A DNA stretch of 41,201 nucleotides from an uncultured Anaerolineae bacterium (GTDB taxonomy: Bacteria; Chloroflexota; Anaerolineae; Anaerolineales; Villigracilaceae), in assembly GCA_937120535.1 (NCBI GenBank), contig CAKZJX010000130.1, positions 1-41,201 on the forward strand, given 5' to 3'. Made by a program: the position numbers and the translations under genes. Below, piece after piece: positions 1 to 41,201 of this stretch. Below the pieces are notes generated by a model. It had not been told where the DNA came from. It saw only the letters and a list, made by a program, of their open reading frames with translations, and searched no databases. How positions within the stretch are numbered: the stretch's first letter is position 1; each line of letters begins with the position of its first letter.

Positions 1-112
1 GTGTGGTTTTGTGTTTTGGCATAAACCAAACTTACACGATCACGCTCTCTTCGTCAACTATTCATGCACCAACGCCCACCAAATTTGTTACAGTCACCAT
101 CCTCTGACCTCC

Positions 113-140
113 TTGACACCCCCCCAATTTTCCATAGAAT
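113..140 (+). promoter_or_regulatory. Sigma-70-type promoter, probably producing a leaderless mRNA
   Basis: TTGACA at 113-118 and TAGAAT at 135-140 are separated by 16 bp. The expected transcription start, 6-7 nt past the -10 box, falls on the ATG at 147, and there is no Shine-Dalgarno sequence between them. The promoter match is seen directly; leaderless transcription is inferred. The rest of 1-112 shows no gene. Confidence 0.6.
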
Positions 141-146
141 GACAAT

Positions 147-440
147 ATGCCCATCATCCGTCTCCCTGCAGCCATGCGTTACTACCTAGAAGGCCAGAGC
201 GAGGTCGAATTACCCGCCTCCTCGGTGGCCGAACTGCTCTCCGCTCTGGCGGCGCGCTACCCCTCTCTGTCCTTCCACCTTCTCGATTCCGACGGCAACC
301 TGCGCCGTCACTTCAATGTCTTTGTCAACGGTGTGCATATTCGCGAACTCAACGGCCTAACCACCCCCCTCCATCCCCAGGACAAAGTCATCCTAATGGC
401 TTCTGCCTCTGGGGGGAAAGGAGAAGCCGGCTATGTCTGA
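147..440 (+). CDS. MoaD/ThiS/CysO-like ubiquitin-fold sulfur carrier protein
   Basis: This 97-residue protein has the MoaD/ThiS beta-grasp pattern, with a FNVFVNG core around residues 56-62 and a Gly-Gly pair at 89-90. In this family the terminal Gly is adenylated by an E1-like enzyme and then thiocarboxylated, to donate sulfur for molybdopterin, thiamine or cysteine synthesis. Its partner is the next gene, whose ATG (433) overlaps this stop by 8 bp, so the two are translationally coupled. The oddity is a tail of seven residues (KGEAGYV) after the Gly-Gly. Family members normally end at GG, or carry a short tail removed by a JAMM peptidase. The tail codons also contain the ribosome-binding site (AAAGGAGAA) of the next gene. 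The family is clear; whether it serves Moco or cysteine synthesis is not. Confidence 0.85.
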   Translation: MPIIRLPAAMRYYLEGQSEVELPASSVAELLSALAARYPSLSFHLLDSDGNLRRHFNVFVNGVHIRELNGLTTPLHPQDKVILMASASGGKGEAGYV

Positions 441-1605
441 CATTCAACTCCATAGCGTGACCCTCAGCCACGAAGAAATCCTGCGCTACTCCCGTCACCT
501 CCTCATCCCTGAGGTTGGCCTGGAGGGGCAACTGCGATTGAAAGCCTCCTCCGTGCTGGTCATCGGCACGGGTGGCCTCGGCTCGCCGGTCTCCCTCTAC
601 CTAGCGGCGGCCGGCGTAGGTCGCATCGGCATCGTGGACTACGACGTGGTCGACTCCACCAACCTCCAACGTCAAGTCGTCCACAGCACCAGCACCCTCG
701 GAAAGCGCAAAGTAGAAAGCGCCTACGCCCGCCTGCTCGACCTCAACCCCCTGATCCAGGTGGATACCTACGACGAACCGTTCACCAGCCAAAACGCCAT
801 GCGCATCGCCCGTGACTACGACGTGATCGTAGACTGCACCGACAACTTCCCCACCCGCTATCTCAGCAACGACATCTGCGTCTTCCTGGGCAAGCCTAAT
901 GTATACGGTTCCATTTATCGCTTCGATGGTCATGCTAGCGTCTTCTTCGCCCAACAAGGCCCCTGCTACCGCTGCCTGTTCCCCGAGCCGCCCCCGCCTA
1001 ACATGGTGCCCACCTGTGCCGAGGGTGGAGTGTTGGGCATTGTGCCAGCCACCATTGGCAGCATCCAAGCCACCGAGACTCTCAAACTGCTCCTCGGCCT
1101 GGGCAGCAGCCTGATCGGCAGACTCCTGCTCTACAACGCCCTCGACCTCTCCTTTGATTTTGTGGAACTCAAAAAGAACCCCAAATGCCGTGTTTGCGGC
1201 CCCGAGGCCGACATCACTGAACCGATCGACTACGAAGGATTCTGCGGCGTGCCGGCCCACGAACCCGCCGAGGGCGCAGCCGGCCCCGAGTGGGACATCA
1301 CCCCCCTCGAACTTAAGGACCGCCTCGCGCAGGACCCGAACCTGATCTTGCTCGACGTGCGCGAACCCCACGAACTGCGGATCTCCGCCCTACCCGGCGT
1401 CCTCAACATCCCCCTCGGCCAACTCGCCGCTCGCCTCTCCGAACTGGACTCAGCGCGCGAGATGGTCGTCCTCTGCAAGTCGGGGATGCGCTCAGCGCAC
1501 GCCCTAGAGCTGCTGCTGAGCGCCGGCTTCCGTCGCGTGAAACATCTCAAAGGCGGCATCAACGCCTGGGCGCGCCAGGTGGACAATCGCTTGCCGGTGT
1601 ATTGA
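433..1605 (+). CDS. moeZ: MoeZ/MoeBR-like E1 adenylyltransferase with C-terminal rhodanese domain
   Basis: This 390-residue protein activates the C-terminal glycine of a sulfur carrier by adenylation and then transfers sulfur through its rhodanese domain. Residues 14-265 form a ThiF/MoeB fold: nucleotide-binding GTGGLGSP at 45-52, the DCTDN motif at 134-138, zinc cysteines C178, C181, C252 and C255, and the conserved C195 in the TCAEGG loop. Residues 285-390 are a rhodanese domain with LDVRE at 307-311 and active-site loop CKSGMRS beginning at C348. Length and architecture match the actinobacterial MoeZ and human MOCS3 type. The 8-bp overlap with the upstream carrier gene supports a functional pair. 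It could supply the Moco that the xanthine-dehydrogenase-like enzyme at 23675 would need, but this is inference. Confidence 0.9.
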   Translation: MSDIQLHSVTLSHEEILRYSRHLLIPEVGLEGQLRLKASSVLVIGTGGLGSPVSLYLAAAGVGRIGIVDYDVVDSTNLQRQVVHSTSTLGKRKVESAYARLLDLNPLIQVDTYDEPFTSQNAMRIARDYDVIVDCTDNFPTRYLSNDICVFLGKPNVYGSIYRFDGHASVFFAQQGPCYRCLFPEPPPPNMVPTCAEGGVLGIVPATIGSIQATETLKLLLGLGSSLIGRLLLYNALDLSFDFVELKKNPKCRVCGPEADITEPIDYEGFCGVPAHEPAEGAAGPEWDITPLELKDRLAQDPNLILLDVREPHELRISALPGVLNIPLGQLAARLSELDSAREMVVLCKSGMRSAHALELLLSAGFRRVKHLKGGINAWARQVDNRLPVY

Positions 1606-1896
1606 CCCCCGTCTGCCGACCCCATCGTTCGGGCGAAACGAGAGCCAAGTCTTTCTCGCCGGCCAAGTGCCCCTCGCAGGCCAGAGCTGCTGAGCCGCAT
1701 CGGGTCCGCTGTTCTTGAAGAACGATAGCCGGGCGCTACATCACGTTCCAAGTTGGGGAAAGAAATGGGAGAGGAACAGAACAGGAAGGGATGAGAAATC
1801 GGGGCGGGGGCGTTTTGGGCCGGCCGGCCCGCAATTCGTCTATCAGAATCGAGTGTCGTTGGGCGGGCGAGGGATCCTTCTCCTAGCGTCCTTTCT
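1606..1896. other. Intergenic region between convergent genes
   Basis: The 291 bp between the convergent moeZ-like and relA genes contain no convincing gene. Visible structures are the short palindrome GTTCTTGAAGAAC at 1711-1723 and GC-rich stretches around 1820. No classic hairpin plus T-tract was found. Confidence 0.5.
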
Positions 1897-4125
1897 TTAG
1901 CCTGGTCGCACGCGCTGGGCCTGCAGGACGTTCTGAATGTTCTCAATCTGCGTCAGCACGCTGCTCAACTGCTCGGTATTCTTGACCTCGATGACCATTT
2001 GGATATACGCCAAACCGTTGACCACGCGCACATTGATGTCCATAATGTTGATCCCTTCGACGTTGAGCAGCAAGGAAATGTCCCTGATCAAGCCGGTGCG
2101 ATCGTAGGCCACGATGCGAATCGGCACGTGAAAGAGATCGGCCTTGTTTTCCCATGAGATGCGGATCAACCGCTCTCGATCGGTGATGCGCAAGATGTTC
2201 GGGCAATCTTGACGATGAATCGACACCCCACGCCCACGGGTGATGTAGCCGATGATCTCGTCTCCGGACGCGGGGTGACAGCATTTGGCGATTGTGGTGA
2301 GCATTCCCTGCAAGCCGATCAGTTGAACCGGCTTCTCACTCTCGGGCTTGAGGGGCTTGGCACCCAGCAGGTCGGTCACGTCCACGCTTTCGGGCGTTTC
2401 GGAGAGGAAGCGAACGATGCGGGCGAGCGAGAGGTCGCCACAGCCGAGGGCGACATACATATCGTCGGGCTGCTTGTAACCCAGTTGGCGCGCCAGTTTT
2501 TCCAGATTGATCGCCTCAATCCCTAGCCGATGCAGCTCCCGTTCCAGGATAGCGCGGCCAGAGGCTAGATTCTTCTCGCGGGCTTCTTTCTTGAACCAAG
2601 CGCGGATCTTGCTGCGCGCACGCTCGGTGTGTACCAATTTCAAATGGGGATTCAACCAATCTCGGCTAGGCCCGCCTCGCTTGGTGGTCAGGATCTCCAC
2701 CCGATCGCCGGTCTTCAGGACGGTGTTGAGCGGCACCAACTGGCCGTTCACCCGTGCCCCTCGGCAGCGATGGCCAATGTCGGTGTGGATGTGATAGGCA
2801 AAGTCAATCGGTGTGGCGCCCTTGGGTAGGTCAATGATGTCCCCTTTGGGGGTGAAGACGTACACCCGATCTTGGAAGACGTCCGATTGAACCGCTTGAA
2901 CGTATTCCTGGGCGTCGGATACTTCCTGTTTCCATTCGAGCAGCATGGCTCGTAGGTGGCTGAGGTGCGTATCGAGCGAGGGGTCGATCTGTTTGCCTTC
3001 TTTGTATCGCCAGTGGGCAGCGATTCCCAATTCGGCTTGCTCGTGCATCTCGGGCGTGCGAATCTGCACTTCCACTGGTTTGCCGTCGTCCCAGATCACG
3101 GCGGTGTGGAGGGATCGGTATTTGTTGCTCTTGGGGTTAGCGATGTAATCGTCGAACTCGCCCGGAATGGGGCGCCAATGCATGTGGATCAGGCCTAATA
3201 CGGTGTAGCAGGTGGATTCGTCGGGCACGATCAGCCGCACCCCGCGGATATCGCGCAAGAGCTCAAACGGCTTGTCTTTGCGCAGCATTTTGCGGTAGAT
3301 GGAGTAGATGTGTTTGGGCCGGCCGGTCACTTCGGCCTGGATGTTGTGCTGTTGCAGCAGGATGCGCATCGACTCGATGATGGCCTGCATATTGGCTTCG
3401 CGTTCGGTCCGTCGTTCGGCCAGCAGCTTGGCGATCTCTTTGTATTTATCCGGTTGGGTGTATCGAAAGGCTAGGTCTTCTAATTCCCACTTGATCTGCC
3501 AGATGCCCAGGCGGTTCGCCAGGGGAGCAAAGATGTCTAGGGTTTGCTGAGCGATCTTCTTGCGCTTGGGTTCGGGCAGGTGATGCAGGGTGCGCATGTT
3601 GTGCAAGCGATCGGCCAATTTGATCAGGATCACCCGGATGTCTTCGCCCATCGCTAGGAAGGTCTTGCGCAGGTTTTCAAACACCAGGTCCTGCTTGCGT
3701 TCGTCCCTTTGGTCCTGGTCGTTGTTGTTGTCGTGGGCTTCGGCAGGGGAGTCGGCATACTGATCGTCTCGCGAGACGCGCGGCAGTTTGGTGAGTTTGG
3801 TCACGCCGTCGACAAGTTTGGCGACGGTCAGGCCGAAGTCGCGTTGTAGGTCTTCGAAGGTAAGGGCGGTATCTTCTAGGGTGTCGTGGAGCAGGGCGGC
3901 GGCTACCACCTCGGCCGGCGCGCCCATTTCGGCCAGAATGCGTGCCACGGCCGCGCAGTGGGTGACGTAGGGCTCCCCCGAAACGCGTTTTTGATTGCGA
4001 TGAGCGCCTTCGGCCACGGTATAGGCGCGTTTGACCAGATCTCGATCGCTGATCGAGTAGTATTTGGGAAGGACCTTTAATAGGTCATCCAATTCCGGAG
4101 GGAGGGTGTCGGTCGTCATCAACAT
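1897..4125 (-). CDS. relA: Bifunctional (p)ppGpp synthetase/hydrolase, RelA/SpoT family
   Basis: This 742-residue protein makes and degrades the stringent-response alarmones. The N-terminal hydrolase domain keeps its HD residues: H56, H80-D81, E84-D85 (HDTLED) and the LADRLHNMRT motif near 170-179. The synthetase domain has RPKHIYSIYRKM, the FDDYIANPK/YRSLHT segment and EVQIRT. TGS, a CCHP-containing zinc-finger/RIS segment and a C-terminal ACT domain follow. Both catalytic domains appear intact, so it is probably bifunctional. The oddity is a polar, Asp/Asn/Gln-rich insertion at about 118-147, between the HDxxED helix and the next hydrolase helix. The ATG at 4125 has no Shine-Dalgarno and lies about 14 nt after a TATAAA box, so the leader would be very short. 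M3 (4119) is an alternative start. Confidence 0.95.
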   Translation of the reverse strand: MLMTTDTLPPELDDLLKVLPKYYSISDRDLVKRAYTVAEGAHRNQKRVSGEPYVTHCAAVARILAEMGAPAEVVAAALLHDTLEDTALTFEDLQRDFGLTVAKLVDGVTKLTKLPRVSRDDQYADSPAEAHDNNNDQDQRDERKQDLVFENLRKTFLAMGEDIRVILIKLADRLHNMRTLHHLPEPKRKKIAQQTLDIFAPLANRLGIWQIKWELEDLAFRYTQPDKYKEIAKLLAERRTEREANMQAIIESMRILLQQHNIQAEVTGRPKHIYSIYRKMLRKDKPFELLRDIRGVRLIVPDESTCYTVLGLIHMHWRPIPGEFDDYIANPKSNKYRSLHTAVIWDDGKPVEVQIRTPEMHEQAELGIAAHWRYKEGKQIDPSLDTHLSHLRAMLLEWKQEVSDAQEYVQAVQSDVFQDRVYVFTPKGDIIDLPKGATPIDFAYHIHTDIGHRCRGARVNGQLVPLNTVLKTGDRVEILTTKRGGPSRDWLNPHLKLVHTERARSKIRAWFKKEAREKNLASGRAILERELHRLGIEAINLEKLARQLGYKQPDDMYVALGCGDLSLARIVRFLSETPESVDVTDLLGAKPLKPESEKPVQLIGLQGMLTTIAKCCHPASGDEIIGYITRGRGVSIHRQDCPNILRITDRERLIRISWENKADLFHVPIRIVAYDRTGLIRDISLLLNVEGINIMDINVRVVNGLAYIQMVIEVKNTEQLSSVLTQIENIQNVLQAQRVRPG

Positions 4126-4145
4126 AACGCTCTTGTATTTTATAC

Positions 4146-4193
4146 GAAAAACAGCGCTCCCCTCCTTTTGGTGCCCAAGTTGGGGAGGGGAGC
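4146..4193 (-). terminator. Rho-independent terminator of the cNMP-binding gene
   Basis: On the minus strand, GCTCCCCTCC (rightmost base 4193) pairs over 10 bp with GGAGGGGAGC (ending at 4156), around an 18-nt loop. A TGTTTTTCG tract follows. It lies directly downstream of the gene at 4205-4657 and separates it from relA. Confidence 0.7.
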
Positions 4194-4204
4194 AGGAGTC
4201 GAGC

Positions 4205-4657
4205 TTAGAGGGTCTTTAGAAGAGCTTGGCGGCTATTCCGCAGGCGGTCAGCGATGATCTCGGTGACGCGCAGCATTACCTTGAACCCGGCTTCTGGATG
4301 GTTAGCCAGAATCTCCAACAGCGGCTGGGCTGGGATGGCGATCAGGTGGGTGTCCTCTTCGCAATAGGCGGAGGCGGTGTAGTGATGGGGAGGGACCAGC
4401 CCCGACCAACCCAGGGTTTGATAGGGTTGGGCGACGATGCTGACAGTGACAAAGGCCGGCTTGGAAGTAAGTTGAACGCGCAAGGCAATGCTGCCGTTCA
4501 CCAGCAGATGGACGTGCTCGGCTTTTTCCCCTTCGCGAAATACAAAATGACCCTTTTGAACGAACACGTCTTGGGCAATTTCAGCGATCAGTTCGAGCAC
4601 CTCGGCTGGCACATCCCGAAACAACTCGAATTGAGCCAGAGTATCCTTGGTGATCAT
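4205..4657 (-). CDS. Cyclic-nucleotide-binding-domain protein without DNA-binding domain
   Basis: This 150-residue protein is a stand-alone cNMP-binding (Crp-type) beta-barrel. It begins with the typical LAQFELFRDVPAEVLELIA helix and continues with FVFREGEKAEHVHLLVNGSI. The phosphate-binding cassette region reads GWSGLVPPHHYTASA. The Glu and Arg that hold the cyclic phosphate in CRP-type sites (FGE...RxA) are replaced, so cAMP or cGMP binding is doubtful. No helix-turn-helix follows. It is transcribed divergently from the ybaK-like gene over about 50 bp, has its own ribosome-binding site (GGAGGTC) and a terminator downstream. The fold is clear; the function is unknown, possibly redox or ligand sensing or a protein-interaction module. 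Confidence 0.8.
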   Translation of the reverse strand: MITKDTLAQFELFRDVPAEVLELIAEIAQDVFVQKGHFVFREGEKAEHVHLLVNGSIALRVQLTSKPAFVTVSIVAQPYQTLGWSGLVPPHHYTASAYCEEDTHLIAIPAQPLLEILANHPEAGFKVMLRVTEIIADRLRNSRQALLKTL

Positions 4658-4706
4658 GTGACCTCCGTAGAGTAAAATTGTCTAATTGTAGTATGGAGGT
4701 CAAAAA

Positions 4707-5192
4707 GTGTCCACGGTCAACAACGTGACTCGCTTGCTCAAGGCGCGGGGCATTCCCTTCACAGTCTACGAGACGCCGGCTGAAAAGCTGGGCGCGATCG
4801 AAGTCGCTCGCTTTTTGAACGTGGAGCCCAAACGGGTGTTCAAGACCATCGTTGTCACCCGTGAAAGGAAAAAATCCCTGCTGGTGGTGGTGCCTGGGGA
4901 CTCGGAAGTAGACCTAAAGGCCCTGGCGAGTTTCTTGGGGGAGAAAAAAGTGCACCTGCCGAGCGAGCGCGAGGCCGAGCGATTAACCGGCCTCCAAGCT
5001 GGCGGGATCTCGCCCTTGGCGCTGATTCACAAGGGGTTCGAGGTGATCATCGATTTGTCGGCTCAGGACCTGGGCGAGATTCACATCTCCGGCGGCCAGC
5101 GTGGGGTGAACGTCAAACTGCCGGCCCAGGCCCTGGCCGACTTGGTGAAGGCGCGCTTTGCCAGCGTTAGCCGGCCGAGGCCGGCCGAATGA
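4707..5192 (+). CDS. ybaK: YbaK/EbsC-type aminoacyl-tRNA deacylase (Cys-tRNA(Pro) deacylase)
   Basis: This 161-residue protein belongs to the YbaK/ProX editing family, which hydrolyses mischarged aminoacyl-tRNA such as Cys-tRNA(Pro). The family pattern is seen in TRLLKARGIPFTVYE at the N-terminus, RVFKTIVV around 43-50 (the conserved Lys lies here), LVVVPGDSEVDLK in the middle, and GGISPLA followed by an ISGGQRG segment. The GTG at 4707 is chosen as start because GGAGGT at 4695-4700 sits 6 nt upstream. Length is typical. The neighbours are not functionally related. Confidence 0.88.
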   Translation: MSTVNNVTRLLKARGIPFTVYETPAEKLGAIEVARFLNVEPKRVFKTIVVTRERKKSLLVVVPGDSEVDLKALASFLGEKKVHLPSEREAERLTGLQAGGISPLALIHKGFEVIIDLSAQDLGEIHISGGQRGVNVKLPAQALADLVKARFASVSRPRPAE

Positions 5193-5210
5193 CCGGCCAA
5201 GAGCGCTCGC

Positions 5211-5771
5211 TTAGGCGTCAAATTCGGCCACTTTTTTGCCGTTCACCCACACGGTGTAGTGCCCTGGTGCAAACGAACCCAGCGGGATGGTTTGCGAAAA
5301 AGGGCTGAGGACCTGGATGCAAATCTTCTCCGGCGATACCACCGAATACACCCCTACCATAATCCGATTCTGCGCATCTGGCGGATCGATCTTGACCCGT
5401 AACTCATGACATGGGGTGGGCAGATTGCCGACGATCACCAGGTTGAATTGGAGCGGATAGCTCTCTAGGGTGAGTAAATCCACCTTCTCGATATACACGT
5501 TGTCGCGTTGCATCATGGCATCCTCGGGGCGAGGGCGAATGGGCTCAGGCGGGGTTGGGGGAGGCGCTACGGTTGCCTGGCCGACGATCGGGTCGGGCAG
5601 AGACGTTGGGATGTCCATCGGCGCATTGCTGGTCGGTGTAGGCGCCGTGGCATCGCTGACGATCAGGTCAGAATAAGCCGATTGGGGAGGAGAGCTCGGG
5701 GTTGTGGCCGGCTGACACGCCGTTACCAGCAGGATCACGATCCCCAAACCGAAGAACCATCGCTTCCTCAT
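5211..5771 (-). CDS. Hypothetical lipoprotein
   Basis: This 186-residue protein has a lipoprotein signal: basic MRKR, a hydrophobic stretch at residues 5-18, and the lipobox VTAC with the lipidated Cys at position 19. A low-complexity Pro/Ser/Thr linker (about 20-85) precedes a small C-terminal domain of about 95 residues rich in beta-strand pattern, containing a lone CHELRV and CIQVL cysteine pair. It is probably anchored on the outer face of the cytoplasmic membrane. No enzymatic motif was recognised. It converges with the ybaK-like gene, 18 bp away. Confidence 0.75.
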   Translation of the reverse strand: MRKRWFFGLGIVILLVTACQPATTPSSPPQSAYSDLIVSDATAPTPTSNAPMDIPTSLPDPIVGQATVAPPPTPPEPIRPRPEDAMMQRDNVYIEKVDLLTLESYPLQFNLVIVGNLPTPCHELRVKIDPPDAQNRIMVGVYSVVSPEKICIQVLSPFSQTIPLGSFAPGHYTVWVNGKKVAEFDA

Positions 5772-5893
5772 ATTCTGTTACCTCCGTGGTAGATATTCTA
5801 AGATCTAGACTCCCGAACCTTCACCGATGTTCCCCAACAACCCGCCGCACACCGAACACCACAACCTAAAAACTGGAAAGTCGCCCCCGTGGT

Positions 5894-6048
5894 CTTGTTC
5901 AATAAGTCTCTTTAGATGGTGCGAACTGTCTCTAGAATAGCCACAAGCAGGTCATTTGACCCTTGAGTCGGCAGCTGATTCCATCGCTGCTTCCCTGACA
6001 TGCCTGCTCTACCGGGCTCTCCTTGCGCGTCAATACTTATTGAACAAG
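5894..6048. repeat. 155-bp element bounded by perfect 14-bp inverted repeats (MITE-like)
   Basis: CTTGTTCAATAAGT at 5894-5907 is the exact reverse complement of ACTTATTGAACAAG at 6035-6048. The 127 bp between show no open reading frame of note. The size and termini suggest a miniature inverted-repeat element or a deleted insertion sequence. No clear target-site duplication was seen, so an alternative is a long-range regulatory stem. Confidence 0.5.
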
Positions 6049-6067
6049 GCTCATCCCCGTTGACACG

Positions 6068-6096
6068 TTGACATTCTGCTGGACTTCGAGTATACT
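6068..6096 (+). promoter_or_regulatory. Near-consensus sigma-70 promoter of the purine locus
   Basis: TTGACA at 6068-6073 and TATACT at 6091-6096 are spaced by exactly 17 bp. A second TTGACA lies at 6060-6065. The predicted start is near 6103, inside the palindrome at 6101-6111, and the ATG of the deaminase is at 6125. Confidence 0.75.
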
Positions 6097-6100
6097 CTAA

Positions 6101-6111
6101 TTGTCAGACAA
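6101..6111. promoter_or_regulatory. Perfect palindrome TTGTCAGACAA, probable GntR-family operator
   Basis: TTGTC-A-GACAA is a perfect 11-bp palindrome placed at the predicted +1 of the promoter. GntR-family regulators typically bind short palindromes with GT...AC half-sites. A GntR/HutC-type regulator is encoded three genes downstream (9685-10416). The assignment of this regulator to this site is inference. Confidence 0.6.
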
Positions 6112-6124
6112 CTAGGCAAATCCT

Positions 6125-7507
6125 ATGAGCACCCTACTAGTCAAACACGCCTATCTAGTAACTATGGATGACCACCGGCGGGAGTTTCCCGATGGTGGTC
6201 TTTTTGTTCGTGATGGCTTCATCGAGGCCGTTGGATCCACCTCAGACCTGCCTACCACAGCCGACGAAGTGCTCGACCTGAGCGGATACGTGCTGTTGCC
6301 CGGCCTGGTCAACACCCATCACCATTTCTACCAGACCCTCACCCGGGTTGTGCCGGCCGCTCAGGATGCCAACCTGTTCCACTGGCTGAAGACTCTCTAC
6401 CCGATCTGGGCTCGCCTTACCCCGCAGGACATTTTCATCTCCACCCAGACGGCGCTGGCAGAACTGGCCCTCTCGGGTTGCACCACCGCTTCGGATCATC
6501 TCTACCTCTACCCGAACGGTTCTCGCTTGGACGATGAGATTGCTGCCGCGGCCGAGGTGGGGCTGCGTCTCCATGCCTCGCGCGGGTCCATGTCGCTGGG
6601 CGAATCCCAGGGCGGCCTGCCTCCCGATTCGGTGGTCGATCGGGAAGACGTGATCTTGCGCGACTCGCAGCGGCTGATCGAGCAGTATCACGATCCCAAC
6701 CCCGGATCGAAAGTGCAGATCGTCCTAGCGCCTTGCTCGCCCTTCAGTGTCACCACTGAGCTAATGCGTGAATCGGCTCGGCTGGCGCGCCAATATGGCG
6801 TTCATCTTCACACCCATCTGGCCGAGACCGAAGACGAGGAGCACTTCTGCCTGCAGCGTTTCGGTCATCGGCCGGTTGCCTACATGCGAGAAGTGGAATG
6901 GGTGGGAGAGGACGTCTGGTTTGCCCACGCCGTGTGGGTCAATCAGCAGGAGATCGAGGTCTTTGCCCGCTATGGCTGCGGTGTGGCGCACTGTCCCACT
7001 TCCAACATGCGCTTGGCGTCGGGGATTGCACCGATCAAAGAGTATCGGGCAGCCGGCGTGAAGGTCGGTCTGGGGGTGGATGGCTCGGCCTCCAACGACG
7101 GCTCTCATCTGTTGGCCGAGGTGCGTCAGGCCATGCTGCTGGCCCGCGTCCGCGAAGGGATCACTGGGTTCTCCCTGTCGAACGATCCCTCGCGCCGGCT
7201 GATGACCGCCCGCGAGGCGCTCTCTCTCGCCACGTGCGGCGGGGCGGCCGTATTGGGACGCACCGACATCGGCTCGCTAGAAGTGGGCAAATGTGCTGAT
7301 TTCTTTGCGGTCAACCTGAACCGTTTAGAATTTGCTGGCGCCCAGCACGATCCGGTGGCAGCCGTGGTGTTCTGCCAGCCGGTGCGTGTGGACTACACCG
7401 TGGTCGGCGGCCAATTTATTGTGAAAGAAGGTGATCTAGTGACAGTGGATGAACGGCGCATCGTCGAAAACCACTTGCGCGCCTCGCGTCGTTTGCTTGC
7501 TGCCTGA
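6125..7507 (+). CDS. 8-oxoguanine deaminase (amidohydrolase superfamily, SsnA/TrzN-like)
   Basis: This 460-residue amidohydrolase probably converts 8-oxoguanine to urate and ammonia in the cytosol. Metal-binding residues are H65 and H67 in the NTHHH motif, H229 in LHTHLAET with catalytic E234, H268 and D319 (GVDGSASND). The segment RGSMSLGESQGGLPPD (153-168) followed by an acidic VVDRED stretch is, from memory, characteristic of the 8-oxoguanine deaminase group, as opposed to guanine deaminase or hydroxyatrazine hydrolases. E. coli ssnA, in the comparable yge region, is a more distant relative. It is the first gene of the purine block, directly under the promoter and palindrome. Substrate confidence is moderate; superfamily confidence is high. 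Confidence 0.85.
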   Translation: MSTLLVKHAYLVTMDDHRREFPDGGLFVRDGFIEAVGSTSDLPTTADEVLDLSGYVLLPGLVNTHHHFYQTLTRVVPAAQDANLFHWLKTLYPIWARLTPQDIFISTQTALAELALSGCTTASDHLYLYPNGSRLDDEIAAAAEVGLRLHASRGSMSLGESQGGLPPDSVVDREDVILRDSQRLIEQYHDPNPGSKVQIVLAPCSPFSVTTELMRESARLARQYGVHLHTHLAETEDEEHFCLQRFGHRPVAYMREVEWVGEDVWFAHAVWVNQQEIEVFARYGCGVAHCPTSNMRLASGIAPIKEYRAAGVKVGLGVDGSASNDGSHLLAEVRQAMLLARVREGITGFSLSNDPSRRLMTAREALSLATCGGAAVLGRTDIGSLEVGKCADFFAVNLNRLEFAGAQHDPVAAVVFCQPVRVDYTVVGGQFIVKEGDLVTVDERRIVENHLRASRRLLAA

Positions 7508-7523
7508 CCGAGGAGCGATTTGG

Positions 7524-7832
7524 ATGCTTGCTAATCTATTGATTCAAACTCTTGTCGGGGCCAATAGCGAGCTGGATCGCCTTGGTCGTAGGCCTGGTAG
7601 GGGTCTGGAGGAGATGCGGCCTTGGCTCTCGGTCCTAAGCGGGGCGTGGCTCCTTCCGGCGATGTTGTCCGTCAGTGGGACATGGCGCGTTCCTTATCTA
7701 GGATTGGTAGCTCTCTTGCCCTGGGGCGCAGCCTATACGATCCGTCGTGATAGGGCATCTCTCTTCTGGCTCTTGCTGGCGTCGTTGGCCTTGTTGAGCC
7801 TGTTTATGGGAAGTTTCGTCATGCTGAGATAG
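7524..7832 (+). CDS. Small membrane protein, unknown function
   Basis: This 102-residue protein is read from the ATG at 7524, which has AGGAG 8 nt upstream (7511-7515). The longer frame from 7449 would overlap the previous gene and is less likely. Three hydrophobic segments are visible at about 38-56, 58-75 and 78-101. No family was recognised. It sits between the 8-oxoguanine deaminase and adenine deaminase genes with short gaps, so it is probably co-transcribed with them. Confidence 0.6.
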   Translation: MLANLLIQTLVGANSELDRLGRRPGRGLEEMRPWLSVLSGAWLLPAMLSVSGTWRVPYLGLVALLPWGAAYTIRRDRASLFWLLLASLALLSLFMGSFVMLR

Positions 7833-7876
7833 CGTAGAGGATGTTGGTCGGTAAGATCGCTTGAAAAGGAGGAAGA

Positions 7877-9667
7877 ATGTCTACTTCTGTTTCGCTTCTT
7901 CGTTCATTGGTTGATGTGGCGATGGGGCGCGCTCGTGCTGATCTCGTGATTCGTAATGGCCGTTGGGTATCGGTTCAATCGGGCGAGATCATCGAGAATA
8001 CCGATGTTGCGGTTGTCAACGGGCGCATTGCCTATGTTGGGCCGGATGCCGGCCATACCATGGGCAAGGACACGGTTGTGATCGATGCTCATAACCGTTA
8101 TCTGGTCCCCGGCCTGCTCGACGGCCATATGCACGTCGAATCGGGCATGGTCACCGTCACCGAGTTTGTGCGTGCCGTGGCCCCGCGTGGGACGACGGGC
8201 ATGTTTGTGGACCCACACGAGATCGCCAATGTCTTTGGGCTGAAGGGCGTCAAGTTAATGGTGGACGAAGCCGCCCAGCAGCCAATCCACGTGTGGGTGC
8301 AGATGCCCTCTTGTGTTCCTTCTGCGCCAGGCTTAGAGACGCCGGGGGCTTCGATCGGGCCGGATGAAGTGGCCGAAGCCATGCAGTGGCCGGGCATTGT
8401 CGGTTTGGGCGAGATGATGAATTTTCCAGGGGTGTTCAACGGCGATGAGAAGATGCTGGCCGAGATGGCCATTACCCGCTCGTTTGGCAAAACGGTGGGG
8501 GGGCATTATGCGTCTCTCGATCTTGGCTTGCCCTTCCATGGCTATGTGGCCGGCGGTGCCGAGGACGATCACGAAGGAACGCGCTTAGAAGATGCCATTG
8601 CTCGGGTGCGTCAGGGGATGAAAGCGATGTTGCGCTATGGTTCGGCCTGGCACGATGTGGCGGCTCAGGTGAAAGCCATCACCCAGTACAAGCTCGATCC
8701 GCGTCACTTTATCTTGTGCACCGATGACTCCCACGCTCATACCATCTCTCACGAAGGCCACATGGATCGTGTGTTGCGGCATGCCATCGCCGAAGGCCTG
8801 GATCCAATGACAGCCATCCAGATGTGCACTATCAACACCGCTGAGCACTTCGGTGTGGCGCGCGAGGTGGGGATGATTGCGCCGGGTCGCTGGGCAGACA
8901 TTGTGATTGTAGAGGACCTGCGCCACTTCCAGGCCGATGTGGTGATTGCAAAAGGCAAGGTGATTGCCAAGCAAGGTCAATGGCGGGTGGATTTGCCGGT
9001 CTTTGCCTATCCGGAATGGGCAACCCAATCGGTGCATCTCAAGCGCCCCCTACGGGCCGAGGATTTCGTCCTGCGGGTAGATCGACCGGATGGCATGGTG
9101 CGAACCAACGTAATCGGTGTGATCGAAAATCAAGCGCCCACCCGTCACTTGATGTTCGACGTGCCGGTCGTGAATGGCGAGATCCGCGCCGATTCGGAGC
9201 GTGATCTGGCCAAAGTGGCTTTGGTGGAGCGCCATCGAGCGACCGGTCGCGTTATCCTGGGATTGGTGCATGGGTTTGGGTTTAATCGCCGGTGCGCTAT
9301 TGCTTCGACCGTGGCCCACGATAGCCATCACATGATCGTGGTTGGGACCGATGACCACTCGATGGCCGTTGCCGCCAATAACCTGGCTGAGTGTGGCGGC
9401 GGGCAGGTGGTGGTGCTGGATGGACAGGTCCACTCGCGAGTGGAGTTGCGCATTGCCGGCCTGATGTCTACCGAGCGGGCTGAGGTGGTGGCTGAGAAGG
9501 CGGCAGCCGTGCTCGAAGGCTTCCGCGCCTGCGGATGCACCTTGAATAACCCCAACATGCAGCTCAGCTTGCTCGCTTTGGTGGTGATTCCCGAATTGCG
9601 CATTTCTGACCTGGGATTGGTGGATGTCAACCGCTTTCAGTTTGTTCCATTGATCGAACAAAGCTAA
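7877..9667 (+). CDS. ade: Adenine deaminase
   Basis: This 596-residue amidohydrolase converts adenine to hypoxanthine and ammonia. It matches the Ade (YicP) family in length and motifs: [10 protein letters not shown] at the start, H84 and H86 in the GHMHVESGM metal motif, [10 protein letters not shown] around 112-121, the GHYA segment, and CTDDSHAHT in the later metal and catalytic region. The C-terminal domain with [15 protein letters not shown] and the closing [15 protein letters not shown] is also typical. AAAAGGAGG lies just upstream of the ATG. The product hypoxanthine is the expected substrate of the molybdenum hydroxylase encoded at 22728-26500. Confidence 0.95.
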
Positions 9668-9684
9668 GAAGGATCGTTCTGCCT

Positions 9685-10416
9685 ATGGCTCATTATCCCT
9701 TTCAGCGACTAACTGCTGAACTTTCTAATCTGATCGCTCGCACCCCCGATGGCGAACGCCTGCCCTCCGAGCCGGAGTTAGCCAAGCAGTTGGGGGTTAG
9801 CCGCGCCACGTTGCGCGAGGCCATGCGTTCGTTTGAAGCTCAGGGGCTGATCCGCCGTCGCCAGGGGTCGGGGACGTATGTGGTACACAACATCCCAGTC
9901 ATGGAGAGCGGTTTAGAGGTGCTAGAGAGCCTAGAGACCATGGCCCGTCGGATGAACCTCCCTATTTCGGTGGGGCGTTTGCGGATTGAGAGGCTGTTTG
10001 CCGACCAAGAACATGCCAAAATTCTGGATGTCTCCCTAGCGACGATGCTGACCCGCATTCGCCGAACGATGATAGCTGATGATCAAGCGGTGGCCTATCT
10101 GGTGGATACCTTGCCAGAGCACATCTTGAAGCCGGAGGATTTGCCGGAGTCGTTCAGCGGTTCGGTGTTGGACTTGCTGCTCCAGAGCTCCGATCCGCCG
10201 GTGAGCGCGCGGGCGGTGGTGAGCGCAATTGCTGCGCCGCCGGATGTGGCCAAGGCCTTGCAGATTCAGCGCGGCGATGTGCTCTTGCACTTTAGCTCTC
10301 AGATCTTCAACGCCAAGGGAACGGTCTTGAGCTATTCATTGACCTATTTTATCCCTGGCTATTTCAATTTCCACATCGTGCGGCGGGTTCCGATGCCCGA
10401 AGCACGCCTACGGTAA
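9685..10416 (+). CDS. GntR-family regulator with UTRA effector domain (HutC subfamily)
   Basis: This 243-residue protein has an N-terminal winged helix (about 5-70) with the GntR signature [21 protein letters not shown], and the wing [10 protein letters not shown]. The C-terminal 150 residues have the UTRA-type pattern of ligand-binding domains ([21 protein letters not shown] ... [19 protein letters not shown]). It lies 17 bp after the adenine deaminase gene, inside the purine block, so it probably senses a purine or catabolic intermediate. Its best candidate operators are the TTGTCAGACAA palindrome at 6101 and its variant at 17554. Confidence 0.9.
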
Positions 10417-10440
10417 TTCTGCTCGTTTCGTTGAGAGCCT

Positions 10441-11673
10441 ATGGACCTTCAGGAACAGGTTGACAAGATCAAAGGTAAGGTTGAACAGCATGGTGAACGC
10501 ATCGTTCAATTTTTGCGCGAGATCGTCGCTATCCCAAGCATGAACGGCCAGATCGGCGAGGTCGGTGAGCATATTCAAAGCGAGATGAGAAGGTTGGGCT
10601 ACGATGAAGTGCGCTTCGATAAGATGGGAAACGCGATCGGGCGCATTGGCGACGGGCCCAAGGTGATCGTGTTCGACTCGCACATTGATACAGTGGGGAT
10701 TGGCCATCTGAGCGATTGGGAATGGGACCCGTTTGTTGGGAAGATTGAAAACGGCCGTCTGTATGCCCGTGGGGCCTGTGATGAGAAGGGATCTACGCCA
10801 GGCATGGTCTATGGCCTGGCCATCGCTCGCGATCTAGGGTTGCTCGAAGGGTACACGGTCTATTATTTCGGGAACATGGAGGAGTGGTGCGATGGGCTGG
10901 CGCCGAATGCCTTTGTGGAAGTAGATCCCGGACTTCGGCCAGATTTCGTTGTGATCGGTGAGCCGACCAAGATGCGCGTTTATCGCGGCCATAAGGGGCG
11001 AATTGAGCTCAAGATCACGGCGTATGGACGTTCGGCTCACGCGGCGTCGCACTATTTGGGGGACAATGCGGTGTATAAGATGATGGCGATCATCACCCAG
11101 ATTCGGGAGTTGGATCGGCGGATGCGCTTTGGGATGGGCGCCCACCCCATTCAAGGCCATCCTTCGATCGCAGTGACCGACGTCTCGGCGCGCACGGCTT
11201 CGATTAATGCCGTGCCAGATCAATTCACGATCTACGTGGACCGGCGGATCACCTCCAACGAGACTCGGGAGGAGGTGATCGCCCAGATCAAAGGGCTGAT
11301 CCCCGATTATTTGCAGGATGAGATCTACGTCGAGGAGTTGTTCTACGATTCGCCGTCGTACACCGGCTTTGTCTTCCCGGTCTCGAAGTATTATCCGGCT
11401 TGGGTGCTGGAGGATAGTCACCCTCTGGTGCAAGCCGGCCAAGCCACGGTGGAAGCCTTGTGGGGGGAGCAGCGTCCATTGGGGACGTGGGATTTTTCGA
11501 CCAATGGAACTTACTGGGCCGGCAAGGCCGGCATTCCTTCCATCGGCTTCGGCCCAGGCGATGAGAAGACAGCTCATACGATGGAGGAAAACGTTCCTCT
11601 GGACGAGGTCGTGGCGGCAACCGAGTTCTATGCTTTGCTTCCCGCCATGCTTCGCAAACAACTTGGTTCCTAG
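10441..11673 (+). CDS. ygeY: YgeY-like M20-family metallohydrolase
   Basis: This 410-residue protein is a dinuclear-zinc M20 hydrolase. Expected ligands and catalytic residues are H81 and D83 (DSHIDTVG), D114 (ARGACDEKGS), E147/E148 (GNMEE) and E174 (GEPT). A dimerisation lid domain lies at about 185-295. The motif string fits the YgeY subfamily, which is found with carbamoyltransferase and Mo-hydroxylase genes in selenium- and purine-linked clusters. Its reaction is probably hydrolysis of an acylated or carbamoylated amide from purine ring opening, but the substrate is not established by sequence. The ribosome-binding site before ATG 10441 is weak. Confidence 0.85.
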   Translation: MDLQEQVDKIKGKVEQHGERIVQFLREIVAIPSMNGQIGEVGEHIQSEMRRLGYDEVRFDKMGNAIGRIGDGPKVIVFDSHIDTVGIGHLSDWEWDPFVGKIENGRLYARGACDEKGSTPGMVYGLAIARDLGLLEGYTVYYFGNMEEWCDGLAPNAFVEVDPGLRPDFVVIGEPTKMRVYRGHKGRIELKITAYGRSAHAASHYLGDNAVYKMMAIITQIRELDRRMRFGMGAHPIQGHPSIAVTDVSARTASINAVPDQFTIYVDRRITSNETREEVIAQIKGLIPDYLQDEIYVEELFYDSPSYTGFVFPVSKYYPAWVLEDSHPLVQAGQATVEALWGEQRPLGTWDFSTNGTYWAGKAGIPSIGFGPGDEKTAHTMEENVPLDEVVAATEFYALLPAMLRKQLGS

Positions 11674-11680
11674 CCCTAGG

Positions 11681-11699
11681 TGCACAATCTGGTTGTGCA
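11681..11699 (+). repeat. Intercistronic hairpin
   Basis: TGCACAA (11681-11687) pairs perfectly with TTGTGCA (11693-11699) around the loop TCTGG. It lies between the ygeY-like stop and the next gene, with no T-tract, so an mRNA-stability or processing role, or a protein site, is more likely than termination. Confidence 0.5.
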
Positions 11700-11729
11700 T
11701 GTCAATCTCTTATGCAAAAGGAGTTTCTC

Positions 11730-12683
11730 ATGCGTAGTTTTGCCGGTCGTGACATTCTGTCTCTCAAGGATTTCGAGCGCAGCGAGTTCTTCCATGTGTT
11801 CGAGGTGGCGGCTCAGATGGAGCCGATCGCGCGCTCGCGCAGAAATGTAGACCTGCTCAAGGAAAAGACTCTGGTGACAGCATTCTATCAACCGTCCACC
11901 CGCACCCGCTTGGCTCACGAGGCGGCCATGCATCGCCTGGGGGGGCATGTGGTGGGCTTTGCCGATGTGAAGACCACGCGGGCCGGCGATTTCTATCAGG
12001 AGTCGATCAAGGATACGGTCAAGATGCTGGAGTTCTACGGCGATGTGATCGTCATGCGTCATTATCAGCAGGGTGCACCCCATGAAGCTGCCAAATGGGC
12101 CAGCATCCCGGTCATCAACGGCGGCGATGGGTGGGGCGAGCATCCCACTCAGATCCTGACCGATTTGTACACCGTATACCGTGAGAAAGGGCGCATTGAT
12201 GGCCTGAAGTGGTTGGCGGTAGGCGATATGCGCATGCGCACCATGCACTCCTTGGCCTACGCCCTCACTCAATTTGACTGCCCGATCACCTTCGTCTCGC
12301 CGCCGGAGATGAGCTTGACCGAGGAGTTCAAGGCCGAGCTGCGTCAATATAGCCTGAACTTCCGCGCGGCCGAGCATGTGGAACAAGCGATTGCTGATGC
12401 CGATGTGATCCTGGTCGAACCGGTGGTTCAGCCGGATTACACCAAGGCGCGCGACGAACGCACCGGTGAGGTGGGACTAACGCCGCCTAACTATAAGATC
12501 ACCCGCGAACTGTTGGAAACCAAGGCCAAATCCGATGCCATCCTGCTTCACTCGTTGCCGCGCATGGACGAGATTCCCACCGACGTTGACATCACCCGCT
12601 GGTCGCGTTACTGGCAGGAAGCGTTCAACGGCGTGGTCATGCGCATGGCTTTGTTGGCGTTGGTCCTGGGTGCGATGGAATAG
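11730..12683 (+). CDS. Aspartate-carbamoyltransferase-like protein with altered substrate site
   Basis: This 317-residue protein is read from ATG 11730, with AAGGAG at 11718-11723; the frame opens at 11712. The carbamoyl-phosphate domain is ATCase-like: STRTR at 56-60, VMRH at 108-111 and HPTQ at 138-141. The C-terminal domain keeps R170 (RTMHS), a HSLPRMDEI segment at 274-282 (HPLPRVDEI in ATCase) and GVVMRMALLALVL at the end. However, the 80s loop that carries Ser80 and Lys84 in E. coli PyrB is replaced by TTRAGDFYQE, and the segment holding Arg229 (TRVQ) reads PVVQ. Aspartate is therefore probably not the acceptor. It lies in the purine block between the ygeY- and ygeW-like genes and probably acts on a carbamoylated catabolite, forward or reverse. 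Confidence 0.8.
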   Translation: MRSFAGRDILSLKDFERSEFFHVFEVAAQMEPIARSRRNVDLLKEKTLVTAFYQPSTRTRLAHEAAMHRLGGHVVGFADVKTTRAGDFYQESIKDTVKMLEFYGDVIVMRHYQQGAPHEAAKWASIPVINGGDGWGEHPTQILTDLYTVYREKGRIDGLKWLAVGDMRMRTMHSLAYALTQFDCPITFVSPPEMSLTEEFKAELRQYSLNFRAAEHVEQAIADADVILVEPVVQPDYTKARDERTGEVGLTPPNYKITRELLETKAKSDAILLHSLPRMDEIPTDVDITRWSRYWQEAFNGVVMRMALLALVLGAME

Positions 12684-12708
12684 GGCCAGCTTTTCGTGTA
12701 GCCAAATT

Positions 12709-12751
12709 TTGGGCGGCCGGGCTTGTCCCGGTCGCCCAATCCTCGATTGGG
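12709..12751 (+). repeat. Strong intercistronic hairpin with an overlapping alternative stem
   Basis: The arms at 12709-12721 and 12727-12739 form a 13-bp stem (one G-T pair) around loop CTTGT. The right arm also overlaps a competing stem, CCCAAT (12735-12740) with ATTGGG (12746-12751). No T-tract follows. It lies in the 154-bp gap between the two carbamoyltransferase genes and could attenuate or process the mRNA. Confidence 0.55.
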
Positions 12752-12837
12752 AAAAGACGGCAGAATCGTTTGGCTATCCGGGTTTCAACTGTATGTAACG
12801 CATAAAGGATAACTTATCAACTATTACGGAGGAATCT

Positions 12838-13827
12838 ATGCAAACCAATCTACGCGGTCGCGATTTGATCGGCGATTTGGATTTTTCCAAGGAGGAAATC
12901 GAAACGGTATTGGATGTGGCGTTTGACCTGAAGCGTAAGCGTGCTCTGGGCGAGCCGCATCCCTATTTGCGCGATAAAGTGCTGGCGATGCTCTTCTTTT
13001 ACTCCAGCACGCGCACCCGCGGCTCGTTTGAGGCCGGCATGGCCCAACTCGGCGGCCACGCAGCGTTTATCGAGAGCAAGACTACGCAAATCGCCCACGG
13101 CGATACCCCGGTGGAGATCGGCCAGATCTTTGGACGCTATTTCGATGGGATCGCTATCCGCCATGTGGACTGGAAGGTCGGCAACCAGTACATTCGTGAG
13201 GTGGCTCAACACTCGCGGGCGCCTGTGCTGAACATGCAGTGCGACATTTATCATCCCTTCCAGTGCCTGGCCGACTTGATGACGATCATCGAGAAGAAGG
13301 GTCGCGATCTGCGCCGCAAGCGCGTGGTGGTCTCGTGGGCTTACGCTGCGTCGTACCAGAAGCCGATTTCGGTGCCGCAGTCGTTGATCTTGCAGCTGCC
13401 GCGCTTCGGTATGGATGTGGTGTTGGCCCACCCGCCGGAGTTCAAACTGATGCCAGAGATTTTGGATGCGGCTCATGAGCAGGCGCGCAAATATCATGCC
13501 GGCTTTGAGATCATCAGCGATCCGGATGGGATGGAAAAGGCCTTCAAGGACGCGGATGTGATCTATGCTAAGTCCTGGGGCGCGCTGCTGACCACTGAAG
13601 ATGCTAATGAAGGCGCTCGCATCATCGAGCAGTATAAGCACTGGATCACTGATAGCCGCAAGATGAAGCTGGCCAAAGACGATGCCGTCTACATGCACCC
13701 CTTGCCAGCCGATCGTGACATCGAGGTCACCAGCGAGGTGATGGATGGTCCGAACTCAGTGGTTTTCGATCAGGCGGAGAATCGCTTGCACGTCCAAAAG
13801 GCGGTGATGGCCCTTACGATGAGCTAG
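12838..13827 (+). CDS. ygeW: YgeW-like knotted carbamoyltransferase
   Basis: This 329-residue protein has the transcarbamylase carbamoyl-phosphate motifs SSTRTR (56-61), IRHVD (108-111) and HPFQ (139-142). It also has the proline-containing SWAYAASYQKPISVPQ loop (166-181), which is diagnostic of the knotted group that includes YgeW and acetylornithine transcarbamylase. The C-terminal motif HPLPADRDIEV is typical of the same group. YgeW is regarded as a catabolic transcarbamylase releasing carbamoyl phosphate from a carbamoylated intermediate. A strong ribosome-binding site (GGAGG) precedes the ATG. The carbamate kinase gene follows 16 bp later, which fits conversion of carbamoyl phosphate to ATP. 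Confidence 0.9.
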   Translation: MQTNLRGRDLIGDLDFSKEEIETVLDVAFDLKRKRALGEPHPYLRDKVLAMLFFYSSTRTRGSFEAGMAQLGGHAAFIESKTTQIAHGDTPVEIGQIFGRYFDGIAIRHVDWKVGNQYIREVAQHSRAPVLNMQCDIYHPFQCLADLMTIIEKKGRDLRRKRVVVSWAYAASYQKPISVPQSLILQLPRFGMDVVLAHPPEFKLMPEILDAAHEQARKYHAGFEIISDPDGMEKAFKDADVIYAKSWGALLTTEDANEGARIIEQYKHWITDSRKMKLAKDDAVYMHPLPADRDIEVTSEVMDGPNSVVFDQAENRLHVQKAVMALTMS

Positions 13828-13843
13828 AATGTCAGGAGAAGCT

Positions 13844-14803
13844 ATGAGCAAGAAACGAGCGGTTGTTGCTATCGGTGGGAACTCTTTGATCAAGGACGAG
13901 AAGAACGTCACCGTAGAGAGCCAGGTAGAGGCCCTGCGCGAAACGGCTCATCATCTGGCTGATATGGTCGAGGCCGGCTGGGAGCTGGCCATTGGTCACG
14001 GGAACGGCCCTCAGGTGGGGTTTATCCTGCGGCGTTCGGAGATCGCCGCCAAAGTGGAAGGCATGCATGAGGTGCCGCTGGACGTGTGCGGCGCCGATAC
14101 CCAGGGTGCGATCGGCTATGAGCTGCAACAGGCGCTGCGCAATGAGTTTCTCAAGCGCGGCATCAAGAAGCCGGCCTGCACCATCGTGACTCAAGTGCGC
14201 GTCGATCGGGATGATTCGGCCTTCAAGAACCCCACCAAGCCCATCGGTTCGTTTATGGACGAGGCGGAGGCCAAACGCCGCCAGCAAGAGATGGGCTGGA
14301 ACGTGGTGGAAGACGCCGGCCGTGGCTGGCGGCGGGTAGTTGCCTCGCCATTGCCCCAAGAGATCATCGAGCTCGAGGCAGTAAAGCTCCTGCTCGAGGC
14401 CGGCCATGTGGTCATCACTGTAGGGGGCGGCGGCATTCCAGTGGTGGATCGCGGCGATGGAGAACTGGTAGGCGTCGCAGCCGTGATCGACAAAGACTAC
14501 GCTTCCTCGCTCTTGGCGCGAAACATCCAGGCCGATCTGTTTTTGATCTCAACGGCTGTAGAGAAGGTCGCGTTGAACTTTGGCAAGCCCAATCAACAAT
14601 GGATCGACCGGATGACGCTGGAAGAGGCGAAGCGCTATCTGGCCGAGGGCGTGCACTTTGCCAAAGGCTCGATGGCTCCCAAGATTCAAGCCTGCATTTG
14701 GTTCTTGGAGGCCAATCCCAACGGCCATGCGATCATCACCAACCCTGAAAACATCGGGCGCGCCTTACGCGGCGAAACCGGCACGCACATTGTGCCGGCC
14801 TGA
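13844..14803 (+). CDS. arcC: Carbamate kinase
   Basis: This 319-residue enzyme transfers phosphate from carbamoyl phosphate to ADP, giving ATP, ammonia and CO2. Family motifs are VVAIGGNSLI at the start, the GHGNGPQVG loop around 47-55, DVCGADTQGAIGY, the central GGGGIPVV loop, VIDKDYASSLLA and the late KGSMAPKI segment. The ATG at 13844 is preferred over 13829 because AGGAG at 13834-13838 is 5 nt upstream. The gene follows the YgeW-like gene closely and completes an energy-conserving branch. The E. coli homologue in the comparable cluster is yqeA. Confidence 0.95.
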   Translation: MSKKRAVVAIGGNSLIKDEKNVTVESQVEALRETAHHLADMVEAGWELAIGHGNGPQVGFILRRSEIAAKVEGMHEVPLDVCGADTQGAIGYELQQALRNEFLKRGIKKPACTIVTQVRVDRDDSAFKNPTKPIGSFMDEAEAKRRQQEMGWNVVEDAGRGWRRVVASPLPQEIIELEAVKLLLEAGHVVITVGGGGIPVVDRGDGELVGVAAVIDKDYASSLLARNIQADLFLISTAVEKVALNFGKPNQQWIDRMTLEEAKRYLAEGVHFAKGSMAPKIQACIWFLEANPNGHAIITNPENIGRALRGETGTHIVPA

Positions 14804-14818
14804 CGAGCGAAACCAAAA

Positions 14819-14893
14819 ACGGCGGGCGAATAGCTCCTGAATTGTGGCGCTCTGGGCGTTCTTGCCCGGTGGCGACGGGCCTTCGCCCGCCGT
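14819..14893 (+). repeat. Perfect 12-bp long-range stem, possible structured RNA or terminator
   Basis: ACGGCGGGCGAA (14819-14830) is the exact reverse complement of TTCGCCCGCCGT (14882-14893). The 51-nt interior contains a GGGC/GCCC mini-stem, and a CCTTCTTTT tract follows. It occupies most of the gap between the carbamate kinase gene and the next gene. It could terminate the carbamate kinase transcript or act as a 5' element of the following gene. Confidence 0.5.
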
Positions 14894-14914
14894 CCTTCTT
14901 TTGGAGGACCGACC

Positions 14915-15397
14915 ATGGTAGTCGTGCTCATCCTTCATTCGATCCTGCGGTGGGTTGTGATTGCGGTAGCCCTGGTCGCCCTAGGGGCATTATGGCTCAG
15001 GTGGCGACGCGGTTTGCCTTATGACCCTGGCGCACGTCGCTGGTCGGCAGCGTTTGCTGGGCTGATGGATCTGCAGGTGTTGGTGGGGGTGGTGTTTTTC
15101 GTCTGGAACGGTGCGCTGATCCCCAACGGATTCGCCCTGCGCCACCGCTGGGAACATCTAGCGGTGATGCTGGTAGCAGTGGTGCTGGCCCACTTGCCGG
15201 CCCTGTGGAAGAAGCGCCCCGATGCCATCCGCTATCGAAACGGCCTGATCGCCATTGGCCTCTCGTTGTTGCTGATCGTGCTCGGCATTTCGGCGTTGCC
15301 TGGCGATCGCTGGTGGACCATCACTGGCTTGGCGTTTGTCGCCCCTCTCTTGGCATCCATACGCTATAGCAGGGAAGGGAGAAGGTTGCAGGGGTAG
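14915..15397 (+). CDS. Integral membrane protein, unknown
   Basis: This 160-residue protein has about five hydrophobic segments (residues 2-24, 46-66, 82-98, 110-127 and 131-147). Histidines recur near membrane borders (H8 in LHSILRW, the RHRWEH segment and AHLPALW), a distribution that could suit haem b or quinone binding, but no family was recognised. GGAGG at 14903-14907 supports the ATG at 14915. It does not obviously belong to the purine pathway. Confidence 0.65.
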   Translation: MVVVLILHSILRWVVIAVALVALGALWLRWRRGLPYDPGARRWSAAFAGLMDLQVLVGVVFFVWNGALIPNGFALRHRWEHLAVMLVAVVLAHLPALWKKRPDAIRYRNGLIAIGLSLLLIVLGISALPGDRWWTITGLAFVAPLLASIRYSREGRRLQG

Positions 15398-15436
15398 AGA
15401 GGGAGCGAGGGGGGCCCCCCACTTCTGAGGAATGTT

Positions 15437-17545
15437 ATGAAATTGTCGTTGCACAGTCGAGTGAAAAGGGCGTTGGTTGGTTTGTGGGAGGCTGGGATAC
15501 CGGAACGATACGTCCCGTTGCTTCTCTTGGGGGTTGCCGTTTTGACCTATGGCTTATGGCTTGGCCGGGTGGGATTTTATTGGGACGATCTGCCGATATC
15601 GTGGATCCGTTATGAGTTAGGGCCGGAAGCGTCGCGCTTGTATTTTTCGACCAATCGGCCGGTATGGGGGGAGTTGTATCAGATCACAACGCGCTTGTTT
15701 CCTCACGTTCCTATTTATTGGCAAGTGTTTGCGTTGTTTTGGCGCTGGCTGGGGGTAGTTGCGGTATGGGGTTGGCTACGTTTGCTCTGGCCGGGGCATC
15801 GCTCGCTAGCCTTATTGGCTGCGCTGTTGTTCTTGCTGTATCCGGGTCAGAATTATCAGTGGGTAGCGTTCCTGTTTAGCCACATTTTCATCGTCTTGTT
15901 CTGTTTTGTGGGATCGTATTGGTTGATGTTCTGGTCGTTTCGGGCGTCACGAGGGGCGCCTTTTCTGACAGTGGCGGCGTTGATCCTGACTGGGTTGCAT
16001 CTGTGGATGATGGAGTATTTTTTTTCGTTGGAGTTGGCGCGCCCGTTCTTCATCTTCGCCTTTCTCGTCCATCATCTTCCAGAGAAGACGTTGTTCGCCT
16101 GGCCGCGGTTGCTCCGGGAAACCATCCAACGTTGGCTGCCATATTTAGCCGTCTTTTTAGCCAACGTGTTGTATCGCCTGTTCGTGTTCAGCAACACGAT
16201 CTATCAGAATGTGCTGGTTGATGATCTGCGCGCCAACCCCACAGGGACGATCGGTTGGATGCTTGGAAAGGCGTTGACCGATGTGTGGACGGTGACGGTT
16301 CGGGCGTGGCTGCACGTGTTTCGTTTTCCTGTGCCAGATGTGGATGGACTGCGCGCCACCGTGCTCTTCTGGGGAGTGGTGTTGGCGGTTGGGCTGTTGG
16401 TGGCTATTGCGCTGGGCCGGCCCGAAGCGCCTGATCGGCGTTTGGCTCTTTGGGCGATCGGTTTGGGGATGGTCGCAGCCGTGGCCGGCAGTGGGCCGTA
16501 TTTGTTGGCGAGATTGGAGGTAACGCTCGGATTTCCAGCCAATCGGTTTACCTTGTCGTTTATGCTGGGTGTAAGTCTGTTGGTGGCTGGCGTGCTCCAT
16601 TTGCTGCCCAGCCATGTGCGACTGGGAGTGGTAGTCGTGCTGTTGGCGTTGGCGGCCGGCCGGCAGGTGCTGTGGGGCAGCGATTATGTGCGGGAATGGA
16701 ACACCTTTCGTACCTTGTTCTGGCAGATGACCTGGCGCGCGCCAGGGCTAACGCCATATACCACGGTGCTCCTCAATGATCGGGCCTTGCTCTCGACCTC
16801 GGTGAGCGGCAGCTTGCCGCCAGTAGATGCGCGAGTGTTCGATTTCTATGCGGATAATTCGCTCAGCGCTGCCCTGAATTGGGTCTATGACCCCGAAGCG
16901 CAACGCGATCGTATTCGCTATGTGTTGTTGTATCCCAAATCCCGCTTAGGAGGATCGTTGCCGGCCTTGGAGAGAGGCCTTCCCCTGTGGTTTGACTATA
17001 TCGCCGGCACTTTTCATGGGAATACCTCGCAAGTGGCGGCGTTTTACTACGCGCCGCCGGGTTGCCTGCGGGTGTTGGATCCGGATATTGATGCGGTGAA
17101 TCGCTTCATTCCAGAAGAAACGCTTATGCGCCAGGCGACGGCGCTTTCCTCGTCAGAATGGATCCTCCCTACGGGGTCGGCGCGCCCGCCCGAGGTCTTT
17201 GGTCCGGAACCGAGGCGGGGATGGTGTTACTATTTCGAGCAGGCCGATCTCGCCCGCCAGCAAGGCGATTGGGAGCAGGTGGTCCGTCTGGCCGAGATCG
17301 CCTTTGCGCTCGATGATTATCCCAACGACCCGACCGAGCGCTTTGTGTTCATCGAGGGATATGCTCATGTTGGCAATTGGGAGCGAGCGAAGCAATTATC
17401 CGTGGAAGCGTGGCGGGTGTCGAAAGAGTATATGGCGCCCATGCTATGTCGTCTGTGGGAGCGTATCGCTGCGCAAACTGAGCCGAACGCCGCTCAGCGG
17501 GAAGCGGTGATGGCTATGCAAGCGCAATTTGCCTGCCAAGAATGA
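15437..17545 (+). CDS. Large polytopic membrane protein, GT-C glycosyltransferase-like
   Basis: This 702-residue protein has about ten membrane segments in its first 410 residues and a soluble C-terminal part. The early GFYWDDLPISW motif places two acidic residues just after the first membrane helix, as in GT-C-fold glycosyltransferases that use lipid-linked sugars. The last ~100 residues look TPR-like (ARQQGDWEQVVRLAEIAFALDDYP, then a second unit with GNWERAKQL). It may modify proteins or lipids on the outer face. Its codons use T and G at third positions more than the neighbours, suggesting a separate origin. It interrupts the purine block and lacks an obvious link to it. Confidence 0.65.
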   Translation: MKLSLHSRVKRALVGLWEAGIPERYVPLLLLGVAVLTYGLWLGRVGFYWDDLPISWIRYELGPEASRLYFSTNRPVWGELYQITTRLFPHVPIYWQVFALFWRWLGVVAVWGWLRLLWPGHRSLALLAALLFLLYPGQNYQWVAFLFSHIFIVLFCFVGSYWLMFWSFRASRGAPFLTVAALILTGLHLWMMEYFFSLELARPFFIFAFLVHHLPEKTLFAWPRLLRETIQRWLPYLAVFLANVLYRLFVFSNTIYQNVLVDDLRANPTGTIGWMLGKALTDVWTVTVRAWLHVFRFPVPDVDGLRATVLFWGVVLAVGLLVAIALGRPEAPDRRLALWAIGLGMVAAVAGSGPYLLARLEVTLGFPANRFTLSFMLGVSLLVAGVLHLLPSHVRLGVVVVLLALAAGRQVLWGSDYVREWNTFRTLFWQMTWRAPGLTPYTTVLLNDRALLSTSVSGSLPPVDARVFDFYADNSLSAALNWVYDPEAQRDRIRYVLLYPKSRLGGSLPALERGLPLWFDYIAGTFHGNTSQVAAFYYAPPGCLRVLDPDIDAVNRFIPEETLMRQATALSSSEWILPTGSARPPEVFGPEPRRGWCYYFEQADLARQQGDWEQVVRLAEIAFALDDYPNDPTERFVFIEGYAHVGNWERAKQLSVEAWRVSKEYMAPMLCRLWERIAAQTEPNAAQREAVMAMQAQFACQE

Positions 17546-17576
17546 CGTTCGAAATGTCTGACAATATGACGAACGT
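17545..17576. promoter_or_regulatory. Nested inverted repeats containing a second GntR-type half-site pair
   Basis: ACGTTCG (17545-17551) and CGAACGT (17570-17576) form an inverted repeat. The 18 bp between contain ATGTCTGACAA (17554-17564), which differs from the palindrome at 6101-6111 only at the first and central base. A T-rich tract follows (17579-17590), so a terminator for the preceding gene is an alternative. A weak TTGTTC-17-TAAAAT pair (17579-17607) could be a promoter for the transporter genes. Confidence 0.5.
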
Positions 17577-17743
17577 TCTTGTTCTTTTTTGAAATTCCAG
17601 CTAAAATTATCTCGACCCATCCATTCTTCGGTGAATTGGACTAAGAAAGGAGGTGCGCGCTCGATAATGTACCTGGAGTCAAGCTGTAACCGTCTGTCTC
17701 CCGTTTCCATCTTCTGACCATAAATCAACAGGAGGAGTCTCCC

Positions 17744-19009
17744 ATGCGTACACTTTTCCGAATCACCTTGCTGGCAGCGATCGCTGCCTTGGTTTTGGCC
17801 GCCTGTGCGCCGGCAGCAACCCCGCCTGCTGCACCCGAACAGCCATCTGGACAGCAACCAGCTCAGCCGGCCCAACCAGCTCAGCCGGCCGCAGCCACGA
17901 TCAAGGCCTGCTTCGTCTATGTCGGTCCGATCGGCGATATCGGTTGGACCCACGCCCATGATGTCGGTCGCCGCTATGTAGACGATAAGTACGATTGGCT
18001 GGAAACCGCTTACGCCGAATCCGTCCCCGAGGCAGATTCAGAGCGCTTTATTGACCGCTTTGTAGTGGAAGAGAAATGCAAAGTGGTGTTCACCACCTCC
18101 TTCGGCTTCATGGATCCCACCTTGGCCGCCGCTCAGAAATATCCGGATAACATCTTCTTCCATGTATCCGGGTATAAGCGCGCTCCCAACATGGGCACGC
18201 TGATGGCCGATTTCTATCAGATTTACTACCTGAACGGCTTGATGGCCGGCGCGCTCACCAAGAGCGGCAAGGTGGGCTATGTGGCCGCTCATCCCATTCC
18301 CGAGGTGATCCGCCACATCAACGCCTTCGCTCGCGGCGTGCGCGAAGTCAACCCTGAGGCCACGGTCGAGGTCACTTGGATCTTTGCCTGGTATGATCCT
18401 GCCAAAGCCCGTGAAGCTGCCGAGGCCTTGATCGCGAAAGGGGTGGATGTGCTCGCCTTCACCGAGGACACGGCTACCGTAGTCCAGGTAGCGGAGGAAT
18501 ACACCAACCGGGGTCAACCTGTTTACTCCTTCGGTCACTACAGCCCGATGGCTCAGTTCGGCCCGAACTCGATGATCAGCGGTCAGTTGGTGAACTGGGG
18601 CATTATTTATGAAGACATCCTGACCAAGATCTACCTGGGCATCTACAACAGCAAGAACCTTGAGAATGTGGATTACTGGGGTCTGTTGAGCGGTGGCATG
18701 AACTTGGGCGCGCCGAGCTCGGTGGAGCTGGGCGGCGACTTCGGTGTGCCGATCAACCCGATCTTCGAGGATGAACTGAAAGCTGTCACGGTCAACGACC
18801 CGCTATTGGGCCAGATCAGCGTCTATGACCTGGTCTTCAAGCGCATCGAGCAGATGAAAGATCCGGCGGTGCTGTTTGAGCCCTTCGCTGGCCCGATCAA
18901 CGATCAAGCCGGCGCTCAAAAGGTCAAGCCCGGTCAGCGCCTCTCTTACTTCGAACTGACCACCATTGATTGGTTCGTGGAAGGCGTGATCGGCGAAGCC
19001 AAGCCCTAA
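17744..19009 (+). CDS. BMP-family ABC transporter substrate-binding lipoprotein
   Basis: This 421-residue protein starts with a lipoprotein signal peptide with lipobox LAAC (C21), then a Pro/Gln/Ala-rich linker to about residue 48. The mature domain is of the Med/BMP family: CFVYVGPIGDIGWTHAHDVGRR, VVFTTSFGFMDPTLAAAQKYP, and TKSGKVGYVAAHPIPEVIRHINAFARG. These proteins bind nucleosides or purines and feed NupA-type ATPases and permeases, which follow immediately. In this context the ligand is probably a purine base or nucleoside. GGAGGAG precedes the ATG, and the gene has its own upstream control region of about 200 bp. Confidence 0.92.
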   Translation: MRTLFRITLLAAIAALVLAACAPAATPPAAPEQPSGQQPAQPAQPAQPAAATIKACFVYVGPIGDIGWTHAHDVGRRYVDDKYDWLETAYAESVPEADSERFIDRFVVEEKCKVVFTTSFGFMDPTLAAAQKYPDNIFFHVSGYKRAPNMGTLMADFYQIYYLNGLMAGALTKSGKVGYVAAHPIPEVIRHINAFARGVREVNPEATVEVTWIFAWYDPAKAREAAEALIAKGVDVLAFTEDTATVVQVAEEYTNRGQPVYSFGHYSPMAQFGPNSMISGQLVNWGIIYEDILTKIYLGIYNSKNLENVDYWGLLSGGMNLGAPSSVELGGDFGVPINPIFEDELKAVTVNDPLLGQISVYDLVFKRIEQMKDPAVLFEPFAGPINDQAGAQKVKPGQRLSYFELTTIDWFVEGVIGEAKP

Positions 19010-19030
19010 TCGTTGATCGCTCGACATGCA

Positions 19031-19063
19031 GGGTGGGAGGAGACGTGGTTTGACCTCCCACCC
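19031..19063 (+). repeat. Hairpin after the binding-protein gene
   Basis: GGGTGGGAGG (19031-19040) pairs perfectly with CCTCCCACCC (19054-19063) across a 13-nt loop. AATTTATATC follows. Such a hairpin between a binding-protein gene and its ATPase gene often lowers downstream expression or protects upstream mRNA; here that is inferred. Confidence 0.6.
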
Positions 19064-19161
19064 AATTTATATCTGCTGTGTTTAGCGGGATGATCACCTG
19101 CGGGAAGAGGTTGAAAGATGAATTATCGCCTTGCGCATAATCGTTCACAGGGAGACCGCAC

Positions 19162-20706
19162 ATGATGCCTGAGGATGGCGTTGTGGTCCGCATGAAGGGC
19201 ATTGTCAAGCGTTTTCCAGGGGTGGTAGCAAACGCTGGAGTGGATTTGGAAGTGCGTCGGGGGGAAGTGCATGCCTTGCTCGGTGAGAACGGCGCTGGCA
19301 AGACCACGTTGATGAACATTCTGTATGGCATTTATCATCCTGACGAGGGGGAGATCTGGGTTAACGGAAAGCGGGTGACGATCCGCTCGCCGCAAGACGC
19401 CATTCGTTTGGGCATCGGCATGATCCATCAGCAGTTCCGTCTGGTGCAGACGCACACGGTTGTGGAGAATATCATTTTGGGCTTGAAGGAGGCGTTCTTC
19501 TTTCCCGATCGGCCGGCCCGCCGGCGCATCTTGGAGCTGAGCGAGCACTACGGGATGAAAATAGACCCTGAGGCGCGCATCTGGCAACTCTCGGCCGGCG
19601 AACAACAGCGGGTCGAGATCCTCAAAGTGCTTTATCGCGGCGCCAATATCCTGATCTTGGACGAGCCGACCTCGATGCTGACCCCCGCCGAGACGCACGA
19701 TCTCCTGCGCACCTTGCGGCGTATGGCCAAGCAAGGGCAGACGGTGATCTTCATCACCCACAAATTGGAAGAAGTGATCGAGGTTAGCGATCGGGTAACA
19801 GTGATGCGCCAGGGCAAGGTGGCAGCCACGTTGAACACCTCAGAAACCAACCCGCGTCAGTTGGCCCAATTGATGGTGGGGCGCGATGTGCTGTTCCGCT
19901 TAGAAAAGAAGCCGATCCAGCCAGGGGAGGTGGTCCTGGACGTGTCGGGCCTGAACGTGTTGAACGACAAAGGACTGCCGGCGGTGTGCGATCTCGCGCT
20001 TCAGGTGCGGGCTGGGCAGATCCTGGGGGTAGCCGGCGTTTCGGGCAACGGGCAACGCGAGTTGGTCGAAGCGATTGCCGGTTTGCGTCCGGTCGTCGGA
20101 GGGCGAATCGCGGTGAACGGTCGGGATGTGACTCGCCTCCTGCCGCGTGCTCGCATCGAAAGCGGGATCGGGTTTGTTCCGGGCGAACGCTGGATGGCGC
20201 TGGTGCCTTCCATGAGCGTGGCTGAGAATTTGATCTTGAAGAACTATGTACGATCTCCCATCGGGCGCGGCATTTGGCTGGATCGACGAGCCATTGCCGT
20301 CTATGCCGATGCGTTGATTAACCAATTTGCAATTCTCACTCCCGATCGGCATACTCCCCTCAAGAAGCTGTCGGGCGGCAACATTCAGCGAGCCTTGCTG
20401 GCCCGCGAGATGTCTGAAAAGCCCTCGCTGTTGATCGTCGCCCAGCCGACCAGCGGTTTGGATGTGGGCGCTACCGAGACCATCTGGCAGATGCTGTTGG
20501 CCGAACGCGAGCGGGGCACGGCCATTTTGTTGATCTCAGATGACCTGAAAGAGGTCCTCTCGCTCAGCGATCGCGTTGCTGTGATCTTTGAGGGGCAGAT
20601 CATGGGCGAATTCCTGGCCGAACAAGCCGATCTGGAGCAGATCAGCCTGATGATGGCGGGCGCCCTGCGCCTGTCTGATGCCAACGTTGTAGGAGAAGCA
20701 GCATGA
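19162..20706 (+). CDS. ABC transporter ATP-binding protein with two nucleotide-binding domains (NupA/RbsA-like)
   Basis: This 514-residue ATPase has two fused nucleotide-binding domains. Domain 1 has Walker A GENGAGKTT (41-49), signature LSAGEQQRVEI and Walker B ILILDEPTS. Domain 2 has the degenerate Walker A GVSGNGQ and the LSGGNIQRALLAREM signature typical of the second half of sugar and nucleoside importers. It would energise the two permeases that follow. Its stop overlaps the next start (ATGA at 20703-20706). ATG 19162 and 19165 are both possible. Confidence 0.93.
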   Translation: MMPEDGVVVRMKGIVKRFPGVVANAGVDLEVRRGEVHALLGENGAGKTTLMNILYGIYHPDEGEIWVNGKRVTIRSPQDAIRLGIGMIHQQFRLVQTHTVVENIILGLKEAFFFPDRPARRRILELSEHYGMKIDPEARIWQLSAGEQQRVEILKVLYRGANILILDEPTSMLTPAETHDLLRTLRRMAKQGQTVIFITHKLEEVIEVSDRVTVMRQGKVAATLNTSETNPRQLAQLMVGRDVLFRLEKKPIQPGEVVLDVSGLNVLNDKGLPAVCDLALQVRAGQILGVAGVSGNGQRELVEAIAGLRPVVGGRIAVNGRDVTRLLPRARIESGIGFVPGERWMALVPSMSVAENLILKNYVRSPIGRGIWLDRRAIAVYADALINQFAILTPDRHTPLKKLSGGNIQRALLAREMSEKPSLLIVAQPTSGLDVGATETIWQMLLAERERGTAILLISDDLKEVLSLSDRVAVIFEGQIMGEFLAEQADLEQISLMMAGALRLSDANVVGEAA

Positions 20707-21776
20707 AGGCTCCTCACATTCGCTTTGAACGACGTCTCTCTTCTCCGCCCGGGTTGCAGGTGGTCGCCCTGATCGTGGCCTTGCTGCTGGCCATGATCAC
20801 CGTCGGGATCATTTTCTACTTCCTGGGGGTCAATCCGTTTGTGGCGTTTCAACGCATCTTTCGTGGCGGATTCGGCAGCTTGTTCGGACTGCAAGAGACA
20901 GTTACCAAATCCATCCCGTTGATGCTGGCCGGGGTGGGGTTGACGCTGGCTTTTCGTGGGCGCATGTACAACATTGGCGCCGAGGGACAATTGCTGATGG
21001 GCGCAGTTTTCGCCACCGGTGTGATACGCATAGTTCCCGATTGGCCTTCCTATCTGTTGATACCGGCCATGTTCTTGTCTGGCTTCTTGGGAGGCATGGT
21101 ATGGGCCTTTTTCCCGGCCATTCTAAAGGCGCGCTTTCGCGTGGATGAGGTGCTTACCAGCCTGATGTTGGTCTATGTGGCCGGCGAGCTGGTCCGGTTT
21201 TTGGTCTATGGCCCCTGGCGCGGCACCGATACGCGCGGGTTCCCGATCACCGATGAGTTTCCGCTGGCTTCCCACATTCCGACTCTGGCCGGCACGCGCA
21301 TTCACTATCCCACCTGGTTGTTGGCGGTCCTATTGGCGGTGATGATCTATGTCCTGCTAACGCGCACCAAGATCGGCTACGAGATCCGGGTGACGGGAGA
21401 AAACCCCGAAGCGGCCCGCTATGCTGGAATGAATTATCAGCGAGTGGCCCTGTTGGTGATGCTGATCAGCGGCGGACTGGCCGGCCTGGCCGGCACAGGC
21501 GAGGTGGCCGGCATTCACTTCCGCCTACGCCCGCCGGAGGCCATCTCACCCGGCTATGGGTTCACGGCGATCATTGTGGCTTGGTTGGCGCGCTTGAACC
21601 CCTTGGCGGCTATCCTGACTTCCTTCTTGTTGGGGGGGCTGTTGGTAGGCGGCGATGCCATCCAGATCGCCCTCAACCTGCCGGCGGCTACGGTGCAGAT
21701 CTTCAACGGCGTGATCCTGCTGTTTGTGATTGCTGCCGATCTGTTTGCCCAATACAAAATTCGCCTGGAGGTCTGA
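20703..21776 (+). CDS. ABC transporter permease, nucleoside/simple-sugar type (first subunit)
   Basis: This 357-residue membrane protein has about nine to ten hydrophobic segments and the BPD_transp_2 pattern: GVGLTLAFRGRMYNIGAEGQLLMGA around 76-100, VDEVLTSLMLVYVAGELVRFL, and GENPEAARYAGMNYQRVALLVMLISGGLAGLAG. Length is typical of NupB/YufP-type permeases. It overlaps the ATPase gene by 4 bp and is followed 2 bp later by the second permease, so the three are one transcription and translation unit. Confidence 0.92.
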   Translation: MKAPHIRFERRLSSPPGLQVVALIVALLLAMITVGIIFYFLGVNPFVAFQRIFRGGFGSLFGLQETVTKSIPLMLAGVGLTLAFRGRMYNIGAEGQLLMGAVFATGVIRIVPDWPSYLLIPAMFLSGFLGGMVWAFFPAILKARFRVDEVLTSLMLVYVAGELVRFLVYGPWRGTDTRGFPITDEFPLASHIPTLAGTRIHYPTWLLAVLLAVMIYVLLTRTKIGYEIRVTGENPEAARYAGMNYQRVALLVMLISGGLAGLAGTGEVAGIHFRLRPPEAISPGYGFTAIIVAWLARLNPLAAILTSFLLGGLLVGGDAIQIALNLPAATVQIFNGVILLFVIAADLFAQYKIRLEV

Positions 21777-21778
21777 CG

Positions 21779-22714
21779 ATGGGCGTGAACATCTTCGAAT
21801 TCATCCTCTTGGCGCTGCGCGCCGCCATCCCGGCCGGCACACCGCTGCTCTACGGCACCTTAGGCGAGGTCTATGCCGAACGTTCCGGCGTGCTCAACCT
21901 GGGCGTGGAAGGGATGATGATCATGGGAGCGGTGTCTGGCTTTGCTGTGGCGCACACCACCGGCAATGTATGGTTTGGCATTCTGACGGCGGCCCTGGTC
22001 GGCGGCTTGTTGGCTCTCATCCATGCCTTTGCCTGCATCACCCTACGGGTGAACCAGGTGGTCTCTGGGTTAGCCCTCACCATGCTGGGGTTGGGCATAA
22101 GCGGCATGATGGGCAAGCGCTACGTCGGGCAACCCTTGGCCGCCCGCTTGCAGCCGATTCATATCCCCGGCTTGAGCGACCTGCCGGTGATCGGTGAGCT
22201 GCTGTTCCGCTTTGATATCTTGGTGTATATCGGCATTTTGCTGGTTCCCCTGTTGTGGTTTCTGCTCTACAAAACCCGCCTCGGCATCACCTTGCGCTCG
22301 GTGGGCGAGAACCCGGCGGCAGCCGATGCGTTGGGCGTGAACGTGGCCTTTGTACGCTACGCAGCAGTAGTGTTCGGTGGCATGATGGCTGGCGTGGGCG
22401 GGGCCTATCTCTCGGTCTCCTACGCCCCGGCCTGGATTGAAGGCATGACCGCCGGCGCTGGCTGGATCGTGATCGCCTTGACGATCTTCGCCATTTGGGA
22501 CCCGCGCCGGGCTTTGCTAGGCGCCTATTTGTTCGGTGGGGTGCGCGTGTTACAATACCGTTTGCAACCATTGGGTATCTCGCCCAACCTCCTCAACATG
22601 TTGCCCTTCCTGCTCACCATCTTAGTCTTGTGGATCAGTTCCGGTGAAGCAGCTCGTCGTCACATCGGCGCGCCGGCGGCGCTGATGACTCCCTATTCGC
22701 GCGAGGAGCGCTAA
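21779..22714 (+). CDS. ABC transporter permease, nucleoside/simple-sugar type (second subunit)
   Basis: This 311-residue permease is read from ATG 21779, with GGAGGT just upstream. A longer frame opens at 21581 inside the previous gene, but that extension is not permease-like. The conserved features are GTLGEVYAERSGVLNLGVEGMMIMGA near the N-terminus and SVGENPAAADALGVNVAFVRYAAVVFGGMMAGVGGAYLS in the cytoplasmic coupling region, followed by GWIVIALTIFAIWDPRRAL. It pairs with the preceding subunit to form the channel of the purine/nucleoside importer. Its stop TAA overlaps the ATG of a five-codon reading frame at 22714. Confidence 0.92.
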   Translation: MGVNIFEFILLALRAAIPAGTPLLYGTLGEVYAERSGVLNLGVEGMMIMGAVSGFAVAHTTGNVWFGILTAALVGGLLALIHAFACITLRVNQVVSGLALTMLGLGISGMMGKRYVGQPLAARLQPIHIPGLSDLPVIGELLFRFDILVYIGILLVPLLWFLLYKTRLGITLRSVGENPAAADALGVNVAFVRYAAVVFGGMMAGVGGAYLSVSYAPAWIEGMTAGAGWIVIALTIFAIWDPRRALLGAYLFGGVRVLQYRLQPLGISPNLLNMLPFLLTILVLWISSGEAARRHIGAPAALMTPYSREER

Positions 22715-22731
22715 TGCTGCTACCGCCGTGA
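22714..22731 (+). other. Five-codon mini-ORF coupling the permease and FAD-subunit genes
   Basis: ATG CTG CTA CCG CCG TGA begins on the last base of the permease stop and ends on the GTG start of the next gene (GTGA). GAGGAG at 22702-22707 is well placed for this ATG but too far from the GTG at 22728. It could mediate re-initiation; alternatively it marks a frameshift in the true N-terminus of the next gene. Confidence 0.45.
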
Positions 22732-23615
22732 CCCCACTCTGGGATACCTATCTGCGCCCCAAAACGTTGGCCGAGGCCCTACAGGCCATGCTCACGGCCC
22801 CCAAGCCGTTGGCGCCGTTGGCCGGCGGGACCGATCTGCTGCTCGACTTGCAGCAGGGACGTCACCCACCAGTTCGGACTCTCCTGGATGTGACCTCGGT
22901 CGCCGAAATGACCCGCCTCGAACGACGCGGGGACCAACTCTACATCGGCGCAGCCGTCCCTGTTGCCCGCCTCACGCGTGACCCGTTGGTGGTTGCTCAC
23001 GCCCGGGCGTTGACCGAAGCCTGTGCGTTGATCGCCGGCCCCCAAGTGCGCAACGTGGCCACCCTAGGAGGCAACGTGGCCCATGCCCTGCCAGCCGCCG
23101 ATGGGACCATCGCCCTGTTGGCCCTGGGCGCCGAGGCCGAAGTGGCGTCTCTGGAAGGGTCGCGGTGGGTGCCTCTGCGCGAACTCTTCCTCGGCCCCGG
23201 GCGTTCGGCTTTGCACCCCGAACGGGAACTGTTGGTCGGCTTTTCTCTGCCCCTGCTTGAGGGGAACGATGCCTCGTGCTTCCGGCGCGTGATGCGCCCC
23301 CAAGGCGTGGCGTTGCCGATCTTGAACTGTGCTGTCTGGCTGGTCCGTCGGGGAGATGAGGTGGACGACATTCGGATCGCCATAGGGCCGGCCGATGCCG
23401 TCCCCTTCCGTGCCACTCAGGCCGAAGAGTGCCTACGCGGCCAGCCGCTCACCGACACCACCGTTCAACAGGCCACTCAGGCCCTGCTGGAGCAGGCTCG
23501 CTTCAGAACCAGTCCGCGCCGCGCCAGCGCCGACTATCGCCGGCACCTGGTGATCTTCCTGTTCCACGACACCCTACGCATTGCCTGGGAACGAGCTACC
23601 TCGCCTCCGTCCTAG
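22728..23615 (+). CDS. Molybdenum hydroxylase FAD-binding subunit (YgfM/XdhB-like)
   Basis: This 295-residue protein is the FAD subunit of a xanthine-dehydrogenase-type enzyme. The N-terminal YLRPKTLAEAL leads to the pyrophosphate-binding loop LAGGTDLLLDL around 27-37, then GPQVRNVATLGGNVAHALPAAD around 105-126, both diagnostic of the FAD_binding_5 domain. A CO dehydrogenase flavoprotein C-terminal-type domain follows. The start is uncertain: GTG 22728 lacks a properly spaced ribosome-binding site and probably depends on the mini-ORF at 22714. The gene precedes its partner at 23675. In E. coli the comparable pair is ygfM-xdhD. Confidence 0.88.
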   Translation: MTPLWDTYLRPKTLAEALQAMLTAPKPLAPLAGGTDLLLDLQQGRHPPVRTLLDVTSVAEMTRLERRGDQLYIGAAVPVARLTRDPLVVAHARALTEACALIAGPQVRNVATLGGNVAHALPAADGTIALLALGAEAEVASLEGSRWVPLRELFLGPGRSALHPERELLVGFSLPLLEGNDASCFRRVMRPQGVALPILNCAVWLVRRGDEVDDIRIAIGPADAVPFRATQAEECLRGQPLTDTTVQQATQALLEQARFRTSPRRASADYRRHLVIFLFHDTLRIAWERATSPPS

Positions 23616-23674
23616 ACGCTAGCGATATCACCCTCGGCGGAGTTGTTTGCCTTAGCGTCTCTTGAGGGTCTCTC

Positions 23675-26500
23675 ATGACCAAACAAATTACCCTTACTGT
23701 CAATGGAAATGTGTACACACTAGAAGCTGTGCCCGGCGAGATGCTGGCCATGCTGCTGCGCGAACGTCTGCGTCTGACCGGCACCAAGATTGGCTGCGGT
23801 GAGGCCGAATGCGGCGCCTGCACCGTGATTGTGGACGGCGAGCCGGTGCTCTCCTGCATTTACCCTGCCGAGCGCGCCGACGGCAAGACCCTCCTGACCA
23901 TCGAAGGGCTATCGGCACCGAGCGCTTCTCTTGACACTCTTCATCCTCTACAACAGGCCTTCTTGCTCTACGGTGCTGTGCAATGCGGCTTTTGCATCCC
24001 TGGCCAGATCATGACCGCCTATGCCCTGCTGCAACACAACCCCGACCCGACGCGCGACCAGATCCGGGCGGCGCTCAAAGACACCTTGTGTCGCTGTGGC
24101 GGCTATCCTTCGATCGAGAACGCCATCTTGGCGGCGGCAGAGGCCCTACGCACCGGTCGGCCGGTTCAGCCGCCGGCCCTGCCCGCTTCGTCCCGGGCCG
24201 GCCAGGTGGTCGGTCGCTTCCACCTGCGTCCCGATGGCGTTGAGAAGGTCACCGGCCACGCCAAATACACCGACGACCTGGTCTTCGAGGGCATGTTGCA
24301 TGCCAAGGTCAAGCGGGCCATGGTGCCCCACGCCTTCCTGAGGCGTCTGGATATCTCGCGGGCCAAGGCGCTGCCGGGTGTGGCTGCCGTGTTAACTGCC
24401 GAAGACCTCCCGGGCGAGAAGACCCATGGCCTGGTGACCTACGATTGGCCGATCCTAGTGGGCGTGGGGGAGCGCATCCGCTATGTGGGCGATGCTATCG
24501 CCATTGTCGCCGCCGAAACCCCGGAAATTGCCGCCCAAGCCTGTGACCGGATCGAGGCCGAGTTCGATCTCCAACCGGTGATCACCGACCCGGTCCAAGC
24601 CCGCCGGCCCGACGCGCCTCAACTGCACCCCAACGGCAACCTGCTCAAACACATCAAAGTGCGCAAGGGAGACGTGGACCAAGGCTTTGCTGAGGCAGAT
24701 GTGATCCTGGAGCACGTCTTCCATACCCAGATGACCGACCACGCCTTCCTCGAGCCGGAATGCAGCATTGCTGTCCCGCTGCCGAACGGACGGATGGAGA
24801 TCTATTGCGGCACCCAGATCCCGTATCAAGATCGCTTGCAAGCGGCGCGCGCCTTAGGGTGGCCAGAGGAGCGGGTGCGCATCGTCGGCCAGTTGATGGG
24901 TGGCGGGTTTGGCGGCAAGGAGGACATTGCCGGCCAGATCCACGCTGCCTTGCTGGCCCATGCCACCGGCCGGCCGGTGAAATTGCTCTTCGATCGCCGC
25001 GAGAGCCTGTTGGTGCATCCCAAGCGTCATCCCACTCAGATTCGAGTCAAGATGGGCGCCAAGCGCGATGGGCGCTTGGTGGCGTGTGAGACCGAGCTGT
25101 ATGGCGATACCGGTGCCTACGCTTCTCTCGGCGAGAAGGTGATGACGCGCGCCACCACCCATTCCGCTGGTCCCTACGAGATCCCCCATGTGCGATCGGA
25201 TTGCTACGCCATGTACACCAACAACCCGCCGGCCGGCGCCTTCCGCGGCTTTGGCGTGACCCAGGCGGCCTTTGCCATCGAATCGGCCATGGACATGATG
25301 GCTGAGCGCCTAGGCATCGACCCGATCGAGTTCCGACGGATCAATGCCTTGCGAGTCGGTAGCGTCACCAACACTGGCCAGGTATTGCGCGAATCGGTGG
25401 GCTTGCTGGAGTGCATCGATCGGGTTATCCAGGCCATGTGCCAGGTCTCCGGCCTGCCGCGCCGCGAGCTGTTCAAGCCGCGCCCGGTCCCCGAAGCGCC
25501 TCATCTGGTACGAGCCTGGGGATTCGCTGCGGCCTACAAGAACACCGGCTTGGGCGGCGGCGCGCCCGACAAGGCCAGCGCCGATGTGGAACTCTACGAG
25601 GACGGCATGCTGCAAGTGCGCAGCTCGTCGGCCGAGATGGGGCAAGGTTTGGTCACCGTGATGCGCCTGATCGTGGCCGAAGAACTGGCCGTGCCGCCCG
25701 AACGGGTGAGCGTCCTGGTGATGGATACCGATCTGGCCCCGAACGGCGGCCCGACCACCGCTTCTCGCCAGACGTTCGTGACCGGCAACGCCTCCCGCTA
25801 CGCCGCCCGCGCCCTGCGCGAAGCCATCACGGCGACGTTGGCGGAGAAGTACGACGTTTGGCCGGAGCACCTCCGCTTTGAGAATGGCATGGTGTACGTC
25901 AACGACCATGCCTTGGGGTTGGGCGAGGTAGCCCGCGAGATGAAAGCCATGGGCAAGTTGCCGCGCGTGCGCTACGAATACGAAGCCCCTAAGACGCACC
26001 CCCTAGGCGCCGGAGGCGACATGCATTTTGCCTTCTCCTTTGCCGCTCAAGCGGCCGAAGTGGAGGTCAACACCCGGACCGGCGAAGTGCGCGTCTTGCG
26101 GGTAATTGCCGCCAACGACGTGGGCGCTGTCATCAACCCCCTCGGTTTGCAAGGCCAGGTGGAAGGTGGCATCATGATGGGGCTAGGAAATGCCCTGACC
26201 GAGGAGTTCATCGTCGAGAACGGCCAAGTGATCACCGACCGCCTGGCGCGTTATCGCGTCCCTGGCATTCTGCTCACGCCAGAGATCATCTCGATCGTTG
26301 TAGAGCATCCGGTAGAGGCCGGCCCTCACGGCGCAAAAGGCATCGGCGAAGTGAGCAGCATTCCTACCACGCCAGCCATCGCCAACGCCATCTATAACGC
26401 CGTCGGCGTGCGTGTGGATCGCCTGCCAATCGATCAGGAGGAGATCGTCCGTCGCCTAAAAGAGCGCGCAGCTCTCTCTGAGCAAACGTTGGAGAGCTAG
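23675..26500 (+). CDS. xdhD: Xanthine-dehydrogenase-like molybdenum hydroxylase, fused 2Fe-2S and Mo subunits (XdhD type)
   Basis: This 941-residue protein hydroxylates purine-type heterocycles, probably hypoxanthine or xanthine. Residues 1-165 carry two [2Fe-2S] clusters: plant-ferredoxin type C41, C46, C49, C61 and helical type C104, C107, C139, C141. Residues 175-930 form the molybdopterin subunit with GGGFGGKED, the GAFRGFG segment containing the purine-contact Arg, and GIGEVSS with catalytic Glu at 892. E. coli XdhD has this same fusion. The FAD subunit is encoded just upstream. The stop overlaps the convergent FeoB-permease stop in a shared CTAG. No dedicated Mo-insertion chaperone is seen in the window. 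The exact substrate and the possible need for selenium cannot be judged from sequence. Confidence 0.92.
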   Translation: MTKQITLTVNGNVYTLEAVPGEMLAMLLRERLRLTGTKIGCGEAECGACTVIVDGEPVLSCIYPAERADGKTLLTIEGLSAPSASLDTLHPLQQAFLLYGAVQCGFCIPGQIMTAYALLQHNPDPTRDQIRAALKDTLCRCGGYPSIENAILAAAEALRTGRPVQPPALPASSRAGQVVGRFHLRPDGVEKVTGHAKYTDDLVFEGMLHAKVKRAMVPHAFLRRLDISRAKALPGVAAVLTAEDLPGEKTHGLVTYDWPILVGVGERIRYVGDAIAIVAAETPEIAAQACDRIEAEFDLQPVITDPVQARRPDAPQLHPNGNLLKHIKVRKGDVDQGFAEADVILEHVFHTQMTDHAFLEPECSIAVPLPNGRMEIYCGTQIPYQDRLQAARALGWPEERVRIVGQLMGGGFGGKEDIAGQIHAALLAHATGRPVKLLFDRRESLLVHPKRHPTQIRVKMGAKRDGRLVACETELYGDTGAYASLGEKVMTRATTHSAGPYEIPHVRSDCYAMYTNNPPAGAFRGFGVTQAAFAIESAMDMMAERLGIDPIEFRRINALRVGSVTNTGQVLRESVGLLECIDRVIQAMCQVSGLPRRELFKPRPVPEAPHLVRAWGFAAAYKNTGLGGGAPDKASADVELYEDGMLQVRSSSAEMGQGLVTVMRLIVAEELAVPPERVSVLVMDTDLAPNGGPTTASRQTFVTGNASRYAARALREAITATLAEKYDVWPEHLRFENGMVYVNDHALGLGEVAREMKAMGKLPRVRYEYEAPKTHPLGAGGDMHFAFSFAAQAAEVEVNTRTGEVRVLRVIAANDVGAVINPLGLQGQVEGGIMMGLGNALTEEFIVENGQVITDRLARYRVPGILLTPEIISIVVEHPVEAGPHGAKGIGEVSSIPTTPAIANAIYNAVGVRVDRLPIDQEEIVRRLKERAALSEQTLES

Positions 26501-27891
26501 GCCCATCCCATCAAGCGTGCCAACGAAGCGGTCAGGAACGTCACCAAGAAGGCCGTCCCGAGGGTGATCACCACGCTGACCGTGGCCCACTTGACCGACT
26601 TGGTCTCTTTGTAGATGGTCAGAATGGTGGTCCCGCAGGGGTTGTGTAGCAGGGCGAAGAGCATTAGGTTCACGGCGGTCAGCAGCGTCCAGCCGTGTTG
26701 ACCGATCAACAAAGTCCGGATGGCCTCGGCAGTGCCGGGGCCTTCGACCATCATCCCTGCGCCTAGGTACATCATCATCATGGTGGGCACCACGATCTCG
26801 TTGGCCGGGATGGCGATCACGTAGGCTAGCAGGATCACGCCGTCGAGGCCAAGCAGGTGCCCGAAAGGGTCCAGCCACGAGGCGATGGCTGCGGCCAGGT
26901 TTGAGCTGCCGAACGGCAGGTTGGCCAGGATCCAGATCACGGCGCCGGCCGGTGCAGCGGTCTGGATAGCCCGCCAGAGCACGAAGAGGGTGCGGTCGAT
27001 CAGAGAGGTGTAGAGGATGCGTAGAATGTCGGGGCGTCGGTAAGGGGGGAGTTCGAGGGTAAAGGCAGAAGCCTCGCCTTTCAGAATGGTGCGTGAGAGC
27101 AGCAACGACATCAGAAAGGTAAACCCAATCCCGATCAATACCACGCCGACCACCGTTGCGGCGGCGATCAGCGAAGTGACCCAGCCCTGGAAGCCGGCTG
27201 CCACAAACACCGTGGCCAACATGATCAGGGTGGGGAAGCGCCCGTTGCAGGGCACAAAATTGTTGGTCAGGATGGCAATCAAGCGTTCGCGCGGCGAATC
27301 AATAATGCGGGTGGAGACTACGCCCGCTGCGTTGCAGCCAAAGCCCATCGTCATGGTTAAAGCCTGTTTGCCGTGGGCGCCGGCCTTCTTGAACAACCAG
27401 TCCAGGTTGAAGGCCACGCGCGGCAGGAATCCCAGGTCTTCTAGAAGAGTGAAGGCCGGGAAGAAGATCGCCATGGGCGGAAACATCACCGATACCACCC
27501 AGGCCAGGCCGCGATATACGCCGTCCCACACGAAGCCGGTGATCCACCACGGCAGGTTGGCCTGCACGAACAGCGCCCGCATGGCGTCGCCGATGCCAAA
27601 CAGGACGGCGGCGAGTGCTTCTGAGACCAGGTTGGCCCCTTCGACGGTGGTCCAGATCACGACCGCCAGCAGGAGCAGCATGATCGGCAAGCCAGTCAGC
27701 GGCGAGGTGATCAGGCGGTCGATCTGTTGATCGAGATCGTACGTTCGATCGCCGTGGACCTTGACGGCGCGGCGAGCAATGCGCTCGGCTTCGGCGTAGA
27801 GCGACTTGACGATCTCATCGCGAAAGCTCGAAGAGAGCTGCCGGCGCAAGAGTTCCGCCTTGGCAAGCACATCGTTGGCTTGCATGGTCAT
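26497..27891 (-). CDS. FeoB membrane permease domain as a separate protein
   Basis: This 464-residue protein corresponds to the C-terminal membrane part of FeoB with two Gate/nucleoside-recognition domains and about nine membrane segments. The first 60 residues are cytoplasmic, then ITSPLTGLPIMLLLLAVVIW starts the core. The first signature is GFGCNAAGV, where FeoB usually has GFGCNVPA. The second is NNFVPCNGRFPTL, where classical FeoB has a CxARLP-type sequence. It therefore belongs to a variant FeoB group that may carry Fe(II) or Mn(II). Its start overlaps the upstream GTPase gene by 4 bp (ATGA), so both halves are produced together. Confidence 0.88.
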   Translation of the reverse strand: MTMQANDVLAKAELLRRQLSSSFRDEIVKSLYAEAERIARRAVKVHGDRTYDLDQQIDRLITSPLTGLPIMLLLLAVVIWTTVEGANLVSEALAAVLFGIGDAMRALFVQANLPWWITGFVWDGVYRGLAWVVSVMFPPMAIFFPAFTLLEDLGFLPRVAFNLDWLFKKAGAHGKQALTMTMGFGCNAAGVVSTRIIDSPRERLIAILTNNFVPCNGRFPTLIMLATVFVAAGFQGWVTSLIAAATVVGVVLIGIGFTFLMSLLLSRTILKGEASAFTLELPPYRRPDILRILYTSLIDRTLFVLWRAIQTAAPAGAVIWILANLPFGSSNLAAAIASWLDPFGHLLGLDGVILLAYVIAIPANEIVVPTMMMMYLGAGMMVEGPGTAEAIRTLLIGQHGWTLLTAVNLMLFALLHNPCGTTILTIYKETKSVKWATVSVVITLGTAFLVTFLTASLARLMGWA

Positions 27892-28724
27892 TGCCTCCCA
27901 GCAAGGGCGATCTTCTTGCTGAATTGCACGTCGGCCTGCGATTGGCGGGCGACGATCTCGGCCAGTTCGCCGCTGAGCAAGGCTTTTTGCACCCGAGTGT
28001 CACCGTCCAGCAGGCGGATGGCCAACCAGCGAGCGTTGGGGATGCCCGGCAACAGTTCTTCGATCATCGTCGCCAGCTCGCTGACGGCTTGCTGAAACTC
28101 CGGCGTGCTGCTCACCCGCAGGGGACGAGTGACGATCTGTCCCTCGATGACTTCGGCCACGGTGGTCAGTAAGGTCATCAGGCCTTCGCCGGTGCGGGCT
28201 ATGATCGGCACCGCCGGCACGCCCAGGTCGCGGCTCAGGGTGCGGGTATCCACCTCCAGGCCTTTGCGGCGCGCTTCGTCGATCAGGTTCACCGCCACTA
28301 CCACCCTGTCGGTGATCTCCAACACTTGGAGCACCAGGTTCAAGTTGCGTTCGAGGGCGGTGGCGTCGGTGACTACGATCGTGCAGTCGGGTTGTCCGAA
28401 GAGCAGAAAATCGCGCGCCACCTCTTCGTCTTGCGAGGCGGAGAGCAGCGAGTAGGTGCCTGGCAGGTCCACCAGTTTGTATTTCACGCCGTTGAATTGA
28501 TAGCCGCCCTCGGCGCGGGTGACGGTCTTGCCGGGCCAGTTGCCGGTGTGTTGTTTCAGGCCGGTGAGGGCATTGAACAGGGTAGATTTGCCGGTGTTGG
28601 GGTTGCCAGCCAGCGCCACCACGCGGTCGAAATTGCCCACCTTGATGCCCATCTGTTCCAGTTGAGCGTAGGCGGGGCAGGTTTGGCAAGCGTCGCTCGG
28701 AAGTGAGACTTTCTTGGAAGGCAT
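27888..28724 (-). CDS. FeoB GTPase domain as a separate protein
   Basis: This 278-residue protein is the N-terminal G domain of FeoB. G1 is GNPNTGKS at 40-47, G3 is DLPG at 86-89, and G4 is NLID at 146-149. The following ~100 residues match the helical GDI-like domain. It ends where the membrane domain would normally begin; that domain is encoded by the next, overlapping gene. It has an extra N-terminus with a CxxC pair (C13, C16), absent from typical FeoB, which could bind metal or an Fe-S cluster. Together the two gene products should form a ferrous (or manganous) ion importer. Confidence 0.9.
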   Translation of the reverse strand: MPSKKVSLPSDACQTCPAYAQLEQMGIKVGNFDRVVALAGNPNTGKSTLFNALTGLKQHTGNWPGKTVTRAEGGYQFNGVKYKLVDLPGTYSLLSASQDEEVARDFLLFGQPDCTIVVTDATALERNLNLVLQVLEITDRVVVAVNLIDEARRKGLEVDTRTLSRDLGVPAVPIIARTGEGLMTLLTTVAEVIEGQIVTRPLRVSSTPEFQQAVSELATMIEELLPGIPNARWLAIRLLDGDTRVQKALLSGELAEIVARQSQADVQFSKKIALAGRQ

Positions 28725-28737
28725 GGGACTCCTCAGG

Positions 28738-29754
28738 TTATCGGGTTGGCTCCAAGGGCCGCACCCAGATCTGGGCGGCCTGTTCCTTGCGCAGGGCGAT
28801 CAGCGCGCCGCGCACGCGGTAGGCGCGCGGATCGCCGAAGAAATTTTGCAGTTCGGGATAGACGATCGCGCCCGGGGTCAAGCCCAGATCCAAGAAGCGG
28901 CGACGAGTGAGTCCCTGCACGGCGTCGTCCAGTTTCACGATCTCGGCCGCTTGGCCGTTGGGCAGTTCCGCTAGCGGGAGGGCTTGGTCGGGCAGGCGTT
29001 GGTGTTCAGGGAGGGGAGCGACGTAGATGTTAGAGGCTACAGCTGGAGCCAGGCGGTATTCGTTTTCCCCGTCGCTCAACACCACCCGTTGGGGGGTACG
29101 TTCGAGGACGCGGACATCTTGCCCAAGGCGTAGCCCAGCCGCCAGGAGCTGCTCGTAGGCCAGAGCGGGTTCATCCTCAAGGTGTACGATTCGGGCTGGA
29201 GAATCGGCCGGCCATGCCGTCACGGGCGTACCCATCTCTCGGGCGAAGTTGCCCTCTCGGGTGGGGATCGGGTCGCCGTGGGGATCGCGCGTCGGGTGCC
29301 CGAGGGCGGCCTCCAGCTCGTCGAGTTCGGCTGCAGTGAGGCGGTGTTCGCGGCGATGGGCCTCGGTGTGGACTTTCTCCAGGGGCATGCGCGCTTCGTC
29401 GGCCAGGTAGCGTTCCCACAGGCGATGGGCGCGCAGCACGTGCAGGGCCCAGCGCTCTCCCTCAGCGGTGAGATGCAGTTGGTTGCCGCGGGTTTCAATC
29501 AACCCTTGGGCTTCCATGGATTCGACCAGGCGCATGGCGGCGGCGCGCGAGAGGCCCAGGGTGCCGGCCAACGACTCGGGCGAGGCGTGACTCCCTTGGT
29601 GTTCCCGATCCAGCAGGTGTTTCAGGGCGTCTTCCACCTGTTCCCGTTGGCGAACAGTGCGGTAGTGGCGCACCTGAGCCAGCAGGCCGGCCCGCGGTAA
29701 GAAGACGATCAAGGCCAGCGCAGCCAGGAGTGCGATCCAGGTGATTGGGCTCAT
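28738..29754 (-). CDS. Membrane-anchored DtxR-type metalloregulator fused to FeoA-like domains
   Basis: This 338-residue protein begins with a hydrophobic helix (about 4-22) that should anchor it in the membrane. Residues 37-105 form a winged helix (SPESLAGTLGLSRAAAMRLVESMEAQGLI). Residues 106-175 form a DtxR dimerisation and metal domain with H110, E114, H129, H133, E136 and H137 at the positions expected for the metal sites, where H133 replaces the usual Cys. Two SH3/FeoA-like modules follow at about 188-247 and 258-335 (LPLAELPNGQAAEIVKL ... RRRFLDLGLTPGA). No separate feoA gene is present, so this protein may supply the FeoA function to the split FeoB. Whether it binds DNA is unknown. Confidence 0.85.
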   Translation of the reverse strand: MSPITWIALLAALALIVFLPRAGLLAQVRHYRTVRQREQVEDALKHLLDREHQGSHASPESLAGTLGLSRAAAMRLVESMEAQGLIETRGNQLHLTAEGERWALHVLRAHRLWERYLADEARMPLEKVHTEAHRREHRLTAAELDELEAALGHPTRDPHGDPIPTREGNFAREMGTPVTAWPADSPARIVHLEDEPALAYEQLLAAGLRLGQDVRVLERTPQRVVLSDGENEYRLAPAVASNIYVAPLPEHQRLPDQALPLAELPNGQAAEIVKLDDAVQGLTRRRFLDLGLTPGAIVYPELQNFFGDPRAYRVRGALIALRKEQAAQIWVRPLEPTR

Positions 29755-29764
29755 CTCGTTCCTC

Positions 29765-30442
29765 TTATCCTGATTCGAGTTGTTCGACGAAGATGCGAGT
29801 CGTGATCGCCTGACCGAGAACTAGCGACTTGCGCCCGACCCGCACCGTCAGGTTGTGGTCGAAGATCGACATGTGCACGATCTGTAGGTAGACTCCAGGG
29901 GTCAACCCCAAGCTTGCGAGGTGGCAGAGCAGGTCGGGGTCGTGGGCATCCACGCGACGGATCACCACCCGTTGACCCGGGCGCAGGGTGTGGAGCGGGG
30001 TTGAGGGGTCTTTGGGCATAGTCAGGTCGGCGGTGGGGATCGGCTCGCCGTGGGGGTCACGTAGCGGGTGCCCTAGGGCCTCGGCAATGCGTCGTTCAAA
30101 TTCTTCGGAGATGGCATGTTCTAGGCGACAGGCCTCTTCGTGGACTTGGTCCCAGCGGTAGCCCAGGAAGCGCACCAGGTAGGTTTCCAGCAGGCGGTGG
30201 TGGCGGATGACTTCGAGGGCGGCGCGCCGGCCGGCCCGGGTGAGGGTGACGCCCTGATGCTTTTTGTAGATCACCAACGGGGGCTGGGCCGAGGCCAGTT
30301 TTTGCACCATGCCGGTGACCGAGGCCGGCGCCACGTTCAGCCGCTGGGCCAGCTCCAGGGTGGAGACCATGCGATCCCCTTGGCCGAGGTCATAGATGTG
30401 CTTCAAATAATCCTGGATGGACGGCGTGAGAGTTTTTGACAT
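29765..30442 (-). CDS. DtxR/IdeR-family iron-dependent regulator
   Basis: This 225-residue protein has an N-terminal winged helix (STLELAQRLNVAPASVTGMVQKL, about 27-49), and metal ligands in the expected spacing: H82, E86, H101, C105, E108 and H109. Cys at position 105 corresponds to the Cys of iron-sensing DtxR/IdeR rather than the Glu of manganese-sensing MntR. A C-terminal SH3/FeoA-like domain occupies about 150-223. It is the first gene of a four-gene Feo operon with 10- and 13-bp gaps and a 4-bp overlap. A palindrome overlapping its own promoter suggests autoregulation by metal. Confidence 0.92.
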   Translation of the reverse strand: MSKTLTPSIQDYLKHIYDLGQGDRMVSTLELAQRLNVAPASVTGMVQKLASAQPPLVIYKKHQGVTLTRAGRRAALEVIRHHRLLETYLVRFLGYRWDQVHEEACRLEHAISEEFERRIAEALGHPLRDPHGEPIPTADLTMPKDPSTPLHTLRPGQRVVIRRVDAHDPDLLCHLASLGLTPGVYLQIVHMSIFDHNLTVRVGRKSLVLGQAITTRIFVEQLESG

Positions 30443-30454
30443 ACAAAGAAGTAA

Positions 30455-30470
30455 TTTAGGTATAACTAAA
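30455..30470. promoter_or_regulatory. Metalloregulator operator (DtxR-type box)
   Basis: TTTAGGTATAACTAAA is a 16-bp palindrome with one mismatched pair. It resembles the TTAGG...CTAA boxes of DtxR-family regulators. It starts at the -10 hexamer of the promoter and covers the predicted transcription start, so bound repressor should block transcription of the Feo operon. Confidence 0.7.
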
Positions 30471-30498
30471 TCATACGTGAGGCGTTGAATATTGTCAA
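30470..30498 (-). promoter_or_regulatory. Consensus promoter of the DtxR-Feo operon
   Basis: On the minus strand, TTGACA (30498-30493) and TATGAT (30475-30470) are separated by exactly 17 bp. The predicted start is near 30463, about 20 nt upstream of the regulator's ATG. Confidence 0.75.
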
Positions 30499-30711
30499 GG
30501 GGTTAAAACATTTCCCCGGGCTGAGATTCGTGATCGTTATCGGATTTCGTGGATGATGTTGGTTGGGCAATCAGCTTTTAGATGCAGTGGGCAACACGGC
30601 CAGCGCGCTCAGCTATAGGCCAAGGCTGGCGCACGGCAAGGGTGGTCGGAAGCGAGGGCCGGGCGCGACTGGTTGGCGTCTTTCTCTGGATTCGAGCCAG
30701 GTCGAGACGGT

Positions 30712-31629
30712 TCAGGCGTTGTCCTGGTCGATCGTGATGTGGGCAATGCGGTCGATCTCTTCAAGCGAGGCGCTGCGGGCCTTTTCTAGCCGTTCGATGC
30801 GCCGGCTGAATTGATTCATGGCGTATTCTAGGAAGTCGGCTTCCACCAAGCCGAAGGGGACCACCGTGTAGGCAGCAAAGGCATCCCCGATTACACCTAC
30901 CGCATAGGGGAGCAAGGCGTTCATCTGGGCCTGCAGCACGTCCCAGAGGTCGGGGTGTTGGGCGAGCAGGCGAGAGAGCAAGTAGATACCGTAGGCGATG
31001 TGGCGCGATTCGTCCTGCTTGAGCAGACCGATGCCCTTGAGCAGGCCGGGCATCTGGCTGCGACGCTGCAGAGCGGCGAAGAAGGCGTGGTAGCCGGTCT
31101 CGGCCAGTACGCCCTCGACCACCATGTTGTAGGTGACCGAGGCGCGCACTTGGGCGGCCGGAGAGGGGTCGTGGCGCAAGGCCTGCATGGCCTGGGACAG
31201 TTCTTCGTAGAAGATGCGGCGGTAGTTCTCACCGTGGTAGGTGCTCAGGTCGGTCGGGGGGGATCCTTGGGCGGTCACTGCAACTTCGTCTAGGAAGCGG
31301 CGGAAAAAGTCGGTGTGTTTGGCCTCCTCGAACAGGAAGGTGGTCAGGTACAATTCTTCTTCGATGCGACCTTCGGAGGCAATCACGCCGATCAGGGGGA
31401 GCAGGTCGAGGGTCACGGCTTCTTCGCCGGAGACAAACAGGGCGGTGAGGCGCCAGATCAGGTCTTGTTCCAGGTCGGTCAGGGAAGCCCAATCGGCTTT
31501 GTCTTTGGAGAAGTCGATCTCCGAGGGATTCCACACGCCCAGCTTTTTGGCGCGTTCGAAGAGGCGCATGGGTGGCAAGCGGCGGTTCAGGCCGCGAGTG
31601 GTGGTGGTGAAGGAGGAGTGAGGGGACAT
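30712..31629 (-). CDS. R2-like ligand-binding oxidase (R2lox), Mn/Fe ferritin-like protein
   Basis: This 305-residue ferritin-like protein matches R2lox rather than the ribonucleotide-reductase R2 subunit. Metal ligands are E69, E102, H105 (EEAKH), E172, E207 and H210 (ESRH). V72 and Y167 stand exactly where R2lox forms its Val-Tyr ether crosslink (spacings V72 = E69+3, Y167 = E172-5). Known members assemble a Mn/Fe cofactor, oxidise a buried fatty-acid-like ligand, and are about this length. The physiological reaction of the family is unknown. It lies upstream of, and in the same orientation as, the DtxR-Feo operon but is separated from it by a consensus promoter, so it is a separate unit. 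Confidence 0.88.
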   Translation of the reverse strand: MSPHSSFTTTTRGLNRRLPPMRLFERAKKLGVWNPSEIDFSKDKADWASLTDLEQDLIWRLTALFVSGEEAVTLDLLPLIGVIASEGRIEEELYLTTFLFEEAKHTDFFRRFLDEVAVTAQGSPPTDLSTYHGENYRRIFYEELSQAMQALRHDPSPAAQVRASVTYNMVVEGVLAETGYHAFFAALQRRSQMPGLLKGIGLLKQDESRHIAYGIYLLSRLLAQHPDLWDVLQAQMNALLPYAVGVIGDAFAAYTVVPFGLVEADFLEYAMNQFSRRIERLEKARSASLEEIDRIAHITIDQDNA

Positions 31630-31785
31630 GGTGGTTTTTAGAAACTATCTCAAAAATGGGTAGCGCTATTGTTGCGAACAAGGCGGCGATACCAAATTAG
31701 CGCACAAGTAAATGGACATTTGCAGGAGCGATCACATCGTGGGGGTTGGGGCGGAAGGTCATGGGCGTCGCTCCTGGAGCGTTGC

Positions 31786-32225
31786 TCACCGCACCACGCC
31801 CCACAGCCGCGCTGTGCCGTCATCCGACCCCGAGGCCAGCAGGCGGCCGTCAGGCGAGAAGGCCACGCTCCACACCCAACCAGTATACCCTTCCAGGGTG
31901 CGCAGCTGGGCGCCATCCGAGACCTGCCACAGCCGCACGGTGTTGTCATTTGACCCAGAAGCCAGCAGAGCGCCGTCGGGCGAGAAGGCCACGCTGCTCA
32001 CCCAGTCGCCTGTCTCAGCAAACTAGATTGGGTCCAGCGTCTCGGCGTCATACAGGTACACGCCGATGGACGACGCGGCCGCCAGGGAACGACCGTCGGG
32101 GGAAAAGGCTATTTGCGAGATCGCCCCCTTGCCCAAACGGGCCAGCGGTTCGACCTGGGCGGCGTTGGCGGAGGAGATCGGCTGCGGTGGGACAGGGGTG
32201 CTGGTCGGAGAAGGGGTAGTTGAGC
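31786..32225 (-). pseudogene. WD40-repeat protein remnant with internal stop
   Basis: On the minus strand, a Pro/Thr/Ser linker leads into WD40 units: LGKGAISQIAFSPDGRSLAA, then [22 protein letters not shown], then [22 protein letters not shown]. All lie in one frame, but a TAG stop at 32023-32025 interrupts the sequence after LDPI and the repeats resume after it. The N-terminus and most repeats of a normal propeller (usually seven or more) are missing. It is best read as a truncated, inactivated gene. The minus-strand frame continues to 32382 without recognisable content. Confidence 0.7.
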
Positions 32226-32235
32226 CGGCTCCCCG

Positions 32236-32451
32236 ATGGGGCTTGATTCCCCCACGGATAGGTGCGCTCATCCGTACCGCGCGCCGCCTTCTCCCACTCG
32301 GCCTCGGGATGAGCAACGGGCTGCCTATGATCACCTGGCTGCCTGGGGCGATGCCCGTCGTGCGATTCAACAAGAGCATCAACTGAATCTCCTATCCTGG
32401 CTCCAAAGCCAATTCCAGGCCGGGCTCACCCCACAGCAGATTGGCCTATGA
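32236..32451 (+). pseudogene. Possible 3' coding remnant, unidentified
   Basis: The last ~45 codons (AAYDHLAAWGDARRAIQQEH then LLSWLQSQFQAGLTPQQIGL) have the look of a real helical protein end on the plus strand. The upstream part is not protein-like and abuts the WD40 remnant. No family was recognised. It could equally be a chance frame. Confidence 0.3.
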
Positions 32452-32485
32452 TTATCCTTATCCGGTGTTAAGAAGGGCAAGCCAA

Positions 32486-33829
32486 TCACGAAACAATCGC
32501 CTGTCCATACAATTGCTGACGTATCTGCATCAATTGGCGTTGCATGCGATCGTCGGTCTTCAGAGTGTGTTCAATCTTCTTGATGCCGTGTAACACCGTG
32601 GTGTGATCGCGCCCGCCGATGACTTCGCCAATTTGGGGCAGAGAGATCTTCATGTCTTCTCGCAGCAGATACATCGCTAGTTGCCTGGGAATGGCTACCT
32701 CTTTGGAACGTTCGGGACTGAGTAGCCGCTCAATAGGGATGTTGAAGAAATGAGCTACCGCCTCGATCACCGCTTGGGGCTCGATGGGGCGACGTTGGGG
32801 CAAGAGATCGGCTAGGGCTACATCGAGCAGGTTCAGGGTCAGGGGGGAACCACTGAGTTCGGCAAAGGCAGCCACCCGGTTGAGAGCTCCTTCCAGTTCG
32901 CGGATGTTTGATTGCACCCGACGGGCGATCTCTTGCAGGATGTCATCGGGGATGTAGCGCCCCAGTCGTTCGGCCTTGGAGCGCAGAATGGCCAGGCGCG
33001 TCTCTAGATCAGGAGGTTGAATATCAGCGATAAGTCCCCACTCGAATCGCGACCGCAGTCGTTCTTCCAAGGTGGAGAGAGCTCTGGGAGGCCGATCGGA
33101 GGAAATCACGATCTGTTTGTCTTGGGCGTGAAGGGTGTTGAATGTGTGGAAAAATTCTTCTTGGGTGGACTCTTTGCCGGCAATGAATTGAATATCATCC
33201 ACCAGCAGCATGTCAGCTGAGCGATATTTCTCCCGAAAGGCCGGCGTAGTGTGGGTACGAATGGCGGCGATCAAATCGTTAGTAAATTCCTCCGAAGAGA
33301 CGTAGAGCACGTTCAACTCGTTCGCCTGGCAAGCATTGCCAATGGCATGCAATAAATGCGTCTTTCCCAGCCCTACGCCTCCATACAAGAAGAGGGGGTT
33401 GTATGCCCGGGCCGGCTTCTCGGCTACGGCCAAGCAGGCCGCGTGGGCTAATCGGTTGCCGGCCCCGACCACGAAATTCTCAAACGTGTAGCGTGGATTG
33501 AGCAGCGAGCTGCGCACACGCCCGTTACTGGTCGGCAAGGCAGCGGAGATCCAGGATGGCTCGGGAGCCTCTTCGGCTTCCCGTGCCGCGGCCACGACAA
33601 ACTTCACCCGCACCGGCCGATCGGTGACTTCTACCAAGAGCCGGTTCACCCGCTCAGCCAGTCGCGAATCCAGCCAATCCCGGGCATAGGCATTCCGAAC
33701 CGCTACGGTTAACTCATTCGCTTCAAGCGAAAGCGGCCGAGTATCGCGCACCCATGTATCGAAGGATGCTTTTGGCATTTCGAGTTGTAGACGACTAAGA
33801 ACCGATTCCCAAGCGTAATCGGCGTTCAT
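32486..33829 (-). CDS. dnaA: Chromosomal replication initiator DnaA
   Basis: This 447-residue AAA+ ATPase opens the replication origin. Domain I covers about 1-75 (WESVLSRLQLEMPKASFDTWV), with a short linker to about 112. The ATPase domain has Walker A GGVGLGKTH (150-158), Walker B with D211-D212 (LLVDDIQFIAGKE), sensor residues and the RLRSRFEWGL box. Domain IV has the DnaA-box binding signature GRDHTTVLHG near the C-terminus. Length is typical. The ATG is preceded by AAGGAG. No dnaN or rpmH is visible next to it. Confidence 0.97.
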   Translation of the reverse strand: MNADYAWESVLSRLQLEMPKASFDTWVRDTRPLSLEANELTVAVRNAYARDWLDSRLAERVNRLLVEVTDRPVRVKFVVAAAREAEEAPEPSWISAALPTSNGRVRSSLLNPRYTFENFVVGAGNRLAHAACLAVAEKPARAYNPLFLYGGVGLGKTHLLHAIGNACQANELNVLYVSSEEFTNDLIAAIRTHTTPAFREKYRSADMLLVDDIQFIAGKESTQEEFFHTFNTLHAQDKQIVISSDRPPRALSTLEERLRSRFEWGLIADIQPPDLETRLAILRSKAERLGRYIPDDILQEIARRVQSNIRELEGALNRVAAFAELSGSPLTLNLLDVALADLLPQRRPIEPQAVIEAVAHFFNIPIERLLSPERSKEVAIPRQLAMYLLREDMKISLPQIGEVIGGRDHTTVLHGIKKIEHTLKTDDRMQRQLMQIRQQLYGQAIVS

Positions 33830-34305
33830 AAGCGCTCCTTCGCACCGGCAATAGGGATGGGTTAAGCTATCCCGCGCAATGCCGCGGGCACAGGATCAGG
33901 AAAAAAACCTGTACAAAATCCAACAGAAATCAGTCAGGGGGAGAGAAGTGCATGGAAACGGGCTAAAGCACCCTGCACAGTTATTCGATGCGCTTGTATT
34001 CTAGCAGAGAACTGGCCTTCTAAACAACACGCTCAACCTACGGGTGGTTAAAAGATTCGGGTTTTTTAAGATCACAAAACGTTAACAGATTTCCCTATAT
34101 TTCTCTCAACAGGCAAGCCAATCCCGAACAAATGTTTCCGCCAAACCTGGGAACAGCGTCCATCAACACCCCAATATATGGCAGTTCGCAAACATTTATG
34201 ACCAATCTTAGCAGATATGCCTTAAGAAATATCCCTTCAAATGGTCGATCGCAATTTCCTCAAATCTGGGGATTCAGAAGGGTGTTTTCGCGCCGTTCCA
34301 GTGGA
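33830..34305. other. dnaA upstream region
   Basis: These 476 bp between dnaA and the histidine-kinase gene are AT-rich in the 34020-34270 part. They contain a small CCCGCG/CGCGGG hairpin (33871-33888) in the dnaA leader and an AAATGTTT/AAACATTT inverted pair (34130-34137, 34190-34197). No perfect TTATCCACA-type DnaA box was found by eye; GGTGGTTAA near 34044 is a two-mismatch match. Origin function is therefore unsupported. No gene is seen. Confidence 0.5.
33998..34027 (-). promoter_or_regulatory. Putative dnaA promoter
   Basis: On the minus strand, TTGTTT (34027-34022) and TAGAAT (34003-33998) are 18 bp apart, and a TG one base before the -10 box gives an extended -10. The leader to the dnaA ATG would be about 160 nt. 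Confidence 0.45.
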
Positions 34306-35982
34306 TCAACGGCTTGCGCTGCGCGGCACCCACGCCAAAACGGTCGTCCCTTCGCCAGGGGCCGAGGTGATGTCCACTTCTCCTCCAACAGTACGAGCAC
34401 GCACCTGCATGTTGGTCAACCCATGTCCCAGAGCGCGGTTGACCGTTTCCGGTTCAAAACCACGACCATCGTCACGCACTTCCATAATCACACGCTCGTC
34501 GGTTGTCCAGACATTAACTGCCACGTGTCGCGCGGCAGCGTGTTTGGCCACATTGGCTAGAGCTTCCTGGCAAATGTGAAACAGCGCCATACTATGTGAG
34601 GAAGGCAAACCGTTCAACTTGGTGCGCGAACCGTTGACGGTGATGGAAGCCGAAGTGTTCGCCCGAAATTCAGCCGCCAGGCGTTGCAAGCCATCGATCA
34701 GATTCTCACTGGTCATCTGACGCGGCCGCAGATCCAATATATAAGAGCGAATGTCCCGAATCACCTGATTCAGGTCGTTAATGGCTCCTCGCAGCCGCAG
34801 TTGGGCCTGCGCCGGCTCCTCATCCATCATATGAAGAACCTGCTCGAGCGCCAACCCCACTCCATAGATGGACTGGATGATTCCATCGTGCAAATCCATG
34901 CCGATGCGCTCACGCTCTTCCAACACCGCCAGACGTCGAGCATTCTGGTGCAGTCGAGCATTCTCGATCGCCAAGCCGGCCCAGTTGCCCAGCGCCGTCA
35001 GCAACTGAATATCCCGTTCCTCAAACGGCGTCTGGCGACGCGTGGCTACACTCAAGACCCCAACCAGATGCTTGGACGACTTAAGCGGAATGCATGCGAT
35101 CTGGCGAAATCCGGCCTGGATCACCGCCGAACGCAAGAAACGACTATCCTGTGACAGGTCAGAACTGAGCAGCGACTCTCCACTTTGCGCCACCAACCCT
35201 ATCATCCCCTCACCGATGCGCACGCGGTTGCGCGTCCAAAACGCCTCAGCGGCCTGCCCACGATGCAACACCAAGCGCAGAGTCTGCCCGTCTTCCTCAA
35301 GCAAGAAGATCTCCCCAGCCTCTACCCGCATATAATTCATCACTGCCGCCAACGTACGATTCAAAATCTCATCCAGATCGAGCGAGGAGGTCAGCGTAGA
35401 AGCAATATTGTTCAACAGAGCTAGGTCCTCGTTGCGCCGCGTCAGCATCCGATCGCGCTGACGCAGATGTTCATACAACCGTGCATTCTGAATAGCCACT
35501 GCCGCATATGAAGCCAACATCTGGATAATCTGCTCGTCGTCGGCCGAAAACTCCGCCCGATCGATCTTATCCGTCAGATAAATTTGGCCCAGCTGCGTCT
35601 CACCCACGCGGATCGGCACACCCAGGAACGACTTCATCGGCGGATGATGGGGTGGAAACCCCACCGATTGCGGGTCCTGCGTCAGATCGGGCAAGCGGAT
35701 CGGATCGCGGCTTTTGATCAACGCGCCGAGCAGTCCTAGCCCCTGCGGAGGATGGGCAATACGTTTCACCTCTTCCTCCGACATGCCGATCGGGATAAAA
35801 TGCTTCAACCGCCCATCCTCATCGAACACGCCAACCGCTGCATAACGTGCCCCTGCTTGCTGACAAGCGATGGCAGCGATGCGCCGCAGCAAGGTCTCTA
35901 ACGAGACGTCTTTTACCAACTCAAGACTTGCCTGGTGAAGAGCGATCAATCGCTCTTGTAACTCTTCCTTTGTCAGAAGCAT
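34306..35982 (-). CDS. GAF-GAF sensor histidine kinase, NarL/DevS-type
   Basis: This 558-residue protein is read from the ATG at 35982, with AGAGGTG 6 nt upstream; the frame opens 30 codons earlier without a ribosome-binding site. Two GAF domains cover about 20-170 and 190-345. A HisKA_3 dimerisation helix contains the phosphorylated H365 (ERERIGMDLHDGI). A HATPase domain follows, with N and G boxes (HICQEALANVAKHAAA, MEVRDDGRGF, GHGLTNM). There are no membrane segments, so it is a cytosolic sensor, possibly of gas, redox or small ligands. No response regulator is adjacent, so its partner must be elsewhere. Confidence 0.92.
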   Translation of the reverse strand: MLLTKEELQERLIALHQASLELVKDVSLETLLRRIAAIACQQAGARYAAVGVFDEDGRLKHFIPIGMSEEEVKRIAHPPQGLGLLGALIKSRDPIRLPDLTQDPQSVGFPPHHPPMKSFLGVPIRVGETQLGQIYLTDKIDRAEFSADDEQIIQMLASYAAVAIQNARLYEHLRQRDRMLTRRNEDLALLNNIASTLTSSLDLDEILNRTLAAVMNYMRVEAGEIFLLEEDGQTLRLVLHRGQAAEAFWTRNRVRIGEGMIGLVAQSGESLLSSDLSQDSRFLRSAVIQAGFRQIACIPLKSSKHLVGVLSVATRRQTPFEERDIQLLTALGNWAGLAIENARLHQNARRLAVLEERERIGMDLHDGIIQSIYGVGLALEQVLHMMDEEPAQAQLRLRGAINDLNQVIRDIRSYILDLRPRQMTSENLIDGLQRLAAEFRANTSASITVNGSRTKLNGLPSSHSMALFHICQEALANVAKHAAARHVAVNVWTTDERVIMEVRDDGRGFEPETVNRALGHGLTNMQVRARTVGGEVDITSAPGEGTTVLAWVPRSASR

Positions 35983-36004
35983 CAAAACACCTCTATAGCC
36001 TTTG

Positions 36005-36010
36005 ATTATA
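36005..36010 (-). promoter_or_regulatory. -10 element of the histidine-kinase gene within a divergent control region
   Basis: TATAAT is present on the minus strand about 23 bp before the kinase start; a -35 box is weak. The divergent region is also framed by the inverted pair TATCCAAA (36009-36016) and TTTGGATA (36060-36067), which could serve as a shared regulator site for the kinase and HMG-CoA reductase genes. Confidence 0.4.
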
Positions 36011-36088
36011 TCCAAATCTGGACAAATTGATAGAATTTGCAAGGCGATCGATTTACAATTTTGGATAATCATTCAAGGATAAGGAACC

Positions 36089-37402
36089 ATGTCCCCCTCG
36101 CGCATTCCTGGCTTCTACGATCTGCCTTTGTCCGAACGCCTCTCCCGCCTCAGCCAAGCAGCGGGTTTGATCCCGGCCGATCTGGCCGCGTGGACGACCG
36201 GCGGCCTCACCCCCGACGCGGCCGACCATATGATTGAGAACGTAGTCGGAACCCACGCTCTGCCGCTCGGCATCGCCCTCAACTTCGTGATCAACGGCCG
36301 CGAGGTGTTAATCCCGATGGCGGTGGAAGAGCCATCCGTCGTTGCGGCCGCCTCGTTCATGGCCAAGCTGGCCCGGGCCGGTGGCGGATTCATCGCCACG
36401 GCCTCGGAACCCCACATGATCGGACAAGTCCAGGTCGTTCACCTGCGCGATATCCATCAGGCAAAAGCCAAACTATATGAACACAAGGCCGAACTTCTGG
36501 AAATAGCCGACACCGTTGATCCCGTCTTGAAAAGCCTGGGGGGAGGTGCGCGCGATCTCGAGGTGCGCGTGATCGAAAGCTCACCGATCGGACCGTTCCT
36601 GGTGCTACACCTCATCTACGATGTGCGCGACGCCATGGGGGCCAATGCTGTCAACACCGCTTGCGAGAAGCTTGCCCCCCATGTCGAAGCCATCACCGGT
36701 GGTCAGGTGTTGCTGCGCATCCTCTCCAACCTGGCCGACCGGCGGATCGCATGCGCCCAGTGCACCATCCCAGTCCGCCAATTAGACATGGTGAGCGAAC
36801 GCGCTAACCTGCCCACCTATAGAGGCGAAGAAGTGCGCGATCGGATCATCGTTGCCTGGGCGTTTGCGGCTGCCGATCCCTATCGTGCTGCCACTCACAA
36901 CAAGGGGATCATGAACGGAATCGACGCCGTGGTCGTCGCCACCGGCAACGATTGGCGGGCCGTAGAAGCCGGCGCCCATGCTTATGCCGCGCGCTCTGGC
37001 CGTTACACCGCCCTTTCGACCTGGGGAAAGGACGAAAAGGGCAATCTCGTCGGTAGATTAGAGATGCCTATGGCAGTGGGAATCGTGGGTGGAGCGACCC
37101 GCGTCCACCCAGCCGCCCGAGCGGCCATCAAACTGATGGGCGTCAAAACCGCCGGCGAACTGGCCGAGATCATCGTCTCGGTCGGTTTGGCCCAAAACCT
37201 AGCTGCCCTGCGCGCCTTGGCTACCGAGGGCATTCAGCGTGGGCACATGGCCCTCCATGCCCGTCAAGTGGCCATTGCGGCCGGCGCTACCGGCGAGCTG
37301 ATCGGGAAAATCGCCGCCCAAATGGTGGCCGAGAAAATGATCCGCATTGATCGCGCCGAACAACTGGTGCGAGAGTATACCGGCACCCAACAAAAACCTT
37401 AG
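36089..37402 (+). CDS. mvaA: Class II (MvaA-type) hydroxymethylglutaryl-CoA reductase
   Basis: This 437-residue enzyme interconverts HMG-CoA and mevalonate with NAD(P)H. Catalytic residues are visible: E81 (MAVEEPSV), K272 (HNKGI), D288 (TGNDWR) and H386 (GHMALH). The DAMGAN cofactor motif is at 181-186. The length and the GFYDLPLSERL opening match the class II (Pseudomonas mevalonii MvaA) group rather than the class I enzymes of most archaea and eukaryotes. Class II enzymes were first known as degradative, but next to an HMG-CoA synthase gene a biosynthetic role for isoprenoids is likely. It heads a five-gene cluster on the plus strand. Confidence 0.95.
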   Translation: MSPSRIPGFYDLPLSERLSRLSQAAGLIPADLAAWTTGGLTPDAADHMIENVVGTHALPLGIALNFVINGREVLIPMAVEEPSVVAAASFMAKLARAGGGFIATASEPHMIGQVQVVHLRDIHQAKAKLYEHKAELLEIADTVDPVLKSLGGGARDLEVRVIESSPIGPFLVLHLIYDVRDAMGANAVNTACEKLAPHVEAITGGQVLLRILSNLADRRIACAQCTIPVRQLDMVSERANLPTYRGEEVRDRIIVAWAFAAADPYRAATHNKGIMNGIDAVVVATGNDWRAVEAGAHAYAARSGRYTALSTWGKDEKGNLVGRLEMPMAVGIVGGATRVHPAARAAIKLMGVKTAGELAEIIVSVGLAQNLAALRALATEGIQRGHMALHARQVAIAAGATGELIGKIAAQMVAEKMIRIDRAEQLVREYTGTQQKP

Positions 37403-37411
37403 GAGGTCTGC

Positions 37412-38095
37412 ATGAGCAACCAACTGACGTGGTATGGACACGCTACACTTGGCCTGCAAACCAACGGCTACAAACTTCTGATCGACCCTTTCTTTGAAGG
37501 GAATCCGTCCGCACCGCTTTCCGCCGATAACGCCGAGGCCGATTTCATCCTGATCAGCCACGGCCACGGCGATCATGTGGGAGATGCCGTGGCGATCGCC
37601 AGGCGCACTGGCGCAACCGTGATCAGCAACTTTGAAATCGCTTCGTGGGTCGAAAAGCAAGGGATCAAGGTCCATCCCCAACACATCGGCGGCGGATTCA
37701 AACATCCTTTCGGATATCTCAAGCTTACTCTCGCGCTACACGGCTCCGCCCTGCCGGATGGTTCCTATGGCGGCAATCCATGCGGCTTCTTACTCACCAC
37801 TAACGATGGCAAGAAGATCTACGCCGCCCAGGATACCGGCCTGTTCGGCGACATGAAGTTAATCGGGGAAGAAGGGCTAGATGTGGCAGTGATCCCGATC
37901 GGCGATAACTTCACCATGGGGCCCGACGACGCCCTGCGCGCCGTGTACTTGCTCCAGCCCAAGGTTGTGGTCCCGATCCACTACAGCACCTGGGATCTGA
38001 TCGCCCAAGATCCCCACGCTTGGGCACAGCGCGTGGAGCAAGAGACCAACATCAAAGTAGTCGTCCTTAGTCCTGGAGAGAGTCTGGAGTTCTAA
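37412..38095 (+). CDS. UPF0173-type metallo-beta-lactamase-fold hydrolase
   Basis: This 227-residue protein has the metallo-beta-lactamase motif HGHGDH (H50, H52, D54, H55), then the AAQDTGLFGDM segment supplying a bridging Asp, and a late PIHYSTWD motif with the last His. Length and pattern fit the UPF0173 group of metal-dependent hydrolases, whose substrate is unknown. It lies between the HMG-CoA reductase and synthase genes (gaps of 9 and 6 bp), with a strong GGAGG ribosome-binding site, which hints at a thioester or lactone housekeeping role in this pathway. That is inference. Confidence 0.88.
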   Translation: MSNQLTWYGHATLGLQTNGYKLLIDPFFEGNPSAPLSADNAEADFILISHGHGDHVGDAVAIARRTGATVISNFEIASWVEKQGIKVHPQHIGGGFKHPFGYLKLTLALHGSALPDGSYGGNPCGFLLTTNDGKKIYAAQDTGLFGDMKLIGEEGLDVAVIPIGDNFTMGPDDALRAVYLLQPKVVVPIHYSTWDLIAQDPHAWAQRVEQETNIKVVVLSPGESLEF

Positions 38096-38101
38096 CCGAG
38101 A

Positions 38102-39166
38102 ATGAACAACATCCTTCTTCGACCTTCCCGGCCGGTGGGCATCATCGGCTATGGGGCGTATATACCGCGCTACCGCCTGCCGGCCAAAGAGATCGCGCGC
38201 GTGTGGGCCGGCGGCAAAACAGCCGGCCTACCGGTGAAAGAAAAAGCCGTTCCTGGCCTGGATGAGGATGTGGCCACCATGTCGATTGAGGCGGCACGCA
38301 ACGCTCTGGCCCGAGCTGGAATCGCCCCTTCTGAGTTACGTGCCATTTGGGTAGGTTCAGAGTCCCATCCCTATGCTGTGAAACCCACTTCGACGATAGT
38401 CGCCGAAGCCATCGGCGCTGCACCCCACATCCAGGCCGGCGACTGGGAATTCGCCTGCAAAGCCGGCACCGAGGCTATGGTGGCCGCCATCGGCTTTGTG
38501 GGCTCGGGCATGGCCGATTACGCCATGGCGATCGGGATGGATACTGCCCAAGGCCGGCCCGGCGACGCCCTGGAGTACACTGCCGCTGCTGGCGGGGCGG
38601 CCTTCGTCCTCGGCCCAGCCGAGAACGCTCTGGCGGTGATTAATGCTGCCTACTCCTACGTCACCGATACCCCCGACTTCTGGCGCCGTGAACATCAGAA
38701 ATACCCCGAACACGGCGTCCGCTTCACCGGCGAGCCAGCCTACTTCCACCACATCACCTCGGCCGCCAAAACCCTGATGGAAGCCCTGGGAACCGCACCC
38801 AAGGACTACCAATGGGCGGTCTTCCATCAGCCTAACACCAAATTCCCCCAGCGCGTGGCTCAGATGCTAGGCTTCTCGCCGGAGCAGATCGCGCCGGGCC
38901 TTCTGGTGCCGACCATCGGCAACACCTATTCCGGCTCATCGATCATCGGGCTAACTGCCATTCTCGACATTGCTCAGCCCGGCGACCGTATCCTATTGAC
39001 CTCCTTTGGATCTGGAGCAGGTTCCGATGCCCTCGACCTAACCGTCGCCGAGGAGATCCTCGAGCGCCGCGATCGGGCGCTGAAAACCCAGGAATACATT
39101 GCGCGGCGCACCGAGATCGACTACGCCGCCTACGCTCGCCTGCGTGGAAAAATCACCATGAAATAG
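38102..39166 (+). CDS. Hydroxymethylglutaryl-CoA synthase, archaeal type
   Basis: This 354-residue enzyme condenses acetyl-CoA with acetoacetyl-CoA to give HMG-CoA. The archaeal-type signature is seen in [29 protein letters not shown] (with the general-base Glu at 87) and [11 protein letters not shown] with nucleophile C119. The later FHQPNTKFP carries the catalytic His and GNTYSGSS the conserved loop. In archaea this enzyme forms a complex with an acetoacetyl-CoA thiolase and a DUF35 protein; homologues of both follow here in the same order. The start ATG has only a distant GGAG. Confidence 0.94.
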
Positions 39167-39230
39167 CCCAGCTCAGCGCACGGCGCCGAGCCCTCGGCGG
39201 TCCTCCAAGCGCTGATCCCTACGAGACCCT

Positions 39231-40394
39231 ATGAGTGACATCGTTATTGCAGGTATCGGACAAATCCAGGTCGGCGAACATTGGGAGATCGGGATACGCG
39301 ATCTCGCCTTTTTGGTCATCCGGGCGGCGTTGCGCGATGCCCTCGGCATCCAGCCGCAAGCGCTGATCGTGGGCAATATGTTGGCGCCCAACCTATCCAA
39401 GCAATCCCATTTGGGAACCTTGCTGGCCGATTTTGCTGGGCTAACCGGCATCGAGGCCATTACGGTAGAGGCAGCAGAAGCTTCGGGCGGCATGGCCTTG
39501 CGCCAAGGCTATCTGGCCGTGAAAAGCGGCTGGGTCGATGCGGTGCTGGTGGTCGGCGTGGAAAAGATGACCGATCAGGTAGGAAGCGGCGTCGAGACTG
39601 CCCTGGCGACTACCATGGATAGTGACTTTGAAGCCGTGCATGGAGTTACCACGGCTAGCCAAGCGGCCCTGCTGATGCAGCGTTATCTGCACGAGTACAG
39701 CATCCCGCCTGATGGCTTGGCCGGCTTTGCCCTGACCGCCCACGCCAACGGCGCAGGCAATCCCAACGCCATGTTCCGTAAGCCTATCTCGCTCGACACC
39801 TATCGAAAGGCCGAGCCGATCTCCCCGCCGCTCAATCTCTTCGATGCCGCGCCCAACGCCGACGGTGCAGCGGCGCTGATCCTCACCCGCCGCGACCGCC
39901 TGCCCAAAGATTGGCCGCACCCACCGATCGCTCTGCTGGCCTCGGCGACCGCCTCCGACGCCTTGGCCCTGCACGATCGGCGCGATCCTCTATTCTTCGA
40001 AGCGCTGGCGATCGCCACCCGCCGCGCTCTGGAACAAGCCAAGATCACCTTGGAGCAGATCGACTTCTTGGAATATCACGATGCGTTTAGCATCTATGCC
40101 GCTCTCTCTTTGGAGGCCTCTGGGTTTGCCGAGCGCGGCCAGGGCTGCCGCCTGGCGGCAGAAGGACACATCGCTCGAGACGGCGATCTGCCCTGCGCGA
40201 CGATGGGCGGGCTAAAAGCTCGTGGGTTCGCCGGTGGGGCCACGGGGGTGTATCAGGCCGTGGAAGCGGCGCTGCAGTTGCGAGGTCAAGCTGGAGCCTG
40301 TCAGGTGAAGCCGGCACGGGTGGGGATGATCCAGTCGTTGGGCGGGCCGGCCTCCACGGCCGTCGTGCATATCCTGTCCAACCAAATCGAGTAA
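39231..40394 (+). CDS. Archaeal-type (SCP-x-like) thiolase homologue lacking nucleophilic Cys
   Basis: This 387-residue protein aligns along its full length with archaeal acetoacetyl-CoA thiolases: VEAAEASGG (79-87), VGVEKMTD, the EYHDAF motif with H283, and GLKARGFAGGATG (327-339). Two essential residues are replaced. Position 83, where the family has the acylated Cys (VExACASGG), is Glu (codon GAA, 39477-39479). The His of GHPxGATG is Phe333 (TTC, 40227-40229). Normal thiolase chemistry is therefore unlikely. The reading frame is intact and the gene keeps its place between HMG-CoA synthase and DUF35 genes. It may be a structural partner, a CoA-channel subunit or a decarboxylase-like derivative. 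Confidence 0.88.
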   Translation: MSDIVIAGIGQIQVGEHWEIGIRDLAFLVIRAALRDALGIQPQALIVGNMLAPNLSKQSHLGTLLADFAGLTGIEAITVEAAEASGGMALRQGYLAVKSGWVDAVLVVGVEKMTDQVGSGVETALATTMDSDFEAVHGVTTASQAALLMQRYLHEYSIPPDGLAGFALTAHANGAGNPNAMFRKPISLDTYRKAEPISPPLNLFDAAPNADGAAALILTRRDRLPKDWPHPPIALLASATASDALALHDRRDPLFFEALAIATRRALEQAKITLEQIDFLEYHDAFSIYAALSLEASGFAERGQGCRLAAEGHIARDGDLPCATMGGLKARGFAGGATGVYQAVEAALQLRGQAGACQVKPARVGMIQSLGGPASTAVVHILSNQIE

Positions 40395-40438
40395 GTTCGT
40401 CCACTGCCAGCCGATTGTTTTTGCTATACGAAACAGGC

Positions 40439-40490
40439 CTCTCAATTCCTATCAAATTAACCGAAAAGCCAGATTGATAGGCTTTGAGAG
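40439..40490. promoter_or_regulatory. Nested inverted repeat with four phased half-sites
   Basis: CTCTCAA (40439-40445) and CTATCAA (40449-40455) are mirrored by TTGATAG (40474-40480) and TTGAGAG (40484-40490). The two half-sites on each side are 10 bp apart, one helical turn, separated by 3 bp. This suits a protein operator or an RNA hairpin in front of the DUF35 gene. A TACAAT box follows at 40501-40506. Confidence 0.5.
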
Positions 40491-40535
40491 CGCATACGGC
40501 TACAATTTGCAGCGACTTACCACTCGGAGTGTCCT

Positions 40536-40934
40536 ATGGAGATCCCACGACATTGGCGATTGAGAAAACAGCGCTATGCCTTGGTCGGTGAAGTTTGCCC
40601 TCACTGCAACGCCAAGATCTTTCCCCCACGCGATGTCTGTCCCGCGTGCCAAGGCGAGGCCAAAGAGCTTTACACCTTCCGCGGCAAGGGTGAAGTCTAT
40701 TCCTTTACCACTATCTATGAGGCTCCTAGTGGGTTTGAGCACCAGGTGCCTTACACGGTAGCTCTGATCCGCTTGGAGGAAGGTCCTCTAGTCACGGCCC
40801 AGTTGACCGATGTGGACGCTTCGGACGTACACATCGGAATGCCCGTGGAAATGGTGACGCGCAAGATCCGGGAAGACGGCGATGAGCGGGGAATGATCAT
40901 CTACGGCTATAAGTTCCGGCCGGCCATGAACTGA
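40536..40934 (+). CDS. DUF35 Zn-ribbon/OB-fold protein
   Basis: This 132-residue protein has an N-terminal helix (HWRLRKQRYALVGEVC), a zinc ribbon with C21, C24, C35 and C38, and an OB-fold (GKGEVYSFTTIYEAPSGFEHQVPYTVALIRLEEGP). In archaea, DUF35 proteins bridge thiolase and HMG-CoA synthase and bind CoA in a shared channel. Its position after both homologues suggests the same complex here. GGAG precedes the ATG. A strong terminator follows. Confidence 0.93.
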   Translation: MEIPRHWRLRKQRYALVGEVCPHCNAKIFPPRDVCPACQGEAKELYTFRGKGEVYSFTTIYEAPSGFEHQVPYTVALIRLEEGPLVTAQLTDVDASDVHIGMPVEMVTRKIREDGDERGMIIYGYKFRPAMN

Positions 40935-40966
40935 GCGACGTCTCAAGCGTCACACCTTGATCGATA

Positions 40967-40996
40967 ACGAAAAGGGTGCAGAAGCGCCCTTTTCGT
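40967..40996. terminator. Strong hairpin terminator
   Basis: A 13-bp stem (40967-40979 with 40984-40996, one T-G pair) closes an AGAA tetraloop. The stem contains an A-run and T-run, so it could act in both directions; ATTTGTG follows on the plus strand. It lies 33 bp after the DUF35 stop. Confidence 0.75.
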
Positions 40997-41149
40997 ATTT
41001 GTGATGATCGTTTTCGTGCAGAGAGCGTGGAGCATACCGAGTAGCAACTGCGTTCTCCACAATGAAATCAAAACGCCTATGTTGATTGTGGCGGGCAGGG
41101 CTTTTCAAGAATCTTACTTTTGTTCTCGAGTTTAGACAAACGCTATCGT

Positions 41150-41166
41150 CCTGACGGTTCGTCAGG
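41150..41166. repeat. Short hairpin near window end
   Basis: CCTGACG (41150-41156) pairs with CGTCAGG (41160-41166) around a GTT loop. No gene is recognised between 40997 and the window end; a 76-codon minus-strand frame at 40950-41180 overlaps the terminator and is not protein-like. Confidence 0.4.
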
Positions 41167-41201
41167 GTAAGAACTTGCACCTTACCAATCGCATTTTCAG
41201 G

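Follow-up and report, generated by a model that had tools for sequence, protein, structure and literature searches.

The closest described counterpart of the locus reported here is the archaeal complex of a thiolase, an HMG-CoA synthase (HMGS) and a DUF35 protein, in which, according to the accessible part of PMC12329534 (crediting Vogeli 2018), the DUF35 protein holds thiolase and HMGS together and both enzymes share a CoA site. Thiolase-fold proteins without a nucleophile are already known, since the same part of that source names Sal and TbSLP among them and describes Sal and Ltp2 as DUF35-bound thiolase-fold aldolases, with CtSal carrying Gly at a nucleophile position (PMC12329534). An archaeal-type mevalonate pathway is likewise already known in some Chloroflexota, as stated in the accessible portion of PMC13001223. 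In the window, which is the whole stretch of 41,201 nucleotides analysed here from an uncultured Anaerolineae bacterium, and in its relatives, the genes for thiolase, HMGS and DUF35 are linked as in the archaeal complex, and the thiolase homologue of the window is devoid of its nucleophile.

The HMG-CoA reductase gene (36089..37402, + strand; TIGR00532, 427 bits, above the cut-off; PF00368) stands upstream in the cluster. The archaeal-type HMGS (38102..39166, +; PRK04262, 558 bits, above the cut-off) contains Glu87, Cys119 and His242, which we take to be its catalytic residues, and it is followed by the thiolase homologue (39231..40394, +) and then by a DUF35/ChsH2-type zinc ribbon and OB-fold protein (40536..40934, +; PF12172 and PF01796), the probable scaffold of the complex. 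This layout bears out the preliminary description, which had placed the ORF inside the mevalonate cluster. An MBL-fold metal-dependent hydrolase (37412..38095, +; PRK00685, above the cut-off) is encoded between the reductase and HMGS; a relative of it was matched at 5 of the 80 named loci (the best 80 of 273), several of them short, and it is probably not part of the system.

The predicted product of ORF 39231..40394, 387 residues long with an intact frame, is a full-length archaeal-type thiolase homologue, for which the best models are PRK06064 and NF053570, the latter an M. thermolithotrophicus-type thiolase model. Codon 83 (gaa, 39477..39479, +) encodes Glu at the position of the nucleophilic Cys of active thiolases, and codon 333 (ttc, 40227..40229, +) encodes Phe in place of the catalytic His of GHP, the two residues sitting in V79-EAAEASGG-87 and in GLKARGF (327-333), respectively. 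Codon 283 (cac, 40077..40079, +), the His of HDAF, is retained in the window. Columns 83 and 333 of the alignment hold Cys and His, presumably the catalytic residues, in the solved thiolases 7yvy and 6esq. The reading of a full-length frame with Cys83 changed to Glu and His333 to Phe, as first proposed, agrees with both the codons and the alignment. The ORF scores under the curated cut-offs of both models (PRK06064, 386.7 of 420; NF053570, 334 of 600), while a Cys-bearing paralogue from the same genome passes the former (445 of 420) and remains below the latter (392 of 600). The Cys in VEAAC-SGG, the His of GHP and a score above the family cut-off, by which an active archaeal-type acetoacetyl-CoA thiolase would be recognized, are all missing from the ORF, and its thiolase chemistry has very likely been lost. 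The AlphaFold model of the single chain was of high confidence (pLDDT 95, pTM 0.94), and its top structural matches by Z score were 6esq_A (62.3, rmsd 1.3 over 384 residues) and 6et9 (62.1), both of them structures of the thiolase from the archaeal thiolase/HMGS/DUF35 complex, followed by 7yvy (59.3), which ranked first by Foldseek E-value.

A scan of named genomes covered the best 80 of 273 relatives, mostly MAGs and Chloroflexota by title where the phylum was given, and including one named strain, Leptolinea tardivitalis YMTK-2, with the dead (Cys-less) form. A sequencing error is very unlikely because 74 of these 80 relatives lack Cys83 (6 have it) and four same-genus orthologues (L005, L006, L007 and L014) carry Gly83/Phe333; a pseudogene is ruled out to the same degree, as the loss is common to a clade with intact frames. 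No stop codon was found in any of the 80 named copies (best 80 of 273). Among the matches listed, an in-frame TGA occurs in three (G104, G240 and G395), which may or may not be of the dead type.

Once genomes at order, class and phylum level and fetched stretches had been added, 203 rows were aligned, including two archaeal outgroups, and removal of 3 near-duplicates left 200 rows, comprising 125 Cys-less rows (the window included), 69 Cys rows, 4 other Cys-less rows and the 2 outgroups. The 4 other rows (T/H/H or P/H/H at the catalytic positions), none of them seen beside HMGS, were left out of the 125. With the window counted, 194 distinct Chloroflexota copies were gathered, of which 125 have lost Cys83; the rows were mostly taken in best-hit order, so that 125 against 69 is no measure of prevalence. 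In the 125 Cys-less copies, position 83 is Gly in 75, Asp in 35, Glu in 9, Gln in 3, Ser in 2 and Asn in 1, and position 333 is Asn in 50, Phe in 45, Asp in 14, His in 9, Tyr in 3, Glu in 2, and Leu and Arg in 1 each, so that His333 is also gone in 116/125. Position 283 is still His in 85 of them and has been replaced in 40. The 69 Cys copies all have His283, with His (66) or Asn (3) at position 333. Regarding the question whether orthologues share the changes seen in the window, the loss of Cys83 proved common, whereas Glu83 (9/125) is not the common state, Gly and Asp being so, and Phe333 (45/125) is one of several replacements. A specific chemistry of the Glu/Phe pair was ruled out, as these residues vary among the Cys-less copies.

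HMGS lies upstream on the same strand for 124 of the 125 Cys-less rows, L113 being the exception (the count includes L007, whose HMGS was read on a longer stretch, L193), and for 39 of the 69 Cys rows. As HMGS stands beside both kinds of row, the same slot is live in some families and dead in others. Orthologues with Cys, which the preliminary description had listed as evidence against its reading, were found only outside the Cys-less clade, in the same, Cys-bearing slot, and so show what was lost instead of refuting the finding. Of 110 Cys-less rows, many of which lie on short stretches, 68 have DUF35 no more than 6 kb downstream, and it was not found in 2 of the 31 dead-slot genomes among the relatives (G011, and G035, where the contig ends inside the thiolase gene). 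In genome G028, a single run on one contig (C177, L140) contains HMGS, the dead thiolase, DUF35 and a live thiolase. No complete dead copy without HMGS was seen among 41 relatives, a result of little weight given likely assembly gaps, because the 7 genomes without an HMGS match were also without DXR, as were all 41. Genome G003 has HMGS and no thiolase match; its DUF35 gene is truncated by the contig end, so that a thiolase gene may still be present. Short dead-thiolase-like fragments lie upstream of the full copy on two stretches (L197, 4193-4273; L043, near 8987), as if they were duplication remnants.

Phylogenetic placement was assessed with quick IQ-TREE runs, the first tree being built without the three catalytic columns. 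It placed 107 of 109 Cys-less rows in one clade (SH-aLRT 99), and a pruned tree with further Chloroflexota families placed 88 of 96 in one clade (SH-aLRT 98), which included four families outside the window's class (f80, f90, f113 and f115). The free pruned tree put four slot rows (L166, L203, L231 and L240) and four non-slot rows elsewhere; constraining all 92 slot rows to one clade gave a slightly better likelihood, and a single loss of Cys in the slot was not rejected (p-AU 0.55), a few parallel losses there being possible as well. Free parsimony counted 3 Cys-state changes on the first tree and 6 on the pruned tree, some of them in T/H/H and P/H/H copies that stand alone, away from the slot. 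Judged from the sequences gathered, the loss is an old one, shared by several families inside as well as outside the window's class. Separately, three rows (L144, L218 and L222) have Thr at the Cys position, in the motif VRAATATGA in the latter two, and keep both His; they form a clade outside the slot with no HMGS seen nearby, representing a second nucleophile loss.

The dead thiolase had a dN/dS of 0.14-0.18 over three same-genus pairs, against 0.08-0.12 for HMGS, and over all usable pairs the thiolase/HMGS medians were 0.27/0.16 in dead-slot rows and 0.23/0.21 in Cys rows. The thiolase/HMGS distance ratio was 1.88 for dead and 1.10 for Cys-bearing copies, i.e. about 1.7 times faster, indicating weaker constraint; the pairs behind both the distances and dN/dS are non-independent. 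When 108 dead copies were compared with 33 Cys copies, the two classes shared 60 positions that are at least 95% fixed, and another 15 were fixed among the Cys copies but had relaxed in the dead ones; of these 15, eight lie by sequence in or beside catalytic motifs (83, 285, 286, 328, 335, 338, 369 and 374) and seven away from them (72, 113, 125, 128, 256, 293 and 379). New conservation is seen in the dead class at, for example, A145, A207, W306 and L370. Across dead and active operons, with genome repeats included, the Glu/Cys/His of HMGS were invariant in 145/145 aligned copies and the four Cys of DUF35 in 108/108, the loss of catalytic residues within the operon being confined to the thiolase. 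The codon data point to purifying selection on the ORF, and the initial claim of two catalytic losses with frame and gene order kept holds up for a large clade.

The metabolic setting suggests where acetoacetyl-CoA could come from. The source genome (98% complete) gave no DXR match in a search that was positive in 9 of 14 control genomes, and it encodes mevalonate kinase and a (di)phosphomevalonate decarboxylase, the latter above the cut-off of the diphosphomevalonate model. Such a decarboxylase acts on mevalonate phosphate in Roseiflexus castenholzii, as reported in the accessible part of PMC3857490. An active thiolase, which the preliminary description had proposed to look for in the same genome, is predicted several times over: four canonical thiolases, all with the Cys motif and GHP, and an archaeal-type C/H/H paralogue on contig C60, and acetoacetyl-CoA could be derived from either source. 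A canonical thiolase above the cut-off was present in 58/58 dead-slot and 27/33 active-slot genomes examined (Fisher p 0.0017, kinship ignored), which fits a loss of the slot enzyme only where another thiolase exists. Two genomes (G073 and G347), whose copies repeat named rows, were left out of this count, and the active-slot genomes without a canonical thiolase were G025, G039, G043, G075, G148 and G234, the last with 26 of its 59 candidates scored. Contig C136 of the source genome, separate from the mevalonate cluster, contains two adjoining thiolase-like genes (L003, 1501-2490; L004, 1501-2397), whose aligned Cys position is Thr in one case and Gly in the other.

It is reasonable to suggest, with a rough probability of 0.55, that the gene once encoded a working acetoacetyl-CoA thiolase and that its product now serves an HMGS-DUF35 complex as a structural or CoA-docking subunit, and a role as structural partner in a thiolase/HMGS/DUF35 complex is the reading that we infer to be best supported. 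The gene would have been the acetoacetyl-CoA thiolase of an archaeal-type complex, and the ancestor of a large Chloroflexota clade would have given up thiolase chemistry while other thiolases could supply acetoacetyl-CoA, a step backed by the lost catalytic residues, the single origin not rejected and the presence of other thiolases. The protein may have persisted through a continuing need of HMGS and DUF35 for it: the dead subunit would hold the complex together and preserve the CoA site common to thiolase and HMGS, where acetoacetyl-CoA from other enzymes could dock and then reach HMGS with no cleavage back to acetyl-CoA. Afterwards, position 83 would have varied by drift within the small or polar residues and position 333 over a broader set, as the fold and the 60 fixed positions stayed. 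A bolder version, which we put forward only tentatively, is a phylum-scale pseudoenzyme switch, whereby, in many Chloroflexota, the first enzyme of the mevalonate operon would have become a subunit of HMGS that has no catalysis of its own and serves in acetoacetyl-CoA docking or regulation, with HMG-CoA formation made one-way through loss of the reverse thiolysis and acetoacetyl-CoA synthesis moved to general thiolases.

Other readings account for parts of these data. The dead subunit might form a heteromer resembling polyketide chain-length factors, in which an active archaeal-type paralogue encoded elsewhere completes a working thiolase; a second full-length copy of at least 44% identity does occur in 24 of the 31 dead-slot genomes among the relatives, the 17 such copies fetched are Cys-bearing apart from that of G027, and in G028 dead and live copies lie within one run. 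Such an active partner is nevertheless not constant, as 7 of the 31 genomes are without a second copy of that identity (G015, G032, G035 and G038 had no other match, G033 a weak fragment, and G013 and G037 only 35-43% matches), the second copy of G027 is itself T/H/H, and some genomes (G005 and G021, both with C/H/H copies, and G007 and G008) carry the paralogue although their assemblies, which may be incomplete, showed no HMGS and no dead copy. An obligate heteromer with the archaeal-type paralogue is thus not general, and we regard a heteromer as an unlikely explanation. New chemistry on an acyl-CoA, such as retro-aldol cleavage or decarboxylation, like that of other nucleophile-less thiolase-fold enzymes, would have precedents in the DUF35-bound Sal and Ltp2, in line with the accessible text of PMC12329534, and the limitation of residue 83 to G, D, E, Q, S and N could be read in its favor. 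The newly conserved A145, A207, W306 and L370 could likewise reflect a new ligand or reaction instead of a plain scaffold. It is also rather unlikely, however, as the gene follows the HMGS slot, residues 83, 283 and 333 all vary so that no single reaction fits, and the aldolase Tyr-Asp-(His/Cys) motif is missing: where Sal/Ltp2 have YD(C/H)(F/Y), the window has HDAF, Tyr283 occurs in 3/125 Cys-less copies, and position 285 is Cys in 1/127 and His in 0/127 rows. A Sal/Ltp2-type aldolase was ruled out by this missing motif.

Neutral decay, with a redundant thiolase carried along by operon inertia, would be consistent with its evolving faster than the Cys-bearing relatives, with the drift at the three catalytic positions and with its redundancy with other thiolases, but the age of the loss across several families in and outside the class, the stop-free frames of the 80 named copies (best 80 of 273), the low dN/dS and the 60 conserved positions make it quite improbable. 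Least credible is a thiolase still working via a relocated nucleophile, for which Cys322 would be the candidate. It is present in the window and in 44/125 Cys-less copies, mainly those of the G/E-Phe type (33 of 41 rows) and not frequently elsewhere, yet it is absent from 81/125, the clade as a whole shares no Cys column, and His333 is lost too; as a general explanation, a relocated Cys confined to a subclade was ruled out.

Homology-based annotation, which would name the gene acetyl-CoA acetyltransferase of the mevalonate pathway, is very probably wrong for dead-slot Chloroflexota, and pathway reconstructions for them consequently miss the source of acetoacetyl-CoA. Furthermore, since the same slot carries live and dead thiolases in related lineages, with the dead form in Leptolinea tardivitalis YMTK-2 (L076), these lineages offer a natural test of the non-catalytic contribution of the thiolase to the thiolase/HMGS/DUF35 complex. 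No title or abstract opening in the open literature searched describes a thiolase that is dead throughout a clade and occupies the HMGS slot, with a prior mention possible in Vogeli 2018 or in the 2024 Promineifilum breve paper; the new part is this combination within a known complex.

Compared with known systems, the steroid aldolases Sal/Ltp2 and TbSLP share the thiolase fold, but their catalytic Tyr-Asp-(Cys/His) is absent here and their Z scores are 48-51, with Sal and Ltp2 at 48, against 62. The thiolase-like ST0096 of Sulfolobus tokodaii (4YZO) is also without Cys at the aligned position; unlike the protein in the window, to which it is 28-30% identical, it keeps GHP. KSQ domains and polyketide chain-length factors are nucleophile-less subunits of the thiolase superfamily that act in complexes. 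They offer an analogy only, as they are ketosynthases with Cys replaced by Gln and a known partner, whereas here the replacements are mostly Gly or Asp and the partner is probably HMGS/DUF35. The Pyrococcus furiosus thiolase PFC_04095 (7YVY) is the closest solved sequence relative (333 bits) and differs in retaining Cys and GHP. The archaeal thiolase/HMGS/DUF35 complex resembles the locus most broadly, with homologous products, the highest Z scores, matches to the fold of its thiolase subunit and sequence relatedness; its thiolase has both the Cys and the His that are replaced here, where the complex itself is predicted from the genes.
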